Part shown: piece by piece, positions 1 to 60,319 of the stretch
Position numbering within the stretch: the stretch's first letter is position 1
How the letters are laid out: the number at the start of each line of letters is the position of its first letter
From: Bacteroidota bacterium
GTDB taxonomy: Bacteria; Bacteroidota; Bacteroidia; Flavobacteriales_E; Vicingaceae
Length of the DNA stretch: 60,319 nt
NCBI GenBank assembly: GCA_016183805.1
Contig: JACPDX010000055.1
Location: 1 to 60,319 of the forward strand
Direction: 5' to 3'
The notes under the pieces: model-generated
What the model saw: the letters and a program-made list of their open reading frames with translations, nothing else
What the model was told of the DNA's origin: nothing
Database searches by the model: none
Program-made: the position numbers and the translations under genes

Positions 1-1059
1 CTTTAATTCAAAAATTTTATCATCAAACCAATTGTTTTCTATTGCTTTTATAACAAATCCTACAAAATTATTTTTTGTGGTTTTATCTTCTTTTTGTAAA
101 AATGCAATACAATTTTTTATATATTCTTCTCCAAAACGATTTAACAATTGAGTCGCTTTTTGGTCTGTCATTTCTTCGTCAGAAGGTTTTTTAAGTTTTT
201 TTAAAGCAATGATGGTTTCACTAAAATTATTTTCTGAAACTTCATGATTCTTTTCATAAGAAGGTTCGGTTTTACTGTTTTTTAAATACCTCTCCTCTAC
301 CCTATTATTTTTATAAATGGTAAATCTTATGGCATAAACTCTTCTTCTTTTTTTTATCTCTTCAAAATCAAAACAGATGTCTGTTTTACTTTTTAACTCT
401 TTTTGTGCAAGTAGGATTACATTTCGTTTAAAATCTGAATAAGCATTGTATCTCGTTTCTATTTCGAGCAAAATTTTTATTTCTTCTACATATAAAATTC
501 TCTTTCCAATCGACTCGTATTGTTTTAGTAATTCATAAAATCGTAAGGCATGGTTGGATTGAAGTATTAAGTGGTATTTTAATTGGTATGAAGTATATGC
601 CCAACCAGCTTTTTCGGTCTTTAAAGCATCTATTCGTTCACTTTTTTCTTTTAATTCTAATTGTTTTTTTTCTGTTTCAATTTGTTTTGGTGATTTTAAA
701 AGATAGGTTAATAAATTATTATTTAATTCCACAAAAATTGCTCCTTCATCCGCATCATATTTTACCATATTGGTAATGGTTAAAAATTCAAAACTACCAT
801 CTTCCTGCCGTAAGTGAATGTTCTTAGAAGTTAGCCCGTTTGCTATATCTTCTAATTCCATATAAACCTTATTATTTTTTTTAATTTTAACAATGTCAAC
901 TACATCAACTCTGTATTGTTTTTGAAAAGTAACATCTTCAAAGGGATTAATTTGAGCAAAAACCAACTCTAAAACCCTGGACTCACTCCTTGTTAAATTT
1001 AGTTTTGAAGCTATTAATAAATTTCCTTTTCGAACTATTTCCGGTTTAGTATCTTGCAT
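1..1059 (-). CDS. Rep_3-type plasmid replication initiator (3' end beyond window)
   Basis: The frame is open from an ATG at 1059 to the left edge (353 codons), so the C-terminus lies outside the window. The N-terminus reads MQDTKPEIVRKGNLLIASKL, followed by 'LTRSESRVLELVFAQI', the layout of RepB/Rep_3 initiators with two winged-helix domains (about residues 10-130 and 165-280). These proteins bind iterons and open the origin. The iteron array directly upstream (1251-1760) and the parA operon beyond it support the assignment. A -7 box TATATTTG at 1094-1087 sits 28 bp before the start. Family known from the pattern; iteron binding is inferred. Confidence 0.85.
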   Translation of the reverse strand, partial: MQDTKPEIVRKGNLLIASKLNLTRSESRVLELVFAQINPFEDVTFQKQYRVDVVDIVKIKKNNKVYMELEDIANGLTSKNIHLRQEDGSFEFLTITNMVKYDADEGAIFVELNNNLLTYLLKSPKQIETEKKQLELKEKSERIDALKTEKAGWAYTSYQLKYHLILQSNHALRFYELLKQYESIGKRILYVEEIKILLEIETRYNAYSDFKRNVILLAQKELKSKTDICFDFEEIKKRRRVYAIRFTIYKNNRVEERYLKNSKTEPSYEKNHEVSENNFSETIIALKKLKKPSDEEMTDQKATQLLNRFGEEYIKNCIAFLQKEDKTTKNNFVGFVIKAIENNWFDDKIFELK

Positions 1060-1086
1060 TATAAAATTATTATGTTTTTAATCACT

Positions 1087-1094
1087 CAAATATA
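1087..1094 (-). promoter_or_regulatory. -7 box of the rep promoter
   Basis: Minus-strand TATATTTG matches the Bacteroidota consensus TAnnTTTG and lies 28 bp upstream of the rep ATG. The expected -33 region falls inside the inverted repeat at 1110-1138. Confidence 0.6.
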
Positions 1095-1109
1095 TAAACT
1101 TATTTTATC

Positions 1110-1173
1110 ATGGAAAAATATACTTGCCTTTTTTCCATATTTAAAATTGAACTGATTCAATTCAATTTTAAAT
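1110..1173. promoter_or_regulatory. Two inverted repeats upstream of rep (candidate Rep operators)
   Basis: Two perfect inverted repeats lie side by side. One has arms ATGGAAAAA (1110-1118) and TTTTTCCAT (1130-1138). The other has arms ATTTAAAATTGAA (1139-1151) and TTCAATTTTAAAT (1161-1173) with a 9-nt loop. They overlap the -33 region of the rep promoter, where initiators of this family often autorepress. The function is inferred from position only. Confidence 0.5.
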
Positions 1174-1250
1174 CATAAATTATTGCTAAAAGCCTTATTA
1201 TTATTGATGATTAGAAGTAAAACAGGTTTCTCAATAAAGCTTAACGTAAA

Positions 1251-1760
1251 TACTCATATTAACGTAGGGAATACTCATATTAATGTAGGAAATACTCTTA
1301 TTAATATTTATAATACTCATATTAATGTAGGAAATACTCTTAGTTGGGACAGGTTTTCATTTGGTCTCTATAAACAATTAATTGTTTAAAAGTTGTGATT
1401 TTTTTATAAAAATCGGGGTAAAAGGACTCCATCGATAGTAATAATACGGTTTATTCTTATTAATGTAGGAAATACTCTTAGTTGTGTAGAAAATACTCTT
1501 AGTATATTGTATTTACTCATATTTATATTGGAAACACTCTTATTAATGTAGGAAATACTCTTAGTTAGGTTGGAAATGCTCATCCACTCTTGTATTTACT
1601 CCATGTTATGTTGGAAATACACCATATATCTATTGGAAATACTCTTATTGTAATTATTGTTTTTCCTCCACTCTAATAGAGTAAACACTCTTAATTAAGT
1701 AGGAAATACTCCGTTGAAACCTTGTTTTTACTCTTATTTAAGTTCCAAACTCCTTATTAT
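1251..1760 (+). repeat. Iteron array, candidate replication origin (oriV)
   Basis: About 19 degenerate copies of a roughly 20-bp unit, TACTC(A/T)TATTAATGTAGGAA. In the first cluster the TACTC cores start at 1251, 1272, 1293, 1314 and 1335, exactly 21 bp apart. The second cluster starts at 1452 and continues at 1473, 1494, 1514, 1535, 1556, 1577, 1597, 1618 and 1640, then less regularly to about 1760. The 95 bp between clusters are AT-rich. Two-turn phasing next to a Rep_3 gene is the classical layout of an iteron-controlled plasmid origin. No DnaA box was recognised. The short frame inside (1183-1389) is a translation of repeats, not a gene. Confidence 0.8.
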
Positions 1761-1989
1761 AACTGATGTTCAGCTTCTCTAAACATATAATGTGTTTACT
1801 TTTAAAAATGAAATGTTATATAAAATAACAAACAATGATGTTCTTTTAAATTTCTCCCTCCCTCTTTTAGTTTTTAAAACAAAAACAATTTTTTTGAATT
1901 TTCACATCACAAAAAAACAGAAAAAAAAACAAAAAGAAGAGCGATGGCAAATTTGTTTCAAAAAAGTTCCGCGAAAAAAGTAGAACTAT

Positions 1990-2011
1990 GAGTATTTCCT
2001 ACATTAATAAG
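1990..2011 (-). repeat. Isolated inverted iteron copy
   Basis: GAGTATTTCCTACATTAATA at 1990-2009 (continuing AG) is the reverse complement of the best iteron match. It sits alone about 230 bp beyond the array and 48 bp after the end of the ParB-like gene. A lone opposite-orientation copy could be a handcuffing or boundary site, or a leftover of an inverted array; this is inference. Confidence 0.7.
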
Positions 2012-2058
2012 AAAATTATCCTCTCCCCTACCCTAATTTATGCAGAATGGTAGATGCA

Positions 2059-2466
2059 TTATTTCAATTTACCATGCACAATTTCATAGAGACTGATAAT
2101 ATCATCTTTCTTTAACTGCTCAAGTATCGCCTCATTTACGTAGGTAATCAAATCTTTCCCTGTTTTATTACAGGCCAATTTCACCATTTTATGAATGGTT
2201 GGGTAAGTTTGATAGGTTTTCCGGTTCGACATATCTCTCAATTCCTCTTCGGTTAAGAATTCAGTTAATAATCCTTCAAATTGTTTGTTGCTCATTTTTT
2301 CCGGTGCAGGCGTGATATTAACCTCTATAGCTGGAGTATTTTCTTTTTCAATATCAATAGCAGAATTTTTTTCATTAGATGAAGTCTTCCCGGCTAATTT
2401 TTTTTTATCTTCTTCTAACTTTTTTTGTGCTTCAGCACTTTTGTTTAATGCGTCTTTAAAACTCAT
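2059..2466 (-). CDS. Small ParA partner protein (ParB-like/DUF3408-like)
   Basis: 135 aa. The first 65 residues are charged and predicted disordered/helical (rich in K, E, S). The C-terminal half (about 75-130, with 'RKTYQTYPTIHKMVKLACNK') resembles a ribbon-helix-helix DNA-binding domain of the small partner proteins that follow ParA in Bacteroidota plasmids and conjugative elements. The gene begins 6 bp after the parA stop codon, so the two are one transcript. Likely role: centromere-binding adaptor for ParA. The family assignment is by context and fold impression rather than a diagnostic motif. Confidence 0.6.
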   Translation of the reverse strand: MSFKDALNKSAEAQKKLEEDKKKLAGKTSSNEKNSAIDIEKENTPAIEVNITPAPEKMSNKQFEGLLTEFLTEEELRDMSNRKTYQTYPTIHKMVKLACNKTGKDLITYVNEAILEQLKKDDIISLYEIVHGKLK

Positions 2467-2472
2467 AACTAC

Positions 2473-3225
2473 TTATTTAAATTTTTTAATAATCTCGTCA
2501 GCTAACTTTTGATAATCAACAGCAGCGTGAGCTGTTTTATCTAAATCATAAATCGACATCCGCTTAACAACTGCGGTCTTGATTTTTTGTGTCTGACGTA
2601 TAACGGTTTTAAATAATTTATCTTTAAAAGCATCCGACGATTTATAAAAATCTAAAGCTTCTCTATGCATGGTCATACCTTTATGAAAATTGGTAATCAG
2701 TATTCCACCCAGCTTTAGATTTTTGTTGTAAACATCCTGAACATCATCTATCAGCTCAATAATTTTTGTTATTCCTTTAACCGAAAATTCATCGCAGGTT
2801 AATGGTGTAATCACATAGTCGCTTGCAACTAACGCATTTCCGACCAAAAAACTAATAGCTGGTTGAGTGTCGTAAATGATATAATCATAGTTAGATTCTA
2901 GCTTATCTACCACTTTTTTGAGCCTAATCTCTTTTCCTGTAACATTAAAACTCTCAAACGACTCTAAGCGTGTATTTGAAGGAATAATGTCTAAAAACGC
3001 ATTAATATGCAAAATTGGAGGTGGTGTATCTTTTTCGGTTAGAGCGTTAAAAATGGAAATTTCATCAGATTTTACATCTGCCCAAGTTGAACAATCTCCT
3101 TGAGGATCCAAGTCAAATAACAATACTTTTTTCTTCTTTCGTGCCAAAGCAGATGCCAATTCAAATGTTGTAGTTGTTTTTGATACTCCCCCTTTCGTAC
3201 AAGCAATTGCAATTTTTATAGCCAT
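2473..3225 (-). CDS. parA: ParA partition ATPase
   Basis: 250 aa. It has a deviant Walker A motif KGGVSKTT (residues 11-18, signature Lys11 and Lys16), Walker A' 'LLFDLDPQGD' (35-44) and Walker B 'YDYIIYDTQP' (113-122). These define the MinD/ParA family that moves plasmid copies over the nucleoid. There is no N-terminal HTH, so it is a short ParA (type Ib-like) and autoregulation would rely on the partner protein. The promoter at 3289-3260 is well formed, and repeats that may be the centromere lie just upstream. Confidence 0.92.
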   Translation of the reverse strand: MAIKIAIACTKGGVSKTTTTFELASALARKKKKVLLFDLDPQGDCSTWADVKSDEISIFNALTEKDTPPPILHINAFLDIIPSNTRLESFESFNVTGKEIRLKKVVDKLESNYDYIIYDTQPAISFLVGNALVASDYVITPLTCDEFSVKGITKIIELIDDVQDVYNKNLKLGGILITNFHKGMTMHREALDFYKSSDAFKDKLFKTVIRQTQKIKTAVVKRMSIYDLDKTAHAAVDYQKLADEIIKKFK

Positions 3226-3259
3226 AATTTAGTTAACGGTTTAATTATTAAATCGGATT

Positions 3260-3289
3260 CAAATATAGGTATATTTAATAATATTACAA
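3260..3289 (-). promoter_or_regulatory. parA promoter
   Basis: Minus-strand -7 box TATATTTG (3267-3260) with a TTG at 3289-3287, 19 nt between them, matches the Bacteroidota -33/-7 layout. The start codon is 35 bp downstream. Confidence 0.6.
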
Positions 3290-3310
3290 TAGTTATATGA
3301 AAGTATTATA

Positions 3311-3722
3311 AAATAGACCTATAGACCTAAAGAAATATATATAGTATTTATCATTGTCATTGAGCCGAAATAATTTATATAATGCCTTTATTTACAATGC
3401 TCTCTTAATACTATATAACTATAGACCTATAATATAATTAAAATATAGTACTATATATTGAAGGTTTGAGGCTGGAAAATATCAACATAATTTTTTTAAC
3501 TAAATCAATATAGAAATATAATACTATAGACCTATAATAAAATAAAAATATTGTACTATATATTGATAATTTTTGGCTGGAAAATGCCAAAATAGTTAAT
3601 TAACTAAATTAATATAGAAATATAATACTATAGACCTATATTAATATAAATTCGAAATACGGTTGTAAATGTGAAAGGGCTTAGTCTTTAAAAATATCAA
3701 ACTATATATCTATAGGTCTATA
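3311..3722. repeat. ATAGACCTAT repeats upstream of parA (candidate centromere)
   Basis: The gene-free stretch 3226-3835 holds the motif (C)TATAGACCTATA several times: a doubled copy at 3313-3329, single copies around 3420, 3526 and 3630, and an inverted copy at 3709-3722. The three single copies are 104-106 bp apart because about 70 bp before the second and third (containing 'GGCTGGAAAAT' and 'AATATAGAAATATAATACTA') are themselves repeated. Regularly spaced sites next to parA fit a partition centromere. Which protein binds is inferred. Nothing else was recognised here. Confidence 0.6.
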
Positions 3723-3835
3723 TAAATATTTTAACTACTAAAGTAAGTATATTTGACTGATAGGGTAGGTGGGGGTCAAATTTTCTATATCAGGTGAATT
3801 TATCTCCTGATAAGAATCTCATAATTTAAAACTAG

Positions 3836-4516
3836 TTACGCACTTGGCTGTGGTAATTTATAATCAGGGTTTTTCTTAAAAAAAGAAATCAATGCTATTC
3901 CATCATTATATAAAAAGGCTTTTATATTTTGTAATTCTTTAAAGGCTGTACGATGACATGTTCTGAATTTTGTTTTATAACAAAAAGGGCAGAATGCAGG
4001 TCTGGAAGGATTATAATCTTTGATTATTAAATCAAACATTTTTAGTAGTTCCAAAGGATTTTTCGCCTTTAGTTTACTTTGATAAAATTCAATCCTTCCA
4101 AAAATTCCATGAGAGTATTCTCCATATAAGTAGTAGCCTTCTCTTTTTCTAAAAGTCTGATTAGCTAGATATGGTATAGCGAATCGTTTAATATAATCAA
4201 TAATGCTTAATCCATCTTTACACAATATTATTTCATTTGGCGTTACGTCAACACAACATGATTTGTCGGATTCATAAACGTGCCAATCTGCAATTTTTAA
4301 GAAAGAATCATCAGTTTCATATAATTTCGGGAATCTATATGGGTAATCTTTACTTCCTTTAATTTCTACTGTGTATGTATCGTAATGCTTTCCAGAAGCA
4401 TCAACAATATCTAATTGACCATGAAGGAATTGTTCTCCTTCATGGTCAATTATTTTTAATTTATTAAATATATATGGAACCGCCTTTATATCGTTTTCAA
4501 AACATTCGTTCTTCAT
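3836..4516 (-). CDS. CBASS-associated E2-like (UBC-fold) protein
   Basis: 226 aa. The core 'KDYPYRFPKLYET...' (56-68) then 'DWHVYESDKSCCVDV' (77-91) matches the prokaryotic E2 pattern in which the catalytic cysteine follows an 'HVYxD' turn; Cys87 or Cys88 would be that residue. Near the C-terminus CPFC (176-179) and CH (187-188) form a SEC-C-like metal-binding motif. E2-only enzymes of type II-short CBASS conjugate the CD-NTase C-terminus to targets and prime it. Its ATG overlaps the CD-NTase stop by one base (TAATG), implying coupled translation. No E1 or JAB peptidase is present, which fits type II-short. Activity is inferred. Confidence 0.75.
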   Translation of the reverse strand: MKNECFENDIKAVPYIFNKLKIIDHEGEQFLHGQLDIVDASGKHYDTYTVEIKGSKDYPYRFPKLYETDDSFLKIADWHVYESDKSCCVDVTPNEIILCKDGLSIIDYIKRFAIPYLANQTFRKREGYYLYGEYSHGIFGRIEFYQSKLKAKNPLELLKMFDLIIKDYNPSRPAFCPFCYKTKFRTCHRTAFKELQNIKAFLYNDGIALISFFKKNPDYKLPQPSA

Positions 4517-5514
4517 TATTCTGCATAAGGCTTTGTTGTTGGAGGAATAATAGTTGCTAAACCAGCAGATGTGCTAGAGATATCATCTTCATCATCACCC
4601 AACGGAAATCTTTCACTTAAATGTTTACGCCATAATTCAGTCGATTTACGAAAGTTTTTTTCTTGTAAGGCTTTTTTCGAATCATTGATAAAATCATCCA
4701 AGCACTTCATGAAATAATCCTTTTGAGTATAGTTTTTTAATAGATTTTCTCCTTTTGGAGTGGTAGGTCTTTTACAAACAAATTCAGCCAGTAATTTTGA
4801 TTGAATATTAATTAATGTTTCCTTTAGAGCAATATCATCTCGTCCGTCACGGTAAACGACATTTTCCGTAATTAAAATAGTCATTATTAAACCACTTGGC
4901 ATAGCCTTACTTTCGTTTAAGTATTCTCTGTTATCTTTCCATCCTTTCCCACTACGTACTAATCTTCTTAATTGAGGGTTAACATCTGCTTTTTCATTAA
5001 ACCATTCTGTAAAAGCTTTTGGGTCACTATCGATATAATTATCTCTTTTATGTGCTAATTCAGGTATAGCCCCTTTTTTATAATAAATAGGGTGGTCGAT
5101 ATTATGTCCATCTGCAAAAATAGTTCTAACACAAGTATTTTTATCAATAGGGTCAATATTCGTATGCCCTTTTACTGCTTCATAGATCCAGTTATGGTAA
5201 GTTGCAGGAGTTGGTCTATCTTCAATACTTTTATCCCCTTCGAAGTAAATGCCATCATCTACATCGTAATATAACTTTGATTTTTCTTCGTTATCTTCAA
5301 TAACTTTTCTTGGAATAGGATTAATGATTGTATCCATAGACATAGAGCCCTGACCATTAAATTTTGGTTGAGCCTCATTTGGTTTATTATCTTTAAACCA
5401 TTTTCTGATTTTATTTCTAAGTTCTTTACGAGAAACCTTTAATTTTTTTCTTCTTGCATCAGTTAATCTGATTGTATCATTAAAAGTTCCAAAATGTTCA
5501 TTACAATTTGCCAT
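4516..5514 (-). CDS. CD-NTase (cGAS/DncV-like cyclic nucleotide synthase) of CBASS
   Basis: 332 aa. The polymerase-beta-like signature is complete: 'GQGSMSMDTIINP' (54-66, Gly-Ser), 'DVDDGIYF' (84-91, metal-binding Asp84 and Asp86) and 'GHNIDHPIYY' (136-145, third Asp140). On phage sensing, such enzymes make cyclic oligonucleotides that activate an effector, here the membrane protein encoded just upstream (1-bp gap). The C-terminal 25 residues are flexible (acidic 'GDDEDDISST', then 'IIPPTTKPYAE'), as expected for a tail used by an E2. The final residue is Glu rather than Gly, which is odd for a conjugated tail. The product nucleotide cannot be told from sequence. Confidence 0.9.
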   Translation of the reverse strand: MANCNEHFGTFNDTIRLTDARRKKLKVSRKELRNKIRKWFKDNKPNEAQPKFNGQGSMSMDTIINPIPRKVIEDNEEKSKLYYDVDDGIYFEGDKSIEDRPTPATYHNWIYEAVKGHTNIDPIDKNTCVRTIFADGHNIDHPIYYKKGAIPELAHKRDNYIDSDPKAFTEWFNEKADVNPQLRRLVRSGKGWKDNREYLNESKAMPSGLIMTILITENVVYRDGRDDIALKETLINIQSKLLAEFVCKRPTTPKGENLLKNYTQKDYFMKCLDDFINDSKKALQEKNFRKSTELWRKHLSERFPLGDDEDDISSTSAGLATIIPPTTKPYAE

Positions 5515-5515
5515 A

Positions 5516-6139
5516 TTATTTTTCGTGTGTTAAATTTTTGTTTTTATAAGTTAAATTTATTTTCCCCTTAGTTCCAAAAGGCAACCTTTCAGTATAATAC
5601 TTTCCGGTTAGATATTTTTCACCATCCTTTTCTATTAGTTTTAATACTTCAGTACCATAATGAGGTGAAAAACCTAACTCAGAGTTTCCTTCATTTAAGT
5701 AATTATAGATTAAAGAAAATGTACCATCAGGTTCTTTTACTATACTAGCTTCTTGGCTAACAGATGCAGACGACATTTCACCATCTGTTTTACGCGTAAA
5801 AGAATTTACAACTACAGTTGAGCCATTTTGTTTTATAATTTTTATATGCTCTAGTGAGCCTGTAATAACCTCACACTTTTCATTTCGATATTCGAATCTC
5901 AAAGTCCCTTCATATCTTCCTGTAAAATCAGGAACAGTGTACATCCATGAACAAGGTTTAGTATTCCACAAATGACTATTTATTAGCCCGAATAAAAAAC
6001 CTAAAACAGCAAATACAGAAAAAGAAATTCCCCAATGGGTACTCACATATTTATTTACTGCAAATAAAGCGGCAGCAAAGATTACCACTATCACAATTAA
6101 GGCTTGGGCTTTTACATATCTAAAATTGAATTTTTCCAT
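5516..6139 (-). CDS. cap15: Cap15-like CBASS effector (2TM + beta-barrel)
   Basis: 207 aa. Two membrane helices (about 10-30 and 38-57) are followed by a beta-strand-rich cytoplasmic domain beginning 'PDFTGRYEGTLRFEY' (70-84). This is the arrangement of the SMODS-associated 2TM-beta (Cap15) effectors, which bind a cyclic dinucleotide in the barrel, oligomerise and disrupt the inner membrane. Length and layout match the family, and the neighbour is a CD-NTase. No signal peptide beyond TM1. Assignment rests on architecture and context; the ligand is unknown. Confidence 0.8.
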   Translation of the reverse strand: MEKFNFRYVKAQALIVIVVIFAAALFAVNKYVSTHWGISFSVFAVLGFLFGLINSHLWNTKPCSWMYTVPDFTGRYEGTLRFEYRNEKCEVITGSLEHIKIIKQNGSTVVVNSFTRKTDGEMSSASVSQEASIVKEPDGTFSLIYNYLNEGNSELGFSPHYGTEVLKLIEKDGEKYLTGKYYTERLPFGTKGKINLTYKNKNLTHEK

Positions 6140-6144
6140 TTGTT

Positions 6145-6582
6145 TTATTTTGATGAACCGATTCCAGTAATTAATAGAATAAGGCCTAGAAAAGATGTAA
6201 ACACAAATGCCTTTTCAACCTGTTTACTTTTAGGTCTAGCATACCTAATATCATTACAAAAACTCTCGCAATTGTAATTGATTAAATGATAAGGTTGACC
6301 TAATTTCAATAGAGCTTTTTGAACTACTAACTTCCTAGTGAAGTCATTTCCATGAAACTTCTCTATTCGAGTAACTTCAGATACAGAATGAAAGAAATCT
6401 TGAACTCTTGTTAATTTCACACCATTACCGATTACATTCTCACACATATAATGATTACCAAAATCATCATGTCCAAGATATAATGCATGGTGCTGCACTA
6501 ATTTTAAAGGAGTTTTTGGAACAACCACAGTATCTCCTGATTGCAATTTTAACTGGGTTACTAATTGTATGTCTCTTGTCAT
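6145..6582 (-). CDS. LRAT-like (NlpC/P60 superfamily) cysteine hydrolase with C-terminal membrane anchor
   Basis: 145 aa. 'GDTVVVP' (16-22), 'HHALYLG' (31-37) and 'NYNCESFCND' (102-111) match the H-box and NCExF box of LRAT/PLAAT-type thiol acyltransferase/phospholipase domains, with Cys105 as nucleophile and His31/32 and His44 as candidate partners. A hydrophobic helix (about 126-141) ends the protein, as in eukaryotic PLAAT tail anchors. It sits 5 bp before cap15 in the same transcript, so it is probably part of the CBASS locus. It is not one of the standard Cap proteins known to me. It may act on membrane lipids or thioester/acyl bonds; the substrate is unknown. Confidence 0.7.
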   Translation of the reverse strand: MTRDIQLVTQLKLQSGDTVVVPKTPLKLVQHHALYLGHDDFGNHYMCENVIGNGVKLTRVQDFFHSVSEVTRIEKFHGNDFTRKLVVQKALLKLGQPYHLINYNCESFCNDIRYARPKSKQVEKAFVFTSFLGLILLITGIGSSK

Positions 6583-6594
6583 ATAACGTCGCTC

Positions 6595-6816
6595 CTATCC
6601 TTTAATTGATTTTGGGTCGTTACCGTATGAGTTTTTCTCTCTTATCTTGCCATCTGTCCCATGTATGATAAGTTCGGATTGTTGATTCTGAGCAATAGAT
6701 TTTCCTATTTCAATTGCTTCTTTTTGTGTGCTGGTAATTTTTACTGCTTTTTCACTCCCTGCTGTTTTTACCGCCCAGCCGTTTTCACGTTTTGTAACAT
6801 GTACATTTTTTGCCAT
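6595..6816 (-). CDS. DUF2188 small protein, first gene of the CBASS operon
   Basis: 73 aa. 'KNVHVTKRENGWAVKTAG' at the N-terminus, a central 'TSTQKEAIEIGK', and 'IHGTDGKIREKNSYG' near the C-terminus are the hallmark order of DUF2188 (a small alpha/beta fold, often beside restriction or other defence genes). The function of the family is not known. It is separated by 12 bp from the LRAT-like gene and is likely first in the leftward transcript. A small hairpin TATGC-GAA-GCATA (6856-6868) lies in its leader region. It may be a regulator or immunity-type partner, but nothing in the sequence decides this. Confidence 0.75.
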   Translation of the reverse strand: MAKNVHVTKRENGWAVKTAGSEKAVKITSTQKEAIEIGKSIAQNQQSELIIHGTDGKIREKNSYGNDPKSIKG

Positions 6817-6913
6817 GATTTTTAATTTAATTTTTGCTTCTAAAATTTGTCAGTCTATGCGAAGCATATAGCCGGTTAATCTATCGGCATTTTTAAGATT
6901 GATTAAAAGAAAT

Positions 6914-7047
6914 TTTGTGGATGAAAAAAAATTCCTACTTTCGCAAGCTCAAAAAAGCACCTGTTGCGGATTAACACAATACAGGTATTTTTATACATAA
7001 TTAAAAAGGGTTGTCAAGATTTCCGAGGTCGTACAACCCTTTTTTTT
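6914..7047 (+). ncRNA. Candidate small RNA between the CBASS and hip operons
   Basis: The plus strand has a promoter-like TTTG (6914-6917), 18 nt, then TACTTTCG (6936-6943), close to strong Bacteroidota promoters. Downstream is no reading frame but two hairpins: ACCTGT/ACAGGT (6959-6964/6981-6986, followed by TATTTTT) and the strong 12-bp stem ending at 7044. A transcript from about 6950 to 6990 or 7047 would be a 40-100 nt structured RNA. The rest of 6817-7261 contains only leader/operator sequence. No known RNA family was recognised. Confidence 0.4.
7003..7047. terminator. Strong bidirectional-type terminator hairpin
   Basis: AAAAAGGGTTGT (7003-7014) pairs with ACAACCCTTTTT (7033-7044), followed by further T. 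The A-run/T-run flanks allow termination in both directions. Confidence 0.75.
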
Positions 7048-7230
7048 AAGCCTTTAAATTTAGCAATTGGTGTGCCAATTGCTTTTTTATGTCAGTTTAA
7101 TAGTTTAATCTGTTATTAAGTATTATTAATCTGACATAAATCGCCTTTTATCTGACAAAATAACATGAGTATGCTCGTATATTCTAAATTACGTAAAAAT
7201 ATTCCCTTCTATGTGTCAAAACTTCTTAAA

Positions 7231-7275
7231 TATACGACAATAACTATTATATTTAATTATAATGTCGTATATTTG
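7231..7275 (+). promoter_or_regulatory. hipBA promoter/operator
   Basis: Inverted repeat TATACGACA (7231-7239) and TGTCGTATA (7263-7271), 23-bp spacer. The right arm overlaps a -7 box TATATTTG (7268-7275) that ends 4 bp before the ATG at 7280. This fits autorepression by HipB and an almost leaderless message. Confidence 0.6.
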
Positions 7276-7279
7276 TTAC

Positions 7280-7573
7280 ATGAAATACGATTTTTATAAC
7301 AACAATGAAATTCTGGAGCTGATAGGAAAGAAGCTCCAAGAATACCGAGTAAGTAAAAATATTTCACAAAAACAACTGGCAGAGATTACGGGAATAAGTA
7401 GGTCCAGAATTAGTGATATTGAAAATGGGTCGCCATCTTCTTTAGTGTCATTAATAGAAATCATGAGGGCATTAAAAATATTGGATAATATTGAACTCCT
7501 TATACCTTCTGTGGTTAAATCTCCAAGAGAAATTTTAAAAGAAACATTAAAAAAACGTAAAAGAGCTCGATAA
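7280..7573 (+). CDS. hipB: HipB-like XRE antitoxin/repressor
   Basis: 97 aa from the ATG at 7280 (MKYDFYNN). An in-frame ATG at 7262 would add six residues but lies inside the -7 box, so the downstream start is preferred. The HTH spans about residues 20-60 ('ISQKQLAEITGISRSRISDI'). The basic tail 'KKRKRAR' is typical of HipB proteins that contact DNA and toxin. HipB neutralises HipA and represses the operon. The stop overlaps the hipA start (TAATG), so the two are translationally coupled. Confidence 0.88.
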   Translation: MKYDFYNNNEILELIGKKLQEYRVSKNISQKQLAEITGISRSRISDIENGSPSSLVSLIEIMRALKILDNIELLIPSVVKSPREILKETLKKRKRAR

Positions 7574-8856
7574 TGGTGGTAAAGGTTAAGTTATGGGGGG
7601 ATTTAGTAGGATTGTGTTCTATTGATGAAAACAACAATTGTGCTTTTCAGTATGAGGATTCATTTATCAAAAAAGGTATTTGTCCGGCTCCAATACACAT
7701 GCCATTAACTCCTGAAGTATATCAATTCAATTCATTAAGCGAAGATACTTTTAAAGGACTACCTGGCATGTTGGCTGATTCATTACCCGATAAATGGGGT
7801 GACAGTGTATTAAACCAGTGGGCAGAAGTAAATGGAGTAAGGGACATTAATGCGGTTCAAAAATTATCTTATATTGGGAGTAGGGGGATGGGGGCTTTAG
7901 AATTTGAACCGGTTATCAATCCTAACAAAATGAATGAGTCCATAACATTAGATATTGCTGAGTTAGTTAAAGTGGCATCAGATGTTATCAATCACAGGAA
8001 AAATTTCAAAAGCTCTATTGAGGAAATAGAAAGTATTGTAAGTGTTTCCTCATCGGCAGGAGGAGCGAGGGCAAAAGCCGTTATTACCTTAAATGAAGAT
8101 ACCAATGAAGTTCGTTCGGGTCAAGTTGATGCTCCCGAAGGATTTAGTCATTGGTTGTTAAAGTTTGACGGTGTAACCAATAAAATATTGGGCGACCCGG
8201 AGGAATATGGTAAAATAGAATTTTGCTATCATAAAATGGCTAAAGATGCAGGAATAGAAATGACCAACTGTAAGCTATTAGAAGAAAACGGAAGATTTCA
8301 TTTTATGACCAAAAGATTTGACCGTGCTGGAAATGATAAACTTCACATGCAAACGCTATGTGCGATAGCACACATGGATTATAATAAACCTAGAACATAT
8401 AGTTATGAAGATGCATTTCGCATAATGAATGGTTTAAACCTAACTTATCATGATAAAGAACAATTATTTAGACGAGCAGCTTTTAATGTTTTTTCTTGTA
8501 ATAATGACGACCATACCAAGAACATCAGTTTTTTAATGAATAAAAGCGGAGAATGGCGGTTAAGTCCGGCTTATGATTTAGCATATTCTTATAATGCAAA
8601 TAGCCGGATGGTGAGTAGTCATCAAATGACAATAAATGGAAAATCAAAAGATATCTCAGTTGACGATCTTCAAACACTTGCCAAAAAAGTTGGAATTAAA
8701 AACAGCCAAACAATTTTATTAGAAGTAAAAAATGGGGTAGGGCACTGGAAAAAATATGCCGAAGAATTAAAAATTTCAAGGGAAAGAATAAATAAAATAG
8801 ATTCCAAAATACAAGAATCTTATATTAAAAGTAGGGGTAGGGGTATGGCAATGTAA
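7573..8856 (+). CDS. hipA: HipA-like serine/threonine kinase toxin
   Basis: 427 aa, full length for the family. The N-terminal subdomain includes 'FKGLPGMLADSLPDKWG' (60-76). The activation/P-loop segment is 'SSSAGGARAK' (159-168). The catalytic segment is 'CNNDDHTKN' (309-317) and the metal-binding segment 'SPAYDLAYS' (331-339). HipA kinases phosphorylate translation factors such as glutamyl-tRNA synthetase and induce dormancy; the actual target here is unknown. All kinase motifs look intact, so the toxin is probably active and dependent on the coupled antitoxin. It works as plasmid addiction or phage defence. Confidence 0.93.
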   Translation: MVVKVKLWGDLVGLCSIDENNNCAFQYEDSFIKKGICPAPIHMPLTPEVYQFNSLSEDTFKGLPGMLADSLPDKWGDSVLNQWAEVNGVRDINAVQKLSYIGSRGMGALEFEPVINPNKMNESITLDIAELVKVASDVINHRKNFKSSIEEIESIVSVSSSAGGARAKAVITLNEDTNEVRSGQVDAPEGFSHWLLKFDGVTNKILGDPEEYGKIEFCYHKMAKDAGIEMTNCKLLEENGRFHFMTKRFDRAGNDKLHMQTLCAIAHMDYNKPRTYSYEDAFRIMNGLNLTYHDKEQLFRRAAFNVFSCNNDDHTKNISFLMNKSGEWRLSPAYDLAYSYNANSRMVSSHQMTINGKSKDISVDDLQTLAKKVGIKNSQTILLEVKNGVGHWKKYAEELKISRERINKIDSKIQESYIKSRGRGMAM

Positions 8857-9479
8857 ATTTTAAAATTCAACGTATATTTCATAATAACTTCAAAAGCGTT
8901 TTTTATAAGGCTTGTTTTTTTCTAATCAAATTTTTTAAGATATTCCATTACTCAAATAAACCAATTATTTTTTCGACCAAAAAGCGAAAAACTAATCCAT
9001 TTATTTTTTTCCAAAACTGTACACATTAAAATTATTTCCATTCCACATTTCCAAAAAGATAAACAATCTTTCTACAACAAGAAAGAGTTTATCTTTATAA
9101 TAATTTTAATAAGTACAGGAAAGTAGGATTGTAAAAACGCCAAAATGTTTTGGCGTTAGGAAAAGAAAAAATTATAGAAAAAATACAAAGTAAAATTAGC
9201 AAAAGAGTAGGGGTGCTACAATCATTTTTTTGCCTCTACAGAAGTATAAAACTCAATATTATTTTCTTCAATTTTGAAGCATATTTATGATGTTAGTTAG
9301 CAATAAATATTTTTTTCCTTAAGCCAAAGAAAAATGAATTTTATACTTGTAATAGTTTTTTTTTATTCTACTTTTGAAAAAGAAGTAAAAATCTTTTTTA
9401 TTTTTTTTTGCAAGTCATGTTTTTAGAGGTTCAAAACCTCATAAAAACGACTTGATATTCGCTTTCAGCTCATATAAAA
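8857..9479. other. Gene-free region with three inverted repeats, candidate oriT/mob leader
   Basis: No credible gene in 620 bp. Three inverted repeats stand out. 9056-9095: AAGATAAAC..GTTTATCTT enclosing TCTTTCT..AGAAAGA. 9136-9157: 22-bp perfect palindrome AACGCCAAAA-TG-TTTTGGCGTT. 9411-9454: CAAGTC..GACTTG, GTTTTTA..TAAAAAC and GAGGTT..AACCTC nested around a 3-nt loop, ending 26 bp before the mobC start. The first may also end the hipA transcript. Position upstream of mobC/relaxase makes this the likely transfer origin; the nick site cannot be identified by eye. Confidence 0.5.
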
Positions 9480-9869
9480 ATGGAAAAAACATATCAAAAA
9501 AATAAAGGTGGGAGACCTTCAGTTAGTGCATCTGAAAAGAAAAATTTTAAGTTGTATTGTTATTTAGATGAAATCGAAAATGAAGCGTATATTCAATTCA
9601 AAAAAATGAATATTGGAAGCAATTCATTTCATCTAAAAAAAGCACTTTTTCAATACATAGGAAATGATGATAATCAGATAAAAAAATTAAATAAAGAAAC
9701 CATAAAAATGATGACTGATTTACATCGGTTGGCAGGAAATGTAAATCAAGTTGCAAAACATTTAAACAAAAATTTGACTTTTGATGGAGCTTCTAAAATT
9801 GAATTTATGAAAAACCAAAAAGAAATACTTCAGCTAATCATTGAAATAAATAAATCAATTACTAAATAA
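9480..9869 (+). CDS. MobC-like relaxosome accessory protein
   Basis: 129 aa. It opens 'KNKGGRPSVSASEKKNFKL', then an RHH-like segment, then 'LHRLAGNVNQVAKHLNKN' (about 81-98), the 'GNNxNQxAxxxN' motif of plasmid MobC proteins. These bind oriT and help the relaxase melt the nick site. The gene is followed after 2 bp by a membrane coiled-coil gene and then the relaxase, a normal mob operon order for Bacteroidota. The start follows directly on an A-rich leader. Confidence 0.85.
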   Translation: MEKTYQKNKGGRPSVSASEKKNFKLYCYLDEIENEAYIQFKKMNIGSNSFHLKKALFQYIGNDDNQIKKLNKETIKMMTDLHRLAGNVNQVAKHLNKNLTFDGASKIEFMKNQKEILQLIIEINKSITK

Positions 9870-9871
9870 TT

Positions 9872-10522
9872 ATGATAACATTAGAAGAGCTAAATACAAA
9901 AATTAATCAAATAAAATCTTCAACTGAAATAACCGAAACTTTGTTGGCAGAAATTCTGGACCAGCTAAAAGTCATCGAAAAAAATCATCCTCAACAGTCG
10001 AATGATTTACAGTTGGAAGCACTAAATAAAATCCATGAGCAAATAACACAAATTAAAAAACAAAACGACAGTAGAGAAAATGCCGAAGTATTGTCTGGAA
10101 TTGAAAATCTAAAAACTCATTTTGAGAAGTTGATTAAACAAAAAAACATAAACCAAGTAACAATATTTGGAGGAAATAATGCTGCTTTAAATTACCAACG
10201 ATTATTAATTGGTTGTGGTGTTCTACTTTTCTGTTTTATGGGATTTAGGTATTTGTCCGAATACTTTATTCAAAAACAACAACAAGATGAGAATTTTCTA
10301 CTTCTTAAAACTTATGCTGAAACAGAAAAGATGGCTGAATTCATAAATACTGGTAACACTATAGAGTATGATAAAATAATTCTAGCAATAGCTGATAATG
10401 ATGAAACTTTTAATAATTACTTTCAGAAATTAAAAAACCATTGGGATAAAGAACATGAAAAAGTAGTTTTAGAGCAGCAAATTGAACAAAACCAACAAAG
10501 ATTAAAAGAATTGAGTAAATGA
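9872..10522 (+). CDS. Mob-operon membrane protein with coiled coils
   Basis: 216 aa. A predicted coiled coil covers about residues 1-85 (heptads of I/L with E/K). One membrane helix, 'LLIGCGVLLFCFMGF', lies at about 111-125, and a second helical/coiled segment runs to the C-terminus ('LEQQIEQNQQRLKELS'). I do not recognise a family. It lies between mobC and the relaxase and overlaps the relaxase start by 4 bp, so it probably takes part in mobilization, for example tethering the relaxosome to the membrane or to a helper coupling protein. That role is inferred from position. Confidence 0.7.
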   Translation: MITLEELNTKINQIKSSTEITETLLAEILDQLKVIEKNHPQQSNDLQLEALNKIHEQITQIKKQNDSRENAEVLSGIENLKTHFEKLIKQKNINQVTIFGGNNAALNYQRLLIGCGVLLFCFMGFRYLSEYFIQKQQQDENFLLLKTYAETEKMAEFINTGNTIEYDKIILAIADNDETFNNYFQKLKNHWDKEHEKVVLEQQIEQNQQRLKELSK

Positions 10523-11391
10523 TTTGTAAAATGGCAATTATATCAGAAAAACACACGCTAAATTCGTTAGAATATGCCGAACGAGGTGGAGAATTACTTT
10601 CAACCCAGTTTGTTTTTGGAACGCCAAAAGAAATTTACAAATACTTTCAGTTTATTCAAGTTTTAAATGATAGAGCTGTGAATAAGAGTATTCATGCAAT
10701 AATATCTTTAAATCCAAAGGACGATTTATCTAAGCTAAACACCCAAGATTTAATTGATATTGGAGACCAATATTTGATAAAGCAAGGTTTTGATAATAAT
10801 CAGAGTGCTACATATATCCACCGAGATAAAGAGCATTTACACTTACATATTATTGCAAATCGCATTAATTTAGAAGGAAAATGTACTAGTTCTTCTCATA
10901 ATTATGCTAAAAATATTGAGTTTTCTAAACAAATGGAGGAGAAGTATCAATTGATTTATACCAACAGAAAGGTTAAAGGAGTTGATTTTGTTAAAGATAA
11001 TGCTAGAGCGAATATAATTCGTGAAAAGATTCATAAATCGTTAACTAAAAGTAATTCGATAGAGCAATTTTGTGCAGAAATGAAGTATCAGCAAGTATTA
11101 GTTTTAATTGGTAGGGGGATTTCTTTTATCGACTCTTCAGGAGCAAAATTTAAAGGAAGTGAGATTGGTAGGGAATATTCATTATTGGGAATACAAAAGA
11201 TGTTGGACAATGAAACATCTAAGGTTTATCAAGAAGACACAGCAGTGATAAAAGTTGAAGCTCCAACAGTAGAAACGGAAAATAGCCAAATTGTATCCAT
11301 ACCTTCATTTAACCTTAAACAATTTAAGAATAAGGATGATGACGATGATGATTCAAGATTCAAAAAAAAGAAAAACGGACTTTCGAGATAG
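10519..11391 (+). CDS. MobA/VirD2-type relaxase
   Basis: 290 aa. The relaxase domain has an N-terminal candidate nicking Tyr19 ('NSLEYAERGG') and the metal-binding histidine cluster 'HRDKEHLHLHIIANRI' (101-116; His106, His108, His110). These enzymes cut one strand at oriT and pilot it into the recipient. The tail ends in an acidic run followed by a basic run ('KDDDDDDSRFKKKKN'), and the protein has no helicase or primase domain, as in small mobilizable plasmids. The ATG overlaps the previous stop (ATGA). The second methionine at 10531 is also possible. No type IV secretion genes are in the window, so transfer would need a helper. Confidence 0.85.
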   Translation: MICKMAIISEKHTLNSLEYAERGGELLSTQFVFGTPKEIYKYFQFIQVLNDRAVNKSIHAIISLNPKDDLSKLNTQDLIDIGDQYLIKQGFDNNQSATYIHRDKEHLHLHIIANRINLEGKCTSSSHNYAKNIEFSKQMEEKYQLIYTNRKVKGVDFVKDNARANIIREKIHKSLTKSNSIEQFCAEMKYQQVLVLIGRGISFIDSSGAKFKGSEIGREYSLLGIQKMLDNETSKVYQEDTAVIKVEAPTVETENSQIVSIPSFNLKQFKNKDDDDDDSRFKKKKNGLSR

Positions 11392-11506
11392 ATTCATTGA
11401 GATAGCTCAGAGTCTTATCGTATTAAAGACCTAAAATCAACAAGGATTTAATTTTGAACCTTAATAGATAACACCGACTTTCTAAGATAGTGTCAGGATA
11501 TAACCA

Positions 11507-11893
11507 TTAGGCAATTAGTAATTCGTAAGGTATTCCAAGACCTTTATGAAGAGATTTAATCATTTTAAGGGTCAACTCTCTTTTCTTATTTAATACCTCA
11601 CTAACTAAGCTTCTGCTACCAAAATAAGAAATAAGGTCTTTGTTTTTTAATTGTTTTTCTTGCATAATATATTTAAGAGCCTCAATTGGGTCTGGGGTAC
11701 TTATGGGGTAATGTTGCTCTTCATATTTATTGATTAACATAACAAGTATTTCTGCTTGATCAGCTTCGGGTGTATTGGGAAGACAATCAAATACTTTTTC
11801 CAGTTCTACTAAAGCAGCTTCGTAATCAGCTTCTGATTTTAATGGCTTAATCAAGTTATTCATATTCGTTTCGTTTTTTGGTGCTAACAACAA
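11507..11893 (-). CDS. higA: HigA-like XRE antitoxin
   Basis: 128 aa. The N-terminal 'LKSEADYEAALVELEKVF' and the C-terminal HTH 'KQLKNKDLISYFGSRSLVSE' then 'LNKKRELTLKMIKSLHKGLG' are characteristic of the long HigA antitoxins paired with HigB mRNA interferases. It is one base pair downstream of higB, so it is in the same transcript with the toxin first. It probably represses the operon through the long palindrome at 12257-12291. It converges with the mob operon across a 115-bp stretch in which I see no gene. Confidence 0.88.
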   Translation of the reverse strand: MLLAPKNETNMNNLIKPLKSEADYEAALVELEKVFDCLPNTPEADQAEILVMLINKYEEQHYPISTPDPIEALKYIMQEKQLKNKDLISYFGSRSLVSEVLNKKRELTLKMIKSLHKGLGIPYELLIA

Positions 11894-11894
11894 T

Positions 11895-12191
11895 TTAAAT
11901 AGTGTTAGCGTCTATTTTATCATATTCAGCATGTGTCCCTATAAACTTTATCCATGCCCATTGCATATTAAAATTGAATTTTACAATTAATCGGTATTTA
12001 TTTCCTTTAATGTTAAAAATCATTCGGTTGTTACTAATAATATCAGCGGTTGAGTAATCTTTTTTTACTTCCGCCGGTGATATCCAAGTTCTTTTCATTG
12101 CAGTTTGATACCAGGTTAAAAGAGGCACTTCTGCATCAGCATGTTTGGTGTAAAACTCCACAAGAGTTTTACGGGAAACAATGTTCTTCAT
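11895..12191 (-). CDS. higB: HigB-like mRNA interferase toxin
   Basis: 98 aa. 'VSRKTLVEFYTKHADAEVPL', 'TWYQTAMKRTW' and 'NKYRLIVKFNFNMQWAWIKF' followed by 'GTHAEYDKID' are the conserved blocks of RelE-fold HigB toxins, which cleave mRNA on the ribosome. The terminal 'THAEYDKID' contains the usual catalytic His/Tyr. Length is normal. Toxin-before-antitoxin order and 1-bp spacing are typical for higBA and give a plasmid stabilisation module. Confidence 0.92.
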   Translation of the reverse strand: MKNIVSRKTLVEFYTKHADAEVPLLTWYQTAMKRTWISPAEVKKDYSTADIISNNRMIFNIKGNKYRLIVKFNFNMQWAWIKFIGTHAEYDKIDANTI

Positions 12192-12251
12192 TTAGCTGAG
12201 TTTAAGATAATTTGGAGACATTCTATAATTTAATTTTTTTAAACTTAAATA

Positions 12252-12291
12252 CAAATATACAAAATGTTCGCAGAAAGCGAACATTTTGTAT
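12252..12291 (-). promoter_or_regulatory. higBA promoter/operator palindrome
   Basis: ATACAAAATGTTCGC (12257-12271) and GCGAACATTTTGTAT (12277-12291) form perfect 15-bp arms with a 5-nt spacer. The left edge overlaps a minus-strand -7 box TATATTTG (12259-12252). Binding by HigA would block transcription. Confidence 0.75.
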
Positions 12292-12352
12292 ATCTTTTTC
12301 TGTAAATTCTGATTAAATAAAAAGGATATGAATGAAATAGATGAAAAGTCTT

Positions 12353-12757
12353 TTATAAATCTACCCTGTAATCAGTAGCAAAATCAGAATTAAAAAAGCT
12401 TCTTTCATCAGGAGCGTATTCCATTGGGAAATCTTTTACTGCTTTTCGGATAATGTTTTTATAATCAACATTACTGTCAATATCAATGAAATAAACAAAG
12501 TCCTTTTGATTATATAATACAAGCTCTCTTAATGTGATAACTGTATTAAAATACCGTTTCAAGTTTTCACTTGAAACAAAAAATAATAACCATCTGTTTG
12601 ATTCCTTATCTTGATCGACCCAAAACATCAGGTAATCACTCCCATTATCAGAAACAAAATGAGAGAGTATAGGTCCTTCATGAGCTAATATATCACCTTT
12701 CTTTGTAAGGTTAAAAGGAAGATTTTTTATCCTAATGCCTTGTAAATTGTATTCCAT
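12353..12757 (-). CDS. Uncharacterised 134-aa protein, last gene of the phosphoesterase operon
   Basis: I do not recognise a defined family. The protein is soluble with alternating short strands and helices; notable segments are 'ILSHFVSDNGSDYLMFWVDQ' (about 30-49) and a C-terminal 'DERSFFNSDFATDY'. There is no signal peptide or membrane helix. It follows the phosphatase gene by 26 bp on the same strand, so it is likely co-transcribed. The 'SDYLMFWVD' turn resembles small sensor-like domains found next to defence genes, but this is only an impression. Confidence 0.65.
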   Translation of the reverse strand: MEYNLQGIRIKNLPFNLTKKGDILAHEGPILSHFVSDNGSDYLMFWVDQDKESNRWLLFFVSSENLKRYFNTVITLRELVLYNQKDFVYFIDIDSNVDYKNIIRKAVKDFPMEYAPDERSFFNSDFATDYRVDL

Positions 12758-12783
12758 TCAGGTAGTCGTCAACTTTATTTTGG

Positions 12784-13500
12784 CTAAAGTTCGCAATTTT
12801 CCTCAAAATAAAGCTTACGATTGGTTAAATCTAAACAGCATAATTTTCTTAGTCTTAGAATTGTTTCTGGTTCATTTTTTCTATGATAATGAAAGGAATA
12901 GCAACATCCAGCATCAATGTTTAGGTATCTATTGGTTTCAAATAATTCGAATTGGTTAGTTATTTCTTTGGTTGTACGTGGCGTATGCCCATGTATAATG
13001 TATCTATCTCCCAACCATTTTCTATCAATAAATTCATACCAATTACGGGCATATAACACTACACTAGGTAAAAAAGGGTCTTTAAAATGAATGTTATTTA
13101 TTCCGGCATGAACAAAAATGTAGTTGTCAATTTCAGCTTTCAAGATTAAGCTCTCAAAAAAGGTTTTATATTTTTGGTCTAACTCTTCGTACGAATTGAT
13201 GCCGAAACTCATTAATGTTTCAAGACCACCATTAACAAGCCATAAATTTTCTGCTGCATTTGAATCAACACTTTTAAACATTAAATCTTCGTGATTACCA
13301 AGCATGCAAATAATGTTATAACCTTCCTGTTGTAACCTCAATATTTCATCAACCAAGAGTTTAGTGTTTAATCCTCTATCAATTAAATCACCGATGATTA
13401 CCAATGTGTCATTTTTATTAAAATCAACTTGTTGGAGAAGCTTTATAAATGTTTTTCCGCAACCGTGAATGTCTGATATAGCTAAAATACGTTTAATAAT
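12784..13500 (-). CDS. PPP-family metallophosphatase (start unclear)
   Basis: The reading frame from 13500 encodes 'IIKRILAISDIHGCGKTF' followed by 'VIIGDLIDRG', 'MLGNHED', 'FVHAGI' and 'YIIHGHTP', the full set of metal-binding motifs of PP2A/bis(5'-nucleosyl)-tetraphosphatase-like enzymes. Only a TTG at 13404 is a usual start, but it would drop the essential DIHG motif. In frame, only ATT codons (13500, 13497) follow the preceding TAA. An out-of-frame ATG lies at 13504. Either a rare ATT start is used or a one-base indel has damaged the 5' end. It lies between the 113-aa gene and the 134-aa gene, same strand. Confidence 0.75.
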   Translation of the reverse strand: MIKRILAISDIHGCGKTFIKLLQQVDFNKNDTLVIIGDLIDRGLNTKLLVDEILRLQQEGYNIICMLGNHEDLMFKSVDSNAAENLWLVNGGLETLMSFGINSYEELDQKYKTFFESLILKAEIDNYIFVHAGINNIHFKDPFLPSVVLYARNWYEFIDRKWLGDRYIIHGHTPRTTKEITNQFELFETNRYLNIDAGCCYSFHYHRKNEPETILRLRKLCCLDLTNRKLYFEENCEL

Positions 13501-13517
13501 ACATTTTTATTTTTGAA

Positions 13518-13859
13518 TCATTTTTTGCGTTTTCTATCACGCATTGTTTTAAGTTCATCTATGGTATAGAAAATAGTTTTACCTTGTTCAATTTCTTGAA
13601 TGCTTTCGTCTAAGAATTTAGCATTATTAGGGCTGCTAAGTAAATAAGCTGTTTCGTCGTTTTCCTCAAAATCCAATATTTCTAAATCAATATCTCCTGA
13701 TTCTTTCGCTTGTAGCTCATAGTAAGCAATGGTTTCGGGGTCGGATGCCTGTTGTCGCATCAAATCATAAACCTTTTCTTTATTAGCCTTAAGTTCATCA
13801 AGTTTAATTTTAAACAAACTTTTTTTATCCGGTGTTTCCATGGGTATATTAAACTTCAA
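13518..13859 (-). CDS. Small antitoxin-like protein of the phosphoesterase operon
   Basis: 113 aa, no recognised domain with certainty. The first 55 residues are a charged helix ('KIKLDELKANKEKVYDLMRQ'). The last 35 ('LDESIQEIEQGKTIFYTIDE' then basic 'LKTMRDRKRKK') resemble the toxin-binding tails of RelB/Phd-type antitoxins, but no toxin gene of that kind is adjacent. Its start lies 11 bp inside the end of the preceding phosphoesterase gene, so translation is coupled. It may be a regulatory partner of one of the two phosphoesterases; this is inference. Confidence 0.6.
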   Translation of the reverse strand: MKFNIPMETPDKKSLFKIKLDELKANKEKVYDLMRQQASDPETIAYYELQAKESGDIDLEILDFEENDETAYLLSSPNNAKFLDESIQEIEQGKTIFYTIDELKTMRDRKRKK

Positions 13860-14595
13860 TTATTGCTTCTCTGTTAAAATCTTTTTGCTCATCCCAGTGC
13901 ACGTATCCTAATTGGTTGCTTTTAAATTTTATTCCAAAGTTTTCGCAATCTTTATTTCTGTGAGAATGACCATAAATCCAATAATCTATGGCATATTTTT
14001 CCAATAAAGATTCTAAATTAACCACAAAAGCTTGACCCAGTATAGGATCCCCTCCAATAAAACCATTGGCTTTTTCTGTAGGGATATGATGGGAAACCAC
14101 AATAGTTTTTTCAGCTTGGTTATTTGCCAATTCCTTTTCTAAAAATGTAACACACTCTTGATGGAGGAGGTTGTAATTTTTTGTATTTAGTTTAGTGTTT
14201 TTATAATAGGATTTATGAAAATCGTTTAAATAATTCTCAATTAAACTATTGCTAATGTGTGTCCATAAAGTAGTAAAAATAATTTTTGTTGAACCAAAAT
14301 TAATCGTCTGGTTATTTAAGAGTTTAACATTGTGGCGTAAATCAATATTTAACTCTAAAACATTCCTCATGTCATAACCTCCATAAAATTCGTGATTACC
14401 AGGAATAATATAGGTTTGCTTAAAATTTTCAGATACAAAATCAAAGAAGGAGTCTTTCTCAAAGCCTTTTTTTAAAATGATAATATCTCCATTCAGGATT
14501 AAAATATCTCCGCCGGAAATTATTGGATTTTGAGCTATCCAATTCCTATTTTGGATAAATTCAAGATGAAGGTCGGATGCGTATTGGATTTTCAT
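13849..14595 (-). CDS. Calcineurin-like metallophosphoesterase
   Basis: 248 aa. Metal-binding motifs are in order: 'YASDLHLEF' (5-13), 'LILNGDIIIL' (32-41), 'IIPGNHEFYGG' (63-73), 'VVSHHIPT' (about 172-179) and 'WIYGHSHRN' (about 206-214). These cover all five blocks of the family, so the enzyme should be active on a phosphodiester or phosphomonoester. It is clearly homologous along its whole length to the phosphoesterase inside the restriction locus (23928-24686). Substrate unknown; a nucleotide second messenger or nucleic acid are both possible. Confidence 0.9.
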   Translation of the reverse strand: MKIQYASDLHLEFIQNRNWIAQNPIISGGDILILNGDIIILKKGFEKDSFFDFVSENFKQTYIIPGNHEFYGGYDMRNVLELNIDLRHNVKLLNNQTINFGSTKIIFTTLWTHISNSLIENYLNDFHKSYYKNTKLNTKNYNLLHQECVTFLEKELANNQAEKTIVVSHHIPTEKANGFIGGDPILGQAFVVNLESLLEKYAIDYWIYGHSHRNKDCENFGIKFKSNQLGYVHWDEQKDFNREAIIEV

Positions 14596-14616
14596 TTTGG
14601 AATATTATAATTAAGT

Positions 14617-14859
14617 TTATTCTGCAACTTCTTGTTTAAGTAGTTTAATTTTTTCTTCTAGAATTGCATCATTATTTTCTTTTAACCAATGATTCAGAAC
14701 TCCATTAACCAAAACAGTTACCGGAATATTAAAATGAAAAGAGGCTTGTTTCAGCTTTTTATGAGTGTTTGGGGATACTCTAGCTGAGGCATAATTATTT
14801 CCTTCAATCGTATTTTCTTTGTTTTTCTTGATTGTTTCGATAAATTTTTGAATTTTCAT
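14617..14859 (-). CDS. Ribbon-helix-helix-like small protein
   Basis: 80 aa. The middle segment 'ASARVSPNTHKKLKQASFHF' followed by 'IPVTVLVNGVLNHWL' fits an Arc/MetJ-type RHH DNA-binding or antitoxin fold; the ends are lysine-rich helices. It is the first gene of the leftward operon with the two phosphoesterases and starts 70 bp from the divergent switch region. It could be the operon's own repressor or an antitoxin without a toxin. The specific role is not readable from sequence. Confidence 0.65.
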   Translation of the reverse strand: MKIQKFIETIKKNKENTIEGNNYASARVSPNTHKKLKQASFHFNIPVTVLVNGVLNHWLKENNDAILEEKIKLLKQEVAE

Positions 14860-14912
14860 TTTTATTATTTTTTGAGTAAGCTAAAGGATTACATAAAACT
14901 CATTTTTATAAT

Positions 14913-14998
14913 AAGTCATATAGACTTCAAAGATAATTAATTTAATTAAAACTTAGACTATAGTCTATGGTGTAAAATTACTAAGTAAACTACATTTC
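14913..14998. promoter_or_regulatory. Divergent promoters with two palindromic operators (C-box-like switch)
   Basis: Operator 1 is AAGTC-ATATA-GACTT (14913-14927); operator 2 is TAGACTATAGTCTA (14954-14967). Both contain GAC/GTC half-sites like the C-boxes of restriction-modification controller proteins. The leftward promoter has -7 TATCTTTG (14935-14928), so operator 1 sits at its start site and operator 2 near its upstream region. The rightward promoter has -7 TACATTTC (14991-14998), placing operator 2 at about -33. This layout allows opposite control of the XRE gene and the phosphoesterase operon. Confidence 0.65.
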
Positions 14999-15014
14999 CT
15001 GTTTTACAAAAACA

Positions 15015-15236
15015 ATGGAATTAAAAATCGCATTTGGTAAAACACTTAAAAGTTTGAGAGTTGAGAAAGGATTTACTCAAGAAAAATTAGCTGAGTTAAG
15101 TAATCTAGATGTTACTTTTATTTCCAAAATGGAAAACGGGAAATTGCAACCATCTTTAACAACCATTTTTAGTATTTCAAAAGCATTAGGTGTTCAGGCA
15201 TCGTATTTAATAGAAAGGATTGAAAAATTAGGGTAA
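15015..15236 (+). CDS. Controller-type XRE regulator (C-protein-like)
   Basis: 73 aa, a single compact HTH: 'KTLKSLRVEKGFTQEKLAEL', then 'LDVTFISKMENGKLQPSLTT' and 'ISKALGVQASYLIERI'. Size and shape match C proteins of restriction-modification systems, which bind C-boxes as dimers and time gene expression after entry to a new host. C-box-like palindromes precede it. It converges with the type I restriction locus and diverges from the phosphoesterase operon. Operator arrangement says it controls at least itself and the latter; control of the restriction genes is only possible. Confidence 0.85.
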   Translation: MELKIAFGKTLKSLRVEKGFTQEKLAELSNLDVTFISKMENGKLQPSLTTIFSISKALGVQASYLIERIEKLG

Positions 15237-15276
15237 TCCGTTTTGTATTTATTAATACTCATCATCCATTTTGAAA

Positions 15277-15972
15277 CTATGCCAATAATTTTTCCAGTTT
15301 AGTCTTCCATTTCTCCCAATTAGGCATCTCTTTTGTTTGTAAATCAATAAATTTTTGCGTGTGGTCATAATGTACCAAATGGCATAATTCGTGGATAATT
15401 ACATATTCAATACATCCTTTGGGGGCTTTTATCAACTCGGGATTCAATATTATTTTACCTTTTGGTGTACAACTACCCCAACGAGCTGGCATTTCTCTTA
15501 AAACTATAGAATTGGGCTCAACATTATACTTCTTGAATTTTTCTATGAGTGGTTGGGCAATATTGTGATACTTAATTTTTGCTTGGTGCAAATACCAATT
15601 AAGCATTATCTTTTTTACATTTGAAATAGTTGATGTTCTGACTTCAATATATTTTCCTTTAAGCTTTACTGATTCATCTTTGGATAACTCTATTTTTAAA
15701 AGATATTGTCTGCCTAAATACAAATGTGTTTCACCACTAATGTATTTTCGTTTGGTTGTTTTTGGGTGAAAAGACAGAAAATAGCTTTGTTGTTTAATTA
15801 TCCATGGAGCTTTTTTTAAAATTTTTTCCTTTATTTTTTGAATGGAGCTATCCACAGGAGCTTTTACCAAAACATCCATATCAGGAGTAACGGTAATACC
15901 CAGCGTTTTCCTATCAGAATACACTACATTAAAATCAATCTGTTTAGAGCCGAATTGGATGGATGTAATCAT
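15277..15972 (-). CDS. YgjP-like (DUF45/M48-type) metallopeptidase
   Basis: 231 aa. The C-terminal zinc motif 'YVIIHELCHLVHYDHTQKF' (HELCH plus a downstream His) and the upstream 'REMPARWGSCTPKGKIILN' are the signature of the WLM/YgjP peptidase family. Such genes commonly follow hsdR in type I loci, though their role there is not settled; a turnover factor for the restriction complex is one idea. The start overlaps the hsdR stop by one to three bases, so the two are co-translated. All catalytic residues are present. Confidence 0.88.
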   Translation of the reverse strand: MITSIQFGSKQIDFNVVYSDRKTLGITVTPDMDVLVKAPVDSSIQKIKEKILKKAPWIIKQQSYFLSFHPKTTKRKYISGETHLYLGRQYLLKIELSKDESVKLKGKYIEVRTSTISNVKKIMLNWYLHQAKIKYHNIAQPLIEKFKKYNVEPNSIVLREMPARWGSCTPKGKIILNPELIKAPKGCIEYVIIHELCHLVHYDHTQKFIDLQTKEMPNWEKWKTKLEKLLA

Positions 15973-18900
15973 TATTTGTAACGCAATTTGGCAACTTCAA
16001 TACAATTGGTAGCAATTTCATCCATTTCCTCAAACGATAATGGAACATTGTATTTATCTCGAACTTCATCAATAAGATAATCACCTATTTCAATTAGCAG
16101 TTTTCCAGTAATGTTGGTTTTATGTTTCCAGTCAATAACGGGTTTGTTATTCTCTAAAACAGCCCTTTTAATAGATTCATCAATTTGTAAGGCTGTTTGT
16201 ACTGCAATTTCTTTTTTCACTATTGAATCCTGTATTTTATCATTTAAAGTTTCAATGGTTAATCCGTAAAATGCTTTAGCTACATCCTTATCTTTTAATG
16301 CTTCCGGAATATCACTATCGGTATGAGATAACACATTTTCCATAATTTCCTGTACTTTGGTTAAATAGATTGCTTCATTAATCCTTTTTGCTTCGTAATC
16401 TGCAATGGTTTCATTAAGCATCTGCGAAAACTTTTTGTAGAAAGCAGGATCTTCATCCATTTTTTCCGAAATATGTTTTGCGGTTCGACTGGCAATTTTA
16501 TCAGCTTTTGCAGCTTTACCAGTTGTATTTTCAACTTCTTGTTGAAATTTTTCTTTATCAAAAATATTGACCAATTCTGTAATAATTTCTACGTTCTCGG
16601 TAGTAATATGAGTGTCAATTAATTTTTGAATTTGACCTTCATATTGTTTATAATCTATTGCATCAGAATATCGTTCTACTACAGCCAAACGTAATTTCAT
16701 AAACATTGCCAAATCTTCTTTGTAGCGATTGATGTTTTTTTCTTCCACTTCTTTGTGGAACTGCATGGATGAAAGTGCTAGTTTTAATCCTTTTGCAAAC
16801 GTGGCTAATTTATCATAAAACACTACACGAATGGCTTCATCTCTTAATAATAACTGGTAAGCTTCAGCATCTCGTTTATTGGCAACTGTTTTAAAAATAT
16901 CCCAAAGCTCGGAGTGTTTTTGAGGTAATTTTTTAATTTCTTCGTTAATGTTAAGCATTGTCCCTTCTAAATCCTCTTCATCAAAATCCTCAAACGATGA
17001 ATACATTAATAACGCATCATCTAAATTTTCTATTACACCGTAATAGTCAATGATGTAACCGAATTCTTTATCAGGATAAATACGATTTACCCTTGCTATG
17101 GCTTGTAATAGTTTATGACTTTGTAAATTTCTGGTAAGGTACAACACCGTGTTTTTTGGCTCATCAAATCCAGTTAATAATTTATCGACTACGATAATGA
17201 TTTCGGGGTCTTTCTGATTTTTAAATCGGCTGATAATGTTTTTTTCATAGGTTTTAGCATTTCCATGTTCATCCATCATCCTTTTCCAAAATCTATTTTC
17301 CTTTTCTGACGATTTTTCATAAGCACTATCTTCACCTTCTCTTTCATCAATAGAAGAAATCAACACCTCACTACTTACAATGCCAATTTCATCTAAAAAC
17401 TCTTTGTATCGTATGGCATTCACCTTTTTATCACAAACCAACTGGGCTTTAAATGGAGTTCCTTGCCAGTTGTCTCTGAAATGTAAACTGATGTTCCAGG
17501 TAATGGCATAAATTTTCTGTTCAGCACTGTTCAACTGGTCGGCACGACTAAATTTTTTCTTAAAGTCTGCTTTTTGATATTCGGATAATGGTTCTGAAAC
17601 CATTCCGAAAAAGGTATCTAATGGACCTGCATTTACTGTTTGTCTTGCTAATCTTCCTTCGTAGAGTAGGGGAACAACAGCTTTATCTTTTACAGCTTGG
17701 TCAACCGTGTAAGCATCAATAATTCCTCCAAATTTTGAAGCTGTATTTTTATCTTTTTTAAATAAAGGGGTTCCAGTTAGGGCAATAAAACAAGCGTTGG
17801 GTAATGTTTTTTGCATTTCGATATTAAATGTTCCGCTTTGAGAACGGTGTCCTTCATCTACTAAAACAAAAATGTCGTGGCTTTCTAATGGTTTTTTTAT
17901 TTTGTTCATTGCTGCAACAAATTTATTGATGATGGTGGTTACCACTGCATCACTTTTGCTTTCTAACAATTCTACCAAGCGTTGCCCTGTGGCTGCATTT
18001 TCAACAAACTTACCGCATTTACGAAATGTACCTGTTATCTGATTATCTAAATCGGTTCGGTCGGTAACTAAAATAATTTTTGGGTTACGAATGGATTTAT
18101 CCATTGCTATGGCTTGTGCCAACATTACCATAGTTAGTGATTTTCCACTTCCTTGTGTGTGCCAAATAACCCCTCCCTTTCTTCTGCCTTCTTCAATAGA
18201 TTGGATGCGTTGTAAGGATTTTTTAATGGCAAAATACTGTTGGTAACGAGCCACTTTTTTTACTCCATTATCAAACAAAACAAAACTAAAAATAATGTCC
18301 ATTAATCGCTTTGGACTGCATAATCCATATAAATATTCATCTTGAACGGTAGGCAAAATATTATCATTTTCTAAAGCATCGAAATACTGACGTACATATT
18401 TAAAACGGTCAGAAAACAAGTGATTCTTTTGCTCGATAGATAAAGGGCTATTTTTTAATTCAAGTATGATTTTTTTATACTGCGTTTCTTCTTCTGTTGT
18501 AGTAAATTTCTCTTGCCATTTTGCCCAAAATTTTTCGGGTGTTGAATTGGTTGCGTAAGCAGCTTCTTGTGTAGCCATACTCAACGTAATTTGAGCATAA
18601 ACGTACAATCCTCTAATTCCATCTTCTTGTTGGTTTCTTAGATGTTGGCTGATAGCTTGTTTTAGTGGCTCTCGCATATCAGGTCGTTTACACTCAATAA
18701 TGCAAATAGGAATACCATTAACAAATAATACAATATCTGGACGGTAATGCTCTTTGCTGGTGCTTCTCATTACACTGTATTCTTCGGTTACATGAAACAC
18801 ATTGTTTTCTAGGTTTGTCCAGTCGATGTATTGTAGTGTAAAACTCTTTTTATCTCCATCAATACTTTGTTCTAACGCTTTACCTAATGTAATCAAGTTA

Positions 18901-19226
18901 TAAGCTGTTTCGCAAGCATTGATGTAACCTTCGTTCATAGGAAGGTCTTTTAAAGCCAAAATACCACGTTCAATGTTATCGCTAGAAAAAAAACTGGTTT
19001 TGTTGGTACTAACCTTAATGCTATTAATTTCTTTTAATTGTTTACGCAACACCTCTTCTAAAATTACATTGGTGGTTTTGCCTCCACGCAATTGCAAAGC
19101 TTCTTCAGGTGTTAGGTATTGATACCCCAATTTTTGCAACAATTGCAAAGCTGGTATTTGGCTGATATGGTCTTCTTTAAAGCTGGGTGTGTTCATTTTA
19201 TTTTTGAATAAGTTTACTTTTTTCAA
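15972..19226 (-). CDS. hsdR: Type I restriction enzyme motor/nuclease subunit HsdR
   Basis: 1084 aa. The N-terminal PD-(D/E)xK nuclease is visible as Asp164 and 'CIIECKRPD' (175-183; Glu178, Lys180). The SF2 translocase has Walker A 'HTQGSGKSLTMV' (356-367), 'VTDRTDLDNQ' (387-396), the DEAH-like box 'LVDEGHRSQSG' (455-465) and later motif VI 'LLQAIARVNRIY'. A helical C-terminal domain binds HsdM/S. Length is normal and the frame unbroken. A methionine 11 codons downstream (MNTPSFKED) is an alternative start. It cleaves DNA when the complex meets unmethylated sites. Confidence 0.95.
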   Translation of the reverse strand: MKKVNLFKNKMNTPSFKEDHISQIPALQLLQKLGYQYLTPEEALQLRGGKTTNVILEEVLRKQLKEINSIKVSTNKTSFFSSDNIERGILALKDLPMNEGYINACETAYNLITLGKALEQSIDGDKKSFTLQYIDWTNLENNVFHVTEEYSVMRSTSKEHYRPDIVLFVNGIPICIIECKRPDMREPLKQAISQHLRNQQEDGIRGLYVYAQITLSMATQEAAYATNSTPEKFWAKWQEKFTTTEEETQYKKIILELKNSPLSIEQKNHLFSDRFKYVRQYFDALENDNILPTVQDEYLYGLCSPKRLMDIIFSFVLFDNGVKKVARYQQYFAIKKSLQRIQSIEEGRRKGGVIWHTQGSGKSLTMVMLAQAIAMDKSIRNPKIILVTDRTDLDNQITGTFRKCGKFVENAATGQRLVELLESKSDAVVTTIINKFVAAMNKIKKPLESHDIFVLVDEGHRSQSGTFNIEMQKTLPNACFIALTGTPLFKKDKNTASKFGGIIDAYTVDQAVKDKAVVPLLYEGRLARQTVNAGPLDTFFGMVSEPLSEYQKADFKKKFSRADQLNSAEQKIYAITWNISLHFRDNWQGTPFKAQLVCDKKVNAIRYKEFLDEIGIVSSEVLISSIDEREGEDSAYEKSSEKENRFWKRMMDEHGNAKTYEKNIISRFKNQKDPEIIIVVDKLLTGFDEPKNTVLYLTRNLQSHKLLQAIARVNRIYPDKEFGYIIDYYGVIENLDDALLMYSSFEDFDEEDLEGTMLNINEEIKKLPQKHSELWDIFKTVANKRDAEAYQLLLRDEAIRVVFYDKLATFAKGLKLALSSMQFHKEVEEKNINRYKEDLAMFMKLRLAVVERYSDAIDYKQYEGQIQKLIDTHITTENVEIITELVNIFDKEKFQQEVENTTGKAAKADKIASRTAKHISEKMDEDPAFYKKFSQMLNETIADYEAKRINEAIYLTKVQEIMENVLSHTDSDIPEALKDKDVAKAFYGLTIETLNDKIQDSIVKKEIAVQTALQIDESIKRAVLENNKPVIDWKHKTNITGKLLIEIGDYLIDEVRDKYNVPLSFEEMDEIATNCIEVAKLRYK

Positions 19227-19236
19227 AATATGTTCT

Positions 19237-19308
19237 TACATTTGCGATATCATTTCCCAGAGGGAAAAGGAACTGGTTGGCCGCATTACCGTAATTGCGG
19301 CATTTTTT
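19237..19308 (+). ncRNA. Candidate small RNA opposite the hsdR leader
   Basis: The plus strand shows a perfect -7 box TACATTTG (19237-19244), hairpin TTTCCC-AGA-GGGAAA (19253-19267), and a GC-rich hairpin GCCGCA/TGCGGC (19280-19285/19296-19301) followed by ATTTTTT, a Rho-independent terminator. The product would be about 55-60 nt, with no reading frame, and antisense to the sequence just upstream of hsdR. No -33 TTTG is obvious. It could instead be only a terminator, but it is in the wrong direction for both neighbouring genes. Confidence 0.4.
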
Positions 19309-19804
19309 ATGCCTTATTTTTAAGATACCACTGATATCTTTCTTCAAAATAGTTTTCATTTTTCTTGTTGTCAATATTAAAGCTAGTAATCACCATATAA
19401 TCAGGTGTAATCTTTTCCATAATTACCAGAAAGCCACCCTCCTTAAACCAATAATAGTCTCTATTTGTTCTTTTGTTATGAGGGTATTCAAAATAAATCA
19501 CTTCTTCATCGGTACTGTTGTCTAATATACATCTAATCCAATGTATTTTATTAGCTCTATGTTTATCAAACACTCTTTTACCACCTTTACTTTTTCTGGT
19601 AATTAGATGTACAAAGGTTTCAGGATATTCTTCATAGCCTTCAACAGAGGAATTTTTAAGCACTATTTTCACATTTAAACCATCAATAATTAGTGTGCTA
19701 TTAATAAAATCTCGTTTAAATTCGGCAAATATCAAATCTAATTGTTCTTTGGTAGGCTCTATACCTAATTTAAATATCAAATCATCTAATTCAAATAAAT
19801 CCAT
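19307..19804 (-). CDS. Uncharacterised protein paired with DUF3800, nuclease-like pattern
   Basis: 165 aa. The order 'FVHLITRKSKGGKRVFDKHR' (about 67-86), 'RANKIHWIRCIL' and 'DYYWFKEGGFLVIMEK', then 'YMVITSFNID', recalls RelE/barnase-like (BECR) nuclease folds in which basic residues precede strands and an aromatic closes the site. I cannot name the family firmly. It is 3 bp after the DUF3800 gene and so is translated with it. The pair is placed between hsdS and hsdR. Confidence 0.6.
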   Translation of the reverse strand: MDLFELDDLIFKLGIEPTKEQLDLIFAEFKRDFINSTLIIDGLNVKIVLKNSSVEGYEEYPETFVHLITRKSKGGKRVFDKHRANKIHWIRCILDNSTDEEVIYFEYPHNKRTNRDYYWFKEGGFLVIMEKITPDYMVITSFNIDNKKNENYFEERYQWYLKNKA

Positions 19805-19807
19805 TAA

Positions 19808-20503
19808 TTATTGATTTTTTGGTTGATGATCGAATATGTTAAACTTTGTTTCCCATGGCTCCGTGCCTTCGTTCAATGAGAATCCTGAACGATTTTCGAG
19901 GTAACGGATAAACTCCATTCTAGCTTCGTTTGGTTCAAACTCTTCGTTCTCTACTCTTGTTTTGTAGGTGATTGCACCTATAAATAAATCGGTTAACTGA
20001 AAGAAAATATTTTCGTGTGAACGTAAATGTTGAAAATGAATAAATGGTGATTCGCCTTTGTGATATTTATCGAAAACTTCGACTATTTTATTTAGTTTTT
20101 CTTTTCCACGAGTATCTTTTATATCCATAAAAATTCGGTACTCTAAACCAATCGGATTAGGTCGTAGTAGGTAGTAGGTCATTTTATAATAAAAATTATC
20201 GTGCGAACCTTGATTAAAATCTTTGTTGTTTAAACGGTCTTTATATTTAACTAAAACACATCGAAAATCAATGGGATTATCGAAAAAGAAATCGACCATG
20301 GCTTTATACAGTGGTAATCTCGATTTTGAAAATTTATTCCATTTAATTTCGCCTAATGTTCGGTGGTCGGCTTTTAATTTTTCAAAAATGCCATAAAGTT
20401 CTTTGTAAGCCATGGCAGGAACTTTTACGTAACCTATACACATTACGGAAATGTTATCGTGCTCTAAATGGCAACTTTCATCTACAAATAAATTATACTT
20501 CAT
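19808..20503 (-). CDS. DUF3800 protein (RNase H-like fold)
   Basis: 231 aa. 'YNLFVDESCHLEHD' (3-16) with the early acidic DES, 'FMDIKDTRGKEKL' mid-protein and 'FFQLTDLFIGAI' (about 168-179) with the late Asp are the conserved acidic positions of DUF3800, predicted to have an RNase H-like catalytic core. Members occur widely in defence islands. With its partner downstream it could form a toxin-antitoxin or nuclease unit riding in the restriction locus. The substrate is not known. Confidence 0.85.
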   Translation of the reverse strand: MKYNLFVDESCHLEHDNISVMCIGYVKVPAMAYKELYGIFEKLKADHRTLGEIKWNKFSKSRLPLYKAMVDFFFDNPIDFRCVLVKYKDRLNNKDFNQGSHDNFYYKMTYYLLRPNPIGLEYRIFMDIKDTRGKEKLNKIVEVFDKYHKGESPFIHFQHLRSHENIFFQLTDLFIGAITYKTRVENEEFEPNEARMEFIRYLENRSGFSLNEGTEPWETKFNIFDHQPKNQ

Positions 20504-20599
20504 AATTTAATTTTTTTTTTTTTTCCAGTTAATATAATCTGCTTTTTCTGCTCGTACAGATTTCAATTTCTTTTATCATAATTTTTGTTTTATGATTTT

Positions 20600-20848
20600 T
20601 TACTTAAAAAATCCGTCTAATTTTTCTTCTCTTGAAAAGAAATATAAACTTAACATAGCAAAGAGCCAGAGTGCCCATTGTTCCCAATAGGGTATTTCAT
20701 AATTTCCAACTATTAACTTATATGCCCAATAGAATCCATACCATCCGTAAAAACGAGCATATATCCATTTCATTTTGGGATAAAACCATCTCATTTCTAT
20801 TTGTTTACGTGGCGATAATTTTGCAAATTCTTCTTCGCTAATTTTCAT
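20600..20848 (-). CDS. Small aromatic-rich membrane protein
   Basis: 82 aa. After a charged N-terminus ('EEEFAKLSPRKQIEMRWFYP') come two hydrophobic, tryptophan/tyrosine-rich stretches (about 33-47 and 57-72) that could be membrane helices. The start overlaps the hsdS stop (ATGA). No known family; the partner function in the restriction locus is unclear. The 96 bp after it contain only a T-rich stretch and a weak hairpin. Confidence 0.6.
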   Translation of the reverse strand: MKISEEEFAKLSPRKQIEMRWFYPKMKWIYARFYGWYGFYWAYKLIVGNYEIPYWEQWALWLFAMLSLYFFSREEKLDGFFK

Positions 20849-22092
20849 TTTATTTTTAATCTTTTTTTACCATTTAACAACACCTGCATCAAACCTTTTT
20901 TTTGTTCTTTTAGTTTATCTGTTTTTGCTTTTAGCAATTGTATTTCTTTATCTGATGCTTGTAATACTTTGGTTATAGCGGTTTGTTCTTCAATTTTTGG
21001 GAGCTTTATTTTTATAATAGAGAAAGCATCCCATCGTAATCCTCCTCGTCTGTCAATTGAACCTTCCATTCTATTCTGATACTGATAAATTAACTTATGA
21101 GATTTTAATAACTTATAAAAGAAATCATCGTTAACAGAAGAGTCTGTTTTGAAAACAGTATACATTGGACTAATTAATGCTTCATCCAATATGTTCTGAT
21201 AACCAATACTACCTTCTTCAATATGATTAGTAGCATAAGCGAAATGATTTTTTGGAACAATCTTATAGGTGCTTATATCATCAGAAAATATCTTTCTACC
21301 CCAATATTCCAATGAATGAACAAGACCATCATATTTTGTGCAGGATAATACTGTTAATTGTTTATCTGTTTTATTTCGCATACTAACTTCTTTGGAAATG
21401 TCTTTGATGTGGACTTCCTTCCATTCTCCACTAAATCCCTTCAATCTTTTCTTGCCAGTAAGCAATTGCTGCATCAGCCATTTTTTATAAAGTTCTTTTT
21501 GGGCAATTAACTGTGCGTTATTTTGTATGGCAGCATCCCAAGTGCTTAGTAAACTGGCTATGGCTTTTTGTTCGGGTAGTGGTGGAAGTGGGAGTTTGAG
21601 AGAGCCATATTCTTCGGCATTAATTCCAGGTTGCCCACTTCTCATGGAAATCGTTTTAACCCAATCCCAATAAGGTTTTGTCTGTGTGAAATTTCTAAGA
21701 TGTTCAACCAATAATTTTTTTTCATCGGGTCTGAAACGAATTAAGAATCCAGCAAAAACCAATTTACCATCTCTTTCATCGTACAAATACGTTTTACCAA
21801 CAGTTGCACCAGTTCTTGCAAAAACAATATCTCCTTTATTTAAAAGAAATTTTTCTGAGTTTTCATCTTTAACAGATGCTTTTTTAAAAGTAGAATAATT
21901 TCCATCATCATCAATATCTGTGATTCGAATATACGTGGGAAGATTTTCTGAGTATTGTACAGCACTAGCATTGATACCATATTCACCTTTTATTAAACAA
22001 CATTCTCTCATACTTTTCACCTCCCAATCATTAGGTATCAAGCCAAGAGGGGAGGGTTTGTATTCAGCGTAGATGTTGGTTTTATTATCCAT
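20845..22092 (-). CDS. hsdS: Type I restriction specificity subunit HsdS
   Basis: 415 aa with the canonical two target-recognition domains (about 10-190 and 220-385). Each is followed by a conserved helix: 'PPLPEQKAIASLLSTWDAAI' (about 171-190) and 'PKIEEQTAITKVLQASDKEI' (about 374-393). The two TRDs read the two halves of a bipartite site, and the helices set their spacing. It is full length. It overlaps the nucleotidyltransferase gene by 8 bp. The target sequence cannot be deduced here. Confidence 0.93.
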   Translation of the reverse strand: MDNKTNIYAEYKPSPLGLIPNDWEVKSMRECCLIKGEYGINASAVQYSENLPTYIRITDIDDDGNYSTFKKASVKDENSEKFLLNKGDIVFARTGATVGKTYLYDERDGKLVFAGFLIRFRPDEKKLLVEHLRNFTQTKPYWDWVKTISMRSGQPGINAEEYGSLKLPLPPLPEQKAIASLLSTWDAAIQNNAQLIAQKELYKKWLMQQLLTGKKRLKGFSGEWKEVHIKDISKEVSMRNKTDKQLTVLSCTKYDGLVHSLEYWGRKIFSDDISTYKIVPKNHFAYATNHIEEGSIGYQNILDEALISPMYTVFKTDSSVNDDFFYKLLKSHKLIYQYQNRMEGSIDRRGGLRWDAFSIIKIKLPKIEEQTAITKVLQASDKEIQLLKAKTDKLKEQKKGLMQVLLNGKKRLKIK

Positions 22093-22855
22093 TTAATTGA
22101 AAGCTTTTAATAAGTTGTTTTAATACATTTTCAGGGTTAATACCACCCAACCCCATGTCTTTAAAAAGTTCTTTACCAGGTAGGTTGTTAGTAATGGTAT
22201 CGGTAAATTTTTGTACTTGAATTTTAATGCTTTCGGGCAATTCAAATACCTCGTTTTCGGTAAGCATTACTGCTAAACGAAATACATCGCCCTTGTGTTT
22301 ACGGAGGTGTTTACTATCTTCTGTACTACCATTGGCAATACGTTCAGCAATTTCTAAATAAGCTTTTGCTTTCAAACAGATTAATGCTTGGGTATTGGCT
22401 CGGTGCAATCCGTTTTCTAATACACTGTTTTTAATCATGTAGTGGTAGAAATCATTGTTGAGTAAAATGGCAGAAAGGCTACTTAAATCATCATCAACAG
22501 GTATAGGAGTTAAGTGTGCAGCTTCATCAATATTTATTAAATCGGGGTTTCGGGCAAATAACTCTACTTGAAAAGGATATTCTTTATTTTCAGGTTTCAT
22601 GAAACGATAAAAGTTACGTTCGTTTGCACTTTTCTCTTTACGTTCGTAATTTCCATCTTGTATAAATTTCCAAAACTGTTTTACAAAGTCGGAGTTTAAT
22701 GCTTCCACCACCAAAATAATATCAATGTCTTTAGTGGCTCGTGGTACAAATCCTGCATCATCAATAATCATATCGCAAGCAGTACCGCCAATAATTATAT
22801 AATTGTTTGGGTATGCCTCAAAGTATTTTTTAAAAATGTCTAATCCTCTTACCAT
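22085..22855 (-). CDS. AbiEii-like nucleotidyltransferase
   Basis: 256 aa. 'YIIIGGTACDMIIDD' (19-33) and 'RATKDIDIILVV' (39-50) form the hGG...DxD nucleotidyltransferase core of AbiEii/MNT-type proteins. The C-terminal part is helical. Homologues are toxins that transfer nucleotides to tRNA or other targets, neutralised by the wHTH protein made from the preceding gene. It overlaps that gene (7 bp) and hsdS. Catalytic acids appear intact. Confidence 0.85.
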   Translation of the reverse strand: MVRGLDIFKKYFEAYPNNYIIIGGTACDMIIDDAGFVPRATKDIDIILVVEALNSDFVKQFWKFIQDGNYERKEKSANERNFYRFMKPENKEYPFQVELFARNPDLINIDEAAHLTPIPVDDDLSSLSAILLNNDFYHYMIKNSVLENGLHRANTQALICLKAKAYLEIAERIANGSTEDSKHLRKHKGDVFRLAVMLTENEVFELPESIKIQVQKFTDTITNNLPGKELFKDMGLGGINPENVLKQLIKSFQLNG

Positions 22856-23850
22856 GTGTATTTATCTGTTATTTGATCTAATGCCATTTCAATTCGTTCG
22901 TTTTGGCTGTCTTTTAAGCTTAAATACAATGAAAGAGGGTCAACAACCGGTGCATCGGGTTGTTCTAACTCACTTAATAGAGTAGGGCTGTATTTCCAAA
23001 CTTCTAAGCAATATTTGCCTTCGTGTTCATTCATATTTATTAATGCTTGCTTTTTCTGCAACTTATAGAAAATATTTTTTTCAATGGCATAAAACTCTTG
23101 TCGAACATCATTCATATCGGTATATTCGGGTAGGGCAGAGGCATTACATAACAAAAGATGTTCATCTGGCATTTCATCCACATAAACTCGCTTAATTACT
23201 GGGGTTACCAGTAAATTCCGCTGCATGGCATTATGCCATAATTCATGTCTTTCTGATTTAAATTGTAAAAATTTTTCTTTTCCTTCGGCAACTCCAATTA
23301 TTTCGTGCTGTTTTAAGTTTTCAGCGGCACGTGTAATTGCCATGGCGTTTGTTTTTAATAAAACGGCCAATTCTTTAAAGGTTTTTTGCTCTAATAATAA
23401 GCTTTGATGTTTATCTAGAATATGTAACAGAAATAGCTGCTGTGCAATAGGGGTAAACTTGTCAGTTTCTTTTGGAGCAGCATTATTATAATCTTTAAGA
23501 TCTATAAAGAATTCCGGAACATACAATTGTTTGTTCGGGATAATAAAGGCTACTCTTCGTTCAATAAGTCGTTTTCTATTGTAAGCCTCCAATTTATTAA
23601 AAATGACAATTACCGGTAAATCAAATGTATTTTTAGTTTGCTCGATGTGTTTCTCAATCTGAGCCATTCCAAAAGCGTTTTCCTCTTTCAATTCGGCTAA
23701 TAAACATGTTCTATCCATCAGAAATGCTTCCTGCCATTTATATCCTTCTTTTAAATACATAGGAAGTTTATTTACCATTAATTTATCTAATGGTTTTATG
23801 TCTATTTCAATCCCTAGAACACTTTTTATGTATGTAGTTAAGTCCTTCAT
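22849..23850 (-). CDS. Winged-helix regulator/antitoxin (AbiEi-like) of the NTase pair
   Basis: 333 aa. A middle winged helix, 'KTFKELAVLLKTNAMAITRA' (about 157-176) then 'AENLKQHEIIGVAEG', is flanked by domains typical of long AbiEi-type antitoxins that both bind DNA and block the nucleotidyltransferase. It is encoded just before and overlapping the NTase. A 13-bp-arm palindrome at 23872-23904 overlaps its start site, consistent with autorepression. The gene pair has thus its own promoter inside the restriction locus. Confidence 0.75.
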   Translation of the reverse strand: MKDLTTYIKSVLGIEIDIKPLDKLMVNKLPMYLKEGYKWQEAFLMDRTCLLAELKEENAFGMAQIEKHIEQTKNTFDLPVIVIFNKLEAYNRKRLIERRVAFIIPNKQLYVPEFFIDLKDYNNAAPKETDKFTPIAQQLFLLHILDKHQSLLLEQKTFKELAVLLKTNAMAITRAAENLKQHEIIGVAEGKEKFLQFKSERHELWHNAMQRNLLVTPVIKRVYVDEMPDEHLLLCNASALPEYTDMNDVRQEFYAIEKNIFYKLQKKQALINMNEHEGKYCLEVWKYSPTLLSELEQPDAPVVDPLSLYLSLKDSQNERIEMALDQITDKYTW

Positions 23851-23871
23851 TTGGTTATAGTATCATTAATA

Positions 23872-23909
23872 TTGCACAATAACATTGGTTGTGTTATTGT
23901 GCAAATATA
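23872..23909 (-). promoter_or_regulatory. Operator/promoter of the wHTH-NTase pair
   Basis: TTGCACAATAACA (23872-23884) and TGTTATTGTGCAA (23892-23904) form perfect 13-bp arms with a 7-nt spacer, immediately following a minus-strand -7 box TATATTTG (23909-23902). This is a typical repressor site placed on the start point. Confidence 0.75.
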
Positions 23910-23927
23910 GTGTTATATTACTGATAT

Positions 23928-24686
23928 TCAAAATATAATTGTTTTATCTGTGTTAAATAATAAGTGTTCGTTTTGTTTTACATAACCTAGTTGATTAGTT
24001 AGTAGTTGAGTATTTCCAATATTAAAATCAGGAGTGTTGGAATGATGGTGTCCATAAATCCAGCAATTAGGTTGAGTAGTATTAATCAGTTCAGTTAATT
24101 CAACAGCAAAAGCATCATTTAAAGCACTACCCTTATAAATTTCGGGATAATGCATATAAGTTGGTGCGTGGTGAGTAACAACTATTTTTTTATTGACAGT
24201 TTTTTGTTGTAATGCTGAAGTAATAAATTGTAAACTTTCTTCGTGCAATAAATTGTATTGTTGGGCAGAAAATCGAAGTTTATTGTATTTAATCACGTGA
24301 AAATCGCTCATGCCATTTTCAATTTGCCACTGGTTTTTAGAGCTAATTTTTGACCACATGGTAGAGAAAATTAAATCGATACCTCCATCATTAATGACAA
24401 CATTATTTACAAGGTGTACATTGCTTCTAATGTTTTCGTTGAATACTCCACATTTTTCAGCCAAGTCGAAATAATAATATTCGTGATTACCAGGTATCCA
24501 ATATGTTGTTTTAAAATGGTCGGAAATGTAGCTGAAGAAATCGTTGTGTTGATCCATTACAGCAAAAGGAACAATATCGCCAGCCAACAATAGCACATCA
24601 CCTTTGGGTTGCAAAGGATTTAATTTAAGGAATTCTTTATTCTGCTTAAACTCCAAATGAAGGTCTGAGGCGTATTGTATCGTCAT
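23928..24686 (-). CDS. Metallophosphoesterase inside the type I locus
   Basis: 252 aa. Motifs: 'YASDLHLEFKQN' (5-16), 'LLAGDIVPF' (33-41), 'WIPGNHEYYY' (63-72), 'VTHHAPTY' (about 173-180) and 'WIYGHHHSN' (about 205-213). It is a full-length paralogue of 13849-14595, sharing the 'IQYASDLHLEF' start and the 'NQLGYV' end. It starts 1 bp after the hsdM stop, so it is part of the restriction transcript. The enzyme might remove a nucleotide signal or process DNA ends; the substrate is unknown. Confidence 0.9.
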   Translation of the reverse strand: MTIQYASDLHLEFKQNKEFLKLNPLQPKGDVLLLAGDIVPFAVMDQHNDFFSYISDHFKTTYWIPGNHEYYYFDLAEKCGVFNENIRSNVHLVNNVVINDGGIDLIFSTMWSKISSKNQWQIENGMSDFHVIKYNKLRFSAQQYNLLHEESLQFITSALQQKTVNKKIVVTHHAPTYMHYPEIYKGSALNDAFAVELTELINTTQPNCWIYGHHHSNTPDFNIGNTQLLTNQLGYVKQNEHLLFNTDKTIIF

Positions 24687-24687
24687 T

Positions 24688-26256
24688 TTATACTCCTAAT
24701 TCTTTTAAATATCTTTTCATTTCTTCCTGTACCGTTTTTAGTTCAGTTTCCAGCTTATTAATTTCCAATTGAACTGCTGCAATATCTACTTCAGCTTCTT
24801 CTTCAAAGGTGTCTACATAGCGAGGAATATTCAAATTAAATTCGTTTTCCTGTATTTCATCAAATGTGGCTACATAACTGTATTTATCTTCCACAATACC
24901 AGGATTTAATTTACCTTCGTTGAATTTGCGATAAGTAGAAACAATATGTTCGATATCTGATTCGCGCAGTTTGTTTTGATTCTTAGCACTTTCGAAGTGT
25001 TTACTTGAATCGATAAATAACACATTTGTATTATCGACTTTACCTTTATTAAAAATTAAAATAGCAGCAGGAATACCGGTTCCAAAAAACAAATTTGCTG
25101 GCAAACCAATTACAGCTTCTAGAATGTTTTCTTCTATGGTTTTTTGTCTGATTTTCCCTTCGCTACTACCACGAAACAATACACCGTGAGGCACAACAAC
25201 ACCAACTTTTCCTTTTCCTTCATAGGTAGTTTCTATCATGTGAGTAATAAATGCCCAGTCGCCTTTGCTTTTAGGTGGAACACCTCTCCAAAAACGGTTG
25301 TATTTATCTGTTTCAGGATCAAAACTATCAGCAGCTTTATTCTCTTCTTTATCATCACTCTTTCCCCATTTATCTAGCGAAAATGGAGGATTACCAACAA
25401 TAGTATCAAACCGCATTAATTCATCACCCTCTTTTAACTTAGGATTACGAATGGTATCTCCCCAGCGAATGGTTGCGTTATCAAAACCATGCAGAAACAT
25501 GTTCATTACAGCTAAAGCCCATGTACTTCCATTAGCCTCTTGTCCGTATAATGAAAAGTTTGGAGAACCCACTTCAATACCTGCTTTAATTAATAGAGAT
25601 CCTGATCCGCACGTCCAATCACAAATACGAGAACCTGGAGCAGACTTGGTTAATTTTGCTAGAAGGGTAGAAACTTCGCTCGGAGTAAAAAATTCACCCG
25701 CTTTTTTACCAGCATCACTGGCAAAATTTGAAATCAGGTATTCATAAGCACCACCAATAATATCGTTACCTTCTAAATGTGATGGTCGTAAATCAAGCCT
25801 TTCGGAATTAAAATCCAATAAAAGATTTTTTAACCGAGTATTTTTATCCTTAGGCTCACCAAGTTTACTGTTGTTAAAATCAATGTTTTGGAAAATACCA
25901 GCACCATCTTCGCTGTATAATTTTTCACGATTGGCTTCTTCTAAATCGGTTAATGCAATATTGATGAGTTCCCCAATATTAGATTCGTTACGACTATCGT
26001 ATAAAAACTTAAAATGACTTTGTTCAGGAACTACAAATCGTTCGTGTTGCATGGCACGTTTTGCACGTTCAACATCTCCATTGTATTTTTTAAGGTATTC
26101 TTCGTGTTTATCATCATGTACATCACTAAGGTATTTAATAAAAAGCATGGTTAGCACATAATCTTTATACACGCTGGGGTCTATACTGCCACGAAAAGTA
26201 TCACATGCCTTCCATACTGCGTTATTAATATCTTGTTGAGTTATTTTATTCGTCAT
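24688..26256 (-). CDS. hsdM: Type I methyltransferase subunit HsdM
   Basis: 522 aa. The N-terminal HsdM helical domain is followed by 'AGEFFTPSEVSTLLAKL' (186-202), the SAM-binding motif I 'DWTCGSGS' (213-220) and catalytic motif IV 'NPPF' (289-292), which define an N6-adenine methyltransferase. Motif I is DWTCGSG where most HsdM proteins have DPACGSG; the essential glycines remain. The C-terminal coiled coil ('KLETELKTVQEEMKRYLKEL') binds HsdS. It protects self DNA and works with HsdR. Confidence 0.95.
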   Translation of the reverse strand: MTNKITQQDINNAVWKACDTFRGSIDPSVYKDYVLTMLFIKYLSDVHDDKHEEYLKKYNGDVERAKRAMQHERFVVPEQSHFKFLYDSRNESNIGELINIALTDLEEANREKLYSEDGAGIFQNIDFNNSKLGEPKDKNTRLKNLLLDFNSERLDLRPSHLEGNDIIGGAYEYLISNFASDAGKKAGEFFTPSEVSTLLAKLTKSAPGSRICDWTCGSGSLLIKAGIEVGSPNFSLYGQEANGSTWALAVMNMFLHGFDNATIRWGDTIRNPKLKEGDELMRFDTIVGNPPFSLDKWGKSDDKEENKAADSFDPETDKYNRFWRGVPPKSKGDWAFITHMIETTYEGKGKVGVVVPHGVLFRGSSEGKIRQKTIEENILEAVIGLPANLFFGTGIPAAILIFNKGKVDNTNVLFIDSSKHFESAKNQNKLRESDIEHIVSTYRKFNEGKLNPGIVEDKYSYVATFDEIQENEFNLNIPRYVDTFEEEAEVDIAAVQLEINKLETELKTVQEEMKRYLKELGV

Positions 26257-26261
26257 AGCGT

Positions 26262-26822
26262 TTATTTTTGAGTTGATTTAATTAATAAAGATTGCAAGTA
26301 TTTTTCTTGTAAATCCTCCATTTGTTTTTTTAAGGCAAGTTCTTGTTTTCTATACGAGTCTATTTTTAAAATTCTTTTTTGCATTTCTATTGAAGGGATG
26401 GAGACATTAATATCTTCAAGTACCGCTTTTGAAATGGAAACCATTGCAGTTCCACGAGCATATCCTTTTAAAAATTGCTGAGTATTTGGATGATTTAAGA
26501 ACCATGTTAAATACTCAGGTAATACCTTTTGATTTGTCACACGAATAACAAAAAACGAGGTGGAAGCTACTGCCGGTAAATTATGTTTTTCGAAACATGC
26601 AGCAAAATTTTTACTTCCTTTTGCAGCAAAGAGAATATCGCCTGGTTTTAAAAGGTGTTTTTCTGAAATTTCTGTACTATTTAAATCTGGCATCAATACT
26701 GTCGTCAATTCTCCTAATTCATTAAAATACTTGGGCTGCAAGTAAACTATATCGCCATCGGATTGTGGTTTAGCAAATAAACCTGTTTGAATGTTTGAGA
26801 TATTTTTTAGATGTGTTGTCAA
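26262..26822 (-). CDS. Half-size HsdS-like protein (single TRD)
   Basis: 186 aa with one TRD-like domain ('PGDILFAAKGSKNFAAC', then 'YARGTAMVSISKAVLEDINV') and one conserved helix ending ('QKRILKIDSYRKQELALKKQ'). This is about half of a standard HsdS. The gene begins the operon, 5 bp before hsdM. It may be a genuine single-TRD subunit that dimerises, a regulator of methylation specificity, or a fragment used as a donor for TRD exchange; the frame is intact and the start is clean. Confidence 0.8.
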   Translation of the reverse strand: MTTHLKNISNIQTGLFAKPQSDGDIVYLQPKYFNELGELTTVLMPDLNSTEISEKHLLKPGDILFAAKGSKNFAACFEKHNLPAVASTSFFVIRVTNQKVLPEYLTWFLNHPNTQQFLKGYARGTAMVSISKAVLEDINVSIPSIEMQKRILKIDSYRKQELALKKQMEDLQEKYLQSLLIKSTQK

Positions 26823-27086
26823 TATTTATAGCTAAGTACAGAAAGTACAAATGTACAATAAAAATAATACAATGGCAAAAAAATGAAAATTAATTTTTAA
26901 GTAGGATTGCTACAAAATAATTATATACTTAAATAGAAATTAAAATAATCCCTATTTTTACTACGAACTCAAAAAATTGACAATTCTCCTGTCATAAATT
27001 TATTGCTGCATCTTGGAAACCATTTAGGTATAATTGTGGTAATTCCGGTTATGTTAATCTACCTGTTATGGTTTTCATTGATCCAC
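26823..27086. other. Gene-free junction between plasmid-like and chromosome-like segments
   Basis: 264 bp, AT-rich left half and more GC-balanced right half, with no credible gene. Nothing resembling an integrase, tRNA or clear att repeat was seen. Besides the promoter palindrome (26845-26856), there is 'AAGTAGGATTGCTACAAAAT' (about 26901-26920), which partly resembles 'AAGTAGGATTGTAAAAAC' at 9121 in the mob region. The frame 27003-27200 is not convincing. Confidence 0.4.
26845..26856 (-). promoter_or_regulatory. Promoter/palindrome upstream of the restriction operon
   Basis: The 12-bp GTACA-AA-TGTAC contains the minus-strand -7 box TACATTTG (26855-26848). A further GTACA half-site lies 9 bp away (26836). 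Start codon 23 bp downstream. Likely operon promoter with a repressor site; the binding protein is unknown. Confidence 0.5.
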
Positions 27087-27506
27087 TCATTTCCGGAATG
27101 GGCGGGTCAGTGCCTCCGATTTTTCCAGCTTTCCCCTTACTTCATCTTCACTCATTCCTTTAAAATTTGCAAAACGATATTCCTTGTAATGTGCTTTTAA
27201 AAATAAAACCATTTCTCTTCGTGTTGGGTTTTTAGGTAAATTTTTTGGAATTTCTTCCATCTCTAAAATGTAATATCCATTTTCATTTATAGAATCTACT
27301 ATTTCATCCGAAGGTTGTTCTATATGGCAATATTGACACTCTTCTGCATCTAATTTAGCATTCATTTCTCCTATAGAAGTGGTAAATTGCTTTCCGTAAA
27401 TAAATATACGTTCCTTATTTTTCAAATCTTCAGGCACTATAATATCAAAATGAATTACACTACCATTTTTCTTTTTTACATAAGTATCCCAAACAGCTAC
27501 TTGCAT
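27087..27506 (-). CDS. DUF2024 family protein
   Basis: 139 aa. It begins 'MQVAVWDTYVKKKNG' and continues 'VIHFDIIVPEDLK', the diagnostic N-terminal block of DUF2024. 'ECQYCHIEQP' (about 56-65) supplies a CxxCH-like pair that might bind metal, but the sequence is not a c-haem since there is no signal peptide. Last gene of the long NsrR-led operon, 11 bp after the ferredoxin. Biochemical role unknown; the company suggests a redox or iron-sulfur function. Confidence 0.85.
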   Translation of the reverse strand: MQVAVWDTYVKKKNGSVIHFDIIVPEDLKNKERIFIYGKQFTTSIGEMNAKLDAEECQYCHIEQPSDEIVDSINENGYYILEMEEIPKNLPKNPTRREMVLFLKAHYKEYRFANFKGMSEDEVRGKLEKSEALTRPFRK

Positions 27507-27517
27507 TTTATTAAAAT

Positions 27518-27841
27518 TTAATAATCAATAATTTCTATTTCAGATTCATTTAGGTCTTTGGTAATTAATAATTGACACGATAGACGGATGTCATCATCAC
27601 TATAACCTATTTTTGAGAGAGTAGTAGGTTCATTACGTTCTTTAACATTAGAACTTCCTTGTATTCCTGATACTTTTACAATACAAGTAGCACATCTACC
27701 TACACCTCCACATTCACCAAATCCATCTAAAAGTAATTTATCTTTTAACAGATACATTAAATTCAAATACCCTCCATGAGAGGTTTGAATAATATTTTTA
27801 CAGCCATTTTCGGTAATGGTAAATTCTATTTTATTATCCAT
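27518..27841 (-). CDS. 2Fe-2S plant-type ferredoxin
   Basis: 107 aa. The four-cysteine pattern 'CGGVGRCATC' (about 43-52) and 'RLSCQLLI' (about 87-94) fits a 2Fe-2S ferredoxin domain, with the C-x5-C-x2-C ... C spacing. No transmembrane or signal segment. Together with RIC and hemerythrin it points to electron transfer in nitrosative or oxygen stress. It starts right after the hemerythrin gene stop. Confidence 0.88.
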   Translation of the reverse strand: MDNKIEFTITENGCKNIIQTSHGGYLNLMYLLKDKLLLDGFGECGGVGRCATCIVKVSGIQGSSNVKERNEPTTLSKIGYSDDDIRLSCQLLITKDLNESEIEIIDY

Positions 27842-28303
27842 TTATTCCCAAAATTTATCACTCCAATTTTCAATATTGGAATTTGTAACAGAGTTATGTA
27901 TATCCTGAATCCTTAATAATTGTTTTTCAGAAGCTACTTTTTGTATTTTATTGAATAAAATCCGCTCTTCAAATCTGATATGTTTTTCCAGTTCTTCTTC
28001 AATTGCTACAATTGTTTTCATATCAGGTTGTTTTTGCATAAACAATCTTTTTAATTTACGATGATCGGTTAAGGCTTGCTTAATAAGTTCATCATCGGGC
28101 TCAAGCAAAGTAAAGATATGCAGTTCTTCCGTATTGAAATGATGGATTAGCTCTTCTTTGAAAAAGAAATCACAATATCTTTGTATTCTGCTTATTGATA
28201 CCTCTTTTTTTATTCCGGTTCTTATTTTCCAACTTAATAACAATCCTTGATGATGTTCTCTGCTAAGAGGTTGTAATCCTTTATGTCTTTTTATAGGCTT
28301 CAT
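27842..28303 (-). CDS. Hemerythrin-like (HHE) domain protein
   Basis: 153 aa, all helical. 'PLSREHHQGLLLSWKI' (12-27), 'HHFNTEELHIFTLL' (about 54-67), 'LTDHRKLKRLF' (about 78-88) and 'HIRFEERILFNKI' (about 107-119) supply the His/Glu ligands of a di-iron centre. Such proteins bind O2 or NO or buffer iron. It is co-transcribed with the RIC repair protein upstream and a ferredoxin downstream, and overlaps the previous gene by 4 bp. Confidence 0.87.
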   Translation of the reverse strand: MKPIKRHKGLQPLSREHHQGLLLSWKIRTGIKKEVSISRIQRYCDFFFKEELIHHFNTEELHIFTLLEPDDELIKQALTDHRKLKRLFMQKQPDMKTIVAIEEELEKHIRFEERILFNKIQKVASEKQLLRIQDIHNSVTNSNIENWSDKFWE

Positions 28304-28596
28304 TGATTGTTTTCTTTATGCCCACATTTAGGACAAGTTGATATTTTTCCTTCTTTAAGTTTAATTCCTTCTATATGTGTTTTAATAAAATTCTGAATCA
28401 ACATATATTTATCTTGATGATTATTAACATCTATTTGTCTGTCATAATAAAGTGTCCTAATTTTTTTATCATACCCCTGGTATCCCCAACAAACAGAGCA
28501 TATACCTTCAGGAGTTTTGTTTTGGGTTTCTTTTTCCGGTTTTTTTATCCAGTTAATGAGTATGTCAAGCATTGTTTTATTGTTTGATTCCACCAA
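28300..28596 (-). CDS. Small CxxC zinc-ribbon-like protein
   Basis: 98 aa. Two Cys pairs, 'GICSVCWGYQGY' (about 31-42) and 'STCPKCGHKENN' (about 86-97), form a likely zinc ribbon or Cys4 metal site. Between them lies a charged helix. Similar small proteins occur in Bacteroidota next to NO-stress genes, but I do not recognise a named family. It overlaps the cupin gene by 20 bp and the hemerythrin gene by 4 bp. Confidence 0.7.
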   Translation of the reverse strand: MVESNNKTMLDILINWIKKPEKETQNKTPEGICSVCWGYQGYDKKIRTLYYDRQIDVNNHQDKYMLIQNFIKTHIEGIKLKEGKISTCPKCGHKENNQ

Positions 28597-28906
28597 TTAA
28601 TAATAAACAAGGTTGGTTGGTATTATTTATAATAGTGTGAGGTAAATTTTGAGGGAAAATGAAAAAATCATGAACCTCACTTACATAGTTAATTTGATTA
28701 ATAATAAATTCTGGTTTACCTTCTACTACAAAAGCAAATTCGGTTTTGTCGGGATGAATATGTATCGGGTATTTTGCATTGGGTTCTACTTTTACCAGTT
28801 TTACAGTTACTTGTTCAATATTTATTAAATCCTTTCCTGAAAACCCAGGGATTTTTCCTTTTGTCCAGTTTAAAAAGGTTGTTCGAATATTATTTATTGT
28901 TTCCAT
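28577..28906 (-). CDS. Cupin-domain protein
   Basis: 109 aa. 'YPIHIHPDKTEFAFVVEGKP' (46-65) contains the first cupin motif (HxH...E) and 'IFPQNLPHTIIN' the second, giving three His and one Glu for metal binding in a single beta-barrel. Function could be small-molecule binding or dioxygenase-type chemistry. It lies inside the NsrR-led operon and overlaps the next gene. Confidence 0.85.
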   Translation of the reverse strand: METINNIRTTFLNWTKGKIPGFSGKDLINIEQVTVKLVKVEPNAKYPIHIHPDKTEFAFVVEGKPEFIINQINYVSEVHDFFIFPQNLPHTIINNTNQPCLLLIGGIKQ

Positions 28907-28917
28907 ATTTATTTTAA

Positions 28918-29391
28918 TTAAAATCCTCCTCTTGATAATGCTACTCCTAAAAAGGCAATTGAAAGTGCTAATAATAAATTAATTCTACCTGTCCAGCGAG
29001 CAAGCTGCTTTATGTTTTTACTTTTATTTTGTTGAATTTGTTCAATGGTTTTTGTCCCCACATAAAAATCGTGTAATCCGCTAACTAACAACATGGTAAA
29101 AAAGAACAACAGTTTTAATCCTAATAATTTACCATATTGATTTTTAATCAAAAATTCTAAATTAAATGGTATTCCTTTTAAAAACATATTGGTAATACCA
29201 GTAATTATCAAACCTATTAAAACAATCCAGCCATAAAATCTAAACTTAATTCCTGTGTCGTATAGTAATTGGATTCTTTCGGAGTTATTTTTAATGCTAG
29301 GAAGCAGAATTAGAGGTAAGAATAACATCCCTCCAATCCAAAATGCTGTAAAAATTACATGCAAATAAATTGATATGAGATAAGTATTCAT
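28918..29391 (-). CDS. Small integral membrane protein (CopD/DUF2269-like)
   Basis: 157 aa with four predicted membrane helices (about 5-29, 53-73, 86-105 and 133-153). 'YLHVIFTAFWIGGMLFLPLI' at the N-terminus resembles the His-containing first helix of CopD/DUF2269-type membrane proteins, which can hold haem or copper. A second related protein (31686-32120) is in the same operon. Role in the regulon is not known; a haem-binding electron carrier is one option. Confidence 0.75.
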   Translation of the reverse strand: MNTYLISIYLHVIFTAFWIGGMLFLPLILLPSIKNNSERIQLLYDTGIKFRFYGWIVLIGLIITGITNMFLKGIPFNLEFLIKNQYGKLLGLKLLFFFTMLLVSGLHDFYVGTKTIEQIQQNKSKNIKQLARWTGRINLLLALSIAFLGVALSRGGF

Positions 29392-29402
29392 ATGATTATT
29401 TT

Positions 29403-30830
29403 CTATAAATATTTTTTTAAACAGCTTGCAATCATATTTAATGCTTTATCAATAGTTGAAAGTTTTGTTCTAAAAGATAGAATAGCAATTCTAATTACAA
29501 ATCGTTTATTGATAATAGAAGAACTCAAAAATACACTCCCATCATCGTGAATAGCTTGCATAAGCTGTTTGTTTTTTTGATCTCTATTTGTTTCAAAAGG
29601 ATACCAAAAATAACTTACAGACAGGTCAGGTGAAGGACCTACCTCAAATCCCATTTCAACAAGTTTTTCTCGAAAATAAAGGATTAATAATAGTTTCTCC
29701 TCTAGACAAGCAATAAAAGGTTCAATGCCATAAACTTGCAAAGGCATCCATAACCTCAATCCTCTGAAATGTTTTGATAATTCAGGGGAAACATTCGCTG
29801 GACTATGCGTTATGTCATCAATTTGAGCATCTTGCATATAATTGGCAAGGTACTGGTTGGAATGTAGTACCGCTTCTTTGTCTTTAATTAAAACAGCTCC
29901 CAGTCCATAAGGTAAAAACATTCCTTTATGTGGATCAACTACTAAAGAATCTGCTTTTTCAATCCCTTTAAACAAATTTTTCTTGGATGTGAGTATAAAA
30001 AACCCACCGTAAGCAGCATCTATATGAAACCACAATTTATGCTTTGAGGTTATTGCTGCTAGTTCGTTTAATGGGTCTATTGCTCCAGTATCAGTTGTTC
30101 CAGCTGAAGCAACTATCAAGAAAGGATTTAAACCATCCTGTTTATCTTGAACAACTAATTTTTCCAAGTCTGTTACTTTAATTCTATGATTTTCATCTAA
30201 AGGAACATAACGAATAATTACATCTTCAAGCCCTATAATTCGCAATGCTTTTTGAGTAGAATGATGCACTTGTTCACTCATATAAACAACACTTTTTGTA
30301 ATTTTGTCATTTTTAATTTGATGTTTATCTCGTGCAGCTGTTAATGCAATAAGCGTAGAAATAGAACCTCCAGAAGCTAAGTTTCCAACAGCACTTTGAG
30401 GGAATGAAAAGATTTTTTTTAACCAATTTAGTACTTCGTTTTCTATTGTTGCTGCTCCAGGTGACGCATAAAATGATCCTACATACGGATTAGTAGCCGC
30501 AGCAATAAAATCTGCAATGGCAGACATAAAAATTCCTCCACTGGGAATGTATCCAAGATGACCTCCTGAAGCAGCAACAATACCTTTTTCAACTACTTCT
30601 GTCTGGTAAAGTTGAATAAGGTGTTCCATAGAACTTTTTTTATTTTTTATTGCTAATAAAGTACTAGCATTCTTCTCTTCTTTAAAGGATTTGATGTGTT
30701 CCAAGTTCGTTATGAACTGACTTGTATAATCTCCAGCTTTTTTTATAAGAGAGGCTCTTTCTTTCTCAGGAACTTCTAATTGCTGGCTTATTTTTTCTAA
30801 TTCCGTTATTTTATTTACAATAGATTGCAT
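29403..30830 (-). CDS. PLP-dependent group II amino-acid decarboxylase
   Basis: 475 aa. 'NLASGGSISTLIALTAAR' binds phosphate. 'WFHIDAAYGGFFILTS' holds the Asp that contacts the pyridine nitrogen, and 'ADSLVVDPHKGMFLPYG' the Schiff-base Lys after a His. These are the motifs of aromatic/glutamate-type decarboxylases. A preference for one amino acid cannot be read with confidence. Its presence among NO-stress genes is unusual; it sits 11 bp after the DUF488 gene. Confidence 0.88.
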   Translation of the reverse strand: MQSIVNKITELEKISQQLEVPEKERASLIKKAGDYTSQFITNLEHIKSFKEEKNASTLLAIKNKKSSMEHLIQLYQTEVVEKGIVAASGGHLGYIPSGGIFMSAIADFIAAATNPYVGSFYASPGAATIENEVLNWLKKIFSFPQSAVGNLASGGSISTLIALTAARDKHQIKNDKITKSVVYMSEQVHHSTQKALRIIGLEDVIIRYVPLDENHRIKVTDLEKLVVQDKQDGLNPFLIVASAGTTDTGAIDPLNELAAITSKHKLWFHIDAAYGGFFILTSKKNLFKGIEKADSLVVDPHKGMFLPYGLGAVLIKDKEAVLHSNQYLANYMQDAQIDDITHSPANVSPELSKHFRGLRLWMPLQVYGIEPFIACLEEKLLLILYFREKLVEMGFEVGPSPDLSVSYFWYPFETNRDQKNKQLMQAIHDDGSVFLSSSIINKRFVIRIAILSFRTKLSTIDKALNMIASCLKKYL

Positions 30831-30841
30831 AAATAATCTTG

Positions 30842-31201
30842 TTAATACTTTTTTGTTAGAACATTTTTTAAAACTATAGCGTGATTTACTTTAGGATTTT
30901 TGGCTCCATATAATAAGCTGATAGACTCTGATTTTGCAATAGTTCTTAATCGGTTTAACTCTTCCTCTTTTAATAGCAGCTCTTCTTGGTAACGTAAAGA
31001 AAACTCTTCAAATCGATCTGCTTTATGGTCAAACCATTTACGAAGTGCTGTTGATGGAGCAACTTCTTTATTCCACTCATCGAGATTAGCTCGAAGTTTA
31101 GTTACTCCTCTAGGCCAAAACTTATCTACTAAAACCCTGTATCCATCATTATCAGATGGTTTATCATAAATTCTTTTTATACAAATGGGTTTCATAATCA
31201 A
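30842..31201 (-). CDS. DUF488 family protein
   Basis: 119 aa. 'IKRIYDKPSDNDGYRVLVDK' (8-27), 'FWPRGVTKLRANLDEWNKEV' and 'APSTALRKWFDHKADRFEEF' are the conserved blocks of DUF488 (YeaO-like). A ligase or nucleotide-related role has been suggested for the family, but none is proven to my knowledge. Soluble, no signal peptide. It lies between the AhpD-like gene and the decarboxylase with short gaps. Confidence 0.88.
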   Translation of the reverse strand: MIMKPICIKRIYDKPSDNDGYRVLVDKFWPRGVTKLRANLDEWNKEVAPSTALRKWFDHKADRFEEFSLRYQEELLLKEEELNRLRTIAKSESISLLYGAKNPKVNHAIVLKNVLTKKY

Positions 31202-31206
31202 TAGCG

Positions 31207-31668
31207 TTATTTCTCTTCTTGAACCTTATAACTTCCCGGAACTTTTCGAAAACCAATTGCTAAACGATTCCATCCGTTTATAGCAACAATTGCCATAGTT
31301 AATGCGACCAATTCAGTTTCACTAAAATGCTTACGAGTAGCTTCATAAAGTGAGTCGGGCACATCATTTTCTGAGATTAAAGTTAAAGACTCAGCCCAAG
31401 CCAAAGCAGCGCGTTCTCTATCGGTATAAAAAGGAGCTTCTTGCCAAGCATTTAAACCGTATAATCGTTGTTCGGTTTCCCCTGCTTTACGAGCTTCTTT
31501 GGTGTGCATATCTAAACAATATCCACACTTGTTAATTTGTGAAGCTCTTGTTTTTACCAATTCATATAAAGAATGTTCCAACCCCGAATTGGCAACGTAC
31601 TTTTCTAATGCCAGCATGGCATTTAACGACTCAGGAACGAGTGCTGCATAATTTAGTCTTTCTTTCAT
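31207..31668 (-). CDS. AhpD-like carboxymuconolactone decarboxylase-family protein
   Basis: 153 aa. 'ELVKTRASQINKCGYCLDMH' (37-56) carries the CxxC...H redox motif (Cys49, Cys52, His56) of AhpD-type peroxidase reductants. The rest is the helical CMD fold ending 'NGWNRLAIGFRKVPG'. Such enzymes reduce peroxides and occur in oxidative and nitrosative stress operons. Normal length. Confidence 0.87.
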   Translation of the reverse strand: MKERLNYAALVPESLNAMLALEKYVANSGLEHSLYELVKTRASQINKCGYCLDMHTKEARKAGETEQRLYGLNAWQEAPFYTDRERAALAWAESLTLISENDVPDSLYEATRKHFSETELVALTMAIVAINGWNRLAIGFRKVPGSYKVQEEK

Positions 31669-31685
31669 TTTGTATAACTTTTAAT

Positions 31686-32120
31686 TTAAACTCCACCAAA
31701 TCGAATAACTATTCCGTAATATAAGAATAAAAGACTTATTACTGTAACGGCTATTATGTGAATAGCTAACAACCATAAGTTTTTGGAAGTTAATCTTGGA
31801 AAGATAAAAATACGCACATCTAAAGCTAATAGTACTATTATTAACAATAGAATAAGTTTAATAGAAACTGCTACCTCTACAGGGTTTGAAAACCCAAAAA
31901 GATTTACTCCATAAACAGAAAGAGCCATCCAGATTCCTGTAATTACTTGTAAAAGTAAAGACGGCATTCCTATTATTTCATACTTTTTTTCAAAAGCTTT
32001 AATAATTTCAGGGTCTTTCTTTTTTAAAGCTTCTGGCAAATAACGTAAACATAGTAATAAATGTCCACCCACCCAAATGGTCGCACCCAATACATGTATT
32101 ATAATTAACCACTTAAACAT
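31686..32120 (-). CDS. Small integral membrane protein (second CopD-like paralogue)
   Basis: 144 aa with four predicted helices (about 3-25, 48-70, 84-104 and 118-138). 'IIHVLGATIWVGGHLLLCL' contains histidines in helix 1, as in the related 28918-29391 protein. The start codon is inside the last codons of the RIC gene (8-bp overlap). Probably a haem-binding membrane protein in the NO/oxygen operon, but no family was certain. Confidence 0.75.
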   Translation of the reverse strand: MFKWLIIIHVLGATIWVGGHLLLCLRYLPEALKKKDPEIIKAFEKKYEIIGMPSLLLQVITGIWMALSVYGVNLFGFSNPVEVAVSIKLILLLIIVLLALDVRIFIFPRLTSKNLWLLAIHIIAVTVISLLFLYYGIVIRFGGV

Positions 32121-32847
32121 TGGAAACTAATTGTTTTTCCAGTTCAATTGCTTTAGGAAACAAAATGTTGTTTTCTAAGTGAATGTGTAAGTGTAAATCT
32201 TCATCAAACTCTTGGAGATAAGCGAAACAGGCTCTATAAGATTCACAGGCATCATCAGGTATTCTATAATTTTGTGTTATTTTATTAATTTGTCTAAACC
32301 TTTCATCTTCATTATCATGTTCGTCCATCATCATTTGTATTGGATTTTGTACAGTTCCAAATCCCGGAATTTCATAAGGTTTGTTTTCTTTTTTAAATTT
32401 TACCATTTTGTATATGAATGGGAATAATACTAATTCTTCTTTTTTCATGTGCATGCTAAGTTCACCTGCTGAAGCATTAAATAATTCTTGAACTTTAAAA
32501 AGTTCAGGATGTTGTTTCCCATGGACAGTACATATTTTATCTAAGTACTGCTTAATTACTGGGATTTGTTTTTCAACATATTTGTGGTGTTTCTCTTCAA
32601 TATGCAGTGCTAATTTGTCCAGTGTCCAGATATTATAATCATTTACCTGTGTAATTTTAGATTCTTGAAGAACTTTTTGAATATCTTCTATTAAATCTCT
32701 ACTATCAATATTTCTGGTTTCGCATACTTCATCGATTGTTCTATTGCCTTGACAGCAAAAATCAATTCCAAGTGATTCAAAAACAGATGCAGTTCGATTA
32801 TCTTTTGCAACTATTTCTCCTATAGTGATGTCTTCGTTAATTTTCAT
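32113..32847 (-). CDS. ric: RIC di-iron repair protein (ScdA/YtfE)
   Basis: 244 aa. The N-terminal ScdA domain is complete: 'IGEIVAKDNRTASVFESLGI' and 'DFCCQGNRTIDEVCETRN' (30-47). The C-terminal hemerythrin domain has His/Glu clusters ('HIEEKHHKYVEKQI', 'HMKKEELVLFPFIY', 'DEHDNEDERF', 'HIHLENNILFPK'). The protein mends iron-sulfur clusters hurt by NO or peroxide. It overlaps the preceding gene by 11 bp and is controlled from the NsrR-type promoter far upstream. Confidence 0.93.
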   Translation of the reverse strand: MKINEDITIGEIVAKDNRTASVFESLGIDFCCQGNRTIDEVCETRNIDSRDLIEDIQKVLQESKITQVNDYNIWTLDKLALHIEEKHHKYVEKQIPVIKQYLDKICTVHGKQHPELFKVQELFNASAGELSMHMKKEELVLFPFIYKMVKFKKENKPYEIPGFGTVQNPIQMMMDEHDNEDERFRQINKITQNYRIPDDACESYRACFAYLQEFDEDLHLHIHLENNILFPKAIELEKQLVSNV

Positions 32848-33289
32848 GACTTTGTATTTTTAAAAATTTTATTCCTAATAGTAATAAGCTGAATGCTTTT
32901 ATAAGGTCAAGACCAACGTAATAAAAATGATGAAAAGATGATTTTATTTCATGTCCTGATATAATTAAATCGGCACGTTTGTCAAGTAAAGGGAGTAACC
33001 ATATTGATTGAATAACCAAGCAGCCAAGTATTGTTATAAATATAACTTTCAAATAGTTTAAATTTTGGCTTGTAATAAAGAAATTGAAAAAAATGACAAG
33101 AGTAAAGATCCATTCCATTCGGTTTAACCAACTAAAAACCAGTTTTCCGATACTTACTCCAATAGGGAGAGTAACGCTTTCAGCAGTAAATTTTAGCCAT
33201 GCTTCCATAAAACTAATGGCACAAATAAAACCCAACCATATAAAAGAAGTAATGATTGATAAATGATATTTAGGTATGATTTTACTCAT
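32837..33289 (-). CDS. Four-helix membrane protein of the NO-stress operon
   Basis: 150 aa with four hydrophobic segments (about 8-28, 47-68, 76-98 and 125-144). 'SIITSFIWLGFICAISFMEA' begins the first helix. No motif of a known catalytic family. It is translationally coupled to the truncated-haemoglobin gene upstream (shared base) and RIC downstream. It may be a membrane redox or transport component. Confidence 0.7.
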   Translation of the reverse strand: MSKIIPKYHLSIITSFIWLGFICAISFMEAWLKFTAESVTLPIGVSIGKLVFSWLNRMEWIFTLVIFFNFFITSQNLNYLKVIFITILGCLVIQSIWLLPLLDKRADLIISGHEIKSSFHHFYYVGLDLIKAFSLLLLGIKFLKIQSHEN

Positions 33290-33615
33290 TATAATACTTT
33301 TTGATTGGGATGGTTACGATAATGATCAATCTTCATGTTAAACATTTGAGCCATTCTTTCCCCTTGCCATTTGGCTTTTTCGGCTAATTCTCCTATAAAA
33401 TATTCATCTATAGTGTCATAAAATAATTTTAACCATCTTTCAAAATGTTGTTTTTCTACTGGGAGTTTAGCATGAGGGACAAAAGGGCTTCCAAAGTAAG
33501 TATGTTCTTCTAATAAAACAGTTTGCCAGAAACGATACATTTTCTCCAAATGTTCTGACCATCGATCTTGAATTATGTTGTTAAAAATATCAGCTAACAA
33601 GTCATCTTCTCCCAT
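33289..33615 (-). CDS. Group III truncated haemoglobin, N-terminus missing
   Basis: 108 aa. 'DDLLADIFNNII' (4-15), 'FWQTVLLEEHTYFGSPF' (29-45), then 'HAKLPVEKQHFERWLKLFYD' with the proximal His48 region, and 'WQGERMAQMF' match Ctb-like group III globins. Compared with family members such as Campylobacter Ctb, about 20 N-terminal residues are absent, including the helix B Tyr (B10). The frame upstream is closed by a TGA 8 codons before the ATG. The gene overlaps the preceding Ig-like frame by 22 bp. It may be damaged; ligand binding would be altered. Confidence 0.75.
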   Translation of the reverse strand: MGEDDLLADIFNNIIQDRWSEHLEKMYRFWQTVLLEEHTYFGSPFVPHAKLPVEKQHFERWLKLFYDTIDEYFIGELAEKAKWQGERMAQMFNMKIDHYRNHPNQKVL

Positions 33616-33947
33616 GAAGGAACACCTTTTGGGTTTTCAGACCCTGTTACCATGAACATGTCTTTTCTTTCACTTCCATAAGCGTTAATGGTTAATGGGA
33701 TTTTATCGTCAACAATATCATTATTGTTTAAACCTATAACAGCTATTGAAGGACCGTTCCTAACTTCAAAAGGAATGGTTTTTATTCCTTCAACACCATC
33801 AGTAGATTTGGCAACAATTTTTAGCGTATGAATTCCATCTGTTAATTTTGTAGTATCAAATTGAAATTTAACAGGTGGAGTAAATTCTCCGATAGGAGTT
33901 CCACCATCATCAATAAAAATTTTTATTTTACTTTTATTTGACTCCAT
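33594..33947 (-). CDS. Ig-like domain protein, probably C-terminally truncated
   Basis: 117 aa. 'IFIDDGGTPIGEFTPPVKF' and 'HTLKIVAKSTDGVEGIKTIP' describe a beta-sandwich Ig-like domain; no signal peptide is obvious. The frame ends abruptly 'PKGVPSWEKMTC' in sequence shared with the globin start. Related proteins in such operons normally continue after the PKG..P motif into a membrane/cytochrome part (recollection of the family, not checked). A short deletion joining this gene to the globin would explain both. Confidence 0.55.
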   Translation of the reverse strand: MESNKSKIKIFIDDGGTPIGEFTPPVKFQFDTTKLTDGIHTLKIVAKSTDGVEGIKTIPFEVRNGPSIAVIGLNNNDIVDDKIPLTINAYGSERKDMFMVTGSENPKGVPSWEKMTC

Positions 33948-33950
33948 CTT

Positions 33951-34208
33951 TTAGTCTAAGATTAAGTTTTTGATATGTTTTGGATTATTTTCGTTTGGTT
34001 TAATCAAGTATTTTAGGCTATAGTATAGGGTAAACAAAACAATAATTATGGCGGCCGTTATAATTATACCGTCAAATTTTGATTCAGGGCCAGTACCATG
34101 TGTTATGCCTTTTAATATAGCAGGCTGATTGTTTGCACATACTTTGCAGGCAATAGCTGAACTTAAACAGCTTGATATTAGAAATATCGATAATATGTAT
34201 TTTTTCAT
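33951..34208 (-). CDS. Small membrane protein with a periplasmic CxxC
   Basis: 85 aa. A cleavable-looking signal 'YILSIFLISSCLSSAIA' is followed by 'CKVCANNQPAILKGITHGTG' (21-40) and one membrane helix (about 48-68). The CxxC plus His could bind copper or a haem. It lies between the cytochrome gene and the Ig-like gene; likely an accessory part of the cbb3-like enzyme. Confidence 0.7.
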   Translation of the reverse strand: MKKYILSIFLISSCLSSAIACKVCANNQPAILKGITHGTGPESKFDGIIITAAIIIVLFTLYYSLKYLIKPNENNPKHIKNLILD

Positions 34209-34213
34209 AACAC

Positions 34214-35224
34214 TTAAGGCGTTAAGGTTTTTAAATATTCTCTTACTTTTTTCACATCTTCTTCACTAATGGTTGGGGCTTTATTTCCCCAGCTTGTTTT
34301 TTCATGGTTTGCTATAGCAGCAATTTCAGCATCAGTTAATTGATCAGTAAATGAAGGCATTACTGCATATTCTGCTCTAGCATCATATCCTTGTAATATA
34401 ATCTGTATCATTAAGTCATGATTTTCATCTAATACAATAGGGCTTCCTTTCAATGAAGGGAAAGCACCACCTAAACCTTCTCCGTTTAATTGATGGCAGG
34501 CAGAACATTTATCAATATATAATTGTTCACCATCAGGTAAATTATTAGCCTCGTTTGCAATTGATGCTGCTTCTTTTTTTGTTAAAGCCGGGATAAATTC
34601 CGGAGAAGAGGTATTGTATAAATCCACTTGTTTTAATGATTTTAAATAGGCTACTAAATCTAATACCTCTTTTGTAGCAACAATGTCATATTTATCATCG
34701 TTCATAAATTCTTTAGGTACATTAATTACTACATCTTTTTCGGATACAGCACTTTTTTTCTTTTTTTCAAAAAGCCATGAATATCCAGGCATGATGGATT
34801 CTTTTACAACAATTCTGGGATTATACAAATGAAGTAAATGCCAATCATCACTGGGTTGTCTGGTTCCAACGGATGTTAAGTCAGGCCCAGTTCTTTCACT
34901 TCCAAGAATAGATGGTGATTGTTGAAGAAAACTCAATCGTTGTTTTGAATAATAATAATCAGAAGGTATTGATGGACGTTTTCCCCATTTATTGTCCATT
35001 GCTATACTTCTAACCTGTTGGGTATGACAGGCTGCACACCCTTCTGAGATATAAATTTTTAATCCATTTCTTTCGGACGTTGTTAAATCTAAACCTTTTG
35101 GTAAAGGAGTTACCTTCTCTTGCATATCATACGCAGGAATAATAGCAATTACGGTACTTAACCCTAAAAACACAACAATAATAATTGTTAATAACGATTC
35201 ATGATCTTTATGTAAGTTTATCAT
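34214..35224 (-). CDS. Di-haem cytochrome c subunit (CcoO/CcoP-like fusion)
   Basis: 336 aa. N-terminal membrane anchor (about 11-31). The first haem site 'CAACHTQQVRS' (63-73) is followed by 'KWGKRPSIPSDYYY', as in CcoO; axial Met likely in 'IMPGYSW' (144-150). The second haem site 'CSACHQLNGEGLGG' (240-253) resembles CcoP or a cytochrome c domain, with 'YAVMPSF' near the end. Delivers electrons to the catalytic subunit whose gene overlaps by 4 bp upstream. Confidence 0.88.
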   Translation of the reverse strand: MINLHKDHESLLTIIIVVFLGLSTVIAIIPAYDMQEKVTPLPKGLDLTTSERNGLKIYISEGCAACHTQQVRSIAMDNKWGKRPSIPSDYYYSKQRLSFLQQSPSILGSERTGPDLTSVGTRQPSDDWHLLHLYNPRIVVKESIMPGYSWLFEKKKKSAVSEKDVVINVPKEFMNDDKYDIVATKEVLDLVAYLKSLKQVDLYNTSSPEFIPALTKKEAASIANEANNLPDGEQLYIDKCSACHQLNGEGLGGAFPSLKGSPIVLDENHDLMIQIILQGYDARAEYAVMPSFTDQLTDAEIAAIANHEKTSWGNKAPTISEEDVKKVREYLKTLTP

Positions 35225-37122
35225 TGTACTTCAATTTTATTTATACTCCACTTTTTATAAATTTGATAGATATTTAAAGCAAAAATTATGTGAGAGAGAA
35301 ACATTAAACTACCCCCTACAGCTCTCCATAACCAGTATGGAGCCATTAGTTTAACACTGTTTATAAATGCTTCTTCTTCTATCCAGCTCAATCCTTTTTC
35401 TGTCCCACCTATCATTAAAGAAAACATATAAATAATTAATCCTACAAATGCTAGCCAAAAATGCAATCCAATATTAATTTGTTTGGGTTCGTGACCTGTT
35501 AATTTGGGTAATAAGGCATATATACTACCCCAAAGTAAAAATGAAATGATGCCATACATGGTTAAGTGGGAGTGAGCAACATTAAAATCTGTAAAATGCC
35601 AAACATAATTTGTGAATCGGAATGCCTGAAAACTACCTTGTGTGGAACCTAAGAAATAGAAAATAACGCCCACTAACAGGAAAGGTAACACATAGCTATC
35701 TCCAATACTTTTGAAACTTCCTTTCATCGTTAATAAAAAATTGGTGGTTCCTGCTAAAACAGGAATGAACATCCCTGCACTAAAAACGATTGCAACTGTT
35801 TGTAACCACCAGGGTAGGGGACTAAATACGAAATGGTGAGTACCTATAAGGGTATAAAATAACATTTGTGTCCAAAAAGCTAAAGCACCAAGAGAGTATG
35901 AATATATTGGTTTATTAAGGCTTGAAGGAAGAAAATAATAAACTAACCCTAATGTAAATGTCATAAACCACATTCCAACCCCTTGATGCATATAATATCC
36001 TTGAATGATTGTTTCTCCTAATCCTGTAAAAGGTAAGTATCCGATGATTGAAAGTATAATAGTCCAAACGCATGCTGCCAATATATACCAGTTAGAGATA
36101 TAAATCTCTTTTACCTTCCGGGTAGCTATAGTTTTGTAATAATTAATAGCTGTTATTATTAAACCTATAGCAAATAATAACATTACCGGCCAAATGTATT
36201 CTCTATACTCACCACCACCATTATTTATACCTACCATTAAACAAATATTACCGATAACTAAAGTTGCATTTATCAGCCAAAATGATCTCCATGCTAGCTT
36301 TGTACTATAAATTTTTTGATTAGAGGTTCTGCTAATTACAAAATATCCTAATCCAATCATAGCTAATGATGCCCATCCCCAAAAAACAGTATTAGTATGA
36401 ACAGGTCTTAATCTTCCAAATGAGAGCCATGAAATTGTATCCATCTCCGGCCAGACAAATTTCATTCCTATATATTGCCCTATTAAAGTTCCTAGAATTA
36501 ACCAAAAAGCGGAAGCTCCTATATAGGTAATTACAATTTTTACGAGTTCCTGATCTGTTTTTAATTTTATTTTTTCACTTCTTTTATCATCATATATTGG
36601 GTTGCCTAAGTCATTATTGACATAGGTTATCATTCCTTTATCGTCATTTGGTGATTTATCAGATCCTAGTTCGTTTTGTTGTAAAGAATAACTTAATACC
36701 TTGTATCTTTCGTTTAAAATTTCATCAATATCTTGATGGTCAAGACGACTTGAGATATTTATTAATTGCTCGATGTAAGGGCTTATCAGATTTTTTTCAA
36801 TTTCATCTAAAGAAACTTTTTCAGTCTTTTTTCTATTTTCTAAGATTTGACCTATTTCCGGGATTTCAAGTGATAATAAATCTTCCTCTATAGTTGTGAT
36901 GTTTTTTAAGCGACTGATCTTATAATAAGTATGAATCGTTTTTTTTGTTTTAATAACTGTTATTAAAGTGAAAATACCCAATAAAATAACTCCTAAAATT
37001 ATCGTTCCGATGACGCCTGGACTGGATACCCAGTTGTCAGTATTAATTTCTTCTGTCTGAGCAATAATAGGAGAGGAATTAAATAATAAAAATCCAATTA
37101 TTGTAACTAAGTGTTTTTTCAT
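35221..37122 (-). CDS. cbb3-like haem-copper oxidase / NO reductase catalytic subunit
   Basis: 633 aa. A signal and one TM with a soluble stretch (about 1-190) precede a CcoN-like core. 'LRPVHTNTVFWGW' gives a low-spin haem His. 'YYMHQGVGMWFMTF' gives a Cu(or Fe)-B His. 'TLIGTHHFVFSPLPWWLQ' gives the other two His. 'WHFTDFNVAHSHLTMYG' gives the proximal/low-spin His pair. The Tyr ('FYTLIG') expected in cbb3 oxidases is present. The locus context (NsrR, RIC, globin) suggests it handles NO or low oxygen; oxidase versus NO reductase cannot be decided by eye. Confidence 0.85.
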   Translation of the reverse strand: MKKHLVTIIGFLLFNSSPIIAQTEEINTDNWVSSPGVIGTIILGVILLGIFTLITVIKTKKTIHTYYKISRLKNITTIEEDLLSLEIPEIGQILENRKKTEKVSLDEIEKNLISPYIEQLINISSRLDHQDIDEILNERYKVLSYSLQQNELGSDKSPNDDKGMITYVNNDLGNPIYDDKRSEKIKLKTDQELVKIVITYIGASAFWLILGTLIGQYIGMKFVWPEMDTISWLSFGRLRPVHTNTVFWGWASLAMIGLGYFVISRTSNQKIYSTKLAWRSFWLINATLVIGNICLMVGINNGGGEYREYIWPVMLLFAIGLIITAINYYKTIATRKVKEIYISNWYILAACVWTIILSIIGYLPFTGLGETIIQGYYMHQGVGMWFMTFTLGLVYYFLPSSLNKPIYSYSLGALAFWTQMLFYTLIGTHHFVFSPLPWWLQTVAIVFSAGMFIPVLAGTTNFLLTMKGSFKSIGDSYVLPFLLVGVIFYFLGSTQGSFQAFRFTNYVWHFTDFNVAHSHLTMYGIISFLLWGSIYALLPKLTGHEPKQINIGLHFWLAFVGLIIYMFSLMIGGTEKGLSWIEEEAFINSVKLMAPYWLWRAVGGSLMFLSHIIFALNIYQIYKKWSINKIEVQ

Positions 37123-37170
37123 ACTAATCAGGAATTTAATACCTTTATATCTTAAAATAATTCAAAAAAG

Positions 37171-37605
37171 TTATCTCTTTAACCAAATTAACCCCTCTGA
37201 TAATCCTTCTGACAAAGTGTAGATGGAAGTAGTAGTGAGCATGGTCTTTAATTCATCTCTTATCACTTTGAATTGATTATGTACCGGACAAGGCTTAGCT
37301 GCGTTGCATTTTTTCAAACCCAAACCGCAACCATTATAAATTTTATCTCCATCTATCGCTAAAACAATTTCGTTTAACATAATTGACTTCATTTTTTTTT
37401 CATTCATTTCAAATCCGCCAGTAGGTCCTTTTACTGAGTCTATAATGTCATTTTTAGCAAGTAGTTGAAGAATCTTAGCTGTAAATGCTTCTGGAGAATC
37501 AATTTTTGAGGCAATATCTTTTAATCTAACTCTTTTTCCTTCTCTAGAGTTACTAGCAATATAAATTGCTGCTCTAATTCCATATTCGCAAGTTTTTGAA
37601 AACAT
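37171..37605 (-). CDS. nsrR: Rrf2-family NsrR-like transcriptional regulator
   Basis: 144 aa. The winged helix is 'RAAIYIASNSREGKRVRLKD' to 'KNDIIDSVKGPTGGFEM'. A three-Cys cluster 'CGLGLKKCNAAKPC' (Cys93, Cys100, Cys106) binds an iron-sulfur cluster in NsrR/IscR-type proteins, which lose repression when NO attacks the cluster. First gene of the leftward series. A 9-bp-arm palindrome lies just upstream of its start. Symbol given by context; an IscR-type role is the alternative. Confidence 0.8.
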   Translation of the reverse strand: MFSKTCEYGIRAAIYIASNSREGKRVRLKDIASKIDSPEAFTAKILQLLAKNDIIDSVKGPTGGFEMNEKKMKSIMLNEIVLAIDGDKIYNGCGLGLKKCNAAKPCPVHNQFKVIRDELKTMLTTTSIYTLSEGLSEGLIWLKR

Positions 37606-37612
37606 CTATCTC

Positions 37613-37659
37613 CTTATTTAGAGCAAATCTAAATAAGATTTTTAATTCGGACAAAAATA
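37613..37659 (-). promoter_or_regulatory. Promoter and operator of the NO-stress operon
   Basis: Minus-strand -7 box TATTTTTG (37659-37652), then inverted repeat CTTATTTAG (37613-37621) / CTAAATAAG (37629-37637) ending 8 bp before the ATG. An extra half-site CTAAATAA lies at 37661-37668. Consistent with repression by the NsrR-like protein. Confidence 0.65.
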
Positions 37660-37706
37660 TCCTAAATAAAAATTACTTTTGTTGAAAAATAATTATATAA
37701 TTTCCT

Positions 37707-38267
37707 ATGATTGAGGTCATAAAACAAAAAAAAGATTTACGTAAAGAAATGCTTGTTAAAAGAACTAAGCTTGATGTTGTATATAAAAAGAAGTATGATT
37801 CATGGATATGTAATGAACTCGAAAATATTATTGATGCTAATAATTATAAAGTAATTCATGCTTATTTACCAATGGGTAAAGAAATAGATATTAATCCATT
37901 ACTGATAAGTTTGTTACAAAAAAATATTACAATAGTTACTCCCAAAACATTGCCTAATCGAAAATTAGAAAATAGGGTGTTAACTTCTCTTACTGATGTA
38001 GAAAAAGGAGTTTTTGGAACCACTCACCCTTCTAACACAGAAGAATATACAGGAGTTTTTGATTTAATTATTGTTCCCGGATTAGCGTTTGATAATGATA
38101 ATTATCGTTTAGGTTATGGAGGAGGTTATTATGATAATTTTTTAGTTCATCATCTTTCTGTTAATAAAATTGGAATTTTTTATCCTGTCCAAGAAGTTGA
38201 GAAAGTACCTCTTGAAGCTCATGATATAAGTTTAGATAATATCTTATTAAATCATAACTTGGATTAA
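37707..38267 (+). CDS. fau: 5-formyltetrahydrofolate cyclo-ligase
   Basis: 186 aa. 'KQKKDLRKEMLVKRTKL' at the N-terminus, 'YLPMGKEIDINPLL' and 'VPGLAFDNDNYRLGYGGGYY' (ATP- and substrate-binding end motif) identify the FAU1/YgfA family. It converts 5-formyl-THF to 5,10-methenyl-THF. It is divergent from nsrR, and is a housekeeping chromosomal gene. Confidence 0.93.
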   Translation: MIEVIKQKKDLRKEMLVKRTKLDVVYKKKYDSWICNELENIIDANNYKVIHAYLPMGKEIDINPLLISLLQKNITIVTPKTLPNRKLENRVLTSLTDVEKGVFGTTHPSNTEEYTGVFDLIIVPGLAFDNDNYRLGYGGGYYDNFLVHHLSVNKIGIFYPVQEVEKVPLEAHDISLDNILLNHNLD

Positions 38268-38278
38268 ATCAGGTTCTT

Positions 38279-38310
38279 TTATTAAAATTAACTAAGGTGA
38301 GTTTTAATAA
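38279..38310. terminator. Weak hairpin between convergent fau and sigma-factor genes
   Basis: TTATTAAAA (38279-38287) pairs with TTTTAATAA (38302-38310); AT-only stem, so termination is uncertain. Confidence 0.3.
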
Positions 38311-38376
38311 ATAATCGCCTCAAAAGCGTTTTGGTGGTATAATTAATGGGATAGAAGGTATGCTGATTGTACACAG

Positions 38377-39048
38377 TTATAATATCATTCTCATCACATT
38401 TTCCGTTATTCTATCGCATCTGCTGAAACCAAATTCAAAGATATTTTTATCATTTGCAACTTCATAAAGTTTCTCTTTTAACATTTCTTTTGACCTATGC
38501 AAACGTACTTTTACATTAGCAACGGTTAAGTCTAAAACAACTGAAATTTCTTTTAAGCTCATTTCTTCCACTTCTTTCATAATATAGACAGTTTTGTATT
38601 TTATGTCTAAACTGTCAATAGCGCTTTCTAATATTTGCTTTGTTTCATTCCGTATCATTTTGTCCTGTGGATTTAATTGTCTGTTATCTGGAATTTCTAA
38701 AATTGTACTACTTAAATTATCAGATTGTTCATTTAGATGATAAATTTTTCCTTTTTCTTTTAATCGGGCTAAAGATTCGTTTATTCCTATGCGAATAAGC
38801 CAGGTAGAGAAAGTAGATTCCAATTTAAACTGATACAATTTAGTAAAGGCTTTTACATAACTGTCTTGCATTATGTCTTCAATTTCAGTATCATCTTTTA
38901 TGTAGCTCCTAATTACTCGATATAGTTTTTGATTATTACGTCTTACTAATATTTCATAAAGTTCCTTTTCGCCACTTAAAATACGTTTAATGACTACGCT
39001 ATCTTCTATTTTATGATTGTTAAAATCATTAATGTTTATTGCCTCCAT
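38377..39048 (-). CDS. ECF-family RNA polymerase sigma factor
   Basis: 223 aa. Region 2 'IEDIMQDSYVKAFTKLYQF' (57-75) with 'STFSTWLIRIGINESLARL', and region 4 'VEEMSLKEISVVLDLTVANV' and 'KVRLHRSKEMLKEKL' are standard. A C-terminal extension of about 25 residues follows region 4. No anti-sigma gene is adjacent. The divergent intergenic region contains the 14-bp palindrome TACAAAATTTTGTA (39091-39104), a possible control site for it and for the membrane protein/folE pair. Confidence 0.9.
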   Translation of the reverse strand: MEAININDFNNHKIEDSVVIKRILSGEKELYEILVRRNNQKLYRVIRSYIKDDTEIEDIMQDSYVKAFTKLYQFKLESTFSTWLIRIGINESLARLKEKGKIYHLNEQSDNLSSTILEIPDNRQLNPQDKMIRNETKQILESAIDSLDIKYKTVYIMKEVEEMSLKEISVVLDLTVANVKVRLHRSKEMLKEKLYEVANDKNIFEFGFSRCDRITENVMRMIL

Positions 39049-39168
39049 TTTATTTGTCTTTTACTTTAGATAAGAAACTTTAAAAAAAGTTACAAAATTT
39101 TGTATCCTTTTTTTAAATCTGCTATCAAAATGGTGTAACAAATTTAAAATAACTAAAAAAATAAAATT

Positions 39169-39552
39169 ATGAATTCAAATGTACAATTAGTAAAAAACAT
39201 TTTAAAGTACACTTTTGGTTTAGTACCGATCGTTGCAGGATTAGACAAATTCACTAACATTTTAACAGATTGGCCTCAATACATTTCCGAAGGTTTTGCT
39301 GGAATGCTTCCTTTTGAGCCTACTATATTTATGATGATAGTTGGTATTATTGAAATTATTGCAGGTGTACTTGTTTTAACTAAAACGAAAATTGGTGCCT
39401 ATGTAGTTTCTGCTTGGTTGATAGCAATTGCCTTGACTTTAATTTTTAGTTGGACTTATGTAGATGTTGCAGTAAGAGATTTGGTAATGGCTATTGGTGC
39501 ATTTTCTTTAGCAAAATTATCTGAAAATAATTATAGTAAAGCCAATAATTAA
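39169..39552 (+). CDS. DoxX-like small membrane protein
   Basis: 127 aa with four membrane helices (about 10-28, 48-70, 75-98 and 100-118). 'YTFGLVPIVAGLDKFTNILT' and 'GIIEIIAGVLVLTKTK' match the DoxX/DUF417-like fold. It is 1 bp from folE and so is co-transcribed, perhaps a membrane redox partner. Role not known. Confidence 0.8.
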   Translation: MNSNVQLVKNILKYTFGLVPIVAGLDKFTNILTDWPQYISEGFAGMLPFEPTIFMMIVGIIEIIAGVLVLTKTKIGAYVVSAWLIAIALTLIFSWTYVDVAVRDLVMAIGAFSLAKLSENNYSKANN

Positions 39553-39553
39553 T

Positions 39554-40228
39554 ATGACGAAATTGAACGGAAACACACTTTTAGTAAAAGAAAGTTTAAT
39601 CAATTCTAATCATCACGTAACGGTTAAAAATCCGTTACGTGATGATGCTTTTGATATTGATGACGATTTAAAGATTGAATTAATAGCAGAGAAGTTTAAG
39701 GATATTGTTGAAATATTAGGCTTTGACCTTACCAATGATAGTATAAAAGATACTCCAAATCGAGTAGCAAAAATGTATGTTAACGAAATATTTAAAGGAT
39801 TAAATCCAATAAACAAGCCTAAAGTTGCTTTATTTAAAAATGTATATGAGTATCACACTCCATTAGTAGAGTTAAATATTCCTTTTACGTCATTTTGCGA
39901 ACATCATTTTGTCCCAATTCAAGGAAAAGTCAATATAGCTTACATGCCAAATACATATGTTATCGGATTATCAAAAATTCATAGACTTGTTGACTTTTAT
40001 GCAAGAAGACCACAAGTCCAAGAACGATTAACAATGCAGATTGTTCAAGAACTTTCAACCACACTTAACACAAAGGATGTAGGTGTTGTCATAAAAGCAA
40101 ATCATAGTTGTATTTCTTGCAGAGGTGTAGAGGATTTGGGAAGCTCAACTCTGACATCCGTTTTTTTAGGTCAAATAAAAAATGATAATAATTTAATGTC
40201 GGTTCTGCTCGGTTCTAATTCTGATTAA
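39554..40228 (+). CDS. folE: GTP cyclohydrolase I
   Basis: 224 aa. 'IPFTSFCEHHFVPIQGKVNI' (Zn Cys, His-His), 'GLSKIHRLVDFYARRPQVQE' and 'HSCISCRGVED' (second Zn Cys) are the complete active-site set; the zinc ligands Cys/His/Cys are present. It starts the synthesis of tetrahydrofolate or pterins from GTP. N-terminal extension of about 35 residues contains a perfect DNA inverted repeat (39610-39645). No other ATG lies between the called start and the conserved core. Confidence 0.93.
   Translation: MTKLNGNTLLVKESLINSNHHVTVKNPLRDDAFDIDDDLKIELIAEKFKDIVEILGFDLTNDSIKDTPNRVAKMYVNEIFKGLNPINKPKVALFKNVYEYHTPLVELNIPFTSFCEHHFVPIQGKVNIAYMPNTYVIGLSKIHRLVDFYARRPQVQERLTMQIVQELSTTLNTKDVGVVIKANHSCISCRGVEDLGSSTLTSVFLGQIKNDNNLMSVLLGSNSD
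39610..39645. repeat. 14-bp-arm inverted repeat inside the folE 5' coding region
   Basis: TCATCACGTAACGG (39610-39623) and CCGTTACGTGATGA (39632-39645), loop TTAAAAAT. It encodes residues about 20-31 of FolE (N H H V T V K N P L R D D). Such a long perfect palindrome in coding sequence is unusual; it may be a binding site or mRNA hairpin for control of the gene. Confidence 0.8.
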
Positions 40229-40281
40229 CCTCAAACTTTAACTACAGGTATTCATTAAATCCAACGTCTTGTGGTTTGAGG
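40228..40281 (+). terminator. Hairpin after folE
   Basis: ACCTCAAAC (40228-40236) pairs with GTTTGAGGT (40273-40281) around a 36-nt loop and is followed by 'CATATTTAACGATATTTTTT'; weak candidate terminator because of the long loop. Confidence 0.4.
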
Positions 40282-40321
40282 TCATATTTAACGATATTTT
40301 TTCTGATACGTTTTACTAAAT

Positions 40322-40474
40322 TTAGTTTGCATTTTTGATCCAAGAATAAATATTCAGTTGGCGGATTATATTGCCTGTTTTGGTGGAAAAACCGGAAGCA
40401 CTGACCCATTTAATATTTTGATTTACAGACAGGAAACAGGATTAATGAAAACCGAAATAGGAGAGCCAACATGA
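40322..40474 (+). pseudogene. Gene fragment resembling a DUF3471-type C-terminus
   Basis: In the 400-bp gap after folE a 51-codon open stretch without a start codon encodes 'NIQLADYIACFGGKTG...' and ends 'LIYRQETGLMKTEIGEPT'. The 'LADYxGxY...TGxxxAEI' pattern recalls the C-terminal domain of beta-lactamase-like serine hydrolases (DUF3471). No upstream portion is visible, so if real it is a remnant. Remainder of 40229-40631 contains nothing recognised. Confidence 0.3.
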
Positions 40475-40631
40475 CCAGATTCTCCACATCATAGCTGACA
40501 AACGATAAACCTCTTAAATAATAAAGTCATATTACATTGTCTTATAAATTACATTATGTTAAATAGAGTTATAATAAAATATAAATATCTTCCCCTAATT
40601 GTTACTTTTTTAGTAGTTAGGCTTATAATGA

Positions 40632-41285
40632 TTATATTAATTTATGCTGAATGGCGACACGAATAAGTTCCGCTACATTATGAACTTTTAATTTTTTCAT
40701 TAAATTTGTTCTGTGAGAATTTACAGTTTTATCACTGATAAAAAGTTTTTTAGAGATATGTGTATTACTTAACCCTAAAGCAATTAGTTGTAGCACTTCT
40801 AATTCTCTAGTTGTAAGAGGGTTAGTTAGTTTTATAACTGGTTTTTGGGTAAGCTCCTCCATCGATGATTTTATTAGGCTTAATGAGACGTTGTCACTAA
40901 AATATTGTTGACCTTGGAATATAGTTTTGATTGCTTTTACTAATTCTTCTGTTTTAACATTTTTAAGAATAAATCCACTAACACCGAGACTTATCATCTT
41001 TAATACAATAGATTTTTCGTCATAAGAGGATAATATCAAGATTTTGATGTATGGATATAAAAGTAATATTTTTTGAGTGGTCTCGAAACCATCCATAATA
41101 GGCATATCTATATCCATTAAAATAATATCAGGTTGATTTATTTTAAGTTGGTCTAAAGCGTCTCTTCCATTATCTGCTTGAGCAATAATTTTAATATTTG
41201 GGATAACTGATAAACGTACAACAATTCCATCTCGGATAAGTTGATGATCGTCAACAATCATTAATGAGATTTCTTTTTCTTTCAT
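40632..41285 (-). CDS. NarL/LuxR-family response regulator
   Basis: 217 aa. Receiver domain with 'LMIVDDHQLIRDGI' (8-21), phosphoacceptor Asp57 region 'IILMDIDMPIMDG' and Lys in 'FILKNVKTEE'; LuxR HTH 'LTTRELEVLQLIALGLSNTH' (about 155-174) then 'KLFISDKTVNSHRTNLMKKL'. It is the partner of the kinase whose gene is 7 bp upstream. Target genes are unknown. Confidence 0.93.
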   Translation of the reverse strand: MKEKEISLMIVDDHQLIRDGIVVRLSVIPNIKIIAQADNGRDALDQLKINQPDIILMDIDMPIMDGFETTQKILLLYPYIKILILSSYDEKSIVLKMISLGVSGFILKNVKTEELVKAIKTIFQGQQYFSDNVSLSLIKSSMEELTQKPVIKLTNPLTTRELEVLQLIALGLSNTHISKKLFISDKTVNSHRTNLMKKLKVHNVAELIRVAIQHKLI

Positions 41286-41292
41286 AACTTTT

Positions 41293-43203
41293 TTATTTAG
41301 ATAAAGGTATAATTAAGGTTGCAATCGACCCTTTAATACTTCCCTTTTCCATCAAAAATGTACCATCCATAATTTGTGTTCTAGTAATAATATTCATCAA
41401 GCCAATTCCTATATTTAATTTTTTTTGCTCTTCATTAGAATCAACATTATTTTCTATTCCAACACCGTCATCCTCAACAATTAAAATAAGTTGTTGAGAG
41501 GTTTTATGTAAAGTAACTTCAATGGATTTTGCTTTAGAATGTTTAATAATATTACTTAATAACTCCTGAAAGATACGATAAATACCAATAGCTATATTTT
41601 CAGGTACATCATTCATCTCTTTCTTTTCAAATTGGTAATTGATTTGAGTATTATGGAGTGTTTTATCTAACAAATCAGATATTGCTTCTGATAAACCTGC
41701 AACTTTTAATACACGTGGCATCATTTGATGTGAGAGCTCCCGCAATTCTTTATAAGCATCATCTAAAATTGTAGAGGTAGAATTAAAAATTTTCCTTTTA
41801 TTCTCCGAAAAAAATTCTAGCTTAGTATTTAATAATTGTTCATGATTTGCTATAACGCCAGCTAATGTTTGTCCTATTCCATCGTGTAGATCTCGAGCAA
41901 TACGCACTCTTTCTTGCTCTAAAGCCTCTACCATTATTTTTGTGTGTAATTTTTGTTGAACGAACATATTTTTTTGTAAAGTTTCTCGTTGTTTAATTTT
42001 ATTTCTGTTTATTATTAAATAAGCTATAATAATAACAATTATAATTCCAACAATAAGTAGTATTAATTGTATTTTATTTTGGGTGAGCTGAAGCTTTTGT
42101 TTTGATAGTTGCAGGGCTTGGATTTCAATGATATTTTGTTTTTTTTCTGCTTCGTATTTAGTTTGAAGATTAGCTAGTTGCCATATGGACTCCTCACTAA
42201 ATATGCTGTCTTTATAGTATGTATAGAGTTGATAATTCAGGTAAGCACTTTTATAATTTCCTAATTTTTCATCTGTATCGGCTAATCCTGAATAAATTTC
42301 TTTTATTAAATCTTTATCTCCTAGTTCCTTGGATAAAATTAATGCTTTTTTAAACCATTGTTTTGCTAATGAATAATCGGTTACATAAAAATAGATACCG
42401 CCAATATTAGCGTAAGACATAGCTATACTTCTTTTATCTCCTATTTCTTCTTGTATTTTAAGCCCGGTAAAATAATTTTTTAAGGCCAATTCAAAATTTG
42501 ATTTTGCTTGCTCTTTTTTACCTGATTTTAGAAATGCAACCCCTTGGTTTTGTATATTAGAGCCTATATTGTTATACATCCGAGCTATTCCTTCTTTATT
42601 CTTTATTTCTATTTTAAGCTTTAAAGCTTTTTTAAACTTTATATCTGCCTCTTTATAATCTGTTTTAAGTGCATATATTATTCCTATATTACAATAAGAA
42701 TCTGCAATATCATTTTTATCGCCTATTTTTTCTCTTATTTTTAAAGCAGCTATATGATTTTCTAGTGCAACATCATACTTGCTTAAAACTTGATAAATCA
42801 TACCTATGTTATTATATGCACTGGCAATTGAACTGTTTGGTAAATCCGGGGTTACATTAATTTCTTTATAAATTTTTAATGAAGAAATATAATTATGTAG
42901 TGCTACAGTATAATTTCCTTGATAATAATTAACAATACCTATATTGTTATAAGCTTCAGCTATACCTTTTTGATAATTAAGTTTTTTTGCTAGTTTTAGT
43001 GCACGATTAGCACAATAAAGAATACTGTTGTAGCTACCAATTGCTCGGTATTCGCTACACAATTTAATTAAATAATGCACTTGATTTGTATCTTCTTGTT
43101 CAGCAACTATTAATTGCTTCAAACTATCAATACTAGAGGCTCCATTTGTAAATGAAATACAAAAGAAGGAAAAAGTAAGTAGTAGAAATTTTAATTGAAG
43201 CAT
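41293..43203 (-). CDS. TPR-containing histidine kinase
   Basis: 636 aa. Signal-like N-terminus, then tetratricopeptide repeats (about 35-320, e.g. 'AYNNIGIVNYYQGNYTVALH', 'AYNNIGMIYQVLSKYDVALE'), a coiled-coil, one membrane helix (about 377-398), a HisKA_3 block 'RVRIARDLHDGIGQTLAGVI' with the phospho-His, and HATPase motifs 'ELLSNIIKHSKAKSIEV' and 'VEDDGVGI'. The periplasmic TPR part senses something unknown and the kinase feeds the NarL-type regulator. Common arrangement in Bacteroidota. Confidence 0.93.
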   Translation of the reverse strand: MLQLKFLLLTFSFFCISFTNGASSIDSLKQLIVAEQEDTNQVHYLIKLCSEYRAIGSYNSILYCANRALKLAKKLNYQKGIAEAYNNIGIVNYYQGNYTVALHNYISSLKIYKEINVTPDLPNSSIASAYNNIGMIYQVLSKYDVALENHIAALKIREKIGDKNDIADSYCNIGIIYALKTDYKEADIKFKKALKLKIEIKNKEGIARMYNNIGSNIQNQGVAFLKSGKKEQAKSNFELALKNYFTGLKIQEEIGDKRSIAMSYANIGGIYFYVTDYSLAKQWFKKALILSKELGDKDLIKEIYSGLADTDEKLGNYKSAYLNYQLYTYYKDSIFSEESIWQLANLQTKYEAEKKQNIIEIQALQLSKQKLQLTQNKIQLILLIVGIIIVIIIAYLIINRNKIKQRETLQKNMFVQQKLHTKIMVEALEQERVRIARDLHDGIGQTLAGVIANHEQLLNTKLEFFSENKRKIFNSTSTILDDAYKELRELSHQMMPRVLKVAGLSEAISDLLDKTLHNTQINYQFEKKEMNDVPENIAIGIYRIFQELLSNIIKHSKAKSIEVTLHKTSQQLILIVEDDGVGIENNVDSNEEQKKLNIGIGLMNIITRTQIMDGTFLMEKGSIKGSIATLIIPLSK

Positions 43204-43234
43204 TAGTCTACTTTAAATTTTTTTAAAGGTAAAT

Positions 43235-43344
43235 TTAGCTTTTTTTTGTGAGTGTTTCGATTGATTTAACAAGTTGTTCTACAGTTTTTAGTTTGGCGAT
43301 TATTTTTTTGTTTTTATCCAATAGCAACGTGTTATGCACTGCCA
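43235..43344 (-). pseudogene. C-terminal fragment of a thioredoxin/TlpA-like gene
   Basis: The gap between the kinase and the next gene encodes, without a start, 'AVHNTLLLDKNKKIIAKLKT' then 'VEQLVKSIETLTKKS' and a stop. This matches the C-terminal end of the thioredoxin-like protein at 44503-45954 ('TPSMFLLDKNKKIIAKPETT', 'NQLIKAIEVL'). A remnant of a second, deleted copy. Confidence 0.6.
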
Positions 43345-43941
43345 TTATTTTTTTATATTAATTTCAATCGTGTCTGATGTCAGTACGAATGATGGGATAT
43401 TTTCAAAATTTTCCTGCTCTATTACTTCCTTATAATCTTTTGGTATTTCTTTTGCATGTTGCCCTTGCTTGTAGTCATAGTGTGCGGTCAAACGAATTGT
43501 CCCGCTTGAAGAAATATTGAAGAATCTAATTATATTTTCGGAAGCCATTTCATAAATTTGAATTTTCTGTGCAGGATTAACTGTTATAGTATCTTTTTGC
43601 CATTCTGCATCAAATAATCCGCATCGCAATGAACCAAGTTTTTCTAATTTCTTCCATTTAACATTTTCATCTTTGAAGTCAGCGGTGAAGTAAATGTAAG
43701 GTTCTCGCCAAGCTGATTCCGAACCGTCTCCAGGCATTATTATTTTATATTTATCTGTTTTGGATTGATTTGTCAGATAAAGGCGAATAATATCATAGCT
43801 GTTTTTCCTCTTAGCATTTTCAAATACGATTGTCATCTTAAGTTCTTCCTCATAGTTTGCCTTGGTTGTATCTTGAGAGTAACTTGTCAATACGAAACAC
43901 AAAGTAAAAAAAGTTGTTACTATTATTTTTTTCATTGTCAT
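43345..43941 (-). CDS. Secreted protein of unknown function
   Basis: 198 aa. A signal peptide 'IIVTTFFTLCFVLTSYSQD' (6-24) precedes a soluble beta-rich domain; 'VFENAKRKNSYDIIRLYLT' and 'GSESAWREPYIYF' are the best ordered stretches. No domain is recognised. Upstream of a thioredoxin-like fragment on the same strand. Probably exported to the periplasm or surface. Confidence 0.7.
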   Translation of the reverse strand: MTMKKIIVTTFFTLCFVLTSYSQDTTKANYEEELKMTIVFENAKRKNSYDIIRLYLTNQSKTDKYKIIMPGDGSESAWREPYIYFTADFKDENVKWKKLEKLGSLRCGLFDAEWQKDTITVNPAQKIQIYEMASENIIRFFNISSSGTIRLTAHYDYKQGQHAKEIPKDYKEVIEQENFENIPSFVLTSDTIEINIKK

Positions 43942-43974
43942 ATAGTTTTAAAGGGTTAAATTAATTGTCTGTAA

Positions 43975-44442
43975 TTATGCAGTACGTTTATATGATTTAT
44001 CTTCCGCTTTTAAAGTTTCAATACGCTCTTTTAGTTCAGTTATCTCAAGTTGTTTTTCAAAATAATTTTTTAAAACCTCTTGTTGTGTTTGCCACTGTGT
44101 AAGTAATAAAATAATTTTATATTTTTTTAATGCAAATTGCGTTTGCTTTAACTGTATAAGTATATCGGCATCGGCAAGCAATAAATAAATTACAAAACGT
44201 ACCTGATCGTAGTTAATAAGATTTTGCTTCAGTTTTTCTTTTATTAATTTTTCGGAACATAACAGAGATATATCTATATCCATAATATTACTTACGGTTT
44301 CCTGTATTATAGTGAGTGTTATTTCTAAACGGGTGCTGTTATTTAAACCAAGTAATTTTCCATAGGCGTTTGCCGATTTATCAATAAGCATTAAAACAAA
44401 ATCAGGTTTATTCATTTGAAAATTTGCTTTTGTAATTGTCAT
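43975..44442 (-). CDS. Helical protein of unknown function
   Basis: 155 aa, almost entirely helical, with a C-terminal coiled coil ('ENYFEKQLEITELKERIETL' type). No signal, membrane or catalytic motif. It is the middle gene between the secreted 198-aa protein and the thioredoxin-like protein. I do not recognise a family. Confidence 0.6.
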   Translation of the reverse strand: MTITKANFQMNKPDFVLMLIDKSANAYGKLLGLNNSTRLEITLTIIQETVSNIMDIDISLLCSEKLIKEKLKQNLINYDQVRFVIYLLLADADILIQLKQTQFALKKYKIILLLTQWQTQQEVLKNYFEKQLEITELKERIETLKAEDKSYKRTA

Positions 44443-44502
44443 ATAAAACTGGCTTCGTTGTTTTTTTGTGTTTGTATGTGGGGCTATTGAAGTATATAAT
44501 TT

Positions 44503-45954
44503 TTACAATACCTCAATAGCTTTAATCAATTGATTGGTGGTTTCGGGTTTTGCTATTATTTTTTTGTTTTTATCTAATAAAAACATACTTGGTGTTGCAT
44601 ATACATTGTATTGCTTAGGTATTGTTCCGTTCCAGCTTTTAAAGTCGGTTATATTAACCCAGTTTGCCATTGCGTTTTCTTCTACAAATTGCTCCCATTG
44701 TTTTGTGTCGGTATCTAACGAAACGGCAACTACCATTATGTTTTGTTTGCTTTGCTCTAAAGCCGCTTTTATTTTTGGTATTTCGTCTGCACAATGCGGA
44801 CACCAGCTTGCCCAAAACAACACTAATACATTATTTGACGGAAGCTGGCTTAAATTAAGCTTGCCATCCATTATAACAAAATCAGGAGCAGAGGATCCAA
44901 TGGCTACATTCCTTAATTTATTTGCCTTTTCCTTAAATGTTTCGGATATTATAACTGAGGATTCGCAATTACCCTCTTGAGGTTTTGCATAAGTATCGTA
45001 AAGAAATAAGAAGGCATTATCGAGATGCTCTTTACTAAAATTTTTTAGCAGGTAGTTGAAACAAAACTCAAAATTAGCAGGGCTGTTTTTTGTCTTTTCT
45101 AAAAATTCATGAGCTGCTGTGGCTGCAAACATCTCATCTCTTACCGGCTGACCATACCCGTCTAATTTATTAGTTTTTAGTTTGAGATAAATTTCTAATT
45201 TTTCAGTTAATATATTCGTATGCAAATAAAAACTATCTGCAGGATTGAAATAATCAAAATAGTGATCGACTATAATACTATCTCTCCAGTTGTCCGGTTC
45301 GTGCCAATCAGGATTTACAGGTTTGTAATAAGCCACTGCTATCTTATCCGAAGGGGAGGAATCCTGCACAATGCTTTCTTTTACAAATTCGTCCATGGCT
45401 TTGTATCGTTTAAAATATTCATCTTCCAGTTGATTATGAAAAGGATCTGATAAAGGATATAAACGCATCATTTGTAAGAGCCAGGCATCGGCTATGTTTA
45501 ATTTTTTTTGCAAGGCCTGAAATTCATAAAACAATTTATTCTCTTCTGATTTTAATACAAACAAACTATCCGTTGCATTGTTGTTAAACATATCAGGCTG
45601 ATACACTGTTTTTATTTCAATTGCTTTTTCATAATCTGAATGAATAATGTAGAAGAATTGGTTTTGCAGCATTTGTATTTTGTATAAACCCGCATGTTGC
45701 TTCCAGGAGTTTGTACTTAAATTAAATGAAAAATCACCTTTCCTGTTTGTTTGAATAGAATCTATAAACAACAAGGTGTCTTTATAGCATTTGTAAAGGA
45801 ATAGTGGTTTATTGGCATAATTTGCAATGTTTCCTTTTACAAAAGAAATGTCGTTGCTATTTTTTACAATCGATTTTTGAGCAAAGCAAAAGCTTATGCT
45901 CAAAAATAAAAGGTAATGTGTAATAACTAACTTTTTCATTGTATCAATGTTCAA
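44503..45954 (-). CDS. Thioredoxin-like (TlpA/ResA-type) exported protein
   Basis: 483 aa. Signal peptide about 1-25 ending 'FCFAQKS'. An N-terminal beta domain resembles the DUF4369 type ('VKGNIANYANKPLFLYKCYK'), then a helical middle, then a thioredoxin domain with 'LFWASWCPHCADEIPKIKAA' (active CPHC). It likely works in the periplasm as a thiol oxidoreductase and is attached in the extracellular space. It follows the FISUMP genes on the same strand. The tail is copied in the fragment at 43235-43344. Confidence 0.87.
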   Translation of the reverse strand: MNIDTMKKLVITHYLLFLSISFCFAQKSIVKNSNDISFVKGNIANYANKPLFLYKCYKDTLLFIDSIQTNRKGDFSFNLSTNSWKQHAGLYKIQMLQNQFFYIIHSDYEKAIEIKTVYQPDMFNNNATDSLFVLKSEENKLFYEFQALQKKLNIADAWLLQMMRLYPLSDPFHNQLEDEYFKRYKAMDEFVKESIVQDSSPSDKIAVAYYKPVNPDWHEPDNWRDSIIVDHYFDYFNPADSFYLHTNILTEKLEIYLKLKTNKLDGYGQPVRDEMFAATAAHEFLEKTKNSPANFEFCFNYLLKNFSKEHLDNAFLFLYDTYAKPQEGNCESSVIISETFKEKANKLRNVAIGSSAPDFVIMDGKLNLSQLPSNNVLVLFWASWCPHCADEIPKIKAALEQSKQNIMVVAVSLDTDTKQWEQFVEENAMANWVNITDFKSWNGTIPKQYNVYATPSMFLLDKNKKIIAKPETTNQLIKAIEVL

Positions 45955-45967
45955 TTGTCAAATAAAT

Positions 45968-47212
45968 CTAGTCCTGGAGGCACCGCACCGATAAACCGCC
46001 TGTCTTACCAGGGTTATTCCGATTGCTCTGAACGCTACCCGTATTCAGGACCCTGTACCACGCACGAGTGCCGCTCTCCTCGGTAGCACTCCATAGGTAC
46101 GTGGTTGTGCCCATACCGTAGGATGCGCCACCGCCGGAGTAACCCGCAGGTAACGCGTTAAAGCCACTGGTATTGGTTCCATTCCAAGCAGGGGTATTAC
46201 TACTCGTTGCTTTCATTTTATCTCCGGGACCAACACCTGCGGTATTCAGTCCACGCCATCCTACTGTAGTTTGGAAAGTAGAAAGTGGTGTAGCACCTGT
46301 TGGTGCAATAGTATTTTCGATGCAATATTCGTAACGGCTCCACTCTAAATCGGTTGGCATGTGGTAACCTGCCGGGCATTGCCCCTGTACGCCACCCGCA
46401 CCGCATGGGTCGCAGTTGGTACTTGCTGCATAATTCATAGCTTCGTCCCATTGATATAAACCACCGTAAGTAACACAGTTGGCAGCTACATCATTATAAC
46501 ACCATTTTTCTACAGTAGCATTATTGGTTTGTGTAGTTGCCTGCGATATTTGTGTACCCACATTTAAATTAGCAGCAGCAAATACCTGTGTTCCGCAGGA
46601 AATACCACAAGCAGAGGTAGTAACCGTAATGGTATTGGAGTTAGGACTTGTACCGCAACTATTACCTGATCTTACACGGTAATAATAAGTAGTTGCACAA
46701 GTTAAACTTGTTACGTTTAATGTAAGTACATTACCAACATTTAAATTAGTATAGCCACTTACAAAACTTGTAAAAGAAGCGTCAGTGGCAACATCTAAAT
46801 AATATGTTGTTGCACCAGTACTTGCTGCCCAGTTGGCATCAAAAGCAGTAGCCGTAATGCCACTTGCAGCATTAGCTGTAAATGCCCCAGGTAACTGGCA
46901 ACCAATACAACCAAAAGCAACCCATGTAGAAGATGTTTGGTTCCATGCTTCAAAACATTCGGTAGTGGTATTAAAAATTAACAGGCTCATGGGTATTGGA
47001 GCAGTAATAGCATTTCGCTCGGTAGTAGTTAAACGTGGTACTAACAAACCGCCTTTATTGCTACTGCCGGCAGCATCAATATCGAGCAAAGCTTTGGCGT
47101 TGGGTGTAGCACCAGTGGAGTTAATACCAACGTTTTGAGCAAAAGATTGCAAGTTACCAATTGTAAATTGGCAGCTTAAAGCTAGAGCATAAATCAAAAT
47201 TTGTTTTTTCAT
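45968..47212 (-). CDS. FISUMP-domain surface protein A
   Basis: 414 aa. Signal peptide, then 'QNVGINSTGATPNAKALLDI' (26-45), a fibronectin type III-like domain (about 108-199) and a FISUMP (Fib_succ_major) domain with 'YGGLYQWDEAMNY', 'CPAGYHMPTDLEWSRYEYC' and a C-terminal 'YLWSATEESGTRAW...SVRCLQD'. This C-lectin-like fold is used for adhesion or ligand binding. It is a tandem copy of 47252-48496. The last 55 codons are noticeably more GC-rich than the rest and more divergent between the copies. No CHU_C domain, so export route uncertain. Confidence 0.88.
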   Translation of the reverse strand: MKKQILIYALALSCQFTIGNLQSFAQNVGINSTGATPNAKALLDIDAAGSSNKGGLLVPRLTTTERNAITAPIPMSLLIFNTTTECFEAWNQTSSTWVAFGCIGCQLPGAFTANAASGITATAFDANWAASTGATTYYLDVATDASFTSFVSGYTNLNVGNVLTLNVTSLTCATTYYYRVRSGNSCGTSPNSNTITVTTSACGISCGTQVFAAANLNVGTQISQATTQTNNATVEKWCYNDVAANCVTYGGLYQWDEAMNYAASTNCDPCGAGGVQGQCPAGYHMPTDLEWSRYEYCIENTIAPTGATPLSTFQTTVGWRGLNTAGVGPGDKMKATSSNTPAWNGTNTSGFNALPAGYSGGGASYGMGTTTYLWSATEESGTRAWYRVLNTGSVQSNRNNPGKTGGLSVRCLQD

Positions 47213-47251
47213 TTTATTTGTTTTTTTAAAATATCTAAATGTTAAATAAAT

Positions 47252-48496
47252 CTAGTTCTGAAGGCAGCGTACCGATGTATCGAATGTCGTCTTATTGAAC
47301 ATATTCCTGTTGCTCCGCCCATTACCCGTGTTCAAGATTCTTATCAACGCATCTGCACCACTGCTCTCGGTAGCTGACCAATAGAAAGCACTCGTGCCCA
47401 GGCTGTAGGACGAGCCACCGAGGGAGTAACCCGCGGGCAACGCATTAAAACCACTGGTATTAGTACCATCCCAAACAGGTGTGTTGCTGCTGGTTACTTT
47501 CATTTTTGCCCCTGGACCTACTGCGGAATTAGTACCACGCCATCCTGTTGATGTTTGAAAAGTGGCAAGAGAGGTAGCTCCTGTGGGAGTAATGTTGTTT
47601 TCTACACAATATTCATAACGGCTCCATTCTAAATCGGTAGGTATATGGTAACCCGTCGGGCATTGCCCTTGTACACCGCCTGCACCACAAGGATCGCAAT
47701 TGCTGGTAGCTGTATAATTCATAGCTTCGTCCCATTGATACAAACCACCATAAGTGGCACAATTAGCAGCTACATCATTATAACAATATTTTTCTACAAT
47801 GCCATTGTTCGTTTGGGTGGTTGCACTGGTTATTTGTACCCCAACATTTAAATTAGTGGTAGCAAATATTTGTGTGCCGCAGGCACCTGGAGGTGGACAA
47901 GCGGAGGTGGCAACTGTAATAGTATTAGAATTGCTACTTGTACCACAACTATTACTTGCTCTTACACGGTAATAATAGGTAGTAGCACAGGCTAAACTTG
48001 TAACATTTGCTGTAAGCACATTACCCACATTGAGGTTGGTATAACCAGCAACAAAAGCTGTAAAACCAGCATCTGTAGCAACATCGAGATAATAAGTTGT
48101 TGCACCAGTACTTGTCGCCCAGTTGGCATCAAAAGTAGTAGCTGTAATACCCGATGCTGTATTTGCTGTAAATACACCCGGTAACTGGCAACCAATACAA
48201 CCAAAAGCAACCCATGTAGAAGATGTTTGGTTCCAGGCTTCAAAGCATTCGGTAGTAGTGTTAAAAATTAAAAGGCTCATGGGTATTGGAGCAGTAATTG
48301 CATTACGCTCGGCAGTAGTTAAACGTGGAACTAATAAACCACCTTTACTGCTACTGCCGGTAGCATCAATGTCGAGCAAAGCTTTGGCGTTGGGTGTAGC
48401 ACCAGTGGAGTTAATACCAACGTTTTGAGCAAAAGATTGTTTAGTTGCAGCAATGGCGAGTAGAGCTATTAAAAAAATTAAGATTTGTTTTTTCAT
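47252..48496 (-). CDS. FISUMP-domain surface protein B (paralogue of A)
   Basis: 414 aa, same length and layout as protein A: signal peptide, 'QNVGINSTGATPNAKALLDI', Fn3-like domain, FISUMP domain, end 'FYWSATESSGADALIRILNT' to 'SVRCLQN'. The first 250 residues are nearly the same as in A, while the final 45 differ in most non-structural positions. The spacing of 39 bp between the copies and the shared strand indicate tandem duplication. Confidence 0.88.
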   Translation of the reverse strand: MKKQILIFLIALLAIAATKQSFAQNVGINSTGATPNAKALLDIDATGSSSKGGLLVPRLTTAERNAITAPIPMSLLIFNTTTECFEAWNQTSSTWVAFGCIGCQLPGVFTANTASGITATTFDANWATSTGATTYYLDVATDAGFTAFVAGYTNLNVGNVLTANVTSLACATTYYYRVRASNSCGTSSNSNTITVATSACPPPGACGTQIFATTNLNVGVQITSATTQTNNGIVEKYCYNDVAANCATYGGLYQWDEAMNYTATSNCDPCGAGGVQGQCPTGYHIPTDLEWSRYEYCVENNITPTGATSLATFQTSTGWRGTNSAVGPGAKMKVTSSNTPVWDGTNTSGFNALPAGYSLGGSSYSLGTSAFYWSATESSGADALIRILNTGNGRSNRNMFNKTTFDTSVRCLQN

Positions 48497-48652
48497 GTTA
48501 CCGATTATTAAGATAAATTATTAGTGTATCTATTTAATTGCTTTTATTTTTAGTGTTTTTTGCGGGTATATTTTTTCAATTGATGAGGATTTTGAAAAAT
48601 GCCTACTTAAAATGATAATATATTAGCATAGAAAATAACATGGAGTAATTTA

Positions 48653-50521
48653 CTAATTACAAATATTTGTAAGAACCCCACCACTACCACTTGTTCCTCC
48701 ACTTCCAGTTGTTCCTCCACTTCCAGTTGTTCCTCCACTAGCGTCTCCACCACCACTGTTGCTAGAGCCGCCAGAGAGCATATTACAAGTGGAACAAGCA
48801 TTGCCAAGAGCATCCAGTTTTACAATATAAAAGTCAGAACCTCCAGCCCCATACGAATCTGTTGTTCCTACCACAAGATATCCTCCATCAGCAGTTTGCA
48901 CTACTGAATAGGCCACTTCAGATCCTAAGCCCCCAGATGATTTTCGCCAACTTACAGTGCCAGTAGCATCTAGTTTTACAATATACATGTCACCACTCCC
49001 TAGCCCAATAAAGCTACCAGCACTTCCAACTACCATGTATCCACCGTCAGCGGTTTGTATTATTGATGGTGCGTATTCATTATTAGCACCAGTTCCAACA
49101 GTTCTTGTCCAAACTAGGGTGCCAGAAGCATCTAATTTAACGATATACATATCACTATTTCCTGCTCCATACGAATAAGTGTATCCAGCTATAACATAGC
49201 TCCCATCAGTTGTTTGTACGATAGAATATGCATGATCATTGCTTCCACCGCCAATAGTTCTTGTCCAGCTAATTGTACCCGCTGCATCTAATTTTACGAT
49301 GTACATATCAGAAGCTCCTGCTCCATACGAGCCGGTATTTCCTGACACCACATATCCTCCATCAGTTGCTTGTACTATTGAGTATGCCACATCTCCGCTA
49401 CCTCCTCCAACAGTTCTTGTCCAACTAATTGAACCCGTAGCATCTAATTTTACGATATACATATCATTTACGCCAGCCCCATACGAGGAGGTTTTACCAG
49501 CTACTGCATAACCGCCATCTGTAGTTTGTACGATAGAATTTGCCTCATCATTATTTCCACCGCCAACAGTTCTTGTCCAACTTACTGTACCAGTAGCATC
49601 TAATTTTGCTATATACATATCGGTAGCACCCGCTCCATAAGAAGCCGTGTTTCCAGCTACTATGTAGCCTCCATCGCTTGTTTGGGCAATGGATTGAGCA
49701 TTATCACTACTTGACCCCCCAATAGTTCTTGTCCAGATAATTGCACCGGTAGCATCCAGCTTTACAATATACATATCAGCACCTCCAGCTCCATAGGACG
49801 TAGTATTCCCAGCTATTATGTAACCTCCATCAGTAGTTTGTTTTATTGAATTGGGATTATCGCTTCCTGAGCCACCAATAGTAAAACAAGAAGCAGGTAA
49901 AAGAGGAGGAGGAGGGTTTACCGTAATAGTTAAAGTGCAGGTTACTCCACCCACATTAATAGTAAAACTGGCTGTACCACTACTAGCTGGTGTTCCTGAA
50001 ATGGTATAGGTTAAAGAACCAGCTCCTGTTGCAAAATTACCTGCTGGTAATGTGGCGGTTAATCCAGTTACTCCAGTAGAGTTAACGGTTTGTCCACCGT
50101 GTGCATTCCCATTCCCTCCTGTATAACTTATAGTTGCAGAAACACCACTAGCAGGACTGCCTTCGTTTAGGCTACCAGAGGCGGTTGCTCCTGCACAATT
50201 TAAGGTGCTAATTGTGCCTGTTGGAGATGCTCCATTTACTTTACAACAACATCCTATGCCACCAACACTGAGCCATTTTTGTCCACTATACAAATACAAA
50301 CACGAATCAGCTGGTGCTAAAGTCATTAACCCAAAAGCTGGTGTGACAATGCTTGAAGTATCAGCACGTGTTATTAAGAACCCCGCATTGCTAGAAGCTA
50401 GATCTAGTAGTGCAGATGGGTGGGGTAAAGCACCAGTGGAGTTAATGCCAACATTTTGAGCGAATATTGATGTGCTAATTAGCAGGCAAGTTATGGTGAT
50501 AATTGGGATTAGTTTTTTCAT
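48653..50521 (-). CDS. Repeat beta-propeller-like surface protein
   Basis: 622 aa. Signal peptide, the same 'QNVGINSTGALPHPSALLDL' module as the FISUMP proteins, an Ig-like middle (about 90-200), then seven copies of about 54 residues of the type 'SIVQTTDGGYVIAG...SYGAG...DMYIVKLDATG.ISWTRT', expected to fold as a beta-propeller. The C-terminus is a Gly/Ser/Thr-rich tail 'GGTTGSGGTTGSGGTSGSGG' from an 18-bp tandem repeat in the DNA. No CHU_C domain is seen. Probably an adhesin or extracellular structural protein. Confidence 0.85.
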   Translation of the reverse strand: MKKLIPIITITCLLISTSIFAQNVGINSTGALPHPSALLDLASSNAGFLITRADTSSIVTPAFGLMTLAPADSCLYLYSGQKWLSVGGIGCCCKVNGASPTGTISTLNCAGATASGSLNEGSPASGVSATISYTGGNGNAHGGQTVNSTGVTGLTATLPAGNFATGAGSLTYTISGTPASSGTASFTINVGGVTCTLTITVNPPPPLLPASCFTIGGSGSDNPNSIKQTTDGGYIIAGNTTSYGAGGADMYIVKLDATGAIIWTRTIGGSSSDNAQSIAQTSDGGYIVAGNTASYGAGATDMYIAKLDATGTVSWTRTVGGGNNDEANSIVQTTDGGYAVAGKTSSYGAGVNDMYIVKLDATGSISWTRTVGGGSGDVAYSIVQATDGGYVVSGNTGSYGAGASDMYIVKLDAAGTISWTRTIGGGSNDHAYSIVQTTDGSYVIAGYTYSYGAGNSDMYIVKLDASGTLVWTRTVGTGANNEYAPSIIQTADGGYMVVGSAGSFIGLGSGDMYIVKLDATGTVSWRKSSGGLGSEVAYSVVQTADGGYLVVGTTDSYGAGGSDFYIVKLDALGNACSTCNMLSGGSSNSGGGDASGGTTGSGGTTGSGGTSGSGGVLTNICN

Positions 50522-50590
50522 GCTTATTTAATTATTTATAATGAATTCTGAAAGATTAAGCTTTAACCTAATTGGAGTGTTTAAAAAAGG

Positions 50591-51058
50591 TTAATCTATT
50601 TTTTGCTCAAATTGACAAAGCAATCTATTTGTTTCAATAATTAATTTTTTCTTAAAAAAGGGGGTCCAACCTATTAAAACGCCCTTAACACCTAAAGCTT
50701 GTTTTGCCCATTTGTATAAATCAAAACTATCGGTATGTTTAATAATTAAACCGTCTTTAAATTCAAACTCAGCTTTAATTATATTATGTACTTTTTTTCC
50801 TGTTTTACTAAATGTATAATGTGCTTCCCAATTGGCTGTACAAATTTTATCATTACTTGTAATGTTAATCATTGTAATTTCTCCACCCTGTTCGTTTAAG
50901 CTGCGACATAACATTCGCCACATGTTTTTTGCCTTTTCGCCAATCAAAACCCCAAAAGCAGGGTCTTCAAATTGAATTTCTTTATGATAATATGCTGTCA
51001 TTCGCTCAGCATCATGGTTTTCGAAGGCTTGATAAAATTTTTCAATAGTTTCTTTCAT
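50591..51058 (-). CDS. SnoaL/NTF2-like protein
   Basis: 155 aa. 'KFYQAFENHDAERMTAYYHK' (7-26), 'FEDPAFGVLIGEKAKNMWRM' and 'IIKHTDSFDLYKWAKQALG' are the pattern of SnoaL-like polyketide-cyclase/ester-binding domains. A cytosolic small-molecule enzyme or binding protein of unknown ligand. It lies alone between the propeller protein and the T9SS cluster. Confidence 0.87.
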   Translation of the reverse strand: MKETIEKFYQAFENHDAERMTAYYHKEIQFEDPAFGVLIGEKAKNMWRMLCRSLNEQGGEITMINITSNDKICTANWEAHYTFSKTGKKVHNIIKAEFEFKDGLIIKHTDSFDLYKWAKQALGVKGVLIGWTPFFKKKLIIETNRLLCQFEQKID

Positions 51059-51095
51059 TTGATTATATTAGTTGTGAAAATTAATTTTTAGATTT

Positions 51096-53417
51096 TTATC
51101 TTATCAAAGTCAATGTTCCTTTATAAGTTTTAGTAGCTTGGTTTAAATTGACAATAATTACATAAAAATAAGTGCCTTCAGTAGCTGCTGTTCCAGAAGT
51201 TGTTTGTCCGTCCCAACCATTACCTGTCATTTCTGTTTTAAAAACTAAAGTTCCCCATCGATTAAAAATGTTCATTTCAACCAAATCGATATCATTTCTA
51301 CTTAAATTAAACACATCGTTTTTACCATCACCATTTGGGCTAAATACGTTTGGAATTAATATAGTGTCCTGAATTTCTATACATGAATCAACTACAATAT
51401 AGTTTGGAATATATAAAGAGTCAGTTCCATAAATATTGGTACCTACTAATGCAACAGGGTATGATCCAACTGCATTATAACATATATTGGTAGGATGTTG
51501 GTAAGAAAAGGTTGATGGACTTGCATCAAAAAAATACCATTTCCATTCTGATGGCAATTCGGTTGTTAAATCGTTAAAATCAGTGCAGTCATTTATACAT
51601 AATAATGTTTTTGTTGCAGTAAAATTAACAACGGGTAGCGTACAGGGGTTAATAGTAAGGTTAAACATGCCTGAGTTTTGACAAGAACCTGAGGTTGTAT
51701 AAGTGACTACAAAATTACCAGAGCCACTTGCTATAAGATTAATTTCTCCGGCATTAGCATCAATAACTCCTGAATTATCAATACTGTAAACCCCTCCTAA
51801 TGTTCCTGTGTTAATTGGTGTAGGATTAACAGTATCGGTTAAACAATAATTTAGATTATAACTAAAACCAACACTATCTACAGGTATAACAGTAAGCGAA
51901 ATGGTATCAGTGTCATTACAAAATGATGACATGGTATAAGTAATTAAATGTGTTCCATTTCCTGCTACAGCCGGATTAAATGTTCCATTTAAGGAATCTG
52001 TAATTCCTGTTCCAGACCAAACGCCCCCACCATTTGCTGATAATAAATTGAATGGTGCAACATTATCACAAAAAGGGCCAACTTGTGTTTGTGTTATTGT
52101 TGCATCAACTATATTTGTTATAGTAAATACAACATCAGTTGATGATACAGAATGACCACAAGTATCTTGTACAGAGCTGTTTGCTAACGAATCGAAAGTA
52201 AAAGTGTATGTTCCGTTTTGTAACATTGCTGGGCTAACGGTTGCTGTAAAAAGCGAATCGGAAGTACCACCGATTCCGCAAACTGGCGATGTAATGCCTG
52301 AAATGGTATGTAATGTTCCTGTCGGTCCGGTAATGGAAAATTCATTATTTTGTAGCGATGAACAGGTTACATTTTCACTAAATTCAAATTGAACGGTTGT
52401 ACCATCGCAATTAGTGGAAGAGGCAGAAATAAGGCTAGGAGGTGTAGCATTGATGGTAAAAACAACATTTGAAGGAGAAGTTAAGTTTCCACAAGCATCT
52501 TGTACAGACCCGTTTGCCAACGAATCGAAAGAAAAGGTATAAGTTCCGTTTTGTAACATTGCAGGGCTAACAGTAGCAGTAAATAACGAATCGGAAGTAC
52601 CACCGATACCACACGTTGGAGAGGTAATGGCAGAAATAGAGTGGGTAATACCGGTAGGTCCCGTAATGGTAAACTCATTGCTTTGCAGCGATGAACAGGT
52701 AATATTTTCGCTAAATAAAAACTGAATAGTTGTACCACTGCAGTTGGTAGGAGACGCTGAAACAAGGTTGGGAGGTATTGCATCATACAAAGAGGCTTGT
52801 GATGCTGAAAAATCAAGAGTATAACCTTGCGAACCACTAAATTGAGCTACGTATAAATAATATGTATTCCCGGCTTGTACTATAACATCGCTGTTAAATG
52901 CATTCCAATCGTTTGGTCCGGTACCACTCCCATCACCAGGGCCTGGTCCTACACAATTAAGACTACCTGCCACAGCACTATCGCCATTTACTCCTGTTGA
53001 TCCATTGTTAATAAAAGGAGGTAATCCGTTATCATCTCCGGCAGTATTTCCAGCAACTAAATAAATAAATGGGTCGCCAGTAGCCAAATCGGAGCAACTA
53101 GCTCCTGTTAAATCGAATAAAGCCCAATCGTAATCCTCTCCAGAAGGATTAGTTGGTATGATAGAAAATCGTAGTGTATCGGTTGTAGAGGGTGTAAACG
53201 TGTACCAAATTCCACCAGACTCTGCAGTTAAGCATTGATTAGATGTAGGAGAAACGTTTATTTCGTTAGGAATATTTCCTACATTATTTATGGTACTTGG
53301 CTGATTATAAGAACTACCACATAAAGAAATAGCTCCTAAACAATCGTGTGTGTTTTGTGCTTTTACTAATGCAACTAATTGTAAAATGCTAACTATTGTT
53401 ATGATTAATTTTTTCAT
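51096..53417 (-). CDS. T9SS-secreted surface protein with CHU_C domain
   Basis: 773 aa. Signal peptide about 1-20, N-terminal 'CLGAISLCGSSYNQPS' domain, repeated Ig/Big-like units ('QNGTYTFSFDSLANGSVQDA' twice), a PKD-like unit, and the C-terminal gliding-motility-associated domain 'ILIPNVFSPNGDGKNDVFNL' (about 689-708) ending 'GTYFYVIIVNLNQ...KGTLTLIR'. This C-terminus marks cargo for type IX secretion. It lies just downstream of the porP/sprF gene. Confidence 0.92.
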   Translation of the reverse strand: MKKLIITIVSILQLVALVKAQNTHDCLGAISLCGSSYNQPSTINNVGNIPNEINVSPTSNQCLTAESGGIWYTFTPSTTDTLRFSIIPTNPSGEDYDWALFDLTGASCSDLATGDPFIYLVAGNTAGDDNGLPPFINNGSTGVNGDSAVAGSLNCVGPGPGDGSGTGPNDWNAFNSDVIVQAGNTYYLYVAQFSGSQGYTLDFSASQASLYDAIPPNLVSASPTNCSGTTIQFLFSENITCSSLQSNEFTITGPTGITHSISAITSPTCGIGGTSDSLFTATVSPAMLQNGTYTFSFDSLANGSVQDACGNLTSPSNVVFTINATPPSLISASSTNCDGTTVQFEFSENVTCSSLQNNEFSITGPTGTLHTISGITSPVCGIGGTSDSLFTATVSPAMLQNGTYTFTFDSLANSSVQDTCGHSVSSTDVVFTITNIVDATITQTQVGPFCDNVAPFNLLSANGGGVWSGTGITDSLNGTFNPAVAGNGTHLITYTMSSFCNDTDTISLTVIPVDSVGFSYNLNYCLTDTVNPTPINTGTLGGVYSIDNSGVIDANAGEINLIASGSGNFVVTYTTSGSCQNSGMFNLTINPCTLPVVNFTATKTLLCINDCTDFNDLTTELPSEWKWYFFDASPSTFSYQHPTNICYNAVGSYPVALVGTNIYGTDSLYIPNYIVVDSCIEIQDTILIPNVFSPNGDGKNDVFNLSRNDIDLVEMNIFNRWGTLVFKTEMTGNGWDGQTTSGTAATEGTYFYVIIVNLNQATKTYKGTLTLIR

Positions 53418-53429
53418 TAGTATTGTTCT

Positions 53430-54482
53430 TTAATTAAATCGAGCACTAGAACCTCTTGCCTTAAAAGGGTTAGGATTTTGAAAACGGATGTATATTTCAT
53501 AACCTCCTGCTCCACCTGTTGCAGCAGTTAGTTTGGAGGTATTTACATCATATGAAACTCCCAAAGCAAAATGGGCGACTTCTAATTCTATTGAAGGAGC
53601 GATAGCATCTCCTACTCTATAATAACCTCCAAAGGCTATTGCCATGCCATTAAATGCCCCTGTATATTTAGATTTTTCTTGTAAGGTATATCTAAACATT
53701 GTTCCTAATGATATTTCTCTTGCTGGACCTTGAATAAAAACCAATAACTTGGGTTTTACCGCTAATCTTGAGTTAGATAATCCAATAAATGATTCGGTAT
53801 GAAATGCCCATTTGGAGTACAATTTATCCAGTTCTCCAAAATTAACTTGTTGGCTGGGGCGGCTTACGTGATAAAAAGCCAATCCGGCCTGTATTTTTAA
53901 GGCATCACTAGAGCTGATTGTTTTAGTACTATTTCCGTAAGCCCACAACGCTCCGGCAGAAAAATCAAAATAATTGGTGTTTTCGTAGTTAAAACTTTCG
54001 TTCGAAGCTAAAGAACCATCATAAGATTGCCCGTTAAACTGAGAACTCCATTGTAAGTTATTTGGGTTTATACTGTTTTGTGCCCAAGAGCCTAACAACC
54101 CAATTGCTGCTGAGTTTTTATCATCTAAAAATATAACACTAGACAAGGCTAAATTAATTTTAGTTGTTCCAAAATCTGTTGTTCCTGCAACATCTTTAAA
54201 GGCATTTAATCCTAAACCTAAATAGCCGTTTCGCCATTTATTTTTTAATATTCCCCCATCTATTCCAAAGGAGTAGGTTTTAAAAGGGTTCGAAATACTA
54301 CCCCATTGACTACGATAATTCATTACTGCTCTAAAGTTGCCATCAAATACTCCTGCTGTTGCGGGGTTTATGGTTAACGGCATGGCATCATACATCGTAA
54401 AATGAATGTCCTGAGCAAAAGAGTTAAAAGTCCAAAGTGAAAAGTTTAGCGTTATACTTAATAATAAAAATATTTTTTTCAT
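53430..54482 (-). CDS. PorP/SprF-type T9SS outer-membrane protein
   Basis: 350 aa. Signal peptide then 'AQDIHFTMYDAMPLTINPAT' (24-43) and 'FDGNFRAVMNYRSQWGSISN' are the typical start of PorP/SprF proteins. Further beta strands continue to 'VGDAIAPSIELEVAHFALGV' and 'SYDVNTSKLTAATGGAGGYE'. Members dock and anchor the CHU_C cargo whose genes flank this one, so the three form a functional unit. Confidence 0.92.
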   Translation of the reverse strand: MKKIFLLLSITLNFSLWTFNSFAQDIHFTMYDAMPLTINPATAGVFDGNFRAVMNYRSQWGSISNPFKTYSFGIDGGILKNKWRNGYLGLGLNAFKDVAGTTDFGTTKINLALSSVIFLDDKNSAAIGLLGSWAQNSINPNNLQWSSQFNGQSYDGSLASNESFNYENTNYFDFSAGALWAYGNSTKTISSSDALKIQAGLAFYHVSRPSQQVNFGELDKLYSKWAFHTESFIGLSNSRLAVKPKLLVFIQGPAREISLGTMFRYTLQEKSKYTGAFNGMAIAFGGYYRVGDAIAPSIELEVAHFALGVSYDVNTSKLTAATGGAGGYEIYIRFQNPNPFKARGSSARFN

Positions 54483-54514
54483 AATTTTTGTTTTTAGTTA
54501 CGGGTGCTTACTAA

Positions 54515-57500
54515 TTACTTAATTAAAGTAATATCGCCTTTTTTAGTTGTTTTTGAACCATCTTTAAAAGTTGCTTCTAAATAATAAACAAATACGGCTT
54601 TATTCATTTCTTTCCCTCTGAATGTTCCGTCCCAACCTTTTGTTATGTCGGTTGTTTCAAATACATTTTCTCCCCAACGATCATAGATGAAAAAATGAAG
54701 TTTGTCTATTGTTTTTCCTTCAACATAAACAATATCGTTTGCTCCGTCACCATTTGGTGAGAAAATATTAGGTACAAATACGATGTTTACAAAATCAACT
54801 TTTACCGTTACGTTATCACTTGCTGTACATCCGTTTGAATCAGCCGTTACCGTATAAGTAGTTGTTTCTTCGGGAGAAGCAATAGTGGTTTGGCAGTTTA
54901 TACAACTTAACCAATCCGGTGGCGACCAAGTGTAACTACCTCCACTTCCTGTAGCTGTAAGTGTAGTAATTTCGCCCAAGTTAATGGTTATATCTGCACC
55001 GGTAGTTATAGTTGGTATTGGTACAACAACGATTGTTTTTATCAAGGTATCGCTTCCATAAGTATTATTTACTATCAACTCTACAGGGTATATTCCTGCA
55101 ACAGCATAACATATTGTTGGGTTTTGTGTTGTTGAAGAATTAGGCGTTCCACCAATAAATTCCCAACTCCAAGAGTTTGCTCCTGTGCTTAAACTAGTAT
55201 AATCAATACATTCATTTTCGCAAATAAGTGTATCGCTTACAGCAAAGTTAGAGGTAGGAGGTGTACAAGTATTGATGGTTAGATTTAATGTTACCACACT
55301 GTCACAACCTGCTGCATTAGTTAAGGCAAAGGTTGGGGTATTGGTACTTGCGGTGTAGGTAATACCGTCTATCCAGGTTAATGAATCGCAAGCAGTTTGC
55401 ACATCAGTGTTTGTGGTGCTATTGTTTATGGTTAAATTCAATGTTACCACACTGTCGCAACCTGCTCCATTGGTTAAGGTAAAAGTTGGTGTGTTGGTGC
55501 TAGCGGTATAGGTAGTACCATCTATCCAGGTTAATGAATCGCAAACAGTTTGTACATCGGTGCTTGTGGTGCTATTGTTTATAGTTAAATTTAACGTAAC
55601 TACGCTATCGCAACCTGCTGCATTGGTTAAAGTAAAGGTTGGTGTATTGGTGCTAGTGGTATAGGTAATACCGTCTATCCAAGTTAATGAATCGCAGGCG
55701 ATTTGTACATCAGCACCTACACTTGTTGGATTAACAGTAACCATAATAGTAGTATCATCTGTATTGATGCCATCACTAATTTGCAAGTTAATGTTATATG
55801 TGCCTGCTGTATTAAAGCCAATAGTATGTGACCCCTGCGAGTTAGCAGTTGCTGGAGTTCCTCCGTTAAATGTCCAGTTCCATGATGTTATTCCTGCTCC
55901 TGTGCTGTTATCGGTAAATGTAATACTATCACCAGCACAAATGGTTGTTGCAGAAGGTGTAAATGAAGCAATGAACAGGTTGCAATTGTTATTGAAAACT
56001 ACCCTATCTCCAGCACTAGATTGGTTTATTCCAATGTAAGCATCAAAGAAACCATCACCGTTAATGTCGCCCAAATCTAATGAGTAGGTTTGGGAATAAA
56101 ATCCGCCGACTTCAGCACACATGGTAAAATTCGCATTTCCATCGTTGTTCCATGTTGAAAGTACTCCGTCAGCAATAAAAATATCTAAATCACCATCACC
56201 ATCATAATCATGTAACTCCACATCGTAACCAAAACCAGGATGGGAAATAAAACCACCTGTAGTATAGATTCCTACACCATTGTTTATCCATATTTCGTGA
56301 GGAACTAACGTTGGACTACCTGCACTTTCCCAATTGGTTGCAATGGCATCTAAATCACTATCACCATCTAAATCGCCTAAAACACAATGGGCACTATACC
56401 CGACTCCTAAAGACTGTCCAGTATTGGTAAAGTTTCCTGCCCCATTATTTAACCAAACTAAATTTCCATTTGATGAAAATGCTTGAATGGCAAAGAAAAT
56501 GTCTAAATCGCCATCACCATCAACATCTCCTAAATCTGCATCTACTGCACTAAGTGTTGTTAAAATTTGGGATTGAGTAAAAGTAACTCCATTTCCCAAC
56601 CAAACCTGAGAGGTTGTTCCTACAAAAAGAATATCAACAAATCCATCCCCATTAAAATCGCCCATTTCAACATCTTCAAATCCTTGTGTGGTAATTAAAT
56701 TTTGTCCTATTGTAAATATCCCTGCCCCATTATTATTCCATACCTCGCAGCTCATTATGGCTGTCATTGCCGCTGTTATCATATCTAAATCCCCATCCCC
56801 ATCATAATCATATAATTTTACAGATCTTCTTCTGTTGGTTGGGTTGGTTGCTGTATTGTATAAAGTGGCTGCACCATAAATTCCTGTGGTATTAAACATT
56901 ACTTCAATATCTTGCGAATTATCACTTACCGAAACTACATCTAAATCTCCGTCGCCATCTAAATCGCCTAATTCTGCATCTAAAGTAAATAAAGTACCTG
57001 GTTGTTGTGTGTCTAACGTATAATTACAACAAGGAGCAGGCACAATACAATTATTTACTATTATAGCGATGGTGGTATCATCTGTACTTGCACCATCACC
57101 GACTTGTAAAACAATATTGTAAGTTCCAACCATGTTAAAAGTTACGGTATGTGGTCCTTGTGTACTGGAAGTTGCCGGAGTTCCTCCGTTAAATGTCCAG
57201 TTCCACGAAGTTATTCCTGCTCCAACGCTGTTATCGGTAAAGGTAATACTATCTCCAGCACATATTGTATTGGTTGTTGTGATAAAGGAGGCGGTTAATA
57301 AATTACAATTGTTCACAATAATATTTACAGTATCAGTTGCTCCACATGTTCCGGTGGTTGTATAAGTAATTTGATGTGAACCTACTCCTGCTATTGAAGG
57401 ATCGAATGTTCCGTTGGTAGTATCAGTAATCCCAATCCCCCCCCATACTCCTCCTGCAGGAGTTGCGGTTAAATTAACTGCGGCATCTGAACTGCAAAAA

Positions 57501-60319
57501 GTAGTCGGTTGAGTAATTGATGGATTTGCAGTAGCAACAGGAGCCTGAATAAATACTCTGTCACCATTACTACTGGAGAAGTTTCCAAGATAGATATCAA
57601 CTAATCCGTCTCCATCAACATCTCCGGCATCAAAGCCATGAGCATAAACACTTGAAGGATTTTTGTAACAAAGGCTAAAATTGGCAGCACCATCATTGTT
57701 CCAAACTTCTACTCCGTTTGATCCATAAGTACTTATGATAATATCTATATCTCCATCGTTATCATAATCAACAGTCACCACATCTTTGTCGTAATTTGAG
57801 CCCAAATGAGCCAAAATAATTGCCGAACCAAAGGTCGCATTACCGTTGTTTAAATACAATTCTGCAGAGGCGTTACTCGCTCCACCTATAACTACAAAAT
57901 CGTTATCACCATCACCATCAAAATCAGCAGCAGCAGTTCCCGAATGATTGCTACTTGTGGCGAATCCTCCTGAAGAAAATGTAAAACTTCCACTTCCATT
58001 ATTTAACCACAACTCATTGTATGAGCCGTTTTTATCACTTAATAAAGCATCAATATCTCCATCACCATCAAAATCGGCTAAAGCCACATCGCTTTTTGCT
58101 CCAGTAGTGTTAACCGAACTTGAATAACTAAAGTTTCCACTTCCATTGTTCAGATAAATCTTTTGTTCATTTCCCATCCAGTTGGTATGAAAAATATCTA
58201 AATCGCCATCACCATCTAAATCGGCTAAACGGCTATTTTCAGATCCTATGTTATTATTAATGGACTGGTATAATGAAAATATACCCGCACCATTATTTTT
58301 CCATATTTCTGTAGCTTGTGCGGCATAAAAACTTATAGCAATAACGTCTAAATCACCATCGCTGTCAATATCTTCCAGTTCAACGCCATAAAAATCACTT
58401 CCTATCGAATAGGTTGTTCCAGCAGCAAAAATACCGCTACCATTGTTAAGCCAAACTTCAATGGCATCGTAGGCATCAATGGTAACTACATCTAAATCGC
58501 CATCACCGTCTAAATCGCCTAATTTTACACCAAAAGTTTCACTTGTAACACCATTGTCATTGGCATTTTGAACAAAGTTACAACATCCTGTTGGCGGCAA
58601 TAGACAAACATTAACCACAATATCTACAGTATCTGCATCGCCACAAGCACCGCTAATGGTATAAATAATTTGGTGTGTTCCCGCACCGGCTACATTCGGA
58701 TCAAATGTTCCGTTGGTGGTATTGGTAATTCCTGTTCCACTCCAAATACCACCAGCATCAGCAGCTGTTAAATTTAGTGGTGCAGTTGTTGTGCAAAATG
58801 GACCGTCCGGGTTAATGGTGGCATTAGCTGATGGGTTTATGGTTAAATTCAGGGCTACTATACTATCGCAACCCTGAACGCTTCCTCCTACAATGGTAAA
58901 AGTTGGAGTGGTCGTGCTTACTGAATAGTTGTTGCCGTCTATCCACGTAATGGGTGTACAGGAGGTAATGACATCTGTGCCAGAAGCAAAAGTATTAATA
59001 GTTAAATTCAACGTTACTACACTATCGCAACCGTTGGCTGCTCCTCCTACAATGGTAAAGGTTGGTGTGTTGGTACTTGCGGTATAATTATTACCATCTA
59101 TCCACGTATAAGAATTGCAAGCCGTTTGTACGTCTGTGCCTGTTGTTGAATTATTAATCGTTAAATTCAGCGTTACTACACTATCGCAACCTTGTGAACT
59201 TCCTCCTACAATGGTAAAAGTTGGAGTGGTCGTGCTTACTGAATAGTTGTTGCCGTCTATCCACGTAATGGGTATACAGGAGGTAACTACATCTGTGCCT
59301 GATGCAAAAGTATTAATAGTTAAGTTCAGAGTAACGATACTATCGCAACCGTTGGTTGATCCTCCAACAATAGTATAAGTTGGTGTGTTGGTACTTGCGG
59401 TATAATTGTTACCATCTATCCACGTGTAACTGTTACAAGCCATTTGTACGTCTGTGCCTGTTGTTGAATTATTAATCGTTAAATTCAGCGTTATTATACT
59501 GTCGCAACCTTGTGAACTTCCTCCTGCTATGGTAAAAGTTGGTGTGTTGGTACTTGCAGTATAATTATTACCATCTATCCATGTATAGCTGTTGCAAGCC
59601 GTTTGTACATCTGTGCTTGATGCTAATGGATAAATAGTAATTGTTGTTGTATCAACATCTCCACAACCCAATGTATAAGTTATAACGTGATTTCCTGCTC
59701 CAGCTATTGATGGATTAAAAGTACCTAAATTAGCATCGGTAATACCTGTTCCAGACCAGATTCCTCCCGTTTGAGCTGCTATTAAGTTAACTGCTGGTGA
59801 ATTTACACAATAAGGCCCAACAGCGGTAATAGATGCATCGCACAATATAGTTAATACCCATGGAGAAAATGTATTCTGCCCTACAAAGGGCCCCGCGGTT
59901 CCCACTCCAGCTGTTACACCAATTGTGCCAGGTCCAACTTGAGTATCCCAACTTGTACCATTCCAATGTTGTGCCATTATTAAGTTAGTGGGTGAAGATG
60001 TAGTGTTTTCACTTCCCAAGTATGAAAAAGTTAAATCGGCGGTAGTTGCTGCTGATGTTTGGATATCCCAAAAACGATCTACAGCATATAAAACTGAATC
60101 GGCAGTACCAAACATATTGGTAACAGCTCCTACATTGGTTGCCGCTGGTTTGGGTAGGTTTTGAGTGTCTGTCGCCCATGTTGACATCATAATATTACTA
60201 GTACCTGCCGTTTTGTTAAATGTAAAAGGAATGTAATCGGCAGAGTTCCCTCCTATACCAAATGGAAACAAATAATTCCCGGTACTAGCAGCTGTTATCC
60301 ATTTTACATAATTATATTG
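54515..60319 (-). CDS. Giant T9SS FG-GAP/PKD surface protein (5' end beyond window)
   Basis: At least 1934 codons, open to the right edge: the frame continues past the TTG at 60271 through 16 further codons, so the start lies outside. The order is Ig-like region, five modules 'TDVQxACNSYTWIDGNNYT' (about 57 aa each), first FG-GAP/VCBS block ('LGDLDGDGDLDVV', 'ADLDGDGDLDIF'), PKD domain, second FG-GAP block, PKD, three more modules ('CDSLTWIDG'), and a CHU_C end 'VFVPNIFSPNGDGANDIVYV'. Ca2+-binding D-rich loops are numerous. Likely an adhesin exported by T9SS. Confidence 0.92.
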   Translation of the reverse strand, partial: QYNYVKWITAASTGNYLFPFGIGGNSADYIPFTFNKTAGTSNIMMSTWATDTQNLPKPAATNVGAVTNMFGTADSVLYAVDRFWDIQTSAATTADLTFSYLGSENTTSSPTNLIMAQHWNGTSWDTQVGPGTIGVTAGVGTAGPFVGQNTFSPWVLTILCDASITAVGPYCVNSPAVNLIAAQTGGIWSGTGITDANLGTFNPSIAGAGNHVITYTLGCGDVDTTTITIYPLASSTDVQTACNSYTWIDGNNYTASTNTPTFTIAGGSSQGCDSIITLNLTINNSTTGTDVQMACNSYTWIDGNNYTASTNTPTYTIVGGSTNGCDSIVTLNLTINTFASGTDVVTSCIPITWIDGNNYSVSTTTPTFTIVGGSSQGCDSVVTLNLTINNSTTGTDVQTACNSYTWIDGNNYTASTNTPTFTIVGGAANGCDSVVTLNLTINTFASGTDVITSCTPITWIDGNNYSVSTTTPTFTIVGGSVQGCDSIVALNLTINPSANATINPDGPFCTTTAPLNLTAADAGGIWSGTGITNTTNGTFDPNVAGAGTHQIIYTISGACGDADTVDIVVNVCLLPPTGCCNFVQNANDNGVTSETFGVKLGDLDGDGDLDVVTIDAYDAIEVWLNNGSGIFAAGTTYSIGSDFYGVELEDIDSDGDLDVIAISFYAAQATEIWKNNGAGIFSLYQSINNNIGSENSRLADLDGDGDLDIFHTNWMGNEQKIYLNNGSGNFSYSSSVNTTGAKSDVALADFDGDGDIDALLSDKNGSYNELWLNNGSGSFTFSSGGFATSSNHSGTAAADFDGDGDNDFVVIGGASNASAELYLNNGNATFGSAIILAHLGSNYDKDVVTVDYDNDGDIDIIISTYGSNGVEVWNNDGAANFSLCYKNPSSVYAHGFDAGDVDGDGLVDIYLGNFSSSNGDRVFIQAPVATANPSITQPTTFCSSDAAVNLTATPAGGVWGGIGITDTTNGTFDPSIAGVGSHQITYTTTGTCGATDTVNIIVNNCNLLTASFITTTNTICAGDSITFTDNSVGAGITSWNWTFNGGTPATSSTQGPHTVTFNMVGTYNIVLQVGDGASTDDTTIAIIVNNCIVPAPCCNYTLDTQQPGTLFTLDAELGDLDGDGDLDVVSVSDNSQDIEVMFNTTGIYGAATLYNTATNPTNRRRSVKLYDYDGDGDLDMITAAMTAIMSCEVWNNNGAGIFTIGQNLITTQGFEDVEMGDFNGDGFVDILFVGTTSQVWLGNGVTFTQSQILTTLSAVDADLGDVDGDGDLDIFFAIQAFSSNGNLVWLNNGAGNFTNTGQSLGVGYSAHCVLGDLDGDSDLDAIATNWESAGSPTLVPHEIWINNGVGIYTTGGFISHPGFGYDVELHDYDGDGDLDIFIADGVLSTWNNDGNANFTMCAEVGGFYSQTYSLDLGDINGDGFFDAYIGINQSSAGDRVVFNNNCNLFIASFTPSATTICAGDSITFTDNSTGAGITSWNWTFNGGTPATANSQGSHTIGFNTAGTYNINLQISDGINTDDTTIMVTVNPTSVGADVQIACDSLTWIDGITYTTSTNTPTFTLTNAAGCDSVVTLNLTINNSTTSTDVQTVCDSLTWIDGTTYTASTNTPTFTLTNGAGCDSVVTLNLTINNSTTNTDVQTACDSLTWIDGITYTASTNTPTFALTNAAGCDSVVTLNLTINTCTPPTSNFAVSDTLICENECIDYTSLSTGANSWSWEFIGGTPNSSTTQNPTICYAVAGIYPVELIVNNTYGSDTLIKTIVVVPIPTITTGADITINLGEITTLTATGSGGSYTWSPPDWLSCINCQTTIASPEETTTYTVTADSNGCTASDNVTVKVDFVNIVFVPNIFSPNGDGANDIVYVEGKTIDKLHFFIYDRWGENVFETTDITKGWDGTFRGKEMNKAVFVYYLEATFKDGSKTTKKGDITLIK

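Follow-up and report, generated by a model that had tools for sequence, protein, structure and literature searches.

The locus studied here is a compact operon of five genes, all on the minus strand, within a window of 60,319 nt (the window being the whole stretch of DNA studied; coordinates and residue numbers below refer to it and to its LRAT protein). In operon order, the genes encode a DUF2188 protein, the LRAT protein, Cap15, a CD-NTase and an E2-like conjugase, with gaps of 12, 5, 1 and -1 nt (Table 1). The LRAT gene is the second of the five; the DUF2188 gene ends 12 nt upstream of it, and Cap15 starts 5 nt past its stop codon. Another DUF2188-LRAT pair was found in locus L088. The CD-NTase, Cap15 and E2 genes are separated by no more than 5 nt and form one operon, as expected of CBASS; by its gene content this is a type II CBASS of the E2-only kind, preceded by two extra genes. 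It shares the usual order Cap15, CD-NTase, E2 with short type II systems of this kind and differs from them in the DUF2188 and LRAT genes added ahead of Cap15.

Table 1. Features of the window and of the related loci compared with it.
Feature	Locus	Positions	Strand	Basis or remark
DUF2188 small protein (PADLOC candidate PDC-S16), first operon gene	window	6595..6816	minus	PF09954 2.5e-24; PDC-S16 2e-33
LRAT-family (permuted NlpC/P60-type) putative thiol lipase/acyltransferase, 145 aa	window	6145..6582	minus	Pfam LRAT, AlphaFold2 model, conservation
Codon of His31	window	6490-6492
Codon of Glu48	window	6439-6441
Codon of Asn49	window	6436-6438
Codon of Cys105	window	6268-6270
Cap15 membrane effector	window	5516..6139	minus	PF18153 E=2.7e-11; PADLOC 2TM effector 4.8e-68
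CD-NTase (CBASS cGAMP-synthase family)	window	4516..5514	minus	NF041078 (NCBIfam cGAS) 213 bits, cut-off 150; PADLOC cyclase 7.7e-118
E2-like conjugase, without E1 or JAB	window	3836..4516	minus	PADLOC E2 1.9e-56
HipBA-like pair (XRE regulator, HipA kinase)	window	7262-8856	plus	divergent from the CBASS operon
PD-Lambda-2 matches, components A and B	window	11895-12191 (A), 11507-11893 (B)	minus	adjacent
PD-T4-10_B, N-terminal third	window	12353-12757	minus	positions 3-129 of 353
LRAT, Cap15, CD-NTase, E2	L032 (JABFGJ010000003.1; also seen as L010)			LRAT-to-next gap 0 nt
LRAT, PycTM, PycC, E2	L053			LRAT-to-next gap 8 nt
LRAT, PycTM, PycC, E2	L125			LRAT-to-next gap 4 nt
LRAT, DnaJ-like, HNH-SAVED Cap5, CD-NTase, E2	L082			LRAT-to-next gap 418 nt
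PDC-S38, LRAT, Sa_NUDIX 2TM effector, CD-NTase, E2	L126			LRAT-to-next gap 4 nt
380-aa gene of unknown kind, LRAT, CD-NTase, TIR-STING; no E2	L119			LRAT-to-next gap 18 nt
HNH, front slot	L034	5893-6360
DUF2188, front slot	L042	6147-6377
PDC-S38-like, front slot	L039	6197-6370
59-aa membrane peptide, front slot	L041	6025-6204
59-aa membrane peptide, front slot	L043
Further small gene, front slot	L031	265-441
Helical protein, about 290 aa	L011	6885-7760
Helical protein, about 290 aa	L012	8366-9316
Helical protein, about 290 aa	L014	6751-7620
Helical protein, about 290 aa	L015	6996-7853
Helical protein, about 290 aa	L016	365-1240
Helical protein, about 290 aa	L080	7738-8619
Helical protein, about 290 aa	L081	6091-7005
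XRE/ImmA-IrrE/PIN locus without cyclase	L089	5200-7318		run of small genes
E2 gene split across two frames	L030	7999-8667		close CBASS relative

The gene at 6145-6582 is a real LRAT-family gene. Pfam LRAT (PF04970) matches residues 13-116 of its product with E=1.7e-10 and 41.7 bits, and since this score is well clear of the curated cut-off of 24.3, the motif is not there by chance. The sister families Peptidase_C92 and Peptidase_C97 match below threshold. The score for Peptidase_C97 (PPPDE/DeSI) is 15.1 bits against a cut-off of 29.2, which places the protein outside that family. Models of PADLOC, NCBIfam and PHROG gave no match to the protein, and among Pfam, NCBIfam and PADLOC receptor domains no second-messenger-binding domain was detected in it. 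A second LRAT gene was sought in the same genome and none was found. Outside the LRAT domain (13-116), the remainder of the protein is a terminal helix, where hydropathy peaks at 2.36 over 17 residues (125-141) and reaches 2.05 over 19. This C-terminal hydrophobic stretch is present in all seven LRAT copies from immune operons, as seen by hydropathy for the window, L032, L053 and L082 and read directly from the sequence for L119, L125 and L126.

An AlphaFold2 model, built on an alignment of 12 rows, has a mean pLDDT of 83.6 and a pTM of 0.75, with a C-terminal helix at residues 120-141. Among solved structures, the closest to the model, at Z 11.4-12.1, are human PLAAT3, 2 and 4 together with a subunit of Euglena complex I (8iuf). 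The three PLAAT proteins align at Z 11.4-11.9 (PLAAT3 at 11.9) over 95-99 residues with an rmsd of 2.3-2.9 Å, the helix of the model corresponding to their tail helix. Next come E. coli YiiX (2if6, 9.3), B. cereus 3kw0 (8.9) and the Aichivirus 2A protein (about 8), followed by the DeSI peptidase 2wp7 at 6.4 and unrelated rows at 4-5. In profile searches the LRAT subfamily recovered PLAAT2/3 at E 1e-9 to 1e-8 and PPPDE (DeSI) peptidases at 0.6. The PLAAT-type architecture with a hydrophobic C-terminal helix, originally predicted from the sequence, is thus borne out by the model and by hydropathy, and the predicted positions of His31, His32, His44 and Cys105 (NYN-Cys-ESF) agree exactly with the 145-aa translation. 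The permuted YiiX/YaeF enzymes (Peptidase_C92) share the permuted NlpC/P60 fold and a weak Pfam match; the protein nevertheless lies under the C92 cut-off and the LRAT model scores higher.

Besides the fold and the tail helix, the human PLAAT2/3/4 proteins (HRASLS phospholipase A/acyltransferases) share with the window protein the histidine in H-x-A-I/L-Y-x-G, the Asn-Cys-Glu box and the S-x-Q motif. Identity in the aligned core is 21-24%, and the window protein differs in being bacterial and encoded in an immune operon. Eukaryotic PLAAT members take part in organelle membrane remodelling and in virus-host biology.

We examined the catalytic residues in an alignment of 38 homologues drawn from Bacteroidota, phage contigs and one plasmid. 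His31, Tyr98, Asn104 and Cys105 are invariant (38/38), so that the first histidine and the N-C-[EQ] box of the LRAT family are both present, and Ser119 and Gln121 are kept in most. His44 is replaced by R, E, A, P or S in relatives or is absent. L125 (HYGLYVGQSKVIENHP) and L126 (HYGLYIGNGKVIDNHP), both from immune operons, can be aligned gaplessly with LRATs of phages and plasmids (such as HHGIYIGGGKVIHYSG) as well as with the PLAAT pattern known from PLAAT3, in which His35 is the second catalytic histidine. For the longer loop, L017 (HPCIYLGKDARGRDYVIHN) leads to an identical register. It follows from this register that the position of the second PLAAT histidine is occupied by Glu48 in the window protein. 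Glu or Asp stands there in all seven immune-operon copies, each time followed by Asn, whereas PLAAT and phage homologues have His; Asn49, directly after Glu48, is near-invariant.

The second catalytic histidine of PLAAT is thus replaced in the window protein, and the catalytic set likely consists of Cys105, His31 and Glu48, with Asn49, and would represent a modified form of the His-His-Cys set found in PLAAT. Asn49 may contribute to catalysis. Since an acidic residue takes the place of the third histidine, substrate and chemistry may differ from those of PLAAT. The original prediction of a Cys-His layout stands for the conserved Cys105-His31 pair; its third member, His44, was rejected, being unconserved while Glu48 takes the PLAAT position. 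Neither of the two results named beforehand as contradicting the prediction was observed, as Cys105 is maintained and the model has a PLAAT-like fold. A profile-profile alignment did set His44 against the phage histidine and was discounted, because the loop is gapped there and members of the subfamily do not share His44. Asn49, considered as the equivalent of the second histidine from strand symmetry, was dropped once the gapless short-loop sequences gave Glu48.

Relatives of the LRAT gene were sought in about 1,980 genome slots (overlaps included), and the partners encoded in the DNA around them were named with Pfam and PADLOC. A few per cent of Bacteroidota have such a gene; a sample of 395 genomes of the class, for example, contained 17 that do. 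Six further Bacteroidota operons of cyclic-nucleotide immunity carry the subfamily, with LRAT either first or after one small or unknown gene. Together with the window, five of these operons are CBASS (window, L032, L082, L119 and L126) and two are Pycsar (L053 and L125). The distance to the next gene is at most 18 nt in six of the seven cases, the window included with its 5 nt. In a tree of 35 proteins, the copies from such operons do not form one clade; three changes of the cyclic-nucleotide label are needed, at least two of them forced by well supported branches. LRAT was therefore recruited to such operons on more than one occasion, in company of unrelated effectors and cyclases. The gene is optional there: among 23 related CD-NTase loci only L032 has it, and L030, L031, L033 and L034 lack it although their CD-NTases are as near to that of the window as is the CD-NTase of L032.

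The immediate neighbour had been named Cap15 in the original prediction, correctly so in view of its PF18153 match. The special link to this membrane effector, also predicted, is not supported, for the same subfamily accompanies the Cap5 nuclease, the TIR-STING NADase, PycTM and a NUDIX-domain 2TM protein. LRAT accompanies CBASS and Pycsar generally and not Cap15 specifically. Company with nuclease and NADase effectors disfavours a role tied to Cap15 alone and leaves room for a regulatory function or for the acylation of proteins. The LRAT gene looks like a recurring and probably undescribed addition to cyclic-nucleotide immunity.

How might such an add-on work? We tentatively propose, as a reading that is possible if somewhat short of an even chance, that this optional 5' accessory gene encodes a tail-anchored, cytosol-facing Cys-His-Glu enzyme that serves as an auxiliary effector on inner-membrane phospholipids and weakens the membrane. 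The tail helix would anchor the enzyme in the inner membrane, facing the cytosol. Upon infection, the enzyme would remove or transfer phospholipid acyl chains through an acyl-thioester on Cys105, and the resulting lysolipids would weaken the membrane alongside the primary effector of the operon, helping to kill the cell. As no messenger-binding domain was seen, we infer infection or membrane damage as the trigger.

Such damage to the membrane by an enzyme is plausible and has published precedents. PG and PE are cleaved by Tox-Act1, a permuted NlpC/P60 toxin, via its cysteine (PMC12994826), and PLAAT3, once recruited to mitochondria, deforms and ruptures these organelles provided that Cys113 is intact, which its lipase-dead form does not do (PMC9338259). 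An always-on lipase should, on the other hand, be toxic, which speaks against the lipase effector reading, and LRAT need not be a membrane amplifier, because it also accompanies nuclease (Cap5) and TIR-STING effectors. In a broader version, which we consider rather unlikely, a PLAAT-like, membrane-anchored Cys-His-Glu lipid enzyme would form a general second arm of cyclic-nucleotide immunity, repeatedly recruited before CBASS and Pycsar operons whatever their effector and acting without messenger binding, for example upon membrane stress.

Relatives of the gene also occur outside cyclic-nucleotide operons, by themselves or in other settings. A separate LRAT clade sits after a conserved helical protein of about 290 aa in defence islands (once beside an Avs1-like gene), and other relatives lie beside an OLD-like ATPase or beside HNH genes. 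These occurrences, as well as the presence of LRAT in just one of the 23 related CD-NTase loci, would suit a self-contained defence or toxin gene, a hitch-hiker in the variable 5' slot of defence operons that acts apart from the cyclic-nucleotide pathway. We regard such a gene as unlikely in view of the short distance to the next operon gene and the repeated origin of the pairing. In addition, 6 of 25 ingroup rows (the window left out) are in cyclic-nucleotide position, which is not an unbiased rate, some sampled genomes being relatives of earlier matches. The probability of 6 or more of 25 is 8e-6 if 2% of genes in such islands are there by chance, the 2% being our own assumption.

Alternatively, the protein might be an acyltransferase or thioesterase directed to proteins, one that does not damage lipids but regulates signalling, for instance through acylation or de-acylation, at the membrane, of a phage protein, the cyclase or the effector. 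Occurrence with many effector types is what a common regulator would show, the front position is shared with other small variable genes (DUF2188, PDC-S38, HNH), and the acidic third residue is unlike PLAAT. Moreover, Bacteroides has a related enzyme of the permuted NlpC/P60 type that is reported to act as a lipoprotein N-acyltransferase (reference 68 of PMC12994826). We nevertheless find this unlikely: the effectors and cyclases are unrelated, so that no protein substrate common to them readily suggests itself, and an unsystematic look at the partner proteins revealed no conserved acceptor.

Six of the seven LRAT-bearing cyclic-nucleotide operons have an E2 gene without JAB. In addition, LRAT heads a Multi_ubiq/E2/ThiF-JAB/DUF6527 operon in L055 and divergently adjoins another in L120. 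Both observations, like the weak match to Peptidase_C97, would fit a deconjugating peptidase that replaces Cap3/JAB and cuts E2-made cyclase conjugates in the manner of the permuted papain-fold PPPDE/DeSI proteases. This role is made very improbable by L119, where LRAT accompanies a CD-NTase and TIR-STING without any E2, and by a fold and profile nearer to PLAAT than to DeSI (Z 11.9 against 6.4; E 1e-9 against 0.6); L055 and L120, besides, already encode a JAB-like domain. LRAT-fold proteins without a full triad do exist, picornavirus 2A among them, and 2A aligns to our model, but a non-catalytic membrane adaptor or sensor is the least probable reading of all, given that every aligned homologue retains Cys105 and His31.

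The proposed lipid-directed enzyme can be compared with two known kinds of lipid-attacking proteins. Tox-Act1 and TseH, permuted NlpC/P60 toxins of T6SS that target lipids, are likewise permuted papain-like Cys enzymes of bacterial conflict, and Cys-dependent phospholipase activity was shown for toxins of this type (PMC12994826). They are secreted antibacterial toxins of other clades, whereas the window protein has no secretion context and belongs to an operon of abortive-infection type. The patatin-like phospholipase CapV of CBASS would resemble it in damaging the membrane by phospholipid hydrolysis, if the LRAT protein acts as proposed. CapV, however, is a Ser-Asp patatin directly activated by the messenger (PMC10097602), while the window protein is a predicted thiol enzyme without a messenger-binding domain, additional to the primary effector.

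Among the open papers searched, none links LRAT to CBASS or Pycsar, although an earlier mention in the comparative literature may exist; a paper on a type III CRISPR locus mentions an adjoining LRAT-like hydrolase in passing (PMC12825302). CBASS, Pycsar and the LRAT family are each known, and their recurrent combination is new with respect to these papers and to the defence models. If the enzyme acts together with the operon, it would represent a second lipid-modifying effector or a regulator in cyclic-nucleotide immunity, missed by defence catalogues, as the lack of a PADLOC match for LRAT indicates, and would give the PLAAT fold a bacterial immune setting.

Phage records contained no relatives of the window LRAT, and IMG/VR queried with the window, L053 and A7 proteins returned none; more distant phage-borne LRATs were found only with a query of the helical-partner type. 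Plasmid searches gave distant LRATs only, none of them with CBASS. The helical protein itself belongs to no known family and may form with LRAT an undescribed two-gene module; in L016 it lies directly behind an Avs1-like gene of 1892 aa.

In related CBASS operons, the slot before Cap15 holds varied small genes (Table 1) and looks like an exchangeable accessory position. The small genes of L089 are a 61-aa membrane peptide, a 95-aa HNH-like gene, genes of 213 and 97 aa and a distant LRAT; the peptide resembles the one preceding Cap15 in L041 and L043. As this run occurs in a locus without cyclase, accessory genes seem to occur alone as well. The split of the E2 gene in L030 is due to a frameshift or to a sequencing error.

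The contig carries ParA, the HipBA-like pair and mobilisation genes and is therefore probably a mobile element. The XRE regulator of the HipBA-like pair weakly matches capH models. The PD-Lambda-2 matches mark a second defence locus on the contig, that of component B spanning only the N-terminal 118 of 402 positions. The protein with the PD-T4-10_B match may be either a shortened form or what is left of a longer one.
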